From a virus, in the IMG/VR virus record IMGVR_UViG_3300033064_000510, positions 1 to 37,814 of that record: DNA of 37,814 nt; one strand, given 5' to 3'. The notes beneath the pieces were generated by a model. It was given only the letters and a program-made list of their open reading frames with translations. It did no database searches and was not told the DNA's origin. Both the position numbers and the translations under genes were made by a program. How positions within the stretch are numbered: the stretch's first letter is position 1; the number at the start of each line of letters is the position of its first letter. Shown here one piece after another: positions 1 through 37,814 of the stretch.

Positions 1-24
1 CACCTGAGGGACGGCAAACAACGG

Positions 25-53
25 TGTACATTAATTAGAAGTTGTGGTATAAT
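25..53 (+). promoter_or_regulatory. early sigma70-type promoter
   Basis: TGTACA (-35) and TATAAT (-10) are separated by exactly 17 nt. This is the first of 23 such promoters in the window that share almost the same spacer. It drives the gene at 81. Confidence 0.85.
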
Positions 54-80
54 TGATCTATCAAAACAAAGGATAGAAAA

Positions 81-272
81 ATGACTCGTAAATCTAAAGA
101 CATTGTCAACATTGTTGACGGCGTTAAAGTTACAATCTGTGCTTATCGTGGACCTCGTTTCAATGAACAAACGTTCGATGTAAACAAGAGTCGTTACACA
201 GCTTGGCATCAAGGTGTCAAGAACTATGAGCATGGCACCCGTGGAGTTCAAGGAACTGTAACAAGTTTGTAA
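81..272 (+). CDS. small hypothetical early protein, 63 aa
   Basis: I do not recognise this basic 63-residue protein. It has no membrane segment, signal peptide or cysteine motif. The ATG lies about 28 nt after the -10 box of the upstream promoter and follows a purine-rich AAAGGAT ribosome binding site, which fixes the start. The next promoter begins eight bases after the stop codon, so it is probably a single-gene early transcript. The position upstream of the tRNA array and the promoter type suggest expression soon after infection; the function is unknown. Confidence 0.75.
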   Translation: MTRKSKDIVNIVDGVKVTICAYRGPRFNEQTFDVNKSRYTAWHQGVKNYEHGTRGVQGTVTSL

Positions 273-279
273 ACAACGG

Positions 280-308
280 TGTACATTAATTAGAAGTTGT
301 GGTATAAT
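280..308 (+). promoter_or_regulatory. early sigma70-type promoter
   Basis: TGTACA, 17 nt, TATAAT. Spacer and flanks are almost identical to the promoter at 25-53, so the two are recent copies. It drives the gene at 335. Confidence 0.85.
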
Positions 309-334
309 TGATCTATCAAAACAAAGGATCCATT

Positions 335-616
335 ATGAAAAAAGTTAGAACAGACGCTTATATGTTTACAGCAGATCCTCTGTGTGTAGGTGATATGCAA
401 ATGATTGAAACAGTTCGTAAGACAATTGCGATTGTGAACAAACAAGCAAACATTATTGCTAAATGGTCACAGCAACCTGCAAAATTGTTTAGAGTTTGTT
501 TGAAAGCGCGCTTGGGTAAGGGAAATCCTCTTTCTGAGAAATATAAAAATCAGTGGATTAAAAGCATTAAGCTTGAAGATGCACGCACAATAGACGTATA
601 CGTACAACGTCGTTAA
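335..616 (+). CDS. small hypothetical early protein, 93 aa
   Basis: A basic 93-residue protein of unknown function (MKKVRTDAYMF start). An in-frame ATG at 308 overlaps the -10 box and cannot be in the transcript, so I use the ATG at 335, which follows an AAAGGAT ribosome binding site. The same leader (GGATCCATT before ATG) occurs at 18543 and 19313, so leader and promoter seem to be copied as a module. No domain is recognised. It ends 17 bases before the promoter of the tRNA array. Confidence 0.75.
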   Translation: MKKVRTDAYMFTADPLCVGDMQMIETVRKTIAIVNKQANIIAKWSQQPAKLFRVCLKARLGKGNPLSEKYKNQWIKSIKLEDARTIDVYVQRR

Positions 617-633
617 TGTTAGTAAAATAACGG

Positions 634-662
634 TGTACAAATAATAAAGAATGTGGTATAAT
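634..662 (+). promoter_or_regulatory. promoter of the tRNA array
   Basis: TGTACA, 17 nt, TATAAT about 70 bases upstream of the first tRNA. The spacer is more diverged than in the gene promoters. No terminator is evident before 6683, so it may transcribe the whole array. Confidence 0.8.
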
Positions 663-732
663 TACTACATAAACTAGGAAAGATCATCGAATCTTTTCAC
701 AATAGTTCTTTAACAATTCAAGTTTCTTATTT

Positions 733-808
733 TACTGCTATCGTCTATCGGTTAGGACACTAGGTTTTCAACCTGGTAAGCGGGGTTCAACTCCCCGTAG
801 CAGTACCA
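733..808 (+). tRNA. tRNA-Glu (TTC)
   Basis: The acceptor stem TACTGCT pairs fully with AGCAGTA; the anticodon loop is TTTTCAA and CCA is encoded. The CCA is also the first three bases of the long hairpin stem at 806-896. Confidence 0.9.
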
Positions 809-896
809 TATTAAAGCACATTAGATTCCTTTTACTCTGCCCTCTGCACCTAGTGCCACTGGCGGATTAGATTTCTTTTAGTGTGCTCTAATATGG
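806..896 (+). ncRNA. structured spacer RNA, element A
   Basis: An 18-nt arm at 806-823 (CCATATTA then AAGCACATTA) pairs with 879-896 (TAGTGTGCTC then TAATATGG) with only G-U exceptions. Inside, 845-856 is TGCACCTAGTGC, a small hairpin identical to one in element B, enclosed by a TCTGCC/GGCGGA stem. The outer stem starts with the tRNA-Glu CCA. Related elements lie at 1028, 4583 and 4722 with compensating base changes. Function unknown; a processing or self-cleaving role is a guess. Confidence 0.6.
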
Positions 897-945
897 TAAT
901 GAAGGACTAATTACCCTTCACCATAATCGGGAGTCATGAACCGAT

Positions 946-1027
946 GAACTCGTAGTCATCTAATGGTAAGGTAGGCCCGATTATGGGGCCGCATGCAGGT
1001 TTCGAAATCCTGTCTACAATGAGTTCG
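946..1027 (+). pseudogene. aberrant tRNA-like element, probably decayed
   Basis: D arm ATCT/AGGT, anticodon arm GGCCC/GGGCC and a T-like arm can be drawn in order. The acceptor is GAACTC and GTAG on the 5' side against CTAC, a 3-nt bulge, and GAGTTC. The anticodon loop GATTATG lacks the universal U33 and would read TTA, there is a T-stem mismatch, and no CCA is encoded. Either a dead tRNA or an unusual structured RNA. Confidence 0.4.
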
Positions 1028-1098
1028 CATATACAAACATACTTAACCGCCCATGTTGCACCTAGTGCGTGAAGGATCCGAGAGTATGTTTCTATATG
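1028..1098 (+). ncRNA. structured spacer RNA, element B
   Basis: Arms 1028-1043 (CATATACAAACATACT) and 1083-1098 (AGTATGTTTCTATATG) pair with one mismatch. The internal 12-mer TGCACCTAGTGC at 1057-1068 is identical to that in element A. It directly follows the discriminator position of the tRNA-like element at 946, just as element A follows a tRNA. Confidence 0.55.
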
Positions 1099-1111
1099 TT
1101 TTAAAAAGATT

Positions 1112-1186
1112 GCGGCATTCATATAACGGTCATTATCTCGGATTGTCTATCCGAAGACGGGAGTTCGACTCTCCCATGTCGCGCCA
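1112..1186 (+). tRNA. tRNA-Asp (GTC)
   Basis: Acceptor GCGGCAT/ATGTCGC with one G-U, anticodon stem TCGGA/TCCGA with loop TTGTCTA, T arm GGGAG/CTCCC, discriminator G and encoded CCA. Confidence 0.88.
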
Positions 1187-1313
1187 GTATTAGTTGGATT
1201 GATCATCCAAGATAGTAAACGCTAACCGTCGTGGCCACCCGGCGGTTCTTGCAGTGTTATACTGCTACGAAAAGGCGGGGTAAGAGTCCCGATATAGGGT
1301 GTGCTAGTAATTT
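1187..1313 (+). other. structured spacer without gene
   Basis: No ORF or complete tRNA. Several small hairpins are visible: TTGGA/TCCAA around 1193-1210, AACCG/CGGTT at about 1222-1246 and GCAGT/ACTGC at 1251-1265. The first resembles an isolated anticodon arm but has no other tRNA arm around it. Confidence 0.4.
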
Positions 1314-1389
1314 GGGGGATTAGCTCAGCTGGGAGAGCAATTGCTTTGCAAGCAATAGGTCAACGGTTCGATCCCGTTATCCTCCACCA
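1314..1389 (+). tRNA. tRNA-Ala (TGC)
   Basis: Acceptor GGGGGAT/ATCCTCC, canonical D arm GCTC/GAGC, anticodon loop TTTGCAA, CCA encoded. Confidence 0.92.
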
Positions 1390-1397
1390 AGTTTTAA

Positions 1398-1469
1398 GCG
1401 GGTTGTTTGTGGAATACGTTTAGCCTTCCAAGCTGAAAGATGCAGGTTCGAATCCTGTAGCCCGCTCCA
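1398..1469 (+). tRNA. tRNA-Gly (TCC)
   Basis: Acceptor GCGGGTT/AGCCCGC, anticodon loop CTTCCAA, T arm GCAGG/CCTGT, discriminator T, CCA encoded. Only 8 nt separate it from tRNA-Ala. Confidence 0.9.
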
Positions 1470-1524
1470 GTAACTCTCCCTTGTATGCGGAGTATAATAT
1501 GATAAGTAGTATACAAACGAATTA

Positions 1525-1609
1525 GCCCCGATGGTGGAATTGGTAGACATCCCGGTCTTAGAAGCCGGCGCCGAAAGGCATGCGAGTTCGAATCTCGCTT
1601 GGGGCACCA
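1525..1609 (+). tRNA. tRNA-Leu (TAG)
   Basis: Class II tRNA with long variable arm. Acceptor GCCCCGA/TTGGGGC, anticodon loop CTTAGAA, CCA encoded. Confidence 0.92.
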
Positions 1610-1622
1610 AAGCAGCGTATAG

Positions 1623-1698
1623 GTTACATTATTCAGTATGAGCAACAGGGTACCTAGGTAAATCCTTGGGCGGGCAATAGTACGTACATCAATGTAAC
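1623..1698 (+). ncRNA. possible structured spacer RNA, element E
   Basis: Arms GTTACATT (1623-1630) and AATGTAAC (1691-1698) enclose a spacer with the palindrome TACCTAGGTA. It lies between tRNA-Leu and tRNA-Ser and may be a diverged member of the A-D family, but its stem is much shorter. Confidence 0.35.
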
Positions 1699-1753
1699 AG
1701 GTGGTAGTGATCTACTTCGGACGAAGACCTCAAAACTTCGTCTACTAAATTTA

Positions 1754-1845
1754 GGAAAGTAATGCAGCGGGGTTGGTCCTGCGACCAGCCTTGAAAACTG
1801 GGTTCTCTTAATCGGGATGGGGTTCGACTCCTCTGCTTTCCGCCA
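1754..1845 (+). tRNA. tRNA-Ser (TGA)
   Basis: Class II, 92 nt. Acceptor GGAAAGT/GCTTTCC, anticodon loop CTTGAAA with one mismatch in the stem next to the loop, discriminator G, CCA encoded. Confidence 0.85.
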
Positions 1846-1853
1846 ATGTTTAT

Positions 1854-1929
1854 GTTGTCGTTAGTGTAATGGTTAGCACCAGAGATTGTGAATCTCTTAG
1901 CATGGGTTCGAATCCCATACGTCAACCCA
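1854..1929 (+). tRNA. tRNA-His (GTG)
   Basis: Anticodon arm AGAGA/TCTCT with loop TTGTGAA. The extra G at 1854 (position -1) can pair with C73, as expected for tRNA-His. One T-T mismatch in the acceptor; CCA encoded. Confidence 0.88.
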
Positions 1930-1930
1930 T

Positions 1931-2006
1931 ACAACTTTAGCTGATGTGGTCATAGCGGTGTCTTGAAGCGGCATTGAAGCAGGTTCGATTCCTGCAGGTT
2001 GTACCA
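1931..2006 (+). tRNA. tRNA-Phe (GAA)
   Basis: Acceptor ACAACTT/AGGTTGT, anticodon stem GTGTC/GGCAT with loop TTGAAGC, T arm GCAGG/CCTGC, CCA encoded. It begins two bases after tRNA-His ends, so the two must be cut from one precursor. Confidence 0.85.
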
Positions 2007-2071
2007 AAAGTTTTGATAGTGTCGTAGATTTTGCATTAGTAGTTTAAGCAGAGGAATACATTATCAATCAT

Positions 2072-2146
2072 TGCCTTATAGCTCAGAGGAAGAGCAAACG
2101 CTTGATAAGCGTTAGGTCGACATTTCGAAATTGTCTAAGGCAACCA
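2072..2146 (+). tRNA. tRNA-Ile (GAT)
   Basis: Acceptor TGCCTTA/TAAGGCA, D arm GCTC/GAGC, anticodon arm AACGC/GCGTT with loop TTGATAA, CCA encoded. The CCA begins a short inverted repeat (CCAATT with AATTGG near 2176). Confidence 0.9.
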
Positions 2147-2190
2147 ATTTAATGGACTGAAACTTTAAGGTGAAGTAATTGGCTTTATTA

Positions 2191-2198
2191 TATAAATA
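2191..2198 (+). promoter_or_regulatory. T4-type late promoter
   Basis: TATAAATA 22 bases upstream of the endonuclease gene at 2220, the octamer recognised by the T4 late sigma factor gp55. It would express the endonuclease, and possibly downstream tRNAs, late. Confidence 0.6.
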
Positions 2199-2219
2199 CA
2201 TAAACTATAAGGAATATGT

Positions 2220-2822
2220 ATGGAAAAATGTAAATTTTGCGCAAAATTGGGATTTAAGAATTTAAAAATTCATGAAAGACAATGCAAAGAAAACGTTAAT
2301 AGAACTTGTGCTATTGGTCATAAAGGCGGAAACCACTTTACTACTGGTAAATCTAAAACACATTCTGATTTTACTAAAAATAAAATGAGCCAATCACAAT
2401 TGGGGAAAGCTCATACAGAAGAGACTAAGAAAAAGTTATCAATTATACGAAAATTATATTTAGAAAATAATCCAGATAAAGTTCCATATCTTTTAAACCA
2501 TTCTTCAAAGATAAGTTATCCTGAACAATATTTTATTGATTGTTTTATTAATGATGTTGATGCTAAATTTCAACATCATGTTTATAGATATAAATTAGAT
2601 TTTGCCAATGTCAAAGAAAAATTATACTTTGAAATTGATGGTGAGCAACATTATAATGATAAAAGAATTGTTGAACACGATATCAAAAGAACTCAAAAGT
2701 TAAATGAAATGGGATGGACATGTTTTAGATTGAGATGGTCTCATTTTCAAAAGTTAAACGAAGAAGAAAAAAAACAAAAAGTTTTAGAGATACGATTTAT
2801 GATGAAATGGTATCATAGTTGA
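2220..2822 (+). CDS. homing endonuclease-like protein (EDxHD/Vsr-like) ending inside tRNA-Lys
   Basis: A 200-residue DNA endonuclease candidate. An N-terminal zinc finger (C4, C7, H18, C22) is followed by a NUMOD3-like DNA-binding helix at about 57-74 and a C-terminal Vsr/EDxHD-type nuclease fold: E102 in YPEQ, D127, E138 and D140 in EIDGEQH, H144 and D154. I infer a free-standing homing endonuclease that cuts near the tRNA array. A late promoter lies at 2191 and AAGGA precedes the ATG. The last nine codons (R192 to S200) and the stop lie inside tRNA-Lys, covering its acceptor 5' strand, D arm and part of the anticodon stem. Base composition is much more AT-rich than the flanking tRNAs, suggesting insertion. 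A related protein is at 5089. Confidence 0.85.
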   Translation: MEKCKFCAKLGFKNLKIHERQCKENVNRTCAIGHKGGNHFTTGKSKTHSDFTKNKMSQSQLGKAHTEETKKKLSIIRKLYLENNPDKVPYLLNHSSKISYPEQYFIDCFINDVDAKFQHHVYRYKLDFANVKEKLYFEIDGEQHYNDKRIVEHDIKRTQKLNEMGWTCFRLRWSHFQKLNEEEKKQKVLEIRFMMKWYHS

Positions 2823-2866
2823 CTTTTAATCAACCTTTCCCAGTTCGAATCTGGGTGAATCGACCA
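2793..2866 (+). tRNA. tRNA-Lys (TTT)
   Basis: Acceptor CGATTTA/TGAATCG, D arm ATGA/TCAT, anticodon arm GTTGA/TCAAC with loop CTTTTAA, T arm CCCAG/CTGGG, CCA encoded. The first 30 bases are also the end of the endonuclease ORF. Confidence 0.9.
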
Positions 2867-3015
2867 AGTTTTGTTTATGTGTGTATGGTAATACCTTATG
2901 TGAATGCGGACCCATTTTTCATCCGGCTGCATTGTACTCGAAGCCCATAGCAGTAGGTGTCGAGCCTATTGGTGATTGACTGAAAATATAGATCACAGTG
3001 AACAAATTAATTTTC
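2867..3015 (+). other. structured spacer between tRNA-Lys and tRNA-Tyr
   Basis: No gene seen. Hairpin potential includes AATGC/GCATT around 2903-2935 and CTCGA/TCGAG around 2938-2965. Confidence 0.4.
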
Positions 3016-3100
3016 GGAGTAGAAGCATCAATGGTGATGCAGAAGGCTGTAACCCTTCCGCCCTCGGGCACGCCTGGTTCGATCCCAGGATACTCCACCA
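3016..3100 (+). tRNA. tRNA-Tyr (GTA)
   Basis: Class II with long variable arm. Acceptor GGAGTA/TACTCC, anticodon arm GAAGG/CCTTC with loop CTGTAAC, T arm CCTGG/CCAGG, CCA encoded. Confidence 0.9.
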
Positions 3101-3253
3101 GTCAAACGATAGTGCGCACTATCTAACGGTTGTAAGTGACGATGAGTTATATCGGAACTTTCACTATTTTATTCCTGAGTTTAGCGGGTTTTGCGCAGAC
3201 CTTGCCAATGTTAGTAACGTGCTATGCGATGAGCACCTTAGGAGCCAGTTTAT
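3101..3253 (+). other. structured spacer with a 16-bp palindrome
   Basis: 3108-3123 is the perfect palindrome GATAGTGCGCACTATC. CGAT/ATCG and AGTGA/TCACT pairs near 3136-3168 give a second hairpin. No ORF or tRNA is convincing. Confidence 0.4.
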
Positions 3254-3329
3254 TCCCCAGTAGCACAGCGGTAGTTGCGCAACACTGTTAATGTTGATGT
3301 CGTACGTTCGATCCGTACCTGGGGAGCCC
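3254..3329 (+). tRNA. tRNA-Asn (GTT), CCA not encoded
   Basis: Acceptor TCCCCAG/CTGGGGA, anticodon arm CAACA/TGTTG with loop CTGTTAA, T arm GTACG/CGTAC. The 3' triplet is CCC instead of CCA, so the end must be completed or repaired after processing. Confidence 0.88.
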
Positions 3330-3332
3330 TTC

Positions 3333-3357
3333 GGTTGAAGTACAAAATACTTCAACC
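3333..3357 (+). other. perfect 10-bp hairpin after tRNA-Asn
   Basis: GGTTGAAGTA, loop CAAAA, TACTTCAACC. There is no T-run, so it is more likely a processing or stability signal than a terminator. Confidence 0.5.
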
Positions 3358-3367
3358 ACAATTTAAT

Positions 3368-3442
3368 GCGTCTGTAGTATAATGGATAATATTCTAGGCT
3401 ACGAACTTAGTAATGGTGGTTCGATTCCATCCAGACGCACCA
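3368..3442 (+). tRNA. tRNA-Arg (ACG)
   Basis: Acceptor GCGTCTG/CAGACGC, anticodon arm CTAGG/CTTAG with loop CTACGAA, CCA encoded. A34 would need deamination to inosine by host TadA to read all CGN except CGG. Confidence 0.9.
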
Positions 3443-3452
3443 AGTATTTTAT

Positions 3453-3528
3453 AACTCAGTAGCTCAATTGGCAGAGCACTTCCTTCATACGGAATAGGTT
3501 TCCAGTTCGAGTCTGGACTTCACGACCA
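3453..3528 (+). tRNA. tRNA-Met-like (CAT) with broken acceptor stem
   Basis: D arm GCTC/GAGC, anticodon loop TTCATAC and T arm TCCAG/CTGGA are good. But the 5' strand AACTCAG and 3' strand CTTCACG form only the two innermost pairs. The stretch around the anticodon is identical to the intact tRNA-Met at 4857. Probably a recombinant pseudo-tRNA, although CCA is present. Confidence 0.55.
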
Positions 3529-3536
3529 GTTTTATT

Positions 3537-3613
3537 GCCCTTGTATCCTTAATGGTAGAGGTGTCCTGTTTTGTAAGCAGGGTGCGGAGGTTCGATTCCT
3601 TCCTGGGGCACTG
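3537..3613 (+). tRNA. tRNA-Thr (TGT), CCA not encoded
   Basis: Acceptor GCCCTTG/CTGGGGC with one T-T mismatch, anticodon arm CCTGT/GCAGG with loop TTTGTAA, T arm GGAGG/CCTTC. The 3' end reads CTG instead of CCA. Confidence 0.85.
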
Positions 3614-3669
3614 GTAATACTGTAAAAAAGATGACTAAACGAAATAGTTATCTTCAAAAATATAAATTA

Positions 3670-3743
3670 GCCTCGGTAGTTTAATGGTAGAACGTCGTCT
3701 TTACATGGCGAATACGGGAGTTCAATTCTCCAACGAGGTACCA
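3670..3743 (+). tRNA. tRNA-Val (TAC)
   Basis: Acceptor GCCTCGG/ACGAGGT, anticodon arm TCGTC/GGCGA with loop TTTACAT, CCA encoded. It is preceded by an imperfect 9-bp hairpin (AAGAT.ACTA/TAGT.ATCTT). Confidence 0.85.
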
Positions 3744-3758
3744 ATATTATAGGAGGTC

Positions 3759-3786
3759 GGGATTTCAAAATTCCCCCCGGACACCA
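3759..3786 (+). pseudogene. isolated tRNA 3' half
   Basis: T arm GGGAT/TTCCC with loop TTCAAAA, then CCCGGAC, discriminator A and CCA. Only 15 bases separate it from tRNA-Val, so the acceptor 5' strand, D arm and anticodon arm are absent. No matching 5' strand (GTCCGGG) is found nearby. Confidence 0.6.
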
Positions 3787-3906
3787 GAATATAAATTAGT
3801 CTATTAGCCAACTGATAGATTAACTATGATGACTTTGTATGCCGAAGAACCGTGCATGCATTAAAAAAGTGGTATAGTCCACAACGGTCTGTCTATCAAC
3901 TTCACA

Positions 3907-3935
3907 TGTACTTTAAATCGTACATGTGATATAAT
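3907..3935 (+). promoter_or_regulatory. promoter within the tRNA array, with overlapping palindrome
   Basis: TGTACT, 17 nt, TATAAT, upstream of the gene at 3958. A 9-bp inverted repeat CACATGTAC/GTACATGTG (3903-3928) overlaps the -35 box and spacer and could be an operator or a hairpin. Confidence 0.8.
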
Positions 3936-3957
3936 TAATCTTTAATAGGAATATATA

Positions 3958-4107
3958 ATGAAACCAACCAAGAACTTTAAGATGTCCAGCACTACTAAAA
4001 CACTGTTGGCGTCTATTGCCGATAAAGATGTCTATAACCTTTTTAAAGCAAACATGGTTCAAGCTCAACTGGCTTCAGAAATTAAACCAGCAAAAGAAAA
4101 GAAATAA
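3958..4107 (+). CDS. small hypothetical protein in the tRNA array, 49 aa
   Basis: A basic, lysine-rich 49-residue protein (MKPTKNFKMSS start) of unknown function. It sits directly behind its own early promoter, with AATAGGAAT as ribosome binding site, and its stop codon is only 6 bases before the initiator-like tRNA at 4114. The two are thus likely on one transcript. The serine/threonine-rich start and helical middle give no family assignment. Confidence 0.7.
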   Translation: MKPTKNFKMSSTTKTLLASIADKDVYNLFKANMVQAQLASEIKPAKEKK

Positions 4108-4113
4108 ATATAA

Positions 4114-4184
4114 CGCGGGGATTCAGGTGATCGGTCAGTCTCATAAGCTCGACCTAGAAGTTTCGAATACTTCCTCCGCAACCA
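4114..4184 (+). tRNA. initiator-like tRNA-fMet (CAT)
   Basis: The acceptor CGCGGGG pairs with CTCCGCA except at position 1, giving a C1-A72 mismatch, the hallmark of bacterial initiator tRNA; the 3' end CCGCAACCA is the same as in E. coli fMet tRNA. The anticodon loop is CTCATAA and the T arm is GAAGT/ACTTC. The three G-C pairs typical of the initiator anticodon stem are absent, and the D arm is reduced to a tiny TCA/TGA hairpin, giving only 71 nt. It may be active in initiation or partly degenerate. Confidence 0.7.
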
Positions 4185-4196
4185 ATTAGCGTTTAT

Positions 4197-4478
4197 TTGC
4201 AAAGTTCTTATGAAATAAAATTTGCAACTTTATTAGATGAATTGAACATTGAATGGTCTAGACCGGATCCATTAACGTGGATAGATGATAACGGTGGTGA
4301 TCATAGATATTATCCAGATTTTTTAGTTGGTAATATCTACATAGATATGAAAAATGACTATTTAGCAATTAAAGATAAACCTAAAATTGATACAGTAAGA
4401 CACCAAAATAAAGTTGATATTAGGATAGTAACAAAAGATTTTATAACAAAAGATTATATTTTAGCTCTTAAAGCATAG
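4197..4478 (+). CDS. small PD-(D/E)XK-like endonuclease ending inside tRNA-Thr
   Basis: A 93-residue single-domain nuclease candidate. YEIKFATLLDELNIEW is followed by the likely metal-binding residues D and D/K in YYPDFLV and YIDMKN, the layout of small phage PD-(D/E)XK endonucleases. The only usable start is a TTG 12 bases after the CCA of the initiator-like tRNA, with no clear ribosome binding site, so expression is uncertain. The last four codons and the stop lie inside tRNA-Thr(TGT), overlapping 15 bases of its acceptor and D arm. AT-rich composition points to insertion. Confidence 0.65.
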   Translation: MQSSYEIKFATLLDELNIEWSRPDPLTWIDDNGGDHRYYPDFLVGNIYIDMKNDYLAIKDKPKIDTVRHQNKVDIRIVTKDFITKDYILALKA

Positions 4479-4538
4479 ATGGCGATGTACCGGTTTTGTA
4501 ATCCGGTTAGTAGGGTTCAAGTCCTTGTGAGAGCACCA
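4464..4538 (+). tRNA. tRNA-Thr (TGT), second copy
   Basis: Acceptor GCTCTTA/TGAGAGC, D arm GCAT/ATGT, anticodon arm CCGGT/TCCGG with loop TTTGTAA, CCA encoded. The first 15 bases double as the end of the endonuclease gene. It differs in sequence from the Thr(TGT) copy at 3537. Confidence 0.88.
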
Positions 4539-4557
4539 TAACAAAAGTTCCGGGTGT

Positions 4558-4585
4558 GGGAGTTCGATTCTCTCCTGGGGCACCA
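4558..4585 (+). pseudogene. isolated tRNA 3' half
   Basis: T arm GGGAG/CTCTC with loop TTCGATT, then CTGGGGC, A and CCA. The acceptor strand equals that of tRNA-Thr at 3537, so this may be what remains of an older tRNA-Thr copy. Its CCA starts element C. Confidence 0.6.
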
Positions 4586-4670
4586 TATTAAAATACATAA
4601 AGTGAGTTAGCTTTAGGCTTTCCACCTATACATAGCAATCGCCGGACCTATGTTGTGTATTTCAATATGG
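4583..4670 (+). ncRNA. structured spacer RNA, element C
   Basis: Arms CCATATTA then AAATACATAA (4583-4600) and TTGTGTATTTC then AATATGG (4653-4670) pair over about 17 positions. Compared with element A, several pairs have changed on both sides (GC to AT), as in a conserved RNA stem. It begins at the CCA of the tRNA 3' half. Confidence 0.6.
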
Positions 4671-4721
4671 CAAAACTATTTAAGTACAATGGTCACACGC
4701 CCTTGCTTAAATTTGAAGTTG
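4671..4721 (+). other. hairpin between elements C and D
   Basis: ATTTAAG and CTTAAAT, plus inner CAA/TTG, give a stem-loop at about 4678-4713. No gene is seen. Confidence 0.4.
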
Positions 4722-4846
4722 TCATATTAGAACTTTATTGACGTGCATAACTTGCAAGTTGCGCAAGACCTGTGTGCGGTGATCTAGTAGTTGCGAACGG
4801 CTCTTGTACTAGCGAGAAAGCTTATATCGATAATGTTCTAATATGA
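4722..4846 (+). ncRNA. structured spacer RNA, element D
   Basis: Arms TCATATTAGAACTTTAT (4722-4738) and ATAATGTTCTAATATGA (4830-4846) pair with one mismatch. The 91-nt interior has several further hairpins. The 3' arm ends ten bases before tRNA-Met. Confidence 0.55.
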
Positions 4847-4856
4847 TAATGTTCAT

Positions 4857-4932
4857 GGTAATGTAGCTTAGAGGCAAAAGCACTTCCTTCATACGGAATA
4901 GATCGTGAGTTCGAGTCTCACCATTACCACCA
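4857..4932 (+). tRNA. tRNA-Met (CAT)
   Basis: Acceptor GGTAATG/CATTACC, D arm GCTT/AAGC, anticodon loop TTCATAC, T arm GTGAG/CTCAC, CCA encoded. An Ile-accepting, lysidine-modified CAT tRNA cannot be excluded. Confidence 0.88.
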
Positions 4933-4943
4933 TTAATTAATTT

Positions 4944-5022
4944 CCGAGCGTAGGATAGTCTGGCTCATTCCGCCTGCTTTGGGAGCAGGATGTCGCAGGT
5001 TCAAATCCTGCCGCTCGGACCA
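4944..5022 (+). tRNA. tRNA-Pro (TGG)
   Basis: Acceptor CCGAGCG/CGCTCGG, anticodon arm CCTGC/GCAGG with loop TTTGGGA, T arm GCAGG/CCTGC, CCA encoded. Confidence 0.92.
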
Positions 5023-5062
5023 AAATATAGTGGTGATAATTGGTATCACACTGCGTTAAATG

Positions 5063-5070
5063 TATAAATA
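5063..5070 (+). promoter_or_regulatory. T4-type late promoter
   Basis: TATAAATA 19 bases before the ATG of the third endonuclease gene, after a GTGATA/TATCAC hairpin that could end the upstream transcript. Confidence 0.6.
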
Positions 5071-5088
5071 ATAGTATAGGAGAAACTT

Positions 5089-5751
5089 ATGCTATTATGT
5101 AAATTTTGCAACAAAGAATGTAAAAACGAAAACTCTCAACGAAATCATCAAAGACTTTGTAAGAGTAATGCTAATCGGCAATCAACATGGCTTGAAACCC
5201 ATCGAGATCAATTGCCATCTTGGAATAAAGGTCATACTAAAGAAACTGATCCAAGGATTGCAGTTAATGCTGCAAATACTTCCATTGGCATGAAACTAGC
5301 AATAGGCGAAGGTAGACATTCCGGTGCTTGGAATTCAGAGTATTGGACTGAAGAAGTTCGTAAAAATAAATCTGAAGAAAAAAAAGAACTTTATAGAAAA
5401 TTTCCAGAAAAACATCCTAATAGAAAATTAGCTGGAAATAGAAATAAAATGACTTATCCAGAGCAAGTTGCTCATGATTGGTTGTTAGACAATAAAATAT
5501 TATTCGAACCACAGAAGTTAATTGATGGAAAATATATTGACTTTTGTGTTGATAATATTGTTATTGAAATAGATGGTGAGCATTGGCATCCAATTGGAAA
5601 TACTGCAGATGCTGACCGTGATTCAAAACTAAAATCTTTGGGGTATGACGTTTATCGCATACGTAGTAAAGAAAATATACATAGTAGACTAGAAACAATT
5701 TTTAATCGCTCTTTTAGTATAAAGGCATTACAATACATTGGTAATGTATAG
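5089..5751 (+). CDS. homing endonuclease-like protein (EDxHD/Vsr-like) ending inside tRNA-Thr(GGT)
   Basis: A 220-residue paralogue in design of the protein at 2220. It has an N-terminal zinc finger (C4, C7, H20, C24), a central helical DNA-binding region and a Vsr/EDxHD nuclease domain with E125 (YPEQ), D151 (YIDF), E160 and D162 (EIDGEHWH), H165 and D176/D178. AGGAG precedes the ATG and a late promoter lies at 5063. The last 15 codons and the stop overlap 44 bases of a tRNA-Thr(GGT) gene, from its first base through the anticodon loop. It probably cuts DNA at or near that tRNA; activity is inferred, not shown. Confidence 0.85.
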   Translation: MLLCKFCNKECKNENSQRNHQRLCKSNANRQSTWLETHRDQLPSWNKGHTKETDPRIAVNAANTSIGMKLAIGEGRHSGAWNSEYWTEEVRKNKSEEKKELYRKFPEKHPNRKLAGNRNKMTYPEQVAHDWLLDNKILFEPQKLIDGKYIDFCVDNIVIEIDGEHWHPIGNTADADRDSKLKSLGYDVYRIRSKENIHSRLETIFNRSFSIKALQYIGNV

Positions 5752-5781
5752 ACGCTGGATCGTTACCAGCAAGGAGCACCA
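5708..5781 (+). tRNA. tRNA-Thr (GGT) with unusual T loop
   Basis: Acceptor GCTCTTT/AAGGAGC (one G-U), D arm GTA/TAC with GG in the loop, anticodon arm ATACA/TGTAT with loop TTGGTAA, T stem GCTGG/CCAGC, discriminator A, CCA encoded. The T loop is ATCGTTA instead of the usual TTCGANN. All stems pair, but more than half of the gene is also the end of the endonuclease ORF. Confidence 0.65.
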
Positions 5782-5791
5782 AGGAGTAGAT

Positions 5792-5998
5792 ATGAATCAC
5801 GGCGGTAAGGGGTCTAAACCTAGACCAATCAGTGTAAGCGATATTGAATACGCAGATCGTTGGGATACAATCTTCGGTAAAGATAAGAAACCTGAATTGA
5901 AAGAAGTAGTCGAATACGATAGTCGAAAGATGTTGACTGAAGTAGATCCTCTTCAAAAATTAGTAGACATATCCCAAGAATTGGGATTGTATGATTAA
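5792..5998 (+). CDS. conserved small phage protein, 68 aa
   Basis: It starts MNHGGKGSKPRP and contains a YADRWDTIFGK segment, a pattern I recognise from many short phage proteins of unknown function (HGGKGS, RP, then YxxxWDxIFGK). The upstream in-frame ATG at 5738 lies in tRNA-Thr, so I use 5792, which follows AAGGAG. It sits between tRNA-Thr and tRNA-Leu. The acidic C-terminal half is probably helical. Role unknown. Confidence 0.75.
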   Translation: MNHGGKGSKPRPISVSDIEYADRWDTIFGKDKKPELKEVVEYDSRKMLTEVDPLQKLVDISQELGLYD

Positions 5999-6038
5999 CA
6001 CGGCTTAGTCCTCTACGTAAGTACGACTGGGTTCTTTT

Positions 6039-6121
6039 ACCTGCATGGGGAAATTGGTAAACCCAGCGCACTTAAAATGCGCCACGCAAGTTTCCCGGTT
6101 CGACTCCGGGTGCAGGTACCA
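6039..6121 (+). tRNA. tRNA-Leu (TAA)
   Basis: Class II. Acceptor ACCTGCA/TGCAGGT, anticodon arm GCGCA/TGCGC with loop CTTAAAA, T arm CCCGG/CCGGG, CCA encoded. Confidence 0.92.
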
Positions 6122-6124
6122 TTT

Positions 6125-6198
6125 ATATCCATAGTGTAATGGCAACACTTTGTTCTCCAAAAGCAACATTCTAGGTTCGAGTCCTAGTGGATATGCCA
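6125..6198 (+). tRNA. tRNA-Trp (CCA)
   Basis: Acceptor ATATCCA/TGGATAT, anticodon arm TTGTT/AGCAA with loop CTCCAAA, T arm CTAGG/CCTAG, discriminator G, CCA encoded. Last tRNA of the array. Confidence 0.9.
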
Positions 6199-6274
6199 AT
6201 CATAAGAGTCCTGGACACGCGGACTTTAAAATGAGGTGGATGTAAGTGGAATCCTTACAACTAATAAATAAATT

Positions 6275-6409
6275 ATGACACTTATAAAATACAGAGATGC
6301 TGGTATGGCAACATACACTTGGTTCTGGGTTGACTCTGAAACTAAACATCAAGTAAGTCCATATTTTGATTCTGAAAAAGACGCAAATAAATGGGCAAAT
6401 AGTGCATAA
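6275..6409 (+). CDS. small hypothetical protein, 44 aa
   Basis: MTLIKYRDAGMATYTWFWVD start, then an acidic and lysine-rich segment ending DANKWANSA. The tryptophan/aromatic content and the SEKDANKW end resemble short phage proteins of unknown function. Its leader contains hairpins (AGTCC/GGACT and GTAAG/CTTAC) and an AAGTGGAA motif repeated before the ORF at 6507. No strong ribosome binding site. Confidence 0.6.
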   Translation: MTLIKYRDAGMATYTWFWVDSETKHQVSPYFDSEKDANKWANSA

Positions 6410-6682
6410 CTGAATCTTGTTTTATATGAATAAATCTATCAAGGGAACTTGGTAACGCTTACAGTGGCGAATCACTGTGGCAAGTGGAACACTTCCACAA
6501 TATGTTATGACTACACTTAATGATATGAAGGGTCACTTCATTATACCTATCGCAATGAATAAAACATATTGAGTCGTTCGTCACGGGATCGTAACTGACC
6601 GCACCAGGGAATCTGGAATTAACCAGTGCACTTTATAGACATATGAAGTTACGAACAAATAGCAGTAGATGTATTGCTTTTC
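6410..6682 (+). other. structured, largely non-coding region
   Basis: Between the ORF at 6275 and the terminator. It holds a tiny ORF at 6507, hairpins ACAGTG/CACTGT (about 6454-6471) and GTGGAA/TTCCAC, and a longer fold in which GTTCGT (6576-6581) and AACT (6593-6596) pair with AGTTACGAAC (6647-6656), enclosing a CCAG/CTGG hairpin. It may be a regulatory RNA or structured 3' UTR. Confidence 0.45.
6507..6572 (+). CDS. possible 21-aa peptide
   Basis: ATGACTACACTTA start resembling the start of the ORF at 6275, including an AAGTGGAA hairpin leader. Encodes MTTLNDMKGHF and ten more residues. It could be a leader peptide or a decayed copy of the neighbouring gene; there is no homology evidence. 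Confidence 0.3.
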   Translation: MTTLNDMKGHFIIPIAMNKTY

Positions 6683-6715
6683 AAAGGGAATCTTCGGATT
6701 CCCTTTGTCGTTTTA
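6683..6715 (+). terminator. rho-independent terminator
   Basis: AAAGGGAATC, TTCG loop, GATTCCCTTT, then GTCGTTTT. It closes the tRNA array region and has the same tail sequence as the terminator at 13350. Confidence 0.9.
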
Positions 6716-6727
6716 TATAAGTAATGT

Positions 6728-7039
6728 ATGGCAATAAAACCACCCACACCTACAGCCGCAGCAGGCAGATATAAAGAACATGCATGTCCAAAGTGTAATG
6801 TATTGCACAGAGGTCGGGGACCATATTGCACTAAATCATGTGCTAATCTTGATCGCAGTGAAGAAGTTAAAAAGAAACTTAGTGATACTAAGAAGTATGG
6901 CGATAAGGGTCAACTAGCAACATGGGAACTAAACTGGGGTATAGATTATGAGCCTATCATAGCTGGACCGCCCGTGGGGCTAAATGATAATCAATTCGTT
7001 GAAGGTGGCGATGTTTGGACTTCAGATGACTCTTGGTGA
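6728..7039 (+). CDS. Zn-finger protein, 103 aa
   Basis: A proline-rich start is followed by a four-cysteine zinc ribbon (CPKC ... YCTKSC) and a SEEVKKKLSDTKKYGDKG helix like the NUMOD-type repeats of phage homing endonucleases, but no nuclease domain. It could be a DNA-binding remnant of an endonuclease or a small regulator. The C-terminal part (WELNWGIDYEPI, acidic end) is not recognised. It begins right after the terminator and ends three bases before the late promoter of the fibre cluster. Confidence 0.7.
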   Translation: MAIKPPTPTAAAGRYKEHACPKCNVLHRGRGPYCTKSCANLDRSEEVKKKLSDTKKYGDKGQLATWELNWGIDYEPIIAGPPVGLNDNQFVEGGDVWTSDDSW

Positions 7040-7041
7040 AT

Positions 7042-7049
7042 TATAAATA
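7042..7049 (+). promoter_or_regulatory. T4-type late promoter of the fibre cluster
   Basis: TATAAATA 31 bases before the ATG at 7080, in a short intergenic gap that contains only this signal and a GGAG ribosome binding site. Confidence 0.7.
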
Positions 7050-7079
7050 GAATAATATGAAAGTTTTACTGGAGATCAC

Positions 7080-7775
7080 ATGCCGTTAGCAAGAGGTTTA
7101 TCACAATTAGCAGGTTTAATTACTATCGATGGAAATGATGTAATTATGAATGGTGCGCTGGGTGCAACAAATTTAATAGGAAATAATACTGGCGATGAAA
7201 CACTAGCAACTATCAAGAGCAAGTTGGGTGTTACAACCCTCAGTGGTACTAACACTGGGGACCAAATCATCCCAACAACTTTGCCAGCCTCTGACGTCTA
7301 TGCATGGGCAAAGGCAACAATAAAGCCAACTTACTACGCCGCAGACGTTGGCTTGGGCAGTGTTGATAACACTTCAGACTTAGCCAAGCCAGTCAGCACA
7401 GCCCAAGCCGAGGCAAACACCGCAGTTCAAAACGCAGCAGCCTCAGACGCCACAAGCAAAGCCAATGCTCGGCAAGCTACCCTAGTCTCTGGCACAAACA
7501 TTCGTACAGTGAATGGTCAATCTGTGTTAGGCACTGGAGACTTGACTATCTCATCTAGTTCAGTGACAATGAGTACAACTGTACCGAATACTCCATCATC
7601 TGGAGACCAATGGTGGGACTCTACAGAAGGCGCATTATATATTTATTATGATGATGGTGATTCTCTACAGTGGGTTCCTTCTACAAATAATTTTGCTGGT
7701 CCAGTTGCAAGCACTACAGAATCAGTCGGAATCACTACAGGTAAATCAATTGCAATGGCAATTGTATTCGGATAA
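7080..7775 (+). CDS. tail fibre-like virion protein, 231 aa
   Basis: A probable fibre or baseplate-associated protein. It contains low-complexity fibre motifs: TTLSGTNTGDQ, DVGLGSVDNTSDLAKPVSTAQ (common in phage tail fibres), an alanine-rich helix at about 118-140 and LVSGTNIRTVNGQSVLGTGDL. The C-terminus has a PSSGDQWWDSTEGALYIYYDDG module and ends SIAMAIVFG, as in T4-like aquatic phage structural proteins. The middle part is richer in GC than its ends, and the LVSGTNIRT segment recurs in the protein at 10366, so fibre modules have probably been exchanged. Transcribed from the late promoter at 7042. Confidence 0.85.
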   Translation: MPLARGLSQLAGLITIDGNDVIMNGALGATNLIGNNTGDETLATIKSKLGVTTLSGTNTGDQIIPTTLPASDVYAWAKATIKPTYYAADVGLGSVDNTSDLAKPVSTAQAEANTAVQNAAASDATSKANARQATLVSGTNIRTVNGQSVLGTGDLTISSSSVTMSTTVPNTPSSGDQWWDSTEGALYIYYDDGDSLQWVPSTNNFAGPVASTTESVGITTGKSIAMAIVFG

Positions 7776-7784
7776 GGAATAAAA

Positions 7785-8147
7785 ATGGCAAACCCCAACA
7801 TAGTAAACGTCACCTCAATTTTTGGAAAAACTAACGGACTAGCAGTGACAACTACACCGACTGCAATAGTTACGAACCTTTCAGCTTCTAATAAAATTCT
7901 TAAAATTAATTCATTAATTATAGCAAATGTTAATGGAACATCATCTGCTGATATAACTGCAGATGTGCTTAAAAATGGTACAACTTCTCGAAGAATTGCA
8001 TTTACTATTGCAGTTCCTAATGATGCAACTTTGGTGTTGATATCTAAAGATACCTCGATATACCTTGAAGAGAATGATAGTATTAGATTAACGGCAAGTG
8101 CTAACACCGCCTTGGAGGCGGTGTGTTCATATGAAGAGATAAGTTAA
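7785..8147 (+). CDS. conserved T4-like virion structural protein, 120 aa
   Basis: A small, mostly beta protein starting MANPNIVNVTSIFGKT, with TSSADITADVLKNG, a TLVLISKDTSIYLEENDSIR strand pair and a C-terminal CSYEEIS. I recognise this pattern from structural proteins of T4-like cyanophages and related aquatic phages, where it sits among fibre and neck genes. It overlaps the next gene by one base (TAATG), so the two are translationally coupled. The exact place in the virion is unknown. Confidence 0.8.
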   Translation: MANPNIVNVTSIFGKTNGLAVTTTPTAIVTNLSASNKILKINSLIIANVNGTSSADITADVLKNGTTSRRIAFTIAVPNDATLVLISKDTSIYLEENDSIRLTASANTALEAVCSYEEIS

Positions 8148-9139
8148 TGGGATTTTATACAACAAATCAAGGATACATTGGAGTTGTTGGCAGCAATAGA
8201 TCAACCAATTTACAAGTAATTGGTTCTTCAGTAGTATTAGGCGCAGTAGGATTGTATCCATTTAGTAATTTTACTTTTACCAACGGAACACAAGTAGGCC
8301 GATTTGGGCCAGATCTGAGTAACTTGCTTAGTTCGTACAACACAACAGTGGACCCGTGGTTAACCGATTTAGAGTTTTATAATGCTGTCGATGGGATTCA
8401 ATTTTGGACAGTACCTGCCGATGGTTTGTATCAAATAACATGCTATGGTGCACAAGGCGGCGGAGACCAAGGCGGGTTAGGAGCAAGTATTAAAGGTACT
8501 TTTACGTTAACCTCCGGCGAAGTATTAAATATATTGGTGGGTCACGTTGGATTAAGTTCAACTCATGCAGCAGGCGGGGGCGGTGTATCTGCTGCATGGA
8601 GAAGTGATTTAACATTGTTAGTTGCAGCAGGCGCCGGCGGCGGCGTAACTCCTGGTGGCACCAGGGTAGATGGGTGCAACGGACAAATAGCTACATCAGG
8701 TAGTGTCGGGCAAGCAAGCCCTGCTTGGAATAACTATTCAGGTGGTGATGATGGCGGCGGCGGCGCCAGCTCATCAGGAACCGGCGGCGGCGGCTCAGGA
8801 GGAGGATGGTTATTTGATGCTGGATCGGATAGCACTGGCGCAGCTCAGGGCTTAGGTCGACCAAACGGCTGGTTAGGTGGAATCAGTAGAACGTCCGGTA
8901 CTGTGCCAGTTACTGGATCGTTCGGCGGTGGCGGTGGCGCAAGTTCCGGCAGCCCTATAAATACATTTAATGGTGGTGCCGGCGGCGGCGGTTATTCGGG
9001 TGGTGGTGCTGGCGTGGGTGATGGTGACGGTAGTCCCGGTCGAGGCGGTGGTGGTGGATCATTTAACTCTGGCAGCAATCGGCTTAACCAAACTGGTATC
9101 GGCCTCGGCGATGGATTAGTGGAAATCGCACTTTTATAA
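8147..9139 (+). CDS. glycine-rich adhesin-like tail protein, 330 aa
   Basis: An N-terminal head of about 85 residues is followed by a domain resembling the ALK/LTK-type glycine-rich domain: FWTVPADGLYQITCYGAQGG, then GEVLNILVG, then repeated GGGG segments to the end, closing with a LVEIALL strand. Such domains form polyglycine-II sandwiches and occur in phage tip adhesins, so host-receptor binding is a reasonable inference. Glycine runs cluster at about 170-230 and 260-310. It overlaps the structural gene by one base and belongs to a trio with 9158 and 11631. Confidence 0.82.
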   Translation: MGFYTTNQGYIGVVGSNRSTNLQVIGSSVVLGAVGLYPFSNFTFTNGTQVGRFGPDLSNLLSSYNTTVDPWLTDLEFYNAVDGIQFWTVPADGLYQITCYGAQGGGDQGGLGASIKGTFTLTSGEVLNILVGHVGLSSTHAAGGGGVSAAWRSDLTLLVAAGAGGGVTPGGTRVDGCNGQIATSGSVGQASPAWNNYSGGDDGGGGASSSGTGGGGSGGGWLFDAGSDSTGAAQGLGRPNGWLGGISRTSGTVPVTGSFGGGGGASSGSPINTFNGGAGGGGYSGGGAGVGDGDGSPGRGGGGGSFNSGSNRLNQTGIGLGDGLVEIALL

Positions 9140-9157
9140 TATGGATGAAAAAAAGAT

Positions 9158-10243
9158 ATGAGAAGAAATTCCGGTATAATAGGTGAACAGCAGACAACTT
9201 CCACTGAACATGCTTCCGGTGTATTTGACTTGTTTGATGTATACAATGCTAGAAAAAATGATATGTGGCCGATTACGCCATTTACACCAATTTCAGCTTC
9301 ACCTCCTGCATCAATATCAAATACATACAGTTTCAACTTTACTGGATCTGATCAATTATTCACTATACCGGATAATGTAAATTGGATACTTGTAACGGCT
9401 GATGGTGGAGGAGGAGGTGCCGGTGTAAGCATTGCAACGCCTCCTGGACACGGCGGCCGCATTACAGGATGGGTAATAGTTGAACCTGGCCAAGTATATA
9501 CGGTTATTGCTGGCGGTGGTGGCTCCGGGCGAGGCCCAGCCGCTACTGCTAGGTATGGCGGTGGCGCTGGTGGCTTTAGTGGTATTCTTAATAACTTAGG
9601 AAATCATATTATTACAGCGGGCGGCGGAGGAGCCAGTCAAATAAACTTACCTATCATTACATCTGGGCTAGCAGTGACTGCAGGAGGACATTCGCTTGTT
9701 TTTAGTAATACTTCAGCAGCTGGCGGCCTTGGTGGGTTTGCTAATTCGAATACATCATCTGACTCTATTTTAATTGGAGCAGCTGGGGCGTCAACAGGCG
9801 GCGGAGAGGGTGGAACTACGTGGAATGGCAGTTCGTCTCTTGACGCAGGTGGCGGTGGCGGTGGTGGCGGCTTTGGTGTTATTGCTGGCCTTGGAGGACT
9901 AGGTAATAATGGAAGCAATACATCAGTAAATAATACCGGCGAAGGCGGTGGTGGCGGTTATGGTGGTGGTGGCGGTGGTGGTGGTGGTGGCTTTGGCAGT
10001 CAAACACAACGTACGAATCCCGGATCTGGTGGTGGCGGCGGCTATATAGGAGGCCAAGGCGGCGAGAATTCATTATCAAACCGACACAGTGCTGGCCAAG
10101 GTGGATGGAATTTCTTTTTTTGGTCCTCTAATCCTAGAGGTGGCAATTCGATAGCTCCTACTTCGACGCAGGGCGCAGGGGCACTTGGCGCAACAGCAGC
10201 AGGCGGTAATGGTGCTAACGGCACAGTAACAATACAATGGTGA
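9158..10243 (+). CDS. glycine-rich adhesin-like tail protein, 361 aa
   Basis: Second member of the glycine-rich trio. Residues 1-50 form a separate head. The FTGSDQLFTIPDNVNWILVTADGGGGGAG segment starts an ALK-like glycine-rich domain with long GGGGGG runs (about 225-235 and 265-285) and a closing GTVTIQW strand. The heads of the three proteins differ while the cores share the same plan, suggesting alternative or additive receptor-binding tips. The start at 9158 is 18 bases downstream of the previous stop, with AAAAGAT as weak ribosome binding site. Confidence 0.8.
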   Translation: MRRNSGIIGEQQTTSTEHASGVFDLFDVYNARKNDMWPITPFTPISASPPASISNTYSFNFTGSDQLFTIPDNVNWILVTADGGGGGAGVSIATPPGHGGRITGWVIVEPGQVYTVIAGGGGSGRGPAATARYGGGAGGFSGILNNLGNHIITAGGGGASQINLPIITSGLAVTAGGHSLVFSNTSAAGGLGGFANSNTSSDSILIGAAGASTGGGEGGTTWNGSSSLDAGGGGGGGGFGVIAGLGGLGNNGSNTSVNNTGEGGGGGYGGGGGGGGGGFGSQTQRTNPGSGGGGGYIGGQGGENSLSNRHSAGQGGWNFFFWSSNPRGGNSIAPTSTQGAGALGATAAGGNGANGTVTIQW

Positions 10244-10365
10244 TCTTATGGTTTTTCAAATTAAATAAACATAGATGATTAATACATTGTCAAATAACTG
10301 TGATAATATCAATAGTCCATTTAATATTATTTGGCTGACAGAGTATAATAAAATAGGAATTAAAG
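10244..10365 (+). other. AT-rich gap between fibre genes
   Basis: No promoter of the families seen elsewhere and no gene. It holds only the AGGAA ribosome binding site of the fibre gene at 10366. Confidence 0.5.
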
Positions 10366-11634
10366 ATGGCATCAATTAACTTTCCAGCAACACCTTCTCT
10401 TAACGACACGTTCATTTTTGGTAATATCACATTTCAGTGGGATGGTGTGAAATGGAAAACTGTAGCATCTAGTCAGTCGTCAAACACTGTATTTGCAGCC
10501 CCAAATGGGACTACAGGAACTCCTTCTTTTAGAGCGATTGTAGCTGCTGATATACCCACATTAAATCAAAACACTACAGGTTCAGCAGGTTCAGCAGCTA
10601 CGCTTACTACATCTAGAACGATTGGTGGTGTTAGCTTTAATGGTTCAGCTAATATTAACTTACCTGGTGTCAATGCAGCAGGTAATCAAAGTACGACTGG
10701 CTCAGCAGCTACGCTTACTACATCTAGAACGATTGGTCTTTCTGGTGCAGCAACAGGTACAGCTACCGGCTTTAATGGTTCAGCTAATATTACTATTGCA
10801 GTCACTGCACTTAATGCCACTAATTTAACATCTGGGACAGTCCCTAATGCTAGAGTATCTGGTACTTATACTGGTCTGACTAACTTGACTGGTTCAGGCA
10901 CAGTTGACTTTGCGAAGTTTGCAGGGCTCGTTACTGACCTAGTTAGTACACCTAGTTTTACATGGACAGGTGATTTAACTACTGGTTTTTATAGACCTAC
11001 TGTTAGTCAAATTGGTGTAACAATAGCTGGTACGCAGAGAGCATTGTTTACTTCTACTGGTTTAACTGTAAATGGAACTGTTACTAGTACAAATTTGTCG
11101 GGTACAAATACTGGCGATCAAACTCTTGCTTCTTTAGGTGGTCAAGAAGCCCTAGTCTCCGGCACAAACATCCGAACCATTAACGGTGAAACCCTGCTTG
11201 GCGCAAGCAATATAGTCGTTACTGGTGCAACTGGACCAACTGGACCAACTGGACCAACTGGACCTGCTGGTGCAGATTCTACTGTTCCTGGACCTCAAGG
11301 CGACGGCTTTTTAGTAATTCCTCAAGTTGTGTATTCGTCTAATACGTTTTTACCTCTTAGTACTTCTGGAAAACATGTCTTGCACCCATCTACTGCTGTT
11401 GATTCTGTAACTTATTACATAAGAGGTACATATAATTGGGAAACAGGAACTGTAATTACAATAATAAATCAAATTGGCGCTGGAGCAATAATTATATCAG
11501 AATATGAAAACACTATCATAAGACTTGCTGGTTCAGGTGAAACTGGCAGTAAAACATTAGATGCTGCCTGTATGGCAACATTGTTATATTTGGGTAATAA
11601 TGAATGGATCGCAAGTGGTATGGGATTATCATGA
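10366..11634 (+). CDS. tail fibre protein with repeats and a short collagen-like segment, 422 aa
   Basis: The N-terminus (MASINFPATPSLNDTFIFGNITFQWDGVKWKTV) is a typical phage fibre attachment module. The shaft carries repeats: a 36-bp exact DNA repeat at 10591-10626 and 10702-10737 encodes AATLTTSRTIG units followed by FNGSANI. Then come TSTNLSGTNTGDQTL, LVSGTNIRTINGETLLGASN (shared with the protein at 7080) and a GPTGPTGPTGPAG collagen-like stretch, and a C-terminal beta head. It probably forms a trimeric fibre. AGGAATTAAAG precedes the ATG, and the stop overlaps the next start (ATGA). Confidence 0.87.
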   Translation: MASINFPATPSLNDTFIFGNITFQWDGVKWKTVASSQSSNTVFAAPNGTTGTPSFRAIVAADIPTLNQNTTGSAGSAATLTTSRTIGGVSFNGSANINLPGVNAAGNQSTTGSAATLTTSRTIGLSGAATGTATGFNGSANITIAVTALNATNLTSGTVPNARVSGTYTGLTNLTGSGTVDFAKFAGLVTDLVSTPSFTWTGDLTTGFYRPTVSQIGVTIAGTQRALFTSTGLTVNGTVTSTNLSGTNTGDQTLASLGGQEALVSGTNIRTINGETLLGASNIVVTGATGPTGPTGPTGPAGADSTVPGPQGDGFLVIPQVVYSSNTFLPLSTSGKHVLHPSTAVDSVTYYIRGTYNWETGTVITIINQIGAGAIIISEYENTIIRLAGSGETGSKTLDAACMATLLYLGNNEWIASGMGLS

Positions 11635-12437
11635 GTGTAGTACAACAAATTTTATTAATTCAAGGTAATGCGTTTAGTCTTGTTACGCCAGGACAAGAAG
11701 AATTTATAACGCCTGGAACATATTCTTGGGTTGCACCAGCAACAGTTACAAGCGTTTCTGTACTTTGTATTGGTGGAGGCTCAAACTTATTATATGGTGG
11801 TGGCGGTGGCGGTCTAGGTTATATAAACAATTATGCTGTTATACCAGGAGAAACATACCTTGTAGTAGTAGGTGTGGGCGGAATTAAAGATATAAATACC
11901 GGGCTTGGTGATGATACTTATTTTATTTCAATTGATGTTGTCTGTGGTGGTGGTGGTACAGCTGCCAGTAATACTACAGTTGGTTTTGGCGGCCGGTTTG
12001 TTGGAACAGGTGGCGGCAATGGCGGAAGTGGCGGTGTTGCTGGAAGTGGTGCTGCTGGCGGTTATAGTGGAGGTGGTCGAGGTGGAAGTGGCAAAGGCGC
12101 AAATAGTCAAGTTGTAGCAGGTAATGCTGGAAGTAACGGAGGTGGTGGCGGCGGTGGTTCAGGTTCTGGTTATTCGCCGGGCGGTGGCGGTGGCACCGGA
12201 ATATATGGAATGGGCGAAAGTGGCGCTGGAGGTGATAGTAGTGGCGGCGGTGGCGGCGGCGGTTCAGGTGGAACTGCTGGAAGTAGTAATATGCCTTTTA
12301 GTATTGGCGGTGTATATGGTGGAGGCGCTTCTCATCGAGGTAGCAATAATGGTGGAACTGCTGGACATGGAGCTTTACGCATTATTTGGCCGGGTGAGAC
12401 TCGAAGATTTCCAAGTCTTAGAACAATAGATGAATAA
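11631..12437 (+). CDS. glycine-rich adhesin-like tail protein, 268 aa
   Basis: Third glycine-rich protein. A short N-terminal strand (MSVVQQILLIQGNAF) leads to FITPGTYSWVAPATVTSVSVLCIGGG, the entry to an ALK-like glycine-rich domain with GGGGGG runs, and an ALRIIWPGETRRFP ending. I chose the ATG at 11631, which overlaps the stop of the fibre gene (ATGA), over an in-frame ATG at 11604, because such coupling is the rule here. With the two proteins at 8147 and 9158 it likely decorates fibre tips. Confidence 0.8.
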   Translation: MSVVQQILLIQGNAFSLVTPGQEEFITPGTYSWVAPATVTSVSVLCIGGGSNLLYGGGGGGLGYINNYAVIPGETYLVVVGVGGIKDINTGLGDDTYFISIDVVCGGGGTAASNTTVGFGGRFVGTGGGNGGSGGVAGSGAAGGYSGGGRGGSGKGANSQVVAGNAGSNGGGGGGGSGSGYSPGGGGGTGIYGMGESGAGGDSSGGGGGGGSGGTAGSSNMPFSIGGVYGGGASHRGSNNGGTAGHGALRIIWPGETRRFPSLRTIDE

Positions 12438-12446
12438 GGATAAACA

Positions 12447-13004
12447 ATGAAATATGCACAAATAAATCAAACGAGCACTGAAGCTATTCAAATAAATGAA
12501 AATGAAATTATTGCATGGGATTCAACTCATTTTTGTCGTATATTAAAATTAACAGCCGATCAAATTGTACAATTCAAAATTGTAGAACTGCATGTGACGC
12601 CTGAACCACAAATTGATCCTATTACTCAAACTGTGATGCGCGATGGTTGCGAATTTGCAAATAACGTATGGCAATATAAATGGTCAATTATTGAATTATT
12701 TGCTACACAAGAAGAGCGTGACAAAGCACACGCCGAATTAGCTGAAGATATGCGATTAGCTTCAATTCCATTTAAAGTCGATATGCGCCAAGCACGCCTT
12801 GCTCTACTTCAAAGTGGACATCTTTCAACAGTATCAAATGCAATTGCATCAATGCAAGGCGTTGATGGGGACGCAGCAAGAATTGAATGGGAATTTGCTG
12901 CGACAGTAATACGCGATGATTCACTTACACAAGCACTAATATCTATTTTGGGTTTAACTGATTTACAAGTAGATGAACTATTCACACAAGCAGGAAAATT
13001 ATGA
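12447..13004 (+). CDS. tail fibre assembly-like protein, 185 aa
   Basis: The C-terminal half (DMRQARLALLQSGHLSTVSNAI, AARIEWEFAATV, ILGLTDLQVDELFTQAGKL) matches the pattern of short proteins that follow fibre genes in many tailed phages and act as fibre assembly factors or as C-terminal fibre accessories. The N-terminal half (KYAQINQTSTEAIQINENEIIAWD) is a small beta domain. It directly follows the adhesin genes and overlaps the next gene by 4 bases. A chaperone role is inferred from context. Confidence 0.75.
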   Translation: MKYAQINQTSTEAIQINENEIIAWDSTHFCRILKLTADQIVQFKIVELHVTPEPQIDPITQTVMRDGCEFANNVWQYKWSIIELFATQEERDKAHAELAEDMRLASIPFKVDMRQARLALLQSGHLSTVSNAIASMQGVDGDAARIEWEFAATVIRDDSLTQALISILGLTDLQVDELFTQAGKL

Positions 13005-13333
13005 ACATATTTTATACAAACTTTGGTATACCAAAACAATTTGCAGGAATGACACGTGGGCCATTTGTCTTCATTCGACCTGAATATAAAGATGACATTG
13101 GTTTATTAGCACATGAACAAACGCATGTAAAGCAATTCTTTCGGACATTCTTCTTACATGGATTCTTCTATTTGTTTTCGGATACGTATAAGTTGAATGC
13201 AGAAGTTGAAGCATTCAAAGTCCAAGCAACATATTATTCCGGTGATACTCTTCCACAATTTGCAGAATTCATCGCGAATAATTATGGACTAAACATCACT
13301 GCAGAAGAAGCGTTGACAAAACTTAGAGCGTAG
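13001..13333 (+). CDS. small zincin-like metallopeptidase candidate, 110 aa
   Basis: The LLAHEQTHVKQF segment gives the zincin signature HExxH (H38, E39, H42), and E68 or E70 in KLNAEVEAF is a plausible third metal ligand. A hydrophobic stretch at about 50-60 (FFLHGFFYLF) lies between. Similar small HEQTH proteins occur in phage tail regions, where their substrate is unknown. Last gene of the late fibre unit: it overlaps the previous gene by ATGA and is followed by a terminator. Confidence 0.65.
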   Translation: MNIFYTNFGIPKQFAGMTRGPFVFIRPEYKDDIGLLAHEQTHVKQFFRTFFLHGFFYLFSDTYKLNAEVEAFKVQATYYSGDTLPQFAEFIANNYGLNITAEEALTKLRA

Positions 13334-13349
13334 TTACATTTGTTACCAT

Positions 13350-13379
13350 AAAAAGGGCCTTCGGGTCCTTTTGTCGTTT
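13350..13379 (+). terminator. rho-independent terminator
   Basis: AAAAGGGCC, TTCG loop, GGTCCTTTT, then GTCGTTTC. It separates the late fibre cluster from the early gene region. Confidence 0.88.
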
Positions 13380-13382
13380 CTG

Positions 13383-13411
13383 TGTACATTAAATCGTCGA
13401 TGTTGTATAAT
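13383..13411 (+). promoter_or_regulatory. early promoter
   Basis: TGTACA, 17 nt, TATAAT. It starts the operon 13432-15264. Confidence 0.85.
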
Positions 13412-13431
13412 CAATACAACAAGGAACAAAT

Positions 13432-13614
13432 ATGAAATATAGCGTAGTGATTATTCAGGTCAGTCATAAAGTATGTAACGAGGTCATGGAGACCAACATC
13501 TTTGATAATGTCGAGCAAGCCCAGCAATTCGTCAATGACTTCAATGCTGTACAACTCATTATGCCTACTGATCCTAGGCTGGTCGCTATGAATCCCATCG
13601 CATTCGCAGATTGA
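13432..13614 (+). CDS. small hypothetical early protein, 60 aa
   Basis: MKYSVVIIQVSHKV start. A short alpha/beta protein with no recognised domain, first gene of a seven-gene early operon, 20 bases behind the promoter -10 box with AAGGAAC as ribosome binding site. It ends one base before the next start. Confidence 0.7.
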   Translation: MKYSVVIIQVSHKVCNEVMETNIFDNVEQAQQFVNDFNAVQLIMPTDPRLVAMNPIAFAD

Positions 13615-13615
13615 T

Positions 13616-13846
13616 ATGCATCCCAACATTATCAATATCATCTCCAACAACGCTCGCATTCGGGACTTCTATAACATAGGTCCAGTACAAAAGGCAGCGA
13701 TTGAAGATCTTATTTCCGATGTAGCATGCGAAGCACTTCTTATCATATATCGTAATCACCACATTCAAGCAGGTGAGATACAAGTCTATATAGACATCGA
13801 AAAACAATTCGGTGAACACTTCACCAATAGGAAACCAAATGTCTGA
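13616..13846 (+). CDS. small hypothetical early protein, 76 aa
   Basis: Mostly helical, with no recognised family. It starts one base after the previous stop and overlaps the next gene by 8 bases, so it is translated in a coupled series. The segment EDLISDVACEALLII and the end EKQFGEHF faintly recall the FAELIxxECA...HFGVE family found further right, but length and spacing differ. Confidence 0.65.
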   Translation: MHPNIINIISNNARIRDFYNIGPVQKAAIEDLISDVACEALLIIYRNHHIQAGEIQVYIDIEKQFGEHFTNRKPNV

Positions 13847-14006
13847 TTGCAACACACCTCGTATTAAACCCGCGTTGTATAGCGTCGGCGTCGGTGATGA
13901 TGGGCAGACTCAACTTACGCTTAACAATGAGTATGGATCTATCACTTTGTCAATGGGATCCGAAGCTGTTGAACAAATGATTAGACTCCTTGAAGCTACG
14001 TTGTGA
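13839..14006 (+). CDS. small hypothetical early protein, 55 aa
   Basis: The start at 13839 overlaps the previous gene by 8 bases. The sequence MSDCNTPRIKPALYSVGVGDDGQTQLTLNNEYGSITLSMGSEAVEQMIRLLEATL (given only to show its two halves) has a beta-rich first part and a C-terminal helix with SEAVEQMIRLLE, similar in style to short phage proteins. Unknown function; its stop overlaps the next GTG start. Confidence 0.65.
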   Translation: MSDCNTPRIKPALYSVGVGDDGQTQLTLNNEYGSITLSMGSEAVEQMIRLLEATL

Positions 14007-14206
14007 CTGCTCCAACTAAGTTCAACAAGGTGCTGGGCTATCGCATGGTGTTTGAGCCAATCATTCAACCATCGGGGTATGTCTATACACAAGCGTTCAT
14101 CCTATGCAGTCAATGTAAGGCACCTATCTCATCTCACGGTGGCCCGTGCTATCACTCCCTATGTATCCCATGTTTTGAAGCGATGAACGATGACCTGTCG
14201 ATGTAA
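14003..14206 (+). CDS. small zinc-binding protein, 67 aa
   Basis: GTG start inside the previous stop (GTGA). Two pairs of cysteines, CSQC at about 36-39 and CYHSLCIPC at about 49-57, look like a treble-clef or RING-like zinc site. Could bind nucleic acid or a host protein. The last bases overlap the next gene. Confidence 0.65.
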   Translation: MTAPTKFNKVLGYRMVFEPIIQPSGYVYTQAFILCSQCKAPISSHGGPCYHSLCIPCFEAMNDDLSM

Positions 14207-14417
14207 AGTATGTCTCGAATATAAGGAGTTCAATGATCGTATTGGTTTGCTACCGATCGAGCATCAGGACTTCTTCAATCGGATGTACGATAAGGTAACA
14301 TACCTAGAGAGTGTCACTGCTCAACTTCAAGGCATCATCGACGGTACGTGGCCAAATGCCGATGAATTCATCAAACGAAAGAGAGAACTCCATGCTGCAC
14401 GTAGTATCGGGAAATAA
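14190..14417 (+). CDS. conserved small phage protein with N-terminal CxC..C, 75 aa
   Basis: It begins MTCRCKVCLEY and continues with a helical part (IEHQDFFNRMYDKVTYLES) and GTWPNADEF. This layout (cysteine head, LPxEHxxFFxxMYD, DGxWP) is one I recognise from many large phages of Proteobacteria; the role is unknown. It overlaps both neighbours. Confidence 0.75.
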   Translation: MTCRCKVCLEYKEFNDRIGLLPIEHQDFFNRMYDKVTYLESVTAQLQGIIDGTWPNADEFIKRKRELHAARSIGK

Positions 14418-15264
14418 TATCGAGTTCACCAACTATGTTAGGGAGAAGTCACTTCAACCTGCTCAAGCAAAGTATGTATCAAATGTTGATACATTGAGAG
14501 GTTTGAATGACATCACCGGTGTCTTCATCGGCACATGCTACGATCGACCCGACATTGCTTCCATCGTCCAGTGTATTAACATCATACGAACTAGGACAGC
14601 AAAGCCTTTGATTAAACTTGATAGTCTGCGTGACATGTCTAGTCATAGTCAAATCAAGGGTAAGAGCCCCACATCGCTGATCGTAGATGAAGTCCAAAGC
14701 TGGTCACAGACCAATGTTCCAACTCCTCGGCATACTGTCATCACTCAACGCTATACAATCAATGTTAGACTAGGCCGTGGACTAAGAGAAGATCATATAA
14801 TCACGGCCCAAGCCGCGAAATATAACTCCTATTGTAATACTGAATCAAGAACTATATTCGGCGAAACATCGTACACCTTCACATCATGGGAAGATGCTAA
14901 GCACTTCGCGAACGACACATCACCGGACTCGACCTTTGGAGTTAATTGTTCTGGCGCGGCTTGGCTTGATTCCACGACCAAGCCATACGACACTTCCACT
15001 CAACGCTACATCAATCCATACCAGCTTGACGCTAACACAGCATCAACTGTCTATACTGTATCAATCCCATGTACGGAAGCAGCGACCTCAACATTTATTA
15101 TACCAGAATATATACAAGAAGCACTAAAGCATGCTAGATCATTCTCATCCTATATCACCAATACATGGAGTAAGACTACCTGCTGTTATCAGTATCTCTT
15201 CACTAATAGTACAGAAGCTGCATCCTTCGCCGTTACATGCAATGGATGTGTAACCACACAATAG
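14392..15264 (+). CDS. early protein with conserved phage N-terminal module and unknown C-terminal extension, 290 aa
   Basis: I take the ATG at 14392, after AAAGAGAG and overlapping the previous gene; an upstream in-frame ATG lies deep inside that gene. Residues 1-70 (YVSNVDTLRGLNDITGVFIGTCYDRPDI) match a short stand-alone phage protein family with the LRGL...GVFIGTxYxRPDI pattern. The remaining 220 residues are not recognised; they contain two loosely repeated parts with YTFTSWEDAKHFA and YLFTNSTEAASFA segments and many cysteines. Probably a fusion or a recent duplication. Last gene of its operon. Confidence 0.65.
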   Translation: MLHVVSGNNIEFTNYVREKSLQPAQAKYVSNVDTLRGLNDITGVFIGTCYDRPDIASIVQCINIIRTRTAKPLIKLDSLRDMSSHSQIKGKSPTSLIVDEVQSWSQTNVPTPRHTVITQRYTINVRLGRGLREDHIITAQAAKYNSYCNTESRTIFGETSYTFTSWEDAKHFANDTSPDSTFGVNCSGAAWLDSTTKPYDTSTQRYINPYQLDANTASTVYTVSIPCTEAATSTFIIPEYIQEALKHARSFSSYITNTWSKTTCCYQYLFTNSTEAASFAVTCNGCVTTQ

Positions 15265-15279
15265 ATTGTCCATTTCATT

Positions 15280-15327
15280 ACCGAGCAGTAATAAAAATAC
15301 CGAGCAGTAATAAAAATACTACTCGGT
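15280..15327 (+). repeat. tandem 19-bp repeat and hairpin after the early operon
   Basis: ACCGAGCAGTAATAAAAAT occurs twice in tandem (15280-15298 and 15299-15317), followed by TACTACTCGGT, which pairs with the second copy (or the first). It may act as a terminator or RNA stabiliser for the operon ending at 15264. Confidence 0.6.
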
Positions 15328-15360
15328 AATAATATGAACTGGTAGTACATGATTTGTATA

Positions 15361-15389
15361 TGTACAATAAATCGCTTCTGAGGTATAAT
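15361..15389 (+). promoter_or_regulatory. promoter of a probable small RNA
   Basis: TGTACA, 17 nt, TATAAT. No ORF longer than about 10 codons follows before the terminator at 15565. Confidence 0.85.
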
Positions 15390-15395
15390 GATTGT

Positions 15396-15581
15396 ATAAA
15401 CGACTACGTAAGATCGATAACATGCTGCCGGCGAAGAACGGTACACAACGCTGACACTATGCAACGGTACAAGACCAGTTCGTGGGAAAACCACCGCCTG
15501 CAAGCCTTGCGAGACTAAGGGCGCCATGACACATTGCGTACGTATGCACTAGTCAGGTAACCATACAGCCTTGCTGTTTTT
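15396..15581 (+). ncRNA. candidate small RNA, about 186 nt
   Basis: Bounded by a family promoter (-10 at 15384-15389) and the terminator at 15565-15581. It is richer in GC than the neighbours and has internal hairpins, for example GTGG-GAAAA-CCAC near 15483 and a near-palindrome around GCGTACGTATGC. No protein reading frame is credible. It does not fold as tmRNA or a tRNA by eye. Function unknown. Confidence 0.6.
15565..15581 (+). terminator. terminator of the small RNA
   Basis: ACAGC, CTT loop, GCTGT, then TTTT. A short stem but with the expected U-tract. Confidence 0.6.
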
Positions 15582-15616
15582 ATGCATAGAACACTGCATA
15601 TCTATGATTCTAGCGG

Positions 15617-15645
15617 TGTACAATAAATCGTCTATTTGTTATAAT
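15617..15645 (+). promoter_or_regulatory. early promoter
   Basis: TGTACA, 17 nt, TATAAT, six bases before the ATG at 15651. The transcript would be nearly leaderless. Confidence 0.8.
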
Positions 15646-15650
15646 AAATC

Positions 15651-15857
15651 ATGAACAAATTAAATACCTCAGAGATTCTTTCAGCTACCAACGACTTTGC
15701 TCACCTGTCGTACAAGGACAAAGGAAGCTTCTCCTATGCTTGTGGAACCTTCCAGTCCATGTTGGCAACCATTGTCTCTGAGTTGCCAAAGCACAAGCAG
15801 ATGGAGTTCCTCAAGACTCTGGAACAGGCAATGGAACGTATTGGTCAACCCGCATAA
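15651..15857 (+). CDS. small early protein, 68 aa
   Basis: Helical protein with SYACGTFQSMLATIVSELPKHKQMEFLKTLEQAM. The same arrangement (YxxGxxxSMLxTxxxxLxKxxQxExxKxIxxxM) occurs in the protein at 17163, so the two are paralogues. The ATG lies so close to the -10 box that translation must start near the mRNA 5' end. Function unknown. Confidence 0.75.
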   Translation: MNKLNTSEILSATNDFAHLSYKDKGSFSYACGTFQSMLATIVSELPKHKQMEFLKTLEQAMERIGQPA

Positions 15858-15868
15858 AAGGATTCACT

Positions 15869-15970
15869 ATGCATATCGTTACACTTGGTGTTGTTGCTCT
15901 CTGGCTGGCTGGTATCGTTGGCTGGGTCATGAATATCATCACAATCATTCAGATCTCCCGTTGGAGATGA
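15869..15970 (+). CDS. tiny membrane protein, 33 aa
   Basis: MHIVTLGVVALWLAGIVGWV then MNIITIIQISRWR: a single transmembrane helix with a basic end. AAAAGGATT precedes the ATG. It overlaps the next gene by ATGA; such pairs of tiny overlapping inner-membrane proteins are common in large phages. Role unknown. Confidence 0.65.
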   Translation: MHIVTLGVVALWLAGIVGWVMNIITIIQISRWR

Positions 15971-16041
15971 CCGGCATGCTGGTTGCACGAGTCATTGGTG
16001 TCTTTGTCGCGCCACTCGGAGCTGTTCTGGGTTACTTTTAA
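15967..16041 (+). CDS. tiny membrane protein, 24 aa
   Basis: MTGMLVARVIGVFVAPLGAVLGYF is a single hydrophobic helix. The VARVIGVFVAPLGAVLG pattern recurs in many phage genomes directly after a second tiny membrane protein, as here, which supports it as a real gene. Confidence 0.65.
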   Translation: MTGMLVARVIGVFVAPLGAVLGYF

Positions 16042-16075
16042 TGGCTCAAGTGTAACCCACCAAGGTACATTTGAT

Positions 16076-16095
16076 CCATAATCAGCGTGTCCGGA
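16076..16095 (+). repeat. CAGCGTGTCCGG dispersed repeat, copy 1
   Basis: The same 20 bases as at 16379-16398. It is the reverse complement (with few changes) of the CCAGACACGCTG copies at 16590 and 16936. A second shared motif, GGATAGTTCTGGACCGG, follows at 16101-16117 and recurs at 17063-17079. Confidence 0.65.
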
Positions 16096-16146
16096 GAGAC
16101 GGATAGTTCTGGACCGGTGAAAACGGAACAAAGACCGGCCGTCCTG

Positions 16147-16175
16147 TGTACATTAATTAGACGTTGTGGTATAAT
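16147..16175 (+). promoter_or_regulatory. early promoter
   Basis: TGTACA, 17 nt, TATAAT. It drives 16199-16372 and perhaps the next two genes. Confidence 0.85.
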
Positions 16176-16198
16176 TAATCAAGAAACAGGGATACACC

Positions 16199-16372
16199 AT
16201 GGCTAAATTTGATCAAAACCGCTACGAAACCCTGCAAGTCCTGCGGAAGTTGGACAAATTGGACGAGAATACTGAGAAAGAACTCCAAGATATGGCTATG
16301 GAGAAGCTCTTCAACATCATTGAGTCGGATCCTAGCCTCCTTGCAGTCTTCAAACGGTTGAAAGACCGTTAA
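16199..16372 (+). CDS. small hypothetical early protein, 57 aa
   Basis: A charged, fully helical 57-residue protein (MAKFDQNRYETLQVLRKLDK, ending VFKRLKDR). No recognised domain. ACAGGGAT precedes the ATG. GC-richer codon use than the gene that follows. Confidence 0.7.
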   Translation: MAKFDQNRYETLQVLRKLDKLDENTEKELQDMAMEKLFNIIESDPSLLAVFKRLKDR

Positions 16373-16378
16373 GTTATA

Positions 16379-16398
16379 CCATAATCAGCGTGTCCGGA
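16379..16398 (+). repeat. CAGCGTGTCCGG dispersed repeat, copy 2
   Basis: Identical to copy 1. It carries the GGAGG ribosome binding site of the gene at 16408 at its end and can pair with copy 3 downstream of that gene. Confidence 0.65.
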
Positions 16399-16407
16399 GG
16401 AATCAGT

Positions 16408-16575
16408 ATGAATGAATACCGCATAGAATTTATATTTCTTGATCATGAATCGGATATAGCTCCATCCCGTGAGTATACTATAGTCGAAGCTCGCAATTTA
16501 GATGAAGCAGAGCAAGTATTCTATCTGAATCCAGATAGTTTTGGTTGTCATATACAGAATATATCGCTCTATTGA
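16408..16575 (+). CDS. small hypothetical early protein, 55 aa
   Basis: MNEYRIEFIFLDHESD start, then YTIVEARNLDEAEQVFYL. The VEARNLDEA pattern with a preceding beta strand is seen in small phage proteins of unknown function. The start at 16408 follows GGAGGAATCAGT; an upstream in-frame ATG at 16390 lies within the repeat. Its coding sequence is flanked by complementary repeats at 16379 and 16590, so the mRNA could fold into a closed loop. Confidence 0.7.
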   Translation: MNEYRIEFIFLDHESDIAPSREYTIVEARNLDEAEQVFYLNPDSFGCHIQNISLY

Positions 16576-16589
16576 TTTAATATATTGTA

Positions 16590-16605
16590 CCAGACACGCT
16601 GATAA
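16590..16605 (+). repeat. CCAGACACGCTG dispersed repeat, copy 3 (inverted)
   Basis: CCAGACACGCTGATAA is the near reverse complement of copies 1 and 2. The 28 bases 16574-16601 recur exactly at 16920-16947. Confidence 0.65.
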
Positions 16606-16638
16606 CAGAACAGATTAAGTAAGAATCAAAGATATAAT

Positions 16639-16920
16639 ATGAAACAAGACTATACGATCTATATCACCAAGGCAGACAGCAGGACTAAATCAGGTTATCG
16701 TGCAGTGAGTACAACAGTTTGGACTGCGCGAGATGATGCCGGCATGCACCGGGAAGTTATTGAGTTGTATAATTTCTATCCAATGGAGAAAGGTTATAAA
16801 ATCGAGTATGCTCCAAGCATGAAAATGGTTAAGAGTCTCATGACTGGTGAATTAGTCGCGATTGATAGGGATACTCCATGGTCTTGTAATCCTGCTTCTG
16901 AGAGTTATTGGTCTAATTAG
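16639..16920 (+). CDS. conserved phage protein, 93 aa
   Basis: DYTIYITKADSRTKSGYRAVSTTVW, then YPMEKGYKIEYAPSMKMVKSLMTGE, and a C-terminal DTPWSCNPASESYWSN. I recognise the pattern (DxRxKSGxRxVS ... LMTG ... DTPxxxxPxSExYW) from many large phages; no function is known. It is followed by a copy of the 28-base repeat found after the previous gene. No clear ribosome binding site except AAAGAT. Confidence 0.75.
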   Translation: MKQDYTIYITKADSRTKSGYRAVSTTVWTARDDAGMHREVIELYNFYPMEKGYKIEYAPSMKMVKSLMTGELVAIDRDTPWSCNPASESYWSN

Positions 16921-16931
16921 ATTTAATATAT

Positions 16932-16960
16932 TGTACCAGACACGCTGTTAATGGTATAAT
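16932..16960 (+). promoter_or_regulatory. possible promoter inside an inverted repeat
   Basis: TGTACC, 17 nt, TATAAT. It overlaps the left arm of the 23-bp inverted repeat at 16936-17035. No ORF follows closely, so it may produce a short structured RNA or be inactive. Confidence 0.5.
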
Positions 16961-17035
16961 TATCTTCTGTTCCCTGCTATTAATCCTTATTGATACTCCA
17001 GTCCAGTCAATCTATACCATTAACGGCGTGTCTGG
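16936..17035 (+). repeat. long inverted repeat, copies 4 and 5
   Basis: Arms 16936-16958 (CCAGACACGCTG then TTAATGGTATA) and 17013-17035 (TATACCATTAA then CGGCGTGTCTGG) match over 23 bp with one mismatch around a 54-nt loop. The first arm is a copy of the sequence after 16408-16575. Confidence 0.7.
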
Positions 17036-17108
17036 ATAATGGTATACCGCTTTAGCGGAACAGGATAGTTCTGGACCGGAGACAAGTGAATAGATCTGCA
17101 CAAAGTAG

Positions 17109-17137
17109 TGTACAACAATTAGACGTTATGGTATAAT
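17109..17137 (+). promoter_or_regulatory. early promoter
   Basis: TGTACA, 17 nt, TATAAT. It drives the gene at 17163. Confidence 0.85.
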
Positions 17138-17162
17138 TGATCTATCAAAACAGGAAAAGATC

Positions 17163-17375
17163 ATGAACAAACGTACCACTAAACTCTCCCACGACGAATG
17201 CCAAACTGAATTGTCGCTAATGGTCGATGCCGCTTACCAGAAGTACGGCACCCATGCCTACTCTGCTGGCTACATGGAATCAATGCTTGTCACGGCTCTG
17301 ACTCTTCTGACCAAGGATGTTCAGGCTGAACTGATCAAAGCAATCCGTATGTCGTCTGTCCTGCAGCCTGAATAA
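17163..17375 (+). CDS. small early protein, 70 aa, paralogue of 15651
   Basis: MNKRTTKLSHDECQTELSL start and a helical YSAGYMESMLVTALTLLTKDVQAELIKAIRM core that aligns with the protein at 15651. The leader TATCAAAACAGGAAAAGATC before the ATG is the same as that of the next gene. Function unknown. Confidence 0.75.
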   Translation: MNKRTTKLSHDECQTELSLMVDAAYQKYGTHAYSAGYMESMLVTALTLLTKDVQAELIKAIRMSSVLQPE

Positions 17376-17388
17376 GATCAAATATACC

Positions 17389-17417
17389 TTTACTTTAATT
17401 AGACGTTATGGTATAAT
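17389..17417 (+). promoter_or_regulatory. early promoter, variant -35
   Basis: TTTACT, 17 nt, TATAAT; the spacer matches the family but the TGTACA box is changed. It drives the gene at 17443. Confidence 0.65.
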
Positions 17418-17442
17418 TAATCTATCAAAACAGGAAAAGATC

Positions 17443-17667
17443 ATGAACGAACGAATCAAAGAACTCTCCCTTCAATGTGTAATTGTTGAAGAACACTCAA
17501 ATGGTCTCCGATACGATGCCGGATTTGACAAAGAAAAGTTCGCCGAGTTGATTATCAAGGAATGTGCTCGTGTAGTAGACAACTTGACTGAGCAGGATAA
17601 CCCTATTGAGTATCGTCGTACCTATGCACAAGGTACTGATGTGTTGGAACATTTCGGAGTTGAATAA
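17443..17667 (+). CDS. FAELI-ECA...HFGVE family protein, 74 aa
   Basis: Member of a small-protein family frequent in large phages: MNERIKEL start, FAELIIKECARVV middle and LEHFGVE end. At least five further clear or likely copies lie at 22532, 22869, 23108, 23529 and 28216, with a shorter form at 25048. The function of the family is unknown. The stop codon overlaps the next ATG by one base. Confidence 0.85.
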   Translation: MNERIKELSLQCVIVEEHSNGLRYDAGFDKEKFAELIIKECARVVDNLTEQDNPIEYRRTYAQGTDVLEHFGVE

Positions 17668-17891
17668 TGACTGAAGCAGAAGCAATCGCACAAGCACTAC
17701 AGACGAGTGGAGGCTTAGTATCGTTTGAAGGACAGAACTGTACTGTTGACTACCTAGACGAAGGTGCTGAGGAGTGCGGTGGATGGGATGGCGTGAGTCG
17801 ACGGTGCGAGTGTGGTAACCGGCGTGTCTCCTGGGAAGTGTACCGCGATGACAGTGGTGATGGTGTAATCGTTGAGGCGGTGGCATACTAA
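17667..17891 (+). CDS. small phage protein with CxCGNRRV motif, 74 aa
   Basis: MTEAEAIAQALQTSGGLVSFEGQNC start and RRCECGNRRVSWEVYRDD: a conserved cysteine-turn that I recognise from short phage proteins. Possibly a small metal or nucleic-acid binder. Its stop is inside the 27-bp palindrome preceding the next promoter. Confidence 0.7.
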   Translation: MTEAEAIAQALQTSGGLVSFEGQNCTVDYLDEGAEECGGWDGVSRRCECGNRRVSWEVYRDDSGDGVIVEAVAY

Positions 17892-17916
17892 TAGTTGACT
17901 AAAACAGTGGCCTATT
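17890..17916 (+). promoter_or_regulatory. 27-bp interrupted palindrome, copy 1
   Basis: AATAGTTGACT, AAAAC, AGTGGCCTATT. Outer AATAG/CTATT and inner ACT/AGT are symmetrical; the central three bases of each arm vary. The same sequence at 26063 is inverted. The promoter starts two bases downstream. Confidence 0.7.
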
Positions 17917-17918
17917 GG

Positions 17919-17947
17919 TGTACGGTAATTAGACGTTATGGTATAAT
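17919..17947 (+). promoter_or_regulatory. early promoter
   Basis: TGTACG, 17 nt, TATAAT. It drives 17972-18463. Confidence 0.85.
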
Positions 17948-17971
17948 TGATCTATCAAAACAGGAATCCAT

Positions 17972-18208
17972 ATGAACACCGTAACAGCAACCTTCTCCAA
18001 TCTCGACTATGCAAACTTTGACCAACTCATGGAAGACAAGAACTTCCTGGGTCTGTCACTGGTGTCCTTCAAAGTCACCGACGAGAAGTACGTAACTCTG
18101 GTCCTGAAGGGTAACATCGAGATGATTAAGACCTTCACCAACTGGGTCAACAATCCTAAGAACTGGACCAAGGAAGCACTGGATGCGTTTAAATCAACCA
18201 GCGAGTAA
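17972..18208 (+). CDS. small hypothetical early protein, 78 aa
   Basis: MNTVTATFSNLDYANFDQLMED start; an alpha/beta protein with VTDEKYVTLVLKGN and NWVNNPKNWTKEAL. No recognised family. CAGGAATCCAT precedes the ATG. First gene of a two-gene operon. Confidence 0.7.
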   Translation: MNTVTATFSNLDYANFDQLMEDKNFLGLSLVSFKVTDEKYVTLVLKGNIEMIKTFTNWVNNPKNWTKEALDAFKSTSE

Positions 18209-18211
18209 TAT

Positions 18212-18463
18212 ATGAATATCTGTACTAACTGTAAGCATCACAATCAAGTATATGATAGCGGTATGGTATACTGCGAGAATCCATTGAATGGCGTTAATCC
18301 AACTACTGGTGCGCCTATGTCAAAGTTTGCTATTTTGAATCGAACCTTTGATATCAGGTGCGGACCAGATGGAGATTGGTTTGAAGAGAAAGAAGTAGTC
18401 GTCAAGATCTCTTGGTGGAGTGCACTGATGGGTGGTATGGGCAGCGGGACCGGTGTCAAATAG
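18212..18463 (+). CDS. small zinc-ribbon-like protein, 83 aa
   Basis: Cysteines at 4, 7, 21 and 50 (CTNCKHH ... VYCENPL ... IRCGPDGDWFE) match a family of short phage proteins with a CxxC...C...CGxxGxxF pattern, likely zinc-binding. A C-terminal WWSALMGGMGSGTGVK tail is not part of that pattern. The stop codon TAG lies inside the next 27-bp palindrome. Confidence 0.72.
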   Translation: MNICTNCKHHNQVYDSGMVYCENPLNGVNPTTGAPMSKFAILNRTFDIRCGPDGDWFEEKEVVVKISWWSALMGGMGSGTGVK

Positions 18464-18485
18464 TATACTAAAACAGTCAACTATT
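18459..18485 (+). promoter_or_regulatory. 27-bp interrupted palindrome, copy 2
   Basis: AATAGTATACT, AAAAC, AGTCAACTATT, two bases before the next promoter. Confidence 0.7.
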
Positions 18486-18487
18486 GG

Positions 18488-18516
18488 TGTACGGTAATTA
18501 GACGTTATGGTATAAT
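18488..18516 (+). promoter_or_regulatory. early promoter
   Basis: TGTACG, 17 nt, TATAAT. It drives the gene at 18543. Confidence 0.85.
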
Positions 18517-18542
18517 TGATCTATACCAACCAAGGATCCATT

Positions 18543-18776
18543 ATGAAACCAATGCAAGCATTACAAAATCGCGACATATCTACGATTGACGAAAATGGAT
18601 GTTATGTGGATGTAGATTATACTGTATGGGTTGTTCATCATGCTGGAGTTTATCCTTCTCCTGGACCATCAGATACGTTGCGCAAAGCGCTAAGAGAAGG
18701 TAAGTGCTACTATTCTAGAGAAGCTGCACAGGCTCATTTTCGTACGTTGGCCATGACTACAGTGGTGATTGGTTGA
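18543..18776 (+). CDS. small hypothetical early protein, 77 aa
   Basis: The start at 18543 follows CAAGGATCCATT; an earlier in-frame ATG overlaps the -10 box. The sequence (WVVHHAGVYPSPGPSDTLRKALREGKCYYSREAAQAHFRTL) suggests a small alpha/beta fold but no named family. Its 5' leader is nearly the same as that of the HD hydrolase gene at 19313. Confidence 0.7.
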   Translation: MKPMQALQNRDISTIDENGCYVDVDYTVWVVHHAGVYPSPGPSDTLRKALREGKCYYSREAAQAHFRTLAMTTVVIG

Positions 18777-18801
18777 CGGCTTAGCACAAACCTGCTATAA
18801 T
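18773..18801 (+). promoter_or_regulatory. sigma70 promoter of different type
   Basis: TTGACG, 17 nt, TATAAT, overlapping the end of the previous gene. It lacks the TGTAC box and the conserved spacer, so it is not a copy of the family. Confidence 0.65.
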
Positions 18802-18829
18802 TAACACTTACACAACCACGCCGGAGCAC

Positions 18830-19210
18830 ATGATGGCAAGAGAAACAGCAGCACAACGTGCAGTACGATTCGAAGCAGAGCACGAAGAACGCCTGAGCAA
18901 AGAAGTTGCAGAGTATCCACAACGTCTGATGACATTGCTGACCCGGTCTGTCGCTGACGCCTTTGACCTTACTGTTAGCGACAACAAGTTCCGAGTCGAA
19001 GATCGCAACAACAGCGTCTGGTGGAACTTGGCCTACGCTCACAGCTCGGAGAGCCAGGAACGTTTGGAAGACTTGGAGTATACCTTGGATCGCAAGGATA
19101 CAGAAGCCGCAGAAGCCAAGCGTAAGGACGAACTTGCTCGTACAGCATTCAACAAGCTGAGCAAAGAAGAACAACAGGCACTAGGGCTCAGCAGCCGATT
19201 TAACTGGTAA
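18830..19210 (+). CDS. charged helical early protein, 126 aa
   Basis: A charged, helical, partly coiled-coil protein. RNNSVWWNLAYAHSSESQERLEDLEYTLD and a C-terminal AFNKLSKEEQQALGL recall a phage family with a YAxSSExxxxLEDL helix and a LSxEExxxLGL end. Either of two adjacent ATGs (18830 or 18833) may be used, after CCGGAGCAC. It has its own promoter of a different type. Function unknown. Confidence 0.7.
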   Translation: MMARETAAQRAVRFEAEHEERLSKEVAEYPQRLMTLLTRSVADAFDLTVSDNKFRVEDRNNSVWWNLAYAHSSESQERLEDLEYTLDRKDTEAAEAKRKDELARTAFNKLSKEEQQALGLSSRFNW

Positions 19211-19228
19211 GTTCGTTTGGTACAGAAT

Positions 19229-19255
19229 AATAGTATACTAAAACAGTCAACGATT
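19229..19255 (+). promoter_or_regulatory. 27-bp interrupted palindrome, copy 3
   Basis: AATAGTATACT, AAAAC, AGTCAACGATT. The bases before it (GGTACAGAATAA) repeat the end of the HD hydrolase gene, so the module was copied together with upstream coding sequence. Confidence 0.68.
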
Positions 19256-19257
19256 GG

Positions 19258-19286
19258 TGTACGGTAATTAGACGTTGTGGTATAAT
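19258..19286 (+). promoter_or_regulatory. early promoter
   Basis: TGTACG, 17 nt, TATAAT. It drives the HD hydrolase gene. Confidence 0.85.
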
Positions 19287-19312
19287 TGATCTATACCAAC
19301 CAAGGATCCATT

Positions 19313-19762
19313 ATGAAAAAAGGCCAGATGTTAGCGACTATGTTAGTCATTGCGACTAACGCCCATAATGGTCAATTCGACAAAGGTGGTGCTCCATACA
19401 TCTTGCATCCTCTGAAAGTCATGCACTACCTGAAGTCAGACGACGAGGAGCTGATGTGTATCGCCCTTGGTCATGATGTGATCGAAGATACCTCTGTTAC
19501 CTACAAGGACCTACGAGATGCTGGTATCTCAGAACGAGTTATCGCTGGCATCCGGGCTTTGACTAAACTTCCCGGTCAGACTCTGGAAGAATACAAGGCA
19601 GGTGTCTTTGAGAACATGGATGCTATGAGAGTCAAGATGGCCGATCTCCGGCACAACACAGATGTTCGTCGGTTGAAAGGTGTAACAGAGAAAGACATTG
19701 CCCGGATGGCAAAGTACCATACCTTCTACATGGAGATCAAAGTTCGTCTTGGTACAGAATAA
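19313..19762 (+). CDS. HD-domain hydrolase, MESH1/SpoT-like alarmone hydrolase candidate, 149 aa
   Basis: Stand-alone HD hydrolase of the RelA/SpoT hydrolase type. Motifs are AHNGQFDKGGAPYILHP (H18, H32), GHDVIEDT (H54, D55, E58, D59), ALTK at 82-85, EEYKAGVFEN and VKMADLRHNTD at 107-117. This is the layout of small alarmone hydrolases, which remove the 3' pyrophosphate of (p)ppGpp using Mn2+. A phage copy could blunt the host stringent response or act on another nucleotide. Start at 19313 after CAAGGATCCATT. Its stop lies in the next 27-bp palindrome. Confidence 0.85.
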   Translation: MKKGQMLATMLVIATNAHNGQFDKGGAPYILHPLKVMHYLKSDDEELMCIALGHDVIEDTSVTYKDLRDAGISERVIAGIRALTKLPGQTLEEYKAGVFENMDAMRVKMADLRHNTDVRRLKGVTEKDIARMAKYHTFYMEIKVRLGTE

Positions 19763-19787
19763 TAGTATACTAAAACAGTCAACTATT
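19761..19787 (+). promoter_or_regulatory. 27-bp interrupted palindrome, copy 4
   Basis: AATAGTATACT, AAAAC, AGTCAACTATT, identical to copy 2. Confidence 0.7.
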
Positions 19788-19789
19788 GG

Positions 19790-19818
19790 TGTACACTAAT
19801 TAGACGTTGTGGTATAAT
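19790..19818 (+). promoter_or_regulatory. early promoter
   Basis: TGTACA, 17 nt, TATAAT. It starts the operon 19851-21532. Confidence 0.85.
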
Positions 19819-19850
19819 AGATCTATCAAAACAAACAAACTAGGACTTAT

Positions 19851-20114
19851 ATGAATTCAATCGCTTCTTCCACTGGTGGCTCCATCAAGTACTCTGATCG
19901 TGGTCTGGTCCACACCGCTAGCACTGGTGCCTACTCAGGTCGTATCGCTGAGATGGGAATGGAATGCATGGTAGTGGATGCTCCAAAGCGAGGTCGTGGT
20001 CGTCCCAAAGCAGCTACTGCTACTAATGGTTTCTATGACTTCTCTGCCTTTGGTCCTACGATCAAACTCGCGAAGTTCACCGGCAACATCACCGTCGTGA
20101 AAGCCAAGGTATGA
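19851..20114 (+). CDS. AT-hook protein, 87 aa
   Basis: KRGRGRPK at 46-53 is a classical AT-hook, which binds the minor groove of AT-rich DNA; the rest is low in structure with a serine/glycine-rich start. It could be a DNA-binding or host-targeting regulator. ACTAGGACTTAT precedes the ATG and the stop overlaps the next start (ATGA). Confidence 0.72.
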   Translation: MNSIASSTGGSIKYSDRGLVHTASTGAYSGRIAEMGMECMVVDAPKRGRGRPKAATATNGFYDFSAFGPTIKLAKFTGNITVVKAKV

Positions 20115-20236
20115 GTGACCTACAGATTCAAATCGTGGAGATGCTCGCCGAGGGTAAGTCCCATCGGTGTATCGCTAACTTCCTGGATATTCCTCTGACA
20201 TGGATCTACGAAGCTATCGAGATGGAGGCTGCATGA
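20111..20236 (+). CDS. tiny helix-turn-helix-like protein, 41 aa
   Basis: MSDLQIQIVEMLAEGKSHR then CIANFLDIPLTWIYEAIEMEAA: a three-helix arrangement with a typical HTH turn (SxxxIAxxLxIPxxWIYEA), seen in short phage proteins. Possibly DNA-binding. It overlaps both neighbours by ATGA. Confidence 0.7.
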   Translation: MSDLQIQIVEMLAEGKSHRCIANFLDIPLTWIYEAIEMEAA

Positions 20237-20412
20237 ACGAAGACATTATCAAGATGGCGCGTGAGGCTTGTGCTTTGCTTGCTCAGCAGTTTGGCTCAAA
20301 CCGTCCAATCGTTGCAGCATACCCAAGTCGTCTTGTTTCCGGGCGGTGGGAATGTGAGCAGGCAGCAAGCTCTGGAATTGCAGATGCCATTAGAGCAAGG
20401 AGCCAATCATGA
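20233..20412 (+). CDS. small hypothetical protein, 59 aa
   Basis: MNEDIIKMAREACALLAQQFG start, helical and alanine-rich. More GC-rich than the AT-rich genes further right, and like the next gene of a style usual in prophages of Betaproteobacteria. Coupled to both neighbours by overlapping ATGA. Unknown function. Confidence 0.68.
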   Translation: MNEDIIKMAREACALLAQQFGSNRPIVAAYPSRLVSGRWECEQAASSGIADAIRARSQS

Positions 20413-20906
20413 GCCGCGAAGTATTGAAGCAGGCGCTTGAGGCGCTAGAAAATGGCAAGAAGGTTCGTGCGTTTGGTGGCTGCACAAAGTTTCAAGAACC
20501 GCTAGAGGATGCAGCCATCACCGCAATCAAAGAATCATTGGCACAGCCAGAGCAGGAGCTGGTGGCACTAGAGGACACGATTTCAAATCGCCGAATAATC
20601 AGCGAAGACCCCGGCGCGACAATTTCAATCATGCGGGGAATGCAGCGCACCATTGATCGCTTAAAGGCACAGCCAGAGCAGGACGCAGAAGCTCATCTGC
20701 AAGCAATATCAGATTTCGGACAGGAGCAAGAGCCGGTGGCAGTTACTGGTGGTGGAAAAACTTATCAAGACTTAGAGTTTCTACCAAATGCCCCACAGTT
20801 AGAAAATGGAACTTTGCTCTACGCATCACCACCAAAGCGCGAATGGGTTTATATGCTTGGGTATAAGGCAGGCGTTAAAGCTGCATTAAAGGAGAAGAAC
20901 GCCTAA
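20409..20906 (+). CDS. Burkholderiales-prophage-type hypothetical protein, 165 aa
   Basis: MSREVLKQALEALENGK start, two LAQPEQE / KAQPEQDAE segments, then EQEPVAVTGGG, NGTLLYASPPKREWVYMLGYKAG. The plan (SREVLxQALEALE ... QPEQEPVA ... LYASPPxREWV) is one I associate with hypothetical proteins of Burkholderiales phages and prophages. The repeated QPEQ linker suggests internal duplication. Function unknown; useful as a host clue and as a possible transfer from a temperate phage. Confidence 0.75.
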   Translation: MSREVLKQALEALENGKKVRAFGGCTKFQEPLEDAAITAIKESLAQPEQELVALEDTISNRRIISEDPGATISIMRGMQRTIDRLKAQPEQDAEAHLQAISDFGQEQEPVAVTGGGKTYQDLEFLPNAPQLENGTLLYASPPKREWVYMLGYKAGVKAALKEKNA

Positions 20907-21118
20907 TGTACGCCCTGCTATCCCTGATGCTTGTGACAACAACGGTTGATGGGATTAGCACAAGCGTGCTAGAATGGAACCCCGAGCCAGTTAGTGTGCA
21001 TGAAACATGGCGGCTCTGTAAGTTTGCTTATTACGACAAGGCTGGCTTCAAACGTAGGCTGACATCGACAACGTGGCTTCAATATTCACCTGTACTAAAA
21101 TGTAAGAAGATATCATGA
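20906..21118 (+). CDS. small secreted-type protein, 70 aa
   Basis: MYALLSLMLVTTTVDGISTSVLEWN start: a short hydrophobic N-terminus that may be a signal or anchor, then two cysteines (LCKF, LKCKK). The protein at 24855 has the same plan (hydrophobic MTYILMMWAIVTPMG start, W, EMCKNAAKEL, YMCVRNS end), so they may be distant paralogues. Start overlaps the previous stop (TAATG). Confidence 0.65.
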   Translation: MYALLSLMLVTTTVDGISTSVLEWNPEPVSVHETWRLCKFAYYDKAGFKRRLTSTTWLQYSPVLKCKKIS

Positions 21119-21198
21119 TATGGTTTGGTGTTGTTATTCAGTTAATTCTAGTTGCTATTATGGTGACTATTCTTTATATGCTTAGGACTGCCGCATGA
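21115..21198 (+). CDS. tiny membrane protein, 27 aa
   Basis: MIWFGVVIQLILVAIMVTIL then YMLRTAA: one transmembrane helix. Overlaps both neighbours by ATGA, which supports translation. Confidence 0.55.
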   Translation: MIWFGVVIQLILVAIMVTILYMLRTAA

Positions 21199-21371
21199 AA
21201 TATAATACTATTCAAATGTCATGGGATTGTAATAGCGGTAGGTCCGATGTAACGGTATACTATAAGACAGAAGCAGAAGCAATGGATATTGCAATTGCCT
21301 TTGGTTATATTCCTCGCAAATGGTATCACTTTGGATTCGGTGCTATCTACATTATGAAGACATCTGCATGA
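21195..21371 (+). CDS. small hypothetical protein, 58 aa
   Basis: MKYNTIQMSWDCNSGRSDVTV, then TEAEAMDIAIAFGY and WYHFGFGAIYIMKT: beta strands around one helix, a common plan for small phage proteins but no named family. Coupled to both neighbours through ATGA. Confidence 0.65.
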   Translation: MKYNTIQMSWDCNSGRSDVTVYYKTEAEAMDIAIAFGYIPRKWYHFGFGAIYIMKTSA

Positions 21372-21532
21372 ACGATATTGGATTATACTTATCTTTTACC
21401 TTTGTTGGTATACTAGTAGTTGGATTACTGTGGGTATTCCGCGAATTAGTATTCACAATGATACTTTGGTTAGCTTTCTTTGGTGCCTTCATGTACGCCG
21501 CGCTGGAGATCTTCTCCTACTTCATGCTCTAA
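21368..21532 (+). CDS. small membrane protein, 54 aa
   Basis: Two transmembrane helices (about residues 6-24 and 27-52) in MNDIGLYLSFTFVGILVVGL and the following segment. I use the ATG overlapping the previous stop; an earlier in-frame ATG lies inside that gene. Last gene of the operon; the stop codon abuts a 27-bp palindrome. Confidence 0.65.
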   Translation: MNDIGLYLSFTFVGILVVGLLWVFRELVFTMILWLAFFGAFMYAALEIFSYFML

Positions 21533-21557
21533 TAGTTGACTAAAACAGTGGCCTATT
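21531..21557 (+). promoter_or_regulatory. 27-bp interrupted palindrome, copy 5
   Basis: Identical to copy 1 at 17890. Confidence 0.7.
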
Positions 21558-21558
21558 G

Positions 21559-21587
21559 TGTACGGTAAATTGCACTTGTGGTATAAT
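21559..21587 (+). promoter_or_regulatory. early promoter
   Basis: TGTACG, 17 nt, TATAAT. The spacer differs from most copies. It drives the AAA+ ATPase operon. Confidence 0.85.
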
Positions 21588-21616
21588 AGATCTAATCAAT
21601 CAAACAGGCAATCTAA

Positions 21617-22522
21617 ATGACTACAAACATCTCCTTCGACAAAGCTTCTGGCAAGTACACCTGCAACATCCAGGGTAACACCTTCAAGACCAGCAAGCGT
21701 GATTATGTCGAGTATATGTTCAAGAAGATCACCGGCACCAAGAAGTCCTACGACGAAATCGTCGGCGATGTCAAGGAAGTCAAATCAGATCGCTTCTGTA
21801 TCAACCAGCGTTTCTCCTTCGTTGAGAAGCTTATCTCCATGGTTGCCTCTGGCGTTCAACCCTCGGCTGTGATCACCGGCCAAGGTGGTCTGGGTAAGAC
21901 TTACACAGTTATGAAGACTCTCGTTGCTGCAGGATACAAGGATGCTACATCCCTCGCAGACTTTGAAGTTGGTGCAGTCGTTAATCGTACCAAGCTCTTC
22001 GTGACTGTCAAGGGTTACTCCACAGCAAAGGGTTTGTTCCGGACACTCTTCGAGAACAATGGTTCGGTTATCGTATTCGACGACTGTGACTCAGTGCTTA
22101 AAGATCCAGTTGCTTTGAACTTGCTTAAGGGTGCACTGGACTCCTACGGCAAGCGAGTCATCTCCTGGAATGCAGATATGAAGGATGAAGATCTGCCACG
22201 TAGCTTTGACTTCACCGGCAAGGTGGTGTTTATCTCCAACAAGGCTCAGAACGATATTGATCAGGCAATCCGCTCGCGCTCTATGATGATCGACCTTGCC
22301 ATGACACTGGACCAGAAGATCGATCGTATGGAGTACATCTCCAAGTCGGAAGAGTTCATGCCAGAGTATAGCATGGAAGTGAAGAAGGACGCTATGTCTT
22401 TGATCAAAGCATTGAAGAATGATGCCAAGGAGATCTCCCTTCGTACACTTATCAGTGTCTCTAAGATCCGCGCCTCTAACAAGGATTGGAAAGATTTGGC
22501 TGAATATATGCTTGTTGCCTAA
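21617..22522 (+). CDS. AAA+ ATPase, 301 aa
   Basis: Single AAA+ module: Walker A GQGGLGKT at 88-95, Walker B VIVFDD at 151-156, sensor-1 VVFISN at 203-208 and likely arginine fingers in IRSRSMM (219-222). Residues 1-60 form a separate N-terminal part, and a helical lid follows 225. It resembles ATPases of large phages whose role is not settled (possibly remodelling or loading of replication or maturation proteins). It is the largest gene of the early region apart from the RNA ligase and has a GC content and codon choice closer to the 17000-20000 genes than to the small genes that follow. Confidence 0.82.
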   Translation: MTTNISFDKASGKYTCNIQGNTFKTSKRDYVEYMFKKITGTKKSYDEIVGDVKEVKSDRFCINQRFSFVEKLISMVASGVQPSAVITGQGGLGKTYTVMKTLVAAGYKDATSLADFEVGAVVNRTKLFVTVKGYSTAKGLFRTLFENNGSVIVFDDCDSVLKDPVALNLLKGALDSYGKRVISWNADMKDEDLPRSFDFTGKVVFISNKAQNDIDQAIRSRSMMIDLAMTLDQKIDRMEYISKSEEFMPEYSMEVKKDAMSLIKALKNDAKEISLRTLISVSKIRASNKDWKDLAEYMLVA

Positions 22523-22531
22523 GGAGTTACT

Positions 22532-22750
22532 ATGAATGAACGAATGCTCGAATTGTATACACTGGCTCATGTACCTCATACTGCAATTGATCCGTCAAAC
22601 AATATGCCATATGAGACTAACCACTTTAGTGCAGACAAGTTTGCTGAGTTGATTGTGAAAGAGTGTGCTAGTATTGTCTATAAAACTGATACTGATCATG
22701 CTGATGGTCTAGCGTTATTGTTGTTACACACTTTCGGAGTTGAGAAATGA
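22532..22750 (+). CDS. FAELI-ECA...FGVE family protein, 72 aa
   Basis: MNERMLELYTLAHV start, FSADKFAELIVKECASIV middle and LLHTFGVEK end. Second member of the family first seen at 17443. AAGGAG precedes the ATG. The stop overlaps the next start (ATGA). Confidence 0.85.
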   Translation: MNERMLELYTLAHVPHTAIDPSNNMPYETNHFSADKFAELIVKECASIVYKTDTDHADGLALLLLHTFGVEK

Positions 22751-22872
22751 AATTAGCATGGCTTGTCTGGCGTGATAATGAATCTGAATTTCCGGAGATT
22801 CACTTCTCTGAACCACACTATGGCTATCACTTCAAGACAGTTGCTATTGTGTATATGGAGATTGTGCCATGA
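22747..22872 (+). CDS. conserved tiny phage protein, 41 aa
   Basis: MKLAWLVWRDNESEFPEIHF, then SEPHYGYHFKTVAIVYMEIVP. I recognise the pattern (KxAWLVW.D....P.I.F.EP.YxYxxKxIVYxEI) from many large phages. Function unknown. Overlaps both neighbours by ATGA. Confidence 0.78.
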   Translation: MKLAWLVWRDNESEFPEIHFSEPHYGYHFKTVAIVYMEIVP

Positions 22873-23111
22873 ACGAACGAATTAAAGAACTTGCTAAACA
22901 GGCCGGATTGGATTTAATCCATGATAAATTTATGACTGCATCTCAGGAAAAGTTCGCAAGGTTGATTGTGCGGGAATGCGCCCGTGTTGCTCGAGCAATA
23001 CCTTGTCCGTACGAAGAGGAAGAAGTAAAACAGCGACTCGGTCACACATGGGATATGGCTTCGTTGGCATCGGGTCGCAGCATTAGCAAACATTTTGGAT
23101 TAGAAGAATGA
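22869..23111 (+). CDS. FAELI-ECA...HFGLE family protein, 80 aa
   Basis: MNERIKELAKQAGL start, FARLIVRECARVARAI middle and SISKHFGLEE end; the middle insert carries CPYEEEEVKQRLGHTWD. This is closest to the usual form of the family. Coupled to its neighbours by ATGA overlaps. Confidence 0.87.
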   Translation: MNERIKELAKQAGLDLIHDKFMTASQEKFARLIVRECARVARAIPCPYEEEEVKQRLGHTWDMASLASGRSISKHFGLEE

Positions 23112-23389
23112 ATAATCGTATTATTGAACTCTTTAAACAGATTGGTGCTATCCAATATGATGAAGACGGTGATGAACAGACTCCGATTCTTGTTGGCAAA
23201 GATTTGGAAAAGTTCGCTGAATTGATTATTAAAGAATGTATTGGCATTTTGGAAACAGAGATCGAGTTAGTTAAAGGATATAAGTCCACTGCTCGTAATG
23301 ATTTTGATATCAAGTGGCACCAGGGTAAGATTACACACTTTACTATATTGATTGAAAAGAGTAAAAAACATTTCGGAGTTGAACAATGA
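23108..23389 (+). CDS. FAELI-ECI...HFGVE family protein, 93 aa
   Basis: MNNRIIELFKQIGAIQYDEDG start, LEKFAELIIKECIGIL and a SKKHFGVEQ end. The middle (YKSTARNDFDIKWHQGKITHF) is longer than in other copies. Part of a run of adjacent paralogues. Overlaps its neighbours by 4 bases. Confidence 0.85.
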   Translation: MNNRIIELFKQIGAIQYDEDGDEQTPILVGKDLEKFAELIIKECIGILETEIELVKGYKSTARNDFDIKWHQGKITHFTILIEKSKKHFGVEQ

Positions 23390-23532
23390 AGAGCGTCTGT
23401 AAGCGATGTGGAGTAGTTCATAATAGTCCTGCTTTTGATCCAAAGAAGATTATTGATAAGTTAGCTAAAGATATCGCTAGAAAGATAGACCAAGAAGTAT
23501 TAGCTAATCTACAAAGAGAACAAAAGAAATGA
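23386..23532 (+). CDS. small protein with CxxC knuckle, 48 aa
   Basis: MKSVCKRCGVVHNSPAF then a lysine-rich helix. A single CxxC pair followed by H13 could bind zinc only in a dimer or with a partner. It is inserted between two copies of the FAELI family and overlaps both by ATGA. Confidence 0.62.
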   Translation: MKSVCKRCGVVHNSPAFDPKKIIDKLAKDIARKIDQEVLANLQREQKK

Positions 23533-23798
23533 ATGAACGAATTAGACTACTAGCTAAGAAAGCCAGCATTAAAATTACTCCTATGATTCTTGACGGCGTT
23601 GAGTATGAGTATGAAGATGTTGACATGGATGGGTTTGAAGATTTGCAAAAGTTCTCCGAACTAATTATAGAAGAAGCTATTAGCGCTCTCTGGACAGAAG
23701 AGTGTTATACCAGTGATTTGGCTATTGAAGAATATAGACGGGCTATTGAAGAATATAGACGTAACAGTGACAAGATCAAACAGCACTTTGGACTATAA
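23529..23798 (+). CDS. FAELI-like family protein with internal duplication, 89 aa
   Basis: MNERIRLLAKKASIKITP start, LQKFSELIIEEAISALW in place of FAELIxxECA, and IKQHFGL end. The segment EEYRRAIEEYRR comes from a 20-bp tandem duplication at about 23726-23762. Its stop overlaps the next start by one base. Confidence 0.83.
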   Translation: MNERIRLLAKKASIKITPMILDGVEYEYEDVDMDGFEDLQKFSELIIEEAISALWTEECYTSDLAIEEYRRAIEEYRRNSDKIKQHFGL

Positions 23799-24022
23799 TG
23801 GAACATATTGAAACTCATAGTATCTCGCCAATATACTGCCAACCCGGCGATACTATTAATCTAGTATATGATTATACTGAAGATGGATTCTGGTCTAAAA
23901 AGACTATTCAACTCGATAAGTTGACTGAACCACAAATGATCGATACTATTATTGTCTATAAAGTTAATAATGAATATGGCCTTAAGTCGGGTCGAGCTAT
24001 TATCATGGGTGAAGCTGAGTGA
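23798..24022 (+). CDS. small hypothetical protein, 74 aa
   Basis: A beta-rich acidic protein (ISPIYCQPGDTINLVYDYTEDGFWSKKTIQLDKL) with no family assignment. The start overlaps the previous stop (TAATG). Confidence 0.65.
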   Translation: MEHIETHSISPIYCQPGDTINLVYDYTEDGFWSKKTIQLDKLTEPQMIDTIIVYKVNNEYGLKSGRAIIMGEAE

Positions 24023-24153
24023 AACACGTCTGGCACTGGCTCGTCAGTGTCTATGATCGCTATGACTTCACCGTCGTGGAATGGCTTGTCTGGCTTGGTC
24101 TAATAGTGTACTGTTTTAGTCAACTATTGGTGTACATTAAATCGTCTATTTGA
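24019..24153 (+). CDS. possible GTG-start membrane protein running into the promoter, 44 aa
   Basis: GTG inside the previous stop (GTGA). MKHVWHWLVSVYDRYDFTVV then EWLVWLGLIVYCFSQLLVYI is a plausible membrane helix. The reading frame crosses the 27-bp palindrome and the promoter up to the -10 box, so the last 17 residues are encoded by regulatory DNA. It may have been extended when the module was inserted, or may not be a gene. Confidence 0.4.
   Translation: MKHVWHWLVSVYDRYDFTVVEWLVWLGLIVYCFSQLLVYIKSSI
24102..24128 (+). promoter_or_regulatory. 27-bp interrupted palindrome, copy 6 (inverted orientation)
   Basis: AATAGTGTACT, GTTTT, AGTCAACTATT. The centre reads GTTTT where copies 1 to 5 read AAAAC, so this copy is inverted relative to the promoter. 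Confidence 0.7.
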
Positions 24154-24159
24154 TATAAT
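24131..24159 (+). promoter_or_regulatory. early promoter
   Basis: TGTACA, 17 nt, TATAAT. It starts the operon 24187-26047. Confidence 0.85.
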
Positions 24160-24186
24160 TGATCTAACAAAACAAAGGAACTAACC

Positions 24187-24360
24187 ATGGCCGGAAAAGC
24201 AAAGTCAATCTATCTCACTATCTGCCCGAAGCGGGAACACATGAGCATCTTCAAGAAAGTGTTCTTCGAAGCTAAGTCATATAACGAGTATGTCAAGACT
24301 CCGGAGTTTCTCGCGATGTATCCCAAGGAACAGTTCGACATCATCAAAGAAGTGTACTGA
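24187..24360 (+). CDS. small hypothetical early protein, 57 aa
   Basis: MAGKAKSIYLTICPKREHMS start, basic, with FFEAKSYNEYVKTPEFLAMYPKEQFDII. No family recognised. AAAGGAACTAACC precedes the ATG. The stop is one base before the GTG of the next gene. Confidence 0.7.
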   Translation: MAGKAKSIYLTICPKREHMSIFKKVFFEAKSYNEYVKTPEFLAMYPKEQFDIIKEVY

Positions 24361-24361
24361 A

Positions 24362-24565
24362 GTGACTACATTTACTGAAGAGCAGATTGCTAACTGGGAC
24401 CGCTACGAAGAAGTTCGTGCAGGCGGCGAATTTAATATGTTCGATAGTCGTGCTCGAAGTTTGACCGACTTAGATAAAGACGAATACTTCTTTGTCATGC
24501 AGAACTACGCTGAACTAAAATTGGCTTCAGATGACTTCCATAAGAACAGTTCCTCGATTCGTTGA
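24362..24565 (+). CDS. conserved small phage protein (NMFDxRA), 67 aa
   Basis: GTG start at 24362, one base after the previous stop; the longer frame upstream lies inside that gene. YEEVRAGGEFNMFDSRAR and YFFVMQNYAELK match a phage family with the pattern YxxVRxSGxxNMFDxRA ... QNYxxL. Function unknown. Confidence 0.77.
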   Translation: MTTFTEEQIANWDRYEEVRAGGEFNMFDSRARSLTDLDKDEYFFVMQNYAELKLASDDFHKNSSSIR

Positions 24566-24620
24566 TCACCTTTGGTATCCTATACTCTGTAGAGTGGGTG
24601 GAGAGCGTAGGATCGTGGAG

Positions 24621-24704
24621 ATGCAGGGTTATAAAGCAAATGAATGGAATGACATTATAAAGCAAATGAATGGAATGACAGGTTATGACTTACGCAGACA
24701 TTAA
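24621..24704 (+). CDS. possible 27-aa peptide from a duplicated segment
   Basis: ATG after CGTGGAG. It consists mostly of two copies of a 21-bp direct repeat (TATAAAGCAAATGAATGGAA at about 24639 and 24660) that looks like the end of the next gene (ATGAATGGAATGA again at 24836). Probably a by-product of tandem duplication. Confidence 0.25.
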   Translation: MQGYKANEWNDIIKQMNGMTGYDLRRH

Positions 24705-24858
24705 GAATCTTTCAGATCGACTTGCTGAATTACGTGAGATTAATGGCCCAGCACCTATGCCTAGTCATACCACTGCGTTGCTTCTATTAGACGAAGTCGA
24801 AGAACTACGCGAGTATATTGAAGAACTACAAACAAATGAATGGAATGATAGGTTATGA
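24685..24858 (+). CDS. small helical protein, 57 aa
   Basis: MTYADIKNLSDRLAELREIN, then a second acidic helix LLLLDEVEELREYIEELQ: a helical hairpin or coiled coil. It ends in the sequence NEWNDRL encoded by a copy of the repeat found upstream at 24639-24684. Stop overlaps the next start. Confidence 0.7.
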   Translation: MTYADIKNLSDRLAELREINGPAPMPSHTTALLLLDEVEELREYIEELQTNEWNDRL

Positions 24859-25046
24859 CTTACATTCTAATGATGTGGGCAATAGTAACACCAATGGGCA
24901 CAGCAGGTAACTTAGTGTATGACTGGCGACCAGTTGGTGAGTTTCGTCGCGATAACTGGAAACGAGAAATCTCTGCAGAAGAAATGTGCAAGAATGCCGC
25001 AAAAGAATTACAGCTTAAGAAATATATGTGCGTGAGGAATTCGTGA
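24855..25046 (+). CDS. small secreted-type protein, 63 aa
   Basis: Hydrophobic start MTYILMMWAIVTPMGTAGN, then YDW, EEMCKNAAKEL and a YMCVRNS end; two cysteines probably form a disulfide. The pattern (hydrophobic start, ExCxxAAxxL, YxCVR) occurs in small phage proteins. Possibly exported to the periplasm. See also 20906. Confidence 0.7.
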   Translation: MTYILMMWAIVTPMGTAGNLVYDWRPVGEFRRDNWKREISAEEMCKNAAKELQLKKYMCVRNS

Positions 25047-25047
25047 T

Positions 25048-25227
25048 ATGGACCCAGTAATTCAACATCTCGCGGAATCTGCTGGATTTAATTTTGATGA
25101 ATATAATGAAGTGCTTCAGCGTAAGGTTGAGTTGCTATTTGAGCTAATTGGTCAAGACATACTTGAGTTAACCAATAGCCACGGCAATATCAAACCGCGT
25201 GAAGTAAAGAAATACTTTGGAGTGTAA
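25048..25227 (+). CDS. short, diverged member of the FAELI...YFGV family, 59 aa
   Basis: MDPVIQHLAESAGFNFDEYN start, a central VELLFELIGQDILEL helix and the end VKKYFGV. Length and ends fit the family, but the ECA core is lost. Start one base after the previous stop. Confidence 0.7.
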   Translation: MDPVIQHLAESAGFNFDEYNEVLQRKVELLFELIGQDILELTNSHGNIKPREVKKYFGV

Positions 25228-25229
25228 GA

Positions 25230-25631
25230 ATGAATAAGATTATAATTGCGCTATTGTTGTCTAGCGCTGCAATTGCTCATGCAGAATCTGATTGGGTTGA
25301 TATTGCTGGCACAGACGAAGTATCCTATGCTATTAAAAAAGGATCAGTCACTATTACTAAGACTACAGGTGGTACTAATATTGTCGCTGCTTTAGGAAGA
25401 ATGACAGATATTAAATCTAACACGTTGAAGGTATTTCAAATGTATGTACCTATTTCTGCGTGTATAGCAAAAGGCGGTACTCTAGTGTTAACAGACATTG
25501 CAGGTGAGGTTACTAGTAAGACAGCTTTTGTTTATGGTTTAGGTAGTATTGCCGCTGAATTGGCTGAGACTATCTGTGAAGTATCTAAACCTAGTAAGAA
25601 ATCAAAATCAGATAACTTAAAGATGATATAA
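25230..25631 (+). CDS. exported protein with signal peptide, 133 aa
   Basis: MNKIIIALLLSSAAIAHA is a classical Sec signal peptide with likely cleavage after A18 (AHA-ES). The mature part is beta-rich (VTITKTTGGTNIVAALGRMT) with cysteines at about 79 and 117 that may form a disulfide, and a lysine-rich tail. It probably acts in the host periplasm, a place where phages alter the envelope or block superinfection. No family identified. Confidence 0.75.
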   Translation: MNKIIIALLLSSAAIAHAESDWVDIAGTDEVSYAIKKGSVTITKTTGGTNIVAALGRMTDIKSNTLKVFQMYVPISACIAKGGTLVLTDIAGEVTSKTAFVYGLGSIAAELAETICEVSKPSKKSKSDNLKMI

Positions 25632-26047
25632 TGAAACTATATTTAGATACTGAATTTAATGGCTTTAATGGTAGACTAATATCGATGGCGCTAGTGCCAG
25701 AAGATAGTATGTATCCAGAGTTCTATTGCGAAGTCGATATGCTTGACCAATTAGATCCATGGGTTCGAGATAACGTAGTGCCGCACCTAATGCTAGTACC
25801 TAGTACACATAATGAATTCCAGCAAAAACTCTCTGCTTATCTACGTATGATTGGTGAATGCACTATTATCGCCGATTGGCCCGATGATATTAGATACTTC
25901 TGTGAATCGCTGATTACTGGTCCAGGTGAAAGAATTAGTTTAAGTAATAATATTAAATTCGAATTAAACTTTGATATTGAATATACTTCTGAAGTACCAC
26001 ATAGTGCACTGTGGGATGCTCGTGCAATTAGGGATAGTTATAAGTGA
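25631..26047 (+). CDS. DEDDh-type 3'-5' exonuclease-like protein, 138 aa
   Basis: YLDTEFN gives D6 and E8 of motif I, IIADWPDDI gives D82 or D85/D86 of motif II, and VPHSALWDAR gives H124 and D129 of motif III. This is the order of the DEDDh exonuclease superfamily, in a compact form. Likely acts on RNA or single-stranded DNA ends; substrate unknown. Start overlaps the previous stop (TAATG). Confidence 0.75.
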   Translation: MKLYLDTEFNGFNGRLISMALVPEDSMYPEFYCEVDMLDQLDPWVRDNVVPHLMLVPSTHNEFQQKLSAYLRMIGECTIIADWPDDIRYFCESLITGPGERISLSNNIKFELNFDIEYTSEVPHSALWDARAIRDSYK

Positions 26048-26062
26048 ACGAACCGACAACGT

Positions 26063-26089
26063 AATAGGCCACTGTTTTAGTCAACTATT
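26063..26089 (+). promoter_or_regulatory. 27-bp interrupted palindrome, copy 7 (inverted orientation)
   Basis: AATAGGCCACT, GTTTT, AGTCAACTATT: the exact reverse complement of copies 1 and 5, yet in the same position relative to its promoter. Confidence 0.72.
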
Positions 26090-26091
26090 TG

Positions 26092-26120
26092 TGTACATTA
26101 AATGGCACTTTTGGTATAAT
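26092..26120 (+). promoter_or_regulatory. early promoter
   Basis: TGTACA, 17 nt, TATAAT. It starts the operon 26146-27474. Confidence 0.85.
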
Positions 26121-26145
26121 AGATCTAACAAACAAAGGAACCAAA

Positions 26146-26241
26146 ATGAAAAGCTTCTTCAAAGACATCGCTCAAGCAACAATCATTGCGATCGTGATTG
26201 GGTTCCCTTTCATCATCTATTTCTACCAAATGAAACCTTAA
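26146..26241 (+). CDS. tiny membrane protein, 31 aa
   Basis: MKSFFKDIAQATIIAIVIGF then PFIIYFYQMKP: basic N-terminus and one transmembrane helix. AAAGGAACCAAA precedes the ATG, a strong site, and it is first in its operon. Confidence 0.68.
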   Translation: MKSFFKDIAQATIIAIVIGFPFIIYFYQMKP

Positions 26242-26248
26242 GGCGTAT

Positions 26249-26599
26249 ATGCAAAGAATGATAGGTAAGGTGTTTACGTCCGTTTCACAGGATGGTTGTG
26301 ATATCCGGTTTAAGAATGAGGAAGAAGAATTTCACTTCTATCATGACCAGAGCTGTTGCGAGTCGGTTTACATCGATGACGTAGTTGGTGAACTGTCTGA
26401 CTTGGTTGGTACGCCAATCTTACTGGCAGAAGAAGTTTCTGGAGAAATCCCTAAAGAGTTTGTTGAAAATGATTATGAATCTGTTGAGTGGACTTTCTAT
26501 AAGTTCGCTACAATTAAAGGTTATGTAGACGTCCGTTGGTTTGGTACTTCAAATGGATACTATTCAACTAGTGTGAGTATGGAGCATAAAGTAAAATGA
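26249..26599 (+). CDS. conserved phage protein (DUF7448-like), 116 aa
   Basis: FHFYHDQSCCESVYIDDVVGELSDLVGTPILLAEEV, then WTFYKFATIKGYVDVRWFGTSNGYYS. I recognise this combination (HxQDCCESVxIEDVxGDLxDLxGxPILxAEE ... WTFYKFxTxKGxVxxRWxGxSNGYYS) as a common phage and bacterial family of unknown function. The paired cysteines are probably structural or metal-binding. Confidence 0.8.
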   Translation: MQRMIGKVFTSVSQDGCDIRFKNEEEEFHFYHDQSCCESVYIDDVVGELSDLVGTPILLAEEVSGEIPKEFVENDYESVEWTFYKFATIKGYVDVRWFGTSNGYYSTSVSMEHKVK

Positions 26600-26988
26600 A
26601 AATTGTAATTAATGTTTGCCATGGTGGTTATGGCTTGTCTGAAACTGCGATACTGCGATATGCTGAGTTAGTTGGCTTTAAGCTGTATATGCAGAAAGAA
26701 AGTTATATGACTCACTTCTATCGCATTCCAGTTGAAGAATATAATGCGATTGCAGAAGAGTGCCGTCAGTCACGTGATTATACGAAGTCAAATGGTCTGT
26801 ACTTCACTGAACGAGATATTGAACGCACTGATACTCATCTAATTCAAGTTGTTGAAGAAATGGGAAACGATGCTGATGGAAAGTACGCTAAATTAAAAAT
26901 CGTGCAAATTCCAGATGGAGTGCAATGGCAATTAGATGAATATGATGGATATGAATCTATCAGTGAAGTTCATCGTTCTTGGAGTTAA
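26596..26988 (+). CDS. conserved phage protein, 130 aa
   Basis: MKIVINVCHGGYGLSETAIL start, RTDTHLIQVVEEMGNDADGKYAKLKIVQIPDGVQWQLDEYDGYE and a HRSWS end. The pattern (VINxCxGGxxLS ... DRxDxxLxxVVEExG..A.G..A.LxIVEIPxxVxWxIxEYDGxE.V.E.HR.W) is widespread in large phages; no activity is known. ATGA overlap with the previous gene. Confidence 0.8.
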   Translation: MKIVINVCHGGYGLSETAILRYAELVGFKLYMQKESYMTHFYRIPVEEYNAIAEECRQSRDYTKSNGLYFTERDIERTDTHLIQVVEEMGNDADGKYAKLKIVQIPDGVQWQLDEYDGYESISEVHRSWS

Positions 26989-26992
26989 CACT

Positions 26993-27172
26993 ATGAAAGA
27001 CGAAGAATACGACGTGGTATTAGATGCCCTTCAAAGAAAGTATGATATTCTAGTATCCATGGATAGCGACGAACTTACTTGGGGTGGTCCGGGAATCATG
27101 ACACAGATTCGATGTGAACAACGTGATCAATTACAAAAGGCAATTAAACTATGGAAACAACGCAATGAATGA
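26993..27172 (+). CDS. small hypothetical protein, 59 aa
   Basis: MKDEEYDVVLDALQRKYDIL, a helical hairpin rich in charge; no recognised family. Start four bases after the previous stop; earlier in-frame ATGs lie in the upstream gene. Ends overlapping the next gene by 8 bases. Confidence 0.68.
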   Translation: MKDEEYDVVLDALQRKYDILVSMDSDELTWGGPGIMTQIRCEQRDQLQKAIKLWKQRNE

Positions 27173-27365
27173 TTTTACACTACATAAGGATGACTTAGTT
27201 GTTATCAGAGAATTCGTGGATAAGTATACCACTGTTGAATTTGTTACTATTAGTGTAGATTCTTCATCTGGTATTGGATCTATTGTAAAAGCTAGTATCT
27301 TCAGTGTTGTTAATGGTGACGCAGTTACTATTACTAAAACTATTATGGATGAATCTTCTTGGTGA
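27165..27365 (+). CDS. small hypothetical protein, 66 aa
   Basis: MNDFTLHKDDLVVIREFVDKY then beta strands (VEFVTISVDSSSGIGSIVKA) to a TIMDESSW end; a small alpha/beta fold. No family recognised. Overlaps the previous gene by 8 bases. Confidence 0.68.
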   Translation: MNDFTLHKDDLVVIREFVDKYTTVEFVTISVDSSSGIGSIVKASIFSVVNGDAVTITKTIMDESSW

Positions 27366-27369
27366 TTAT

Positions 27370-27474
27370 ATGTTAGCAATATTTGGATTTTTTGTTTGTG
27401 TTGGTCTTAATGCACCATTTTATGTTTTCGTGATTGGGTTCTTATGCTTGCTCGTAGACGCAGCACAGAAGTGA
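27370..27474 (+). CDS. tiny membrane protein, 34 aa
   Basis: MLAIFGFFVCVGLNAPFYVF then VIGFLCLLVDAAQK: one or two hydrophobic segments. Last in its operon, with no obvious ribosome binding site other than GGTGATT. Confidence 0.55.
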   Translation: MLAIFGFFVCVGLNAPFYVFVIGFLCLLVDAAQK

Positions 27475-27481
27475 AAAGCTA

Positions 27482-27510
27482 TGTACATTAATTAGACGTT
27501 GTGGTATAAT
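27482..27510 (+). promoter_or_regulatory. early promoter
   Basis: TGTACA, 17 nt, TATAAT, without the 27-bp palindrome. It starts the operon 27536-28816. Confidence 0.85.
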
Positions 27511-27535
27511 TGATCTAACAAAACAAGGAAACCAA

Positions 27536-27850
27536 ATGTCTAAACTTCTTATTTCCACGCAAGTCTATGAAAATTACGGCTCCCATGATTGGGACGGTGA
27601 AGGTGAATGCCCTTCGTATTGGAAAGCCAAGGGTGGTAATGACTATGTTGTGAAGAACTTCAAGGACTTTGCTAAAGTCACTGAGACTGTCATGGCATTG
27701 TCTAGTCAGATTGAATGTGATAATCACGCTTTTCGCGAAACTATCATCAACTTTGAAATTGTGACTGATGATCATATGACTGAGTATGAGCGTGAACAAC
27801 TTAAGTACGATGGTCGCGTTGTCTACGCATCTAAAGAATTGGTTTGGTAA
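27536..27850 (+). CDS. conserved phage protein (ISTQVYENYG), 104 aa
   Basis: KLLISTQVYENYGSHDWDGEGECPSYWKAKGGNDYVV is the conserved front of a family found in many phages. The remaining part is helical. Function unknown. AAGGAAACCAA precedes the ATG. Confidence 0.8.
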   Translation: MSKLLISTQVYENYGSHDWDGEGECPSYWKAKGGNDYVVKNFKDFAKVTETVMALSSQIECDNHAFRETIINFEIVTDDHMTEYEREQLKYDGRVVYASKELVW

Positions 27851-27851
27851 T

Positions 27852-28052
27852 ATGTCAAAGAAGATTGAATTGGATATTGAGACTGCTGATCGTATAACAC
27901 GATTAACTCTCATTGATTACCGCAAGTGTCTCAACAAAGAACTCGCTGATTTTAGAAAAGGTAAGTACCTACATTCTGAAGATGTAGTTGGCAACCTCAA
28001 ACGCCTTGAAGCTTTGAACCTTATTATTAAAGATTTTGGAGTAGAAGAATGA
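27852..28052 (+). CDS. conserved small phage protein, 66 aa
   Basis: KIELDIETADRITRLTLIDYRKCLNKEL, then KGKYLHSEDVVGNLKRLEALNLIIKDFG. This is a helical family I recognise from many tailed phages (LDxExADxITxxxLxDxxxxLxxEL ... HPEDVxxNxxxIEALxxIIxxF). Function unknown. Confidence 0.8.
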   Translation: MSKKIELDIETADRITRLTLIDYRKCLNKELADFRKGKYLHSEDVVGNLKRLEALNLIIKDFGVEE

Positions 28053-28219
28053 CACTTGCATGGCCGCAGCTTACGCTTCTAGCGTTGACCCTAATTAGTC
28101 TTGGTATCACTTTCGCTCAACATGGTAAACCAAAGACTGGTAATGAAAACGTTTGGATCTCTTTACTAGCGACAGCACTAACATTTTGGCTTTTATTTGA
28201 AGGTGGATTCTTTAAATGA
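28049..28219 (+). CDS. conserved small membrane protein, 56 aa
   Basis: Two transmembrane helices (about residues 7-24 and 36-54) around a HGKPKTGNENVW loop. The pattern WPQ ... HGKPxxGxxN ... FEGGFF is common among small phage inner-membrane proteins. ATGA overlaps on both sides. Confidence 0.78.
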   Translation: MTLAWPQLTLLALTLISLGITFAQHGKPKTGNENVWISLLATALTFWLLFEGGFFK

Positions 28220-28437
28220 ATAAAAATGTTAAAGCTCTGGCCAATGATGCTGACTTTGTATTTTGGAATAACGAACCTTGGGGTCCTGGCGCAGGTAACA
28301 TTGATTGGTCTTGTGACTATAAAAAAGAATTTACAAAGTTCACTGAATTACTTATTCGTAAGTGCATTCAGATTGACGTTGAAAATCCAGACGCAGTTCC
28401 TGGCGTAGAAATTGCCAAATATTTTGGGATAGATTAA
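28216..28437 (+). CDS. FAELI-like family protein, 73 aa
   Basis: MNKNVKALANDADFVFWNNEP start, FTKFTELLIRKCIQI core and EIAKYFGID end. A diverged member of the family at 17443. Confidence 0.77.
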   Translation: MNKNVKALANDADFVFWNNEPWGPGAGNIDWSCDYKKEFTKFTELLIRKCIQIDVENPDAVPGVEIAKYFGID

Positions 28438-28440
28438 AGT

Positions 28441-28620
28441 ATGATTGATGAAACAGATTTAGTTTATAGATTGAATAAACGCGCTGAAATTCGTCGTCAA
28501 ATTACTTCTAGAAAATCAGTGCAAGAAGGTAAACCAGATAGGATGTCAGATCTATTAGAAGAAGCGGCTAATATGATTGTAACTTTACGTTGGGCGCTTA
28601 AATTACATACTGAGGATTAA
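28441..28620 (+). CDS. conserved small phage protein, 59 aa
   Basis: DLVYRLNKRAEIRRQITSRKSVQEGKPDRMSDLLEEAANMI is the near-consensus form of a helical phage family (DLxxRLRKRAEIRRQIxxRKSVQEGxPDRxADLLEEAA). Function unknown. Three bases after the previous stop. Confidence 0.82.
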   Translation: MIDETDLVYRLNKRAEIRRQITSRKSVQEGKPDRMSDLLEEAANMIVTLRWALKLHTED

Positions 28621-28621
28621 T

Positions 28622-28816
28622 ATGGACGGTCATGATATACTTGGCGGACTTATCGTAATTGTTTTTATGATTTGTTTCATTATTTCTGCACAGTTTATAC
28701 TTGTAGATTATAGATACTTTAATGATATTGAACAGCAATGCGCTAGTGCTGGATTCATCCAAAATGATAAGATTCGGATCATTTGTAGCCCAGAAAAGAC
28801 CAAAAAAGCCTCATAA
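28622..28816 (+). CDS. small membrane protein, 64 aa
   Basis: One strong transmembrane helix (GGLIVIVFMICFIISAQFIL, about residues 8-27) followed by a soluble tail with two cysteines (QQCASAGF, IICSPEKTKK). Start one base after the previous stop. Unknown role in the host membrane. Confidence 0.68.
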   Translation: MDGHDILGGLIVIVFMICFIISAQFILVDYRYFNDIEQQCASAGFIQNDKIRIICSPEKTKKAS

Positions 28817-28944
28817 GGGCCTATATGAATCAACAACTTAGACACCTCAAAGTGACGTACGTTCATACTTCCGCGTAAGATGTATGGATACCCACTTCGA
28901 TGTCTTCTAGGTCACCTCATGTCCGCACTTTTTTCACAAAGTTG
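28817..28944 (+). other. short gap without clear gene
   Basis: Contains only a 17-codon ORF (28824-28877, MNQQLRHLKVTYVHTSA) without good support. No repeat noted. Confidence 0.35.
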
Positions 28945-28973
28945 TGTACATTAATTAGAGGTTATGGTATAAT
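28945..28973 (+). promoter_or_regulatory. early promoter
   Basis: TGTACA, 17 nt, TATAAT. It starts the RNA ligase operon (28999-31944). The 130 bases upstream hold no clear gene. Confidence 0.85.
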
Positions 28974-28998
28974 TGATCTAATCAATCAAAAGGACACC

Positions 28999-29142
28999 AT
29001 GAAATACACTCTAATCACCTCCAAAGGCAAAGTGTACACCTTCTTCATTAAAGCAGTTGCTGAGACATACTTGGCAGCTTTCGGTGGTAACTTGATTGAT
29101 GCAAGTATTCTAGAAACCGTTAAAGAAGAAGTCACATTATGA
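28999..29142 (+). CDS. small hypothetical protein, 47 aa
   Basis: MKYTLITSKGKVYTFFIKAV, then AETYLAAFGGNLIDASILE: two strands and a helix, a plan typical of small phage proteins that read YTLIxxxGKxxxFxxxxxAExY. AAAAGGACACC precedes the ATG. Stop overlaps the next start. Confidence 0.7.
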   Translation: MKYTLITSKGKVYTFFIKAVAETYLAAFGGNLIDASILETVKEEVTL

Positions 29143-29315
29143 AAATCGTAGCAACAAAGACTGTGAAGTCAAACATGTATGGCTTAGTGTTTGAAGCAGA
29201 TTACGAACTTCGCGATCAAGGCACGTTTTGGAGTATTAAACAGACTTCTCCTGTGGTGAAAGTTCCCACTGTAGGTAAAGAGGCATATGTCATGAAGAAA
29301 TGGAAAGCACTATGA
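29139..29315 (+). CDS. small hypothetical protein, 58 aa
   Basis: MKIVATKTVKSNMYGLVFEA start, basic, beta-rich (TFWSIKQTSPVVKVPTVGKEAYV). No family recognised. Coupled to the RNA ligase gene by ATGA. Confidence 0.68.
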   Translation: MKIVATKTVKSNMYGLVFEADYELRDQGTFWSIKQTSPVVKVPTVGKEAYVMKKWKAL

Positions 29316-30349
29316 GAAAATTAGCAACAATTCGTAAGATCGACGCGCTTACTCCAATCGTTGGAGCTGATGCTATCGAGTGCGCTCACATTGGTGGTTG
29401 GAAAGTTGTAGTCAAAAAAGACGAGTATGTTGCTGGTGATCTAACCGTATACATTGAAATTGACTCTTGGGTTCCACACACACTTGCTCCTTTCTTGTCT
29501 AAAGGTAACTACCCGCGTGTCTACAATGAAGTAGAAGGTGAACGTCTTCGCACAGTAAAGTTACGAGGTCAGATTTCTCAAGGATTGTTGCTACCTCTAA
29601 GTGTGCTTGCAATTAAGACTCCTTCTGGTGACTATCTTGGTGACTGGGATCAATTCGAAGGTGATGACGTATCTGAACGTCTTGGCATTGAAAAGTGGGA
29701 ACCTGCTCTTGAGTTTATGTCTTCAGATGCTAAAGGTGAATTCCCATCGCAGATTCCTAGAACTGATCAAGAACGTGTTCAAAATATTCCAGACAAACTG
29801 ATTGAATGGAAGACTAAGAATCTTACCTGGGAAGTTACTGAAAAACTCGAAGGTTCTTCAATGACTGTGTATCTCATGGATGACGAGTTTGGAGTATGTT
29901 CACGCAACATTAATCTAAAACCTAATCCAGGCGCTACATTTTGGAAGACTGCTATTGAAGCAAACCTAGAAGGTATTCTACGCGAGTCTAAACAATGCTT
30001 GGCGCTGCAAGGTGAACTAGTTGGTGAAGGTATTCAGGGGAATATCTATAAACTTAAAGGTACTCACTTTTACATTTACGATATCTATGATATTCGTAAA
30101 GGAGAATACTTTACGCCAACTGAACGAGAAGCATTTACTTTTACATATAAACTTAAACACGTACCAGTGTGGCAACGCAACTTTGCTCTAAATGAAACTA
30201 CTATTGATGAACTTTTAGCAATGGCTGAAGAAAAATCTATGATAGGCACTAGTAGATGTGAACAAGAAGGCATTGTATTCAAATGCAATGAAAAGAAAGA
30301 ATCTTTTAAAGTTATCTCTAATAGGTATCTTCTAAAGTCTAAGGATTAA
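29312..30349 (+). CDS. RNA ligase of the DraRnl (Rnl5) type, 345 aa
   Basis: ATP-dependent RNA ligase candidate. Residues 1-125 form an N-terminal OB-like module (ATIRKIDALTPIVGADAIE; RTVKLRGQISQGLLLPL), as in Deinococcus radiodurans RNA ligase. A nucleotidyltransferase domain follows: motif I EKLEGSS with adenylated lysine K178, motif III around LQGELVGEG (232-240), IIIa FYIYDIYD (253-260), motif IV EGIVFK (319-324) and motif V SFKVIS with K333. Such enzymes seal 5'-phosphate nicks with a 3'-OH RNA end. In a phage with a big tRNA array it could repair cleaved RNAs. I start at 29312, overlapping the previous stop. Confidence 0.87.
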   Translation: MRKLATIRKIDALTPIVGADAIECAHIGGWKVVVKKDEYVAGDLTVYIEIDSWVPHTLAPFLSKGNYPRVYNEVEGERLRTVKLRGQISQGLLLPLSVLAIKTPSGDYLGDWDQFEGDDVSERLGIEKWEPALEFMSSDAKGEFPSQIPRTDQERVQNIPDKLIEWKTKNLTWEVTEKLEGSSMTVYLMDDEFGVCSRNINLKPNPGATFWKTAIEANLEGILRESKQCLALQGELVGEGIQGNIYKLKGTHFYIYDIYDIRKGEYFTPTEREAFTFTYKLKHVPVWQRNFALNETTIDELLAMAEEKSMIGTSRCEQEGIVFKCNEKKESFKVISNRYLLKSKD

Positions 30350-30466
30350 GATGATAGTAAAAATTACAATTGTAGTAATACTATTTTTAGTTTGTGCTCC
30401 ACTCGTCTTTATGTCGATATTAACACGACATTCGGATAAACAAGTAAGGATTGTAAAATGCGTGTA
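30350..30466 (+). CDS. tiny membrane protein, 38 aa
   Basis: MIVKITIVVILFLVCAPLVF then MSILTRHSDKQVRIVKCV: one transmembrane helix with a basic tail. It begins directly after the ligase stop and overlaps the next gene by 9 bases. Confidence 0.6.
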
Positions 30467-31087
30467 AAAATTGGTCCATATATTGATTGGATTGGTCCAT
30501 ATCAAATCTGTGATTGGCTTCAAAGGATTGGAGTATCGGAAGATCGTTGTCATGCACTCGGTGATCGTTTAGCTGAGACTTGGGTTAATGACGCATGTCA
30601 ATGGATTCATTCTAAACATAAGCGTAAGATTAGTGTAAAGTTGGATCGCTGGGATTCATGGAGTGCAGATTCAACATTGGCTATTATTATAGTTCCATTG
30701 CTAAAACAATTGCATGCAACTAAACATGGTGCTCCAATGTCAGATGATGAAGATGTTCCAGAAGGATTGGGTCTTCGTTCGACTGAAGCACCCGCCAAGA
30801 CAGATGAATGGGATGTTGATGGCAACCACTTCAAACGATTTGATTGGATCATGGATGAAATGATTTGGGCTCACACTCAATTGCATCCCGACACTGATTG
30901 GGAAGCACAATACCATACTGGTGTTCATGATATTCAATTTAAGAAAATGGAAAATGGTTTTAGTGAAATGATTACCGGACCTAATGATACTCACGTATTT
31001 GATAGAGATGGCTATATTGCTCATAGCGCCAGAATTGATAATGGTCTTCGTTTATTCGGAAAATATTATCGTGGGCTGTGGGATTAA
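30458..31087 (+). CDS. conserved phage protein, 209 aa
   Basis: IGPYIDWIGPYQICDWL start, then DRWDSWSADSTLAIIIVPLLKQLHATKHGAP, DDEDVPEGLGLRST and FDWIMDEMIWAHTQL. This is a long-standing family of unknown function in T4-like phages, cyanophages and others (DxWSxDxTLAxIIxPxLKQLKxxKHGxPxVDDEDVPE ... RWDWVLDEMIWAF). The strong conservation suggests a host-directed role common to many phages. Confidence 0.85.
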   Translation: MRVKIGPYIDWIGPYQICDWLQRIGVSEDRCHALGDRLAETWVNDACQWIHSKHKRKISVKLDRWDSWSADSTLAIIIVPLLKQLHATKHGAPMSDDEDVPEGLGLRSTEAPAKTDEWDVDGNHFKRFDWIMDEMIWAHTQLHPDTDWEAQYHTGVHDIQFKKMENGFSEMITGPNDTHVFDRDGYIAHSARIDNGLRLFGKYYRGLWD

Positions 31088-31351
31088 ATGATTGATTGGA
31101 TTAAAGATGACTACAGATCTCATCCTCTTCGCTTTTGTGTTGAGCTTATTGCTTGGACAGCTAGTATCGCTTGTGCCATTATTATGGCAGCCACTGTCCC
31201 GAATCCTCCGATGCTCACTCTATATCCTATTTGGATCGGGGGTTGTATTTTGTATGGTTGGGCTGCTTATTCTAGGCGGTCATTTGGAATGCTTGCTAAC
31301 TACCTCTTGCTGGTGAGTATTGATTTTATTGGATTGATGAGAATGCTATGA
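31088..31351 (+). CDS. conserved phage membrane protein, 87 aa
   Basis: Three predicted membrane helices in HPLRFCVELIAWTASIACAI, the YPIWIGGCILYGWAAYSRRS region and FGMLANYLLLVSIDFIGL. The pattern RFCxEVxxWxxSIxC ... YPxWIxGCxxYxWAAxxRxSFGMLANYLLLVxID is conserved in phages of many hosts. It adjoins the protein at 30458 with no gap. Confidence 0.82.
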   Translation: MIDWIKDDYRSHPLRFCVELIAWTASIACAIIMAATVPNPPMLTLYPIWIGGCILYGWAAYSRRSFGMLANYLLLVSIDFIGLMRML

Positions 31352-31944
31352 ATGAATGCGTAATATACGATTTTGAAACACTAAGTCAAGATCCCCAACG
31401 TGGTGTAGTAACATCATTTGCACTGTTATCTTTTAGTGAGAAGCGGTATATTAGTAACCCATATACTTATGAGCAACTAGTAGAATCTTGCGCTTATATT
31501 AAGTTTGACGTTGAAGAACAAATTCGAACTTATAAGCGCAAAATCGATAAAGATACTATTGATTGGTGGGCTGCGCAAGGCGCAGAAGCTAAGAAACAAA
31601 TTACTCCATTAGATACTGATGTTTCCATTAGAGATCTATATAAGTTTCTATGCGATAACATTGATCTAAAGAATCATAAGAAAGCTTATACTCGCGGTAA
31701 TACATTCGATCCTATCTTCCTTGATAGTTTATTGAAGCAATCCAGTGTTACTAATCCAATGCATTGGGGTTCTATTAGAGATACTCGTTCTATGATTGAA
31801 GGCATGTCTTTTGGCATGGATTTAGATAATGGATTTATGCCAGGTGATCTAGAAAAGAAGTTTGTAAAACACAATCCATGCCACGACATTGCAATGGATG
31901 TTATGCGTATGCAACTTTTAGCCCAAGCAATTGGTGTACAATAA
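31348..31944 (+). CDS. dexA: DexA-like 3'-5' DNA exonuclease, 198 aa
   Basis: DEDDh exonuclease: IYDFETLS (D8, E10), GNTFDPIFLD (D121) and CHDIAMDVMRM (H179, D184). Arrangement and length fit T4 exonuclease A (DexA), a 3'-5' exonuclease on single-stranded DNA ends. Last gene of the RNA ligase operon and overlapping the membrane protein gene by ATGA. The name is by similarity to T4; I cannot confirm orthology. Confidence 0.83.
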   Translation: MNECVIYDFETLSQDPQRGVVTSFALLSFSEKRYISNPYTYEQLVESCAYIKFDVEEQIRTYKRKIDKDTIDWWAAQGAEAKKQITPLDTDVSIRDLYKFLCDNIDLKNHKKAYTRGNTFDPIFLDSLLKQSSVTNPMHWGSIRDTRSMIEGMSFGMDLDNGFMPGDLEKKFVKHNPCHDIAMDVMRMQLLAQAIGVQ

Positions 31945-31963
31945 TTCGTATCTATGGTATAAT
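31935..31963 (+). promoter_or_regulatory. early promoter
   Basis: TGTACA, 17 nt, TATAAT, starting inside the end of the exonuclease gene; the -10 box is five bases before the next ATG. The short leader is like that at 15617 and 33463. Confidence 0.78.
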
Positions 31964-31968
31964 TAACT

Positions 31969-32823
31969 ATGAAAATCTCTCTTGCCTCTGACGTCCACCT
32001 TGAGTTTGGTCAACTCGAAATCTCTAACACAGAAAACGCCGATGTGCTTATTCTGTCTGGTGATATTTGCACTGCAAAAGATTTAAACGATGTTGCGGAT
32101 TTTAATATCCTTGGAATGTCGCACAAGTCTAATCAGTATCATGAATTCTTTCAGAAAGCTTCTCGGGAATTCAAGAATGTCATCTACATTGCAGGTAACC
32201 ATGAGCACTATCATGGCGACTATGCTACGTCGATTCCACGTATTCGCGAGAAACTTGCATACTTGAAAAACATTCATTTTCTCGATAAAGAATATGTAAC
32301 GTTTGATGATGTTACCTTTGTTGGCGGAACTCTTTGGACTGATATGAACAAAGAAGATCCTTCAACATTGTATGGCATTAAAGGTTACATGAATGATTAT
32401 CGTATTATTAAAAATTCTGGACGTGATGTGCACTTCCGCGATCAAGATGGTAACTTTCAAACTAGAGATGCTAAGTTTTCTCCTGAAGATTCCGTTGAAG
32501 ATCATAAGGCAATGTTAGCATTTATTGATGATACGGTGAAAGGTATGCATAGTGAAAAGTTTGTAGTAGTGGGTCATCACTCACCTTCAAAACTATCCAC
32601 TAAGCCTCAATATGAAAATGATACGATGGTCAATGGTGCTTACTCGTCTGATTTGTCGGAGTTCATTCTTGATCATCCACAAATCAAAGTTTGGACTCAT
32701 GGGCATACTCATCACGCCTTTGACTATATGATTGGTTCAACTCGAGTGCTATGCAATCCACGCGGTTACATTGGTCACGAGCACTGTGCTGATACTTTTC
32801 AACTTCAATACTTCGAAGTTTAA
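31969..32823 (+). CDS. calcineurin-type metallophosphoesterase, 284 aa
   Basis: All five metal-binding motifs are present: SDVHLEFG (D8, H10), SGDIC (D32), AGNHEHY (N77, H78), GHHSP (H203) and THGHTH (H246, H248). A dinuclear-metal phosphoesterase on nucleotides, nucleic acids or phosphoproteins; the substrate cannot be told from the motifs. An internal insert at about 120-190 distinguishes it from the shortest members. Near-leaderless transcript from its own promoter. Confidence 0.87.
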   Translation: MKISLASDVHLEFGQLEISNTENADVLILSGDICTAKDLNDVADFNILGMSHKSNQYHEFFQKASREFKNVIYIAGNHEHYHGDYATSIPRIREKLAYLKNIHFLDKEYVTFDDVTFVGGTLWTDMNKEDPSTLYGIKGYMNDYRIIKNSGRDVHFRDQDGNFQTRDAKFSPEDSVEDHKAMLAFIDDTVKGMHSEKFVVVGHHSPSKLSTKPQYENDTMVNGAYSSDLSEFILDHPQIKVWTHGHTHHAFDYMIGSTRVLCNPRGYIGHEHCADTFQLQYFEV

Positions 32824-32824
32824 T

Positions 32825-33256
32825 ATGACTATTGTAACACTTAAAGAAGACGCAGAAGGTAATCTAATTCTACCACTCTCAGATGAACTTCTGAATGAAG
32901 TAGGATGGAAACCTGGTGATACTATTAATTGGACTGATAATGGAGATGGGAGTTGGACTATGACTAAGAAACTTGAAACCGAATTAGTTCTCGTTGAATG
33001 TGTATCTACATTTCGCATGCGCTACTTAGTAGAAGTGCCAAAAGGTAAAACCGAATGGGCTCTTGATAGTGTGTCAATGGATGAAGCTAATGAGTTCTCT
33101 CAAGAACACATTGGCGAACAAATCATGTCTCACCGCGTGATCAGTGAAGATGAAGCAATTGCAATTAGTGATAAAGATAACTATTATTGTGCTGCTTGGT
33201 CTCGTGAAAAGAAACTAGAAACGTTTGTAACAGAATGGAAAGAAAAAAATGAGTAA
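32825..33256 (+). CDS. conserved phage protein with AbrB-like N-terminus, 143 aa
   Basis: Residues 1-50 (LPLSDELLNEVGWKPGDTINWTDNGDGSWTM) resemble the swapped-hairpin AbrB/SpoVT motif seen in a phage family (LPxPDELLxExGWxEGDxLxWxDNxDGSWxL). The C-terminal 85 residues (RYLVEVPKGKTEWALDSV ... EFSQEHIGEQIMSHR) are a second conserved module. A DNA-binding or regulatory role is possible. Start one base after the previous stop; overlaps the next gene by 8 bases. Confidence 0.77.
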   Translation: MTIVTLKEDAEGNLILPLSDELLNEVGWKPGDTINWTDNGDGSWTMTKKLETELVLVECVSTFRMRYLVEVPKGKTEWALDSVSMDEANEFSQEHIGEQIMSHRVISEDEAIAISDKDNYYCAAWSREKKLETFVTEWKEKNE

Positions 33257-33461
33257 ATTTACTTTTACATGTGAAAACTATGGCACAGATAATACTATGT
33301 CATTTGAATGTGATACGTGGGATGAAGCGTTGGAGAACTTTGACACTTTCTTAAAGGGTTCAGGATTTATGTTTGATGGTACTCTTACTGCTGTAGTATC
33401 TGAACTTGAAGAAGATGTGTTGCATTCAGACTTCTACTATAAGTTTGATCGTAATCTATAA
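33249..33461 (+). CDS. small conserved phage protein, 70 aa
   Basis: FTFTCENYGTDNTMSFECDTWDEALENFDTFLKGSGFMFDG is a small alpha/beta protein; the LxNFxxFLKGSGFxFDG pattern is known from large phages. Function unknown. It ends just before the next promoter. Confidence 0.75.
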   Translation: MSKFTFTCENYGTDNTMSFECDTWDEALENFDTFLKGSGFMFDGTLTAVVSELEEDVLHSDFYYKFDRNL

Positions 33462-33462
33462 G

Positions 33463-33491
33463 TGTACAGTAATTCGTATTTGTGTTATAAT
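33463..33491 (+). promoter_or_regulatory. early promoter
   Basis: TGTACA, 17 nt, TATAAT; the -10 ends five bases before the next ATG. Last recognised promoter of the family. Confidence 0.78.
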
Positions 33492-33496
33492 TAACT

Positions 33497-33994
33497 ATGA
33501 AAATATATCTTGACATGGATGGAGTTCTAGCGAACTTCGATAAACAATACGAATTACTATTTGGGGCTCATCCTACTGATGAAGAAGGTCGCACTAAGCA
33601 CTTTTGGAGTCATTGGGATGAATTTGTCGCTGGTAAAAACTTCACTAAATTAGAACTTATGCCGGGCGCTAAGACTCTAATGAAAGCTTGTGATTTGCTT
33701 CAAGTTCCAGTTGAACTTCTTACTTCTACAGGTACTAAACAATATTATGATACTATCTCTGCTCAGAAAATTGAGTGGTTAAAAGCGCACAATATTACGT
33801 ATAAGCCTAATTTTGTTGCTGGTGGTTCTAAGAAAGCTGAATATGCTCATCCATGGAGTATCCTTGTTGACGATACTCCTAAAGTAGTTGACGCGTATGT
33901 AAAAGCTGGTGGCACCGCTATCCTGCATAAAGATGCTGATACTACTATTAAACAACTCTTAAAACTTTACTTAGAATACCAAGGTGGGCAATAA
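33497..33994 (+). CDS. HAD-family 5'(3')-nucleotidase-like phosphatase, 165 aa
   Basis: HAD signature: DMDGVLANF (nucleophile D6, D8), motif II LLTSTG (T76/S77), a motif III lysine near KK112-113 and motif IV VDDTP (D125, D126). A small cap insert lies at about 20-55. Phage members of this group are usually annotated as 5'(3')-deoxyribonucleotidases or HAD phosphatases and may trim nucleotide pools. Overlaps the next start by one base. Confidence 0.85.
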   Translation: MKIYLDMDGVLANFDKQYELLFGAHPTDEEGRTKHFWSHWDEFVAGKNFTKLELMPGAKTLMKACDLLQVPVELLTSTGTKQYYDTISAQKIEWLKAHNITYKPNFVAGGSKKAEYAHPWSILVDDTPKVVDAYVKAGGTAILHKDADTTIKQLLKLYLEYQGGQ

Positions 33995-34254
33995 TGGAAA
34001 ATCCTGATCAAGCATACCCACTATCTGTTGTTGCACTTCCAATAGTTCATCCACCAGTCCCAGCTCCACTCTATCTTCCAACACCAATCACTTATCAGTT
34101 TAGAGTTATGGAATATGTCGATGACAACAAAATCGTTAAAGTCGAATTACAAGTTCAAACGACTGTGCACAATGCTACGGGCACCATTGCATCTAGTTCT
34201 GGCTTTGTTGCTATTCCTCGCATTCAACTTCCATTTGTAGAATACTCGAAATGA
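33994..34254 (+). CDS. small hypothetical protein, 86 aa
   Basis: A proline-rich N-terminal half (LPIVHPPVPAPLYLPTPITY) and a beta-rich second half (QFRVMEYVDDNKIVKVELQVQ). No family recognised. It is coupled to both neighbours (TAATG, ATGA). Confidence 0.68.
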   Translation: MENPDQAYPLSVVALPIVHPPVPAPLYLPTPITYQFRVMEYVDDNKIVKVELQVQTTVHNATGTIASSSGFVAIPRIQLPFVEYSK

Positions 34255-34886
34255 ACATTTTCTATCTTGATAGCGATGCAAAGTCGTGCGCTCAAATGCA
34301 CAATGATAAACACGTTGTGAAAATGATTCTTGAATACGCTCAGTTGCTGTCGACTGCTCATCGTATTCTTGATGGCAAGTTGGTCGAAGGCGTTTCAAAG
34401 TCTGGTCGCAAAGCAAAGCGCTATGAATTGCCAGATCAGCGTGATGGTATTCTATACACTGCTACTCATGCAAATCATCCTAGTGCTATCTGGGCGCGGT
34501 CAAGCCATGCAAACTACTGTTGGCTATTTTCTTTGTTTAGCGCATGCTTAGAAGAATATACTTATCGTTATAGCAAAGTGCATGCAACATCACGTTTATA
34601 CGATTCTTTGCGCTTTTGTCCTACTAATATTCTAACTGCTGAATTTATTGAACCGCCTCCAGCAATGCCAGAACATTATCGCGTTCTTGGTAACTCTATT
34701 CAGTCTTATCATAATTATTACATTGGTGATAAGCGTAATATGTCGCGCTGGACTAATCGTGAAATGCCACTATGGTTTGCCAAAGGTATAAATATGTTGT
34801 ACGACGATGCACTTTACATGTTTAATAATGTAAAGCTCAATAGAATTATATCAATGCCCATGAGTCAATACAATGCCAACATATAA
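34251..34886 (+). CDS. conserved phage protein (NDKHVVKMILE), 211 aa
   Basis: MNIFYLDSDAKSCAQMHNDKHVVKMILEYAQLLSTAHRI start, then HANHPSAIWARSSHANYCWL, EYTYRYSKVHATSR and PPPAMPEHYRVLGNSIQSYHNYY. Histidines and aspartates are conserved across a family found in T4-like phages, cyanophages and giant viruses (AxxxxDKHVVKMIxExxQLLSTAH ... HPxxxW ... YxxRYxKxHxS). Activity unknown; the pattern looks enzymatic. Overlaps the next gene by 14 bases. Confidence 0.85.
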   Translation: MNIFYLDSDAKSCAQMHNDKHVVKMILEYAQLLSTAHRILDGKLVEGVSKSGRKAKRYELPDQRDGILYTATHANHPSAIWARSSHANYCWLFSLFSACLEEYTYRYSKVHATSRLYDSLRFCPTNILTAEFIEPPPAMPEHYRVLGNSIQSYHNYYIGDKRNMSRWTNREMPLWFAKGINMLYDDALYMFNNVKLNRIISMPMSQYNANI

Positions 34887-35118
34887 ATTTCGCGATAAAG
34901 ACACCTCCCTTGAATTTGAAAAATTCATGTCAATCTCTGCTAGAGAACAATACCTTTTAGATAACCCTCATTACGAAACTTGTGTCAATGGTGCACCTAT
35001 GGTGTGTGATCCAGTTCGCGTTGGCGTGACTAAAAAAGATACTGGCTTTAAAGAAGTTTTACAGAAGATTCATCAAAAAACTGCTGGTAGTATGATGCAT
35101 CGCAATAACTCTTGGTAA
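34873..35118 (+). CDS. conserved small T4-like phage protein, 81 aa
   Basis: MPTYKFRDKDTSLEFEKFMS start, DNPHYETCVNGAPMVCDP and a GFKEVLQKIHQKTAGSMMH end. It resembles the FmdB-like small regulatory protein of cyanophages but lacks the CxxC pairs of true FmdB zinc ribbons, so only the beta hairpin and the GFKEVLxKIxxxxPGS tail are shared. Confidence 0.77.
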   Translation: MPTYKFRDKDTSLEFEKFMSISAREQYLLDNPHYETCVNGAPMVCDPVRVGVTKKDTGFKEVLQKIHQKTAGSMMHRNNSW

Positions 35119-35122
35119 TTTT

Positions 35123-35149
35123 TATTGAGCGTCTTCCTTATGCTCAATA
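35123..35149 (+). terminator. possible terminator-like hairpin
   Basis: TATTGAGC and GCTCAATA (8 bp) around an 11-nt loop, between the genes at 34873 and 35209. There is no U-tract on the + strand, but T residues precede it, so it may act on the other strand or as an RNA end-protecting hairpin. Confidence 0.4.
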
Positions 35150-35208
35150 AATGATCAATTATATTATGTACTTTCTTGATATTTTTATTCATTTAAATTA
35201 GGAGAACT

Positions 35209-35985
35209 ATGGCTACAAAAGCTGCAAGTAAAAGAACCCCAGTTCAGCGCAGAGAAGACTCTCAATCTGAACAGGATTTCGCTACGAGACACCAGCCAGT
35301 CGTAAGCAATGCGCTTAAGATTAAACTAGATCATTTGAAAACATTCGATGCACTTACAAAAAATCAACAGATATTTTTTGATGCATATAAAAGTGGATCA
35401 TATGCATTCATGTTAATGGGAAGTCCAGGAACTGGTAAGAGTTTCATTTCACTTTATCATGCAATTGCAGATGTTTTAACTAGGGATACTCCATACAAAA
35501 AACTTGTCATAGTACGTAGTTCTGTTTCAACCCGAGATTCTGGGTTCTTACCTGGATCTCTAGATGACAAGATGTCAATCTATGAAGAACCATATAAACA
35601 AATCTGCGCAGATCTATTTGGTCGTCCAGATGCTTATGATAGACTTAAAGAACAAGGTTACATTGAATTCCTAAGCACGAGTTATCTTCGTGGCACTACA
35701 TTTAATGATGCGATCATCTTCTTTGATGAAATTCAAAATGCAAATTGGGCCGAGATGAAAACTGTTATTGGTCGCACTGGTACGCGTTCAAAAGTGATTC
35801 TATCCGGTGACTATTCACAGAATGATTTAACTAAGTCTAAACACGATCAGTCTGGATTTAAAGAACTTCATAGAGTAGTTACTCTAATGGATGAATTTGA
35901 CATTATTAATTTTACAACAGATGATATCGTTCGTAGTTCATTCACTAAGAACTTCATTATTGCATGCGAAGAACTGGACCTATAA
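35209..35985 (+). CDS. phoH: PhoH-like ATPase, 258 aa
   Basis: P-loop ATPase of the PhoH family: Walker A GSPGTGKS at 71-78, Walker B AIIFFDE at 168-174, then NANWAEMKTVIGRTGTRSKVILSGDYSQNDL, the PhoH hallmark. A basic N-terminus of about 45 residues precedes. PhoH-like proteins are frequent in aquatic phages and are thought to act on RNA, with a proposed link to phosphate starvation that is unproven here. TTAGGAGAACT is a strong ribosome binding site. Stop overlaps the next start. Confidence 0.9.
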   Translation: MATKAASKRTPVQRREDSQSEQDFATRHQPVVSNALKIKLDHLKTFDALTKNQQIFFDAYKSGSYAFMLMGSPGTGKSFISLYHAIADVLTRDTPYKKLVIVRSSVSTRDSGFLPGSLDDKMSIYEEPYKQICADLFGRPDAYDRLKEQGYIEFLSTSYLRGTTFNDAIIFFDEIQNANWAEMKTVIGRTGTRSKVILSGDYSQNDLTKSKHDQSGFKELHRVVTLMDEFDIINFTTDDIVRSSFTKNFIIACEELDL

Positions 35986-36413
35986 TGATTAATAGTAGAT
36001 CATTGGATGATTTAAATCCTATTGTAAAAGAAAAAGTTGAAGCTTTTCTATTAGCGTGCGCGAAGGTAGACATCGATCTATTGGTGACGTCTACATATCG
36101 CGACGCAGAATCACAAACTGCACTATATGCTCAAGGTAGAACTACACCTGGTAAAGTTGTCACTAACGCAAAAGCTGGTTCGTCGTGGCACAATTGGCGT
36201 TGTGCAGTTGATGTCGTACCCATGCGTAATGGTAAACCAGTATGGAGTACTTCTGGAGAAGACGGAGTTCTTTGGAAGAAAATTGGAGCAATTGGAGTTG
36301 ACTGCGGTTTAGAATGGGCGGGAAATTGGAAATCATTTAAGGAATTCGCTCACTTCCAATACACTGCTGGTCTTACATTAGCAGATCTACAACAGGGTAA
36401 ACAGATCGCATAA
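35985..36413 (+). CDS. M15-type peptidase, probable endolysin-like enzyme, 142 aa
   Basis: VTSTYRDAESQTALYAQGR (R39, Q44), SSWHNWRCAVDVV (zinc ligands H69 and D76) and EFAHFQY (H123) give the VanY/L-alanyl-D-glutamate peptidase layout SxxRxxxxQ ... SxHxxxxAxDV ... HxQ. It would cut the peptide part of peptidoglycan. The usual glycine after SxH is replaced (HNWRCAVD). No signal peptide, so release would need a holin; none is adjacent. The start overlaps the phoH stop (TAATG). Confidence 0.83.
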   Translation: MINSRSLDDLNPIVKEKVEAFLLACAKVDIDLLVTSTYRDAESQTALYAQGRTTPGKVVTNAKAGSSWHNWRCAVDVVPMRNGKPVWSTSGEDGVLWKKIGAIGVDCGLEWAGNWKSFKEFAHFQYTAGLTLADLQQGKQIA

Positions 36414-37066
36414 TGTTCACGCATATATATCATGATATCGCTAAACTAAAGCGAATTGACTCGCCTGTCGGAAGAGTATACGAAACACCTAATGGTAAAA
36501 AGTATCCTTCCGTCACATCAGTAACTGGGCTTCATGGCAAAGCTGAAATCTTTGCTTGGCGTAAACGCGTTGGTGAAGAAGAAGCTAATAGGATCTCTAA
36601 ACGAGCAACCACTCGTGGAACTAGAGTTCACTCTCTATGTGAAGATTATCTGAACAATAAGGAAGTGCTGATTGACATGTTTGATCAGTACACCTTTAAA
36701 GCTTTAAAACCAGCGCTAGATCGTATTAACACCGTTCACGCGCTTGAAACACAATTGTATTCTGATCACTTGCGCGTAGCAGGTACTGTAGATTGTATTG
36801 CAGAGTTTGATGGAAAAGTGTCGGTCATTGATTTTAAAACATCATCTAGACCAAAATCACGAGATGATATTCATAGTTACTTTCAACAGTGTGCAGCCTA
36901 TGCTGTTATGTTTGAAGAACGTACTGGAATTGCAGTGAGTAGATTAGTTATCATTATGTCAGTAGATGGAGAAAACGAAGCATCTATCTTTGTTGAAAAA
37001 CGAGATGACTGGATTGGAGAGTTCATTGAAGCTCGAGAAGACTACTTTAAACTCAAGGGAAATTGA
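36413..37066 (+). CDS. PD-(D/E)XK nuclease (RecB/Cas4-like), 217 aa
   Basis: TTRGTRVHSLCEDYL (H73), VAGTVDCIAEF (D127), VSVIDFKTS (D140 and K142) and YFQQCAAYAVMFEERTG form the conserved core of RecB-like phage nucleases. Similar proteins occur next to replication or late genes of T4-like phages and may act as exonucleases on DNA ends. The start overlaps the peptidase stop (TAATG). Last gene before a late promoter. Confidence 0.83.
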   Translation: MFTHIYHDIAKLKRIDSPVGRVYETPNGKKYPSVTSVTGLHGKAEIFAWRKRVGEEEANRISKRATTRGTRVHSLCEDYLNNKEVLIDMFDQYTFKALKPALDRINTVHALETQLYSDHLRVAGTVDCIAEFDGKVSVIDFKTSSRPKSRDDIHSYFQQCAAYAVMFEERTGIAVSRLVIIMSVDGENEASIFVEKRDDWIGEFIEAREDYFKLKGN

Positions 37067-37074
37067 TATAAATA
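37067..37074 (+). promoter_or_regulatory. T4-type late promoter
   Basis: TATAAATA overlapping the end of the previous transcript, 24 bases before the ATG at 37098. Confidence 0.68.
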
Positions 37075-37097
37075 CTCCATTATAGAAAACAAAGTAT

Positions 37098-37814
37098 ATG
37101 GCAACTACACTCAATATTACCGGCGTTCTTTATCCAGATGGAACACAATCTTTGCCTTTAGATAGATTCCAAAAAGCTATTTTTGGATTTGGAATTATTA
37201 TTGATTATTATTCACTGACAAATATTGTCAGTGGAGGTATAGTAGCGACAGATACTACTGGCGTCGCTACTGCACGAGGGCAATTAGCTGCTGCCAGTTA
37301 TGGTGGCGATAAAGCAATATTTGGTTATGGAAATAAGAGCAGTGGTAATGTTTCATTGATAAATTTAATAAGTAGTTATGGTGTAGTATCAAGTGATATT
37401 GCTGGCGTTGGTACTGCTAGACGTGGTTTAGCTGCTGCTGGGTTTGGTGGCGATAAAGCAATCTTTGGGTATGGAACAGTCGATGGTAATAATAGCTTGT
37501 CAATGACAAATCTAGTATCAAATACTGGAGTAGTATCAAATGACGTTGCAGGTGTTGGAACTGCTCGCGCTGGGCTGGCAGCAGCCAGTTATGGTGGCGA
37601 TAAAGCTATATTTGCTTATGGTCGAACGCTTGGGACGCAACCTTCTATAACAAATTTAGTATCGAATACAGGCGTAGTATCTAGTGATGTTACACGTGTT
37701 ACAACGGGCCGGTCCAGCGCGGCCGGCGCTGGTTATGGCAATGATAAAGCAATCTTTGGGTATGGGTTTGCACTCAACCATACATCACTAACTAATCTAG
37801 TATCAAATACTGGA
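37098..37814 (+). CDS. repeat-containing virion protein, kelch-like, 3' end beyond window
   Basis: Partial: 239 codons to the window edge without stop. The N-terminus MATTLNITGVLYPDGTQSLP is a fibre or head-decoration type start. From residue 50 on, four copies of a unit of about 48 residues follow: GGDKAIFGYG, then (S/T)LTNLVSNTGVVSxD, xGVGTARxxLAAAxYG. This suits a beta-propeller such as the kelch-like proteins of T4-like aquatic phages. Preceded by a late promoter, so probably a virion component that binds the host surface. Confidence 0.82.
   Translation, partial: MATTLNITGVLYPDGTQSLPLDRFQKAIFGFGIIIDYYSLTNIVSGGIVATDTTGVATARGQLAAASYGGDKAIFGYGNKSSGNVSLINLISSYGVVSSDIAGVGTARRGLAAAGFGGDKAIFGYGTVDGNNSLSMTNLVSNTGVVSNDVAGVGTARAGLAAASYGGDKAIFAYGRTLGTQPSITNLVSNTGVVSSDVTRVTTGRSSAAGAGYGNDKAIFGYGFALNHTSLTNLVSNTG

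Follow-up and report, generated by a model that had tools for sequence, protein, structure and literature searches.

A mobile 27-bp dyad at two set distances from T4-type early promoters of uncultured phages: a putative operator

The promoter-early stem-loop (PeSL) cassettes of T4-type phages were reportedly described by Arbiol et al. in 2010 and Comeau et al. in 2014, and their palindrome is said, in the title of the 2014 paper, to be a terminator stem-loop. PMC4503421, which cites them, describes small intergenic cassettes carrying an early promoter and repeated in early regions of small unknown genes, a layout shared by the element reported here. The early promoters of phages RB49, RB43, and Aeh1 have a GTTTAC-type −35 and a T4-like −10, precede novel ORFs and tRNA genes, and carry an A-rich UP-like sequence at −40 to −44, and no MotA has been recognised in these phages (PMC1524935). 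In T4-like early promoters, the UP-like sequence is contacted by the alpha subunit, and T4 middle promoters work with a MotA box and AsiA, the Mot box being short and asymmetric, with GCTT at −30 to −27 (PMC1524935).

The DNA analysed here, referred to as the window, is the whole of a 37.8-kb record from an uncultured virus (IMG/VR IMGVR_UViG_3300033064_000510, positions 1 to 37,814), probably a genome fragment. It contains 19 tRNA genes, one RNA-ligase gene, one PhoH-like gene, and many small ORFs, and no cultured phage matched the window in a megablast search. Its early promoters resemble those of RB49, RB43, and Aeh1 in the −35, with G for T (GTGTAC). In contrast, the 27-bp dyad in front of them is not described in PMC1524935, which reports the UP-like A-rich sequence instead. 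Unlike the PeSL palindrome, the dyad is not a terminator; its half-sites are conserved, and it lies at either of two set distances from the −35. Judged by its sequence, we regard the element as a variant of the PeSL-type mobile early-promoter cassettes in which a putative operator, which we infer to be protein bound, takes the place of the terminator.

Dyads and early promoters in the window

Six exact copies of AATAGNNNACTNNNNNAGTNNNCTATT are present on the plus strand of the window, namely, copy 1 (17890 to 17916, with arm triplets and centre TTG-AAAAC-GCC), copy 2 (18459 to 18485, TAT-AAAAC-TTG), copy 4 (19761 to 19787, TAT-AAAAC-TTG), copy 5 (21531 to 21557, TTG-AAAAC-GCC), copy 6 (24102 to 24128, TGT-GTTTT-TTG), and copy 7 (26063 to 26089, GCC-GTTTT-TTG). 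Copy 3 (19229 to 19255, plus strand, TAT-AAAAC-TTG) carries one mismatch (CGATT). When ≤3 mismatches were allowed, 8 matches were observed versus 0.35 ± 0.54 expected, the eighth, at 19774, being a chance overlap. In each element, a 5-bp, mostly A/T-rich centre, which reads AAAAC in five copies and GTTTT in two, separates a pair of 11-bp half-sites (AATAGNNNACT and its complement, both near TAGTNNACTA). Over the 27 bp, copy 7 matches copies 1 and 5 exactly when read on the opposite strand, and the identity ends there. These results bear out the initial annotation of this DNA in the positions of the seven dyads, in their centres, and in the relationship of copy 7 to copies 1 and 5.

The TGTAC box behind each dyad reads as the −35 of a T4-type early promoter of the form TGTAC-N18-TATAAT, and the measured gaps between the dyad end and TGTAC are 2, 2, 2, 2, 1, 2, and 2 bp for copies 1 to 7, again as first annotated. 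From −35 to −10, these predicted promoters span 17919 to 17947 (copy 1), 18488 to 18516 (copy 2), 19258 to 19286 (copy 3), 19790 to 19818 (copy 4), 21559 to 21587 (copy 5), 24131 to 24159 (copy 6), and 26092 to 26120 (copy 7), all on the plus strand. Downstream of the copy 3 promoter lies an HD-family phosphohydrolase gene (19313 to 19762), and the copy 4 promoter is followed by an AT-hook-like gene (19851 to 20114) and, in the operon behind it, by a small helix-turn-helix (HTH) gene (20111 to 20236, plus strand). The copy 5 promoter precedes an AAA ATPase gene (21617 to 22522, plus strand) of phrog_1250, the nrdC.10 family, nrdC.10 being the annotation on its cultured-phage matches. By sequence, the element promoters fall into the T4-type early class, with a GTGTAC form of the GTTTAC-like −35, a TATAAT −10, and an early-gene location.

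In total, 21 TGTAC-N18-TATAAT promoters were counted in the window, every one on the plus strand, and 14 of them lack the element; the seven that carry it are consecutive, at 17.9 to 26.1 kb. Only about 1 to 2% of the window lies immediately upstream of the 21 promoters, yet this fraction contains all seven dyads, each ≤2 bp from its promoter.

Set distances and cassette exchange in relatives

Relatives were fetched via homologues of the AAA ATPase and via DNA patterns, and the element was found in some 35 related uncultured T4-like phage contigs, which are mostly fragmentary and partly redundant. They include close relatives (AAA protein 87 to 89% identical) and more distant ones (65 to 71%), and a diverged form, TAGTCTACTAAAACGGTAGACTA, occurs in a group that includes the 166.8-kb near-complete contig G040. 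An exact dyad scan of IMG/VR returned 35 stretches, about two thirds of which are chance palindromes in unrelated viruses, and among the matches listed, BLAST of cultured phages with the consensus element plus promoter hit the promoter part only. In 375 kb, comprising the window and 15 related contigs with 165 promoters, every element (≤2 mismatches) precedes a TGTAC-N17-19-TATAAT promoter, a linkage to the T4-type early promoter that is shared with PeSL cassettes. Random placement relative to promoters had been named beforehand as the finding that would speak against the element; its placement is nonrandom, and all copies in this 375 kb are promoter linked.

The distance between element and promoter was analysed in an unbiased scan of the 0 to 44 bp upstream of 621 distinct promoters, with ≤3 mismatches allowed. 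It yielded 63 elements, 43 at 1 to 2 bp and 20 at 9 to 12 bp from TGTAC (one of the 20, L015, is probably a chance match), with none at 3 to 8 or 13 to 44 bp, and a control stretch 150 bp farther upstream contained almost no elements. The same two classes emerged from a collection-wide search in which gaps of 0 to 30 were allowed, except for one site 2 bp closer. Orthologous promoters change their spacing solely between these classes: at the AAA gene, it is 1 to 2 bp in the window and G001 to G003 versus 10 to 11 bp in G006, G008, G009, G010, and G017, and at promoter 2 of the tRNA cluster, 1 bp in G026 versus 10 bp in G034. The classes differ by 7 to 10 bp, with a mean of about 8, which is only approximately one helical turn, and exact phasing is not claimed. 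The exception is G022, in which the element stands some 67 bp ahead of the AAA promoter, before a terminator.

The AAA promoter is the commonest site of the element in relatives; the element was found there in the window and at about eleven further loci. The idea that all AAA homologues carry it was rejected, since the contigs had been chosen for the element and other AAA promoters lack it (L043, L044, L046, L053, L055, and L073), the first three of these despite 70 to 71% protein identity. At nine element-bearing AAA promoters, identity is 91% for the 16 dyad bases, a value partly inflated by picking the sites with the dyad pattern, versus 54% for triplets plus centre and 30%, which is near chance, for the upstream 27 bp. 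The centres found across relatives (AAAAC, AATTT, GTTTT, AAATC, and GATTT) are mostly A/T rich. As for the variable triplets, which the initial annotation thought could confer specificity on each copy, TTG, TAT, TCT, CCG, and GCC recur and look more like tolerated half-site variants than a copy-specific code.

When the window was compared with its three closest relatives, elements were alike at 20.8 of 27 positions and promoters at 22.7 of 29 before orthologous genes, versus 21.4 of 27 and 22.4 of 29 before unrelated genes, and the best cassette matches join unrelated genes. The equal likeness in both settings indicated that the cassette shuffles. The element and promoter of copy 1 match, base for base, those before a different gene in G002, and 88 of 90 bases, leader included, agree between copies 2 and 3 (18459 to 18548 as the reference for copy 3). 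Thus, an identical cassette stands before different genes, as in the exchange of PeSL cassettes between genes. Moreover, genes acquire and drop the element: the HD-family gene has it in the window and lacks it in G001, where the protein is 89% identical. The element-promoter cassette presumably moves between genes by homologous recombination.

RNA hairpins and site-specific inversion

An RNA hairpin (a terminator, RNase III site, or RNA-binding site) would end the upstream operon as in the T4 PeSL cassettes, and a hairpin terminator working both ways was among the initial proposals for the dyad. Stop codons of preceding genes do run into or across the left arm of 4 or 5 of the 7 copies (17891, 18463, 19762, 21532, and probably 24103), so that the description of this arrangement as frequent holds for these copies and fails at 19229 and 26063. 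Furthermore, still more distant relatives possess a true terminator in the orthologous place before the AAA gene, abutting a TTTACTTTAAT promoter in the PeSL layout. However, the predicted RNA hairpins of the dyads are weak (−1.3 to −8.1 kcal/mol versus −12.4 for the window terminator at 13351), and none is followed by a U-tract, so the G+C-rich stem and U run of an intrinsic terminator were not found at the dyads. Nor do the variable arm triplets covary: in 51 sequences, 85 of 153 were paired versus 80 by random re-pairing (P = 0.22). An apparent avoidance of paired arms in 26 sequences (P about 0.01) was dropped, as the effect was gone with 51 sequences (P = 0.22). The position of the element is fixed to the downstream −35 within 1 to 3 bp, and relatives have separate terminators upstream of it: in G026, G034, and G025, the preceding gene is closed by a canonical terminator, after which come the element and then the tRNA-cluster promoters, and in G033 a terminator lies immediately upstream of the element. 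The absence of covariation, the weak hairpins without a U-tract, and the true terminators upstream indicated that the element is not a terminator. Selection for a hairpin is absent, and we rate a function of the dyad as RNA very improbable.

In XerCD dif and pdif modules, which lie near gene cassettes, a short centre of 6 separates two 11-bp arms. The 11+5+11 layout of the element and its proximity to gene cassettes are reminiscent of them, its centres occur in both orientations, and its cassettes sit before different genes. These features would suit a dif-like site at which a recombinase exchanges or flips promoter cassettes; recombination of promoter cassettes, with inversion by an enzyme, was among the initial proposals. 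In contrast to dif and pdif, the centre has 5 bases rather than 6, there is no conserved overlap region, and no inverted cassettes were seen. The centres differ among copies of one genome, and arms and centre assort independently; one contig carries both TTG-AAAAC-TAT and TAT-AAAAC-TTG, which inversion of the whole element cannot yield. The identity of the inverted copy stops at 27 bp, whereas cassette identity extends over promoter and leader, as in homologous recombination. In 20 contigs, all exact promoters within a contig share one direction, and neither an identical crossover region nor inverted products were found in the contigs compared. Given this independent variation of centres and arms, and with no flipped promoter seen, the element is not an invertible site, and site-specific recombination at it is extremely unlikely. 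Thus, of the recombination originally suggested, the movement of the element-promoter unit between genes stands and its inversion by an enzyme does not.

A putative operator and its candidate regulators

The remaining initial proposal, an operator, is supported by the dyad half-sites, the A/T-rich centre, the set distances to the −35, and the recurrence in relatives. We consider it fairly probable that the element is an operator for a likely phage-encoded dimeric or tetrameric regulator that activates a subset of early promoters, and that the cassette spreads by homologous recombination. The dyad spans about −38 to −64 of a promoter with a GTGTAC −35 and an extended TGnTATAAT −10, the usual zone of UP elements and of the C-terminal domain of the RNA polymerase alpha subunit, or lies 8 to 9 bp farther upstream. 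A regulator bound there would touch RNA polymerase and activate the subset, which would thereby gain separate control or timing, and homologous recombination would spread element and promoter among genes as one cassette.

Activation is favoured over repression by the loss of the −35 box at several promoters that carry the element. G040 has 8 elements, all upstream of a −10 box and 7 of them in the early region at 104.7 to 113.2 kb, and the −35 is degenerate at 5 of its 8 element promoters (TTCCCA twice, TTCCCG, TGTCCG, and TATACA overlapping the arm); such degenerate boxes come mainly from this one genome. In addition, a G follows TGTAC (TGTACG instead of TGTACA) at 9 of 35 element promoters versus 2 of 163 others, an excess that may reflect copied cassettes. 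The −35 loss in G040 and the TGTACG excess suggest an activator, as MotA is at T4 middle promoters, and an activator is the more likely of the two. A site for an activator, the role we infer for the element, next to a poor −35 and a good extended −10 is also the arrangement of T4 middle promoters (PMC1524935), from which the element differs in being a dyad of 27 bp with its centre near −51 or −60, with most −35 boxes kept and no MotA match.

A repressor on the dyad would have the opposite effect: a phage regulator would obstruct the alpha subunit or the −35 and so shut off the early-promoter subset later. The same anatomy (a dyad with an A/T-rich centre abutting the −35) would serve it, repeated sites before many early promoters suit a shut-off regulon, and T4-type early promoters are, as a rule, strong and are turned off at a later stage. 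Yet the 9- to 12-bp class leaves the −35 free, and the degraded boxes in G040 suit an activator better. Because TGTACA is retained at most element-bearing promoters, repression keeps some probability, and we regard it as rather unlikely. Capture by the phage of a site that a regulator or nucleoid protein of the host recognises is unlikely: host proteins are present at once when early promoters fire, but a scan with the TTG-TAT arm form of 84,980 bacterial and archaeal genomes, a collection that may lack the host, gave 3 matches, near or below chance, with no regulon seen. A TrpR-like operator, with its TAGTTAACTA core, was considered and dropped, as CTAG is not conserved.

The small HTH gene behind copy 4 encodes a candidate regulator, a 41-amino-acid HTH_23-like protein (Pfam E = 0.005, below the cut-off). 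Its relatives in G017 and G040 are encoded directly behind the AAA gene, and G027, which lacks the element, also encodes a small HTH relative. Between G025, which has the element, and the element-free G027 and G029, 87 ORFs differ, many of them spurious, and this comparison pointed to no obvious regulator apart from small HTH proteins, and those are present in G027 too. An AbrB/MazE-like protein (32819 to 33253) was rejected as the regulator, as it occurs in relatives without the element. A search of G040 and G025 for the MotA C-terminal domain (MotCF) gave no match, and no Mot box was seen at the element promoters of the window and G040. We tentatively entertain, for a lineage of environmental T4-like phages, a MotA-independent middle or delayed-early mode of transcription, in which a phage regulator, possibly a 41- to 60-amino-acid HTH protein encoded behind the AAA or AT-hook gene, replaces the −35 contact from a mobile operator. 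If so, genes would join or leave the regulon by cassette capture at a changing promoter set.

Several T4-like phages lack MotA, and the element may bear on the timing of their early and middle genes. With two set positions, a presence in dozens of uncultured genomes, and shuffling between genes, it offers a defined bait for its regulator. A phage regulon could thus grow by moving regulatory cassettes instead of genes.

Half-site-like sequences at promoters lacking the full element

In the near-complete genome of a related T4-like phage (G040; loci L305-L313), AGTATACAG or a similar sequence often lies immediately upstream of the -35 box at promoters that lack the full 27-bp element, as at 52421, 81714, and 137228. 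This stretch resembles a single half-site of the element. At many promoters of the group B contigs G025, G026, and G022 (L238-L252), GGGGCCTA or TTCTA is located immediately 5′ of TGTAC, and both appear similar to the GCC half-site, the arm variant carried by window copies 1, 5, and 7 (17890, 21531, and 26063).

Tandem units and a similar palindrome in unrelated contigs

In the related contigs G026 and G034, the element together with its promoter occurs twice in tandem ahead of a tRNA cluster, the two units having a spacing of about 90 bp (L287 5644-5790, minus strand, in G026; L276, L297 1680-1810 in G034). Two unrelated contigs carry a 38-bp tandem repeat in four copies with AATAGTACATTATTTTAGTCAAGTATT in the repeated sequence (L037 11512-11640; L038 8090-8220), and a similar perfect palindrome adjoins these repeats.

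Genes and repeats of the window

A family of small paralogous ORFs (MNERIKEL...FAELIIKECA...HFGVE) is present in at least seven copies in the early region (17443, 22532, 22869, 23108, 23529, 25048, and 28216). Behind element copy 3 lies a gene for an HD-family metal-dependent phosphohydrolase (19313-19762; phrog_990), possibly a (p)ppGpp hydrolase. Within the tRNA cluster, two related ORFs (2220-2822 and 5089-5751) look, by eye, like putative homing-type endonucleases. A repeat of about 144 bp occurs four times at 37209-37765, within an ORF that continues past the window end.

Further promoter-associated motifs in the window

Upstream of two element-free promoters (16147 and 17109), GATAGTTCTGGACCGG is found at about 16095-16120 and 17061-17085, and it may represent another upstream cassette. 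A short sequence in the spacer between the -35 and -10 boxes reads TAGACG at some promoters, whereas others have CGTCTA, the reverse complement (forms AATTAGACGTT and AAATCGTCTATT); examples include 17919 and 24131, which are the promoters of copies 1 and 6. Besides the element, this spacer sequence is a second motif that occurs in two orientations.
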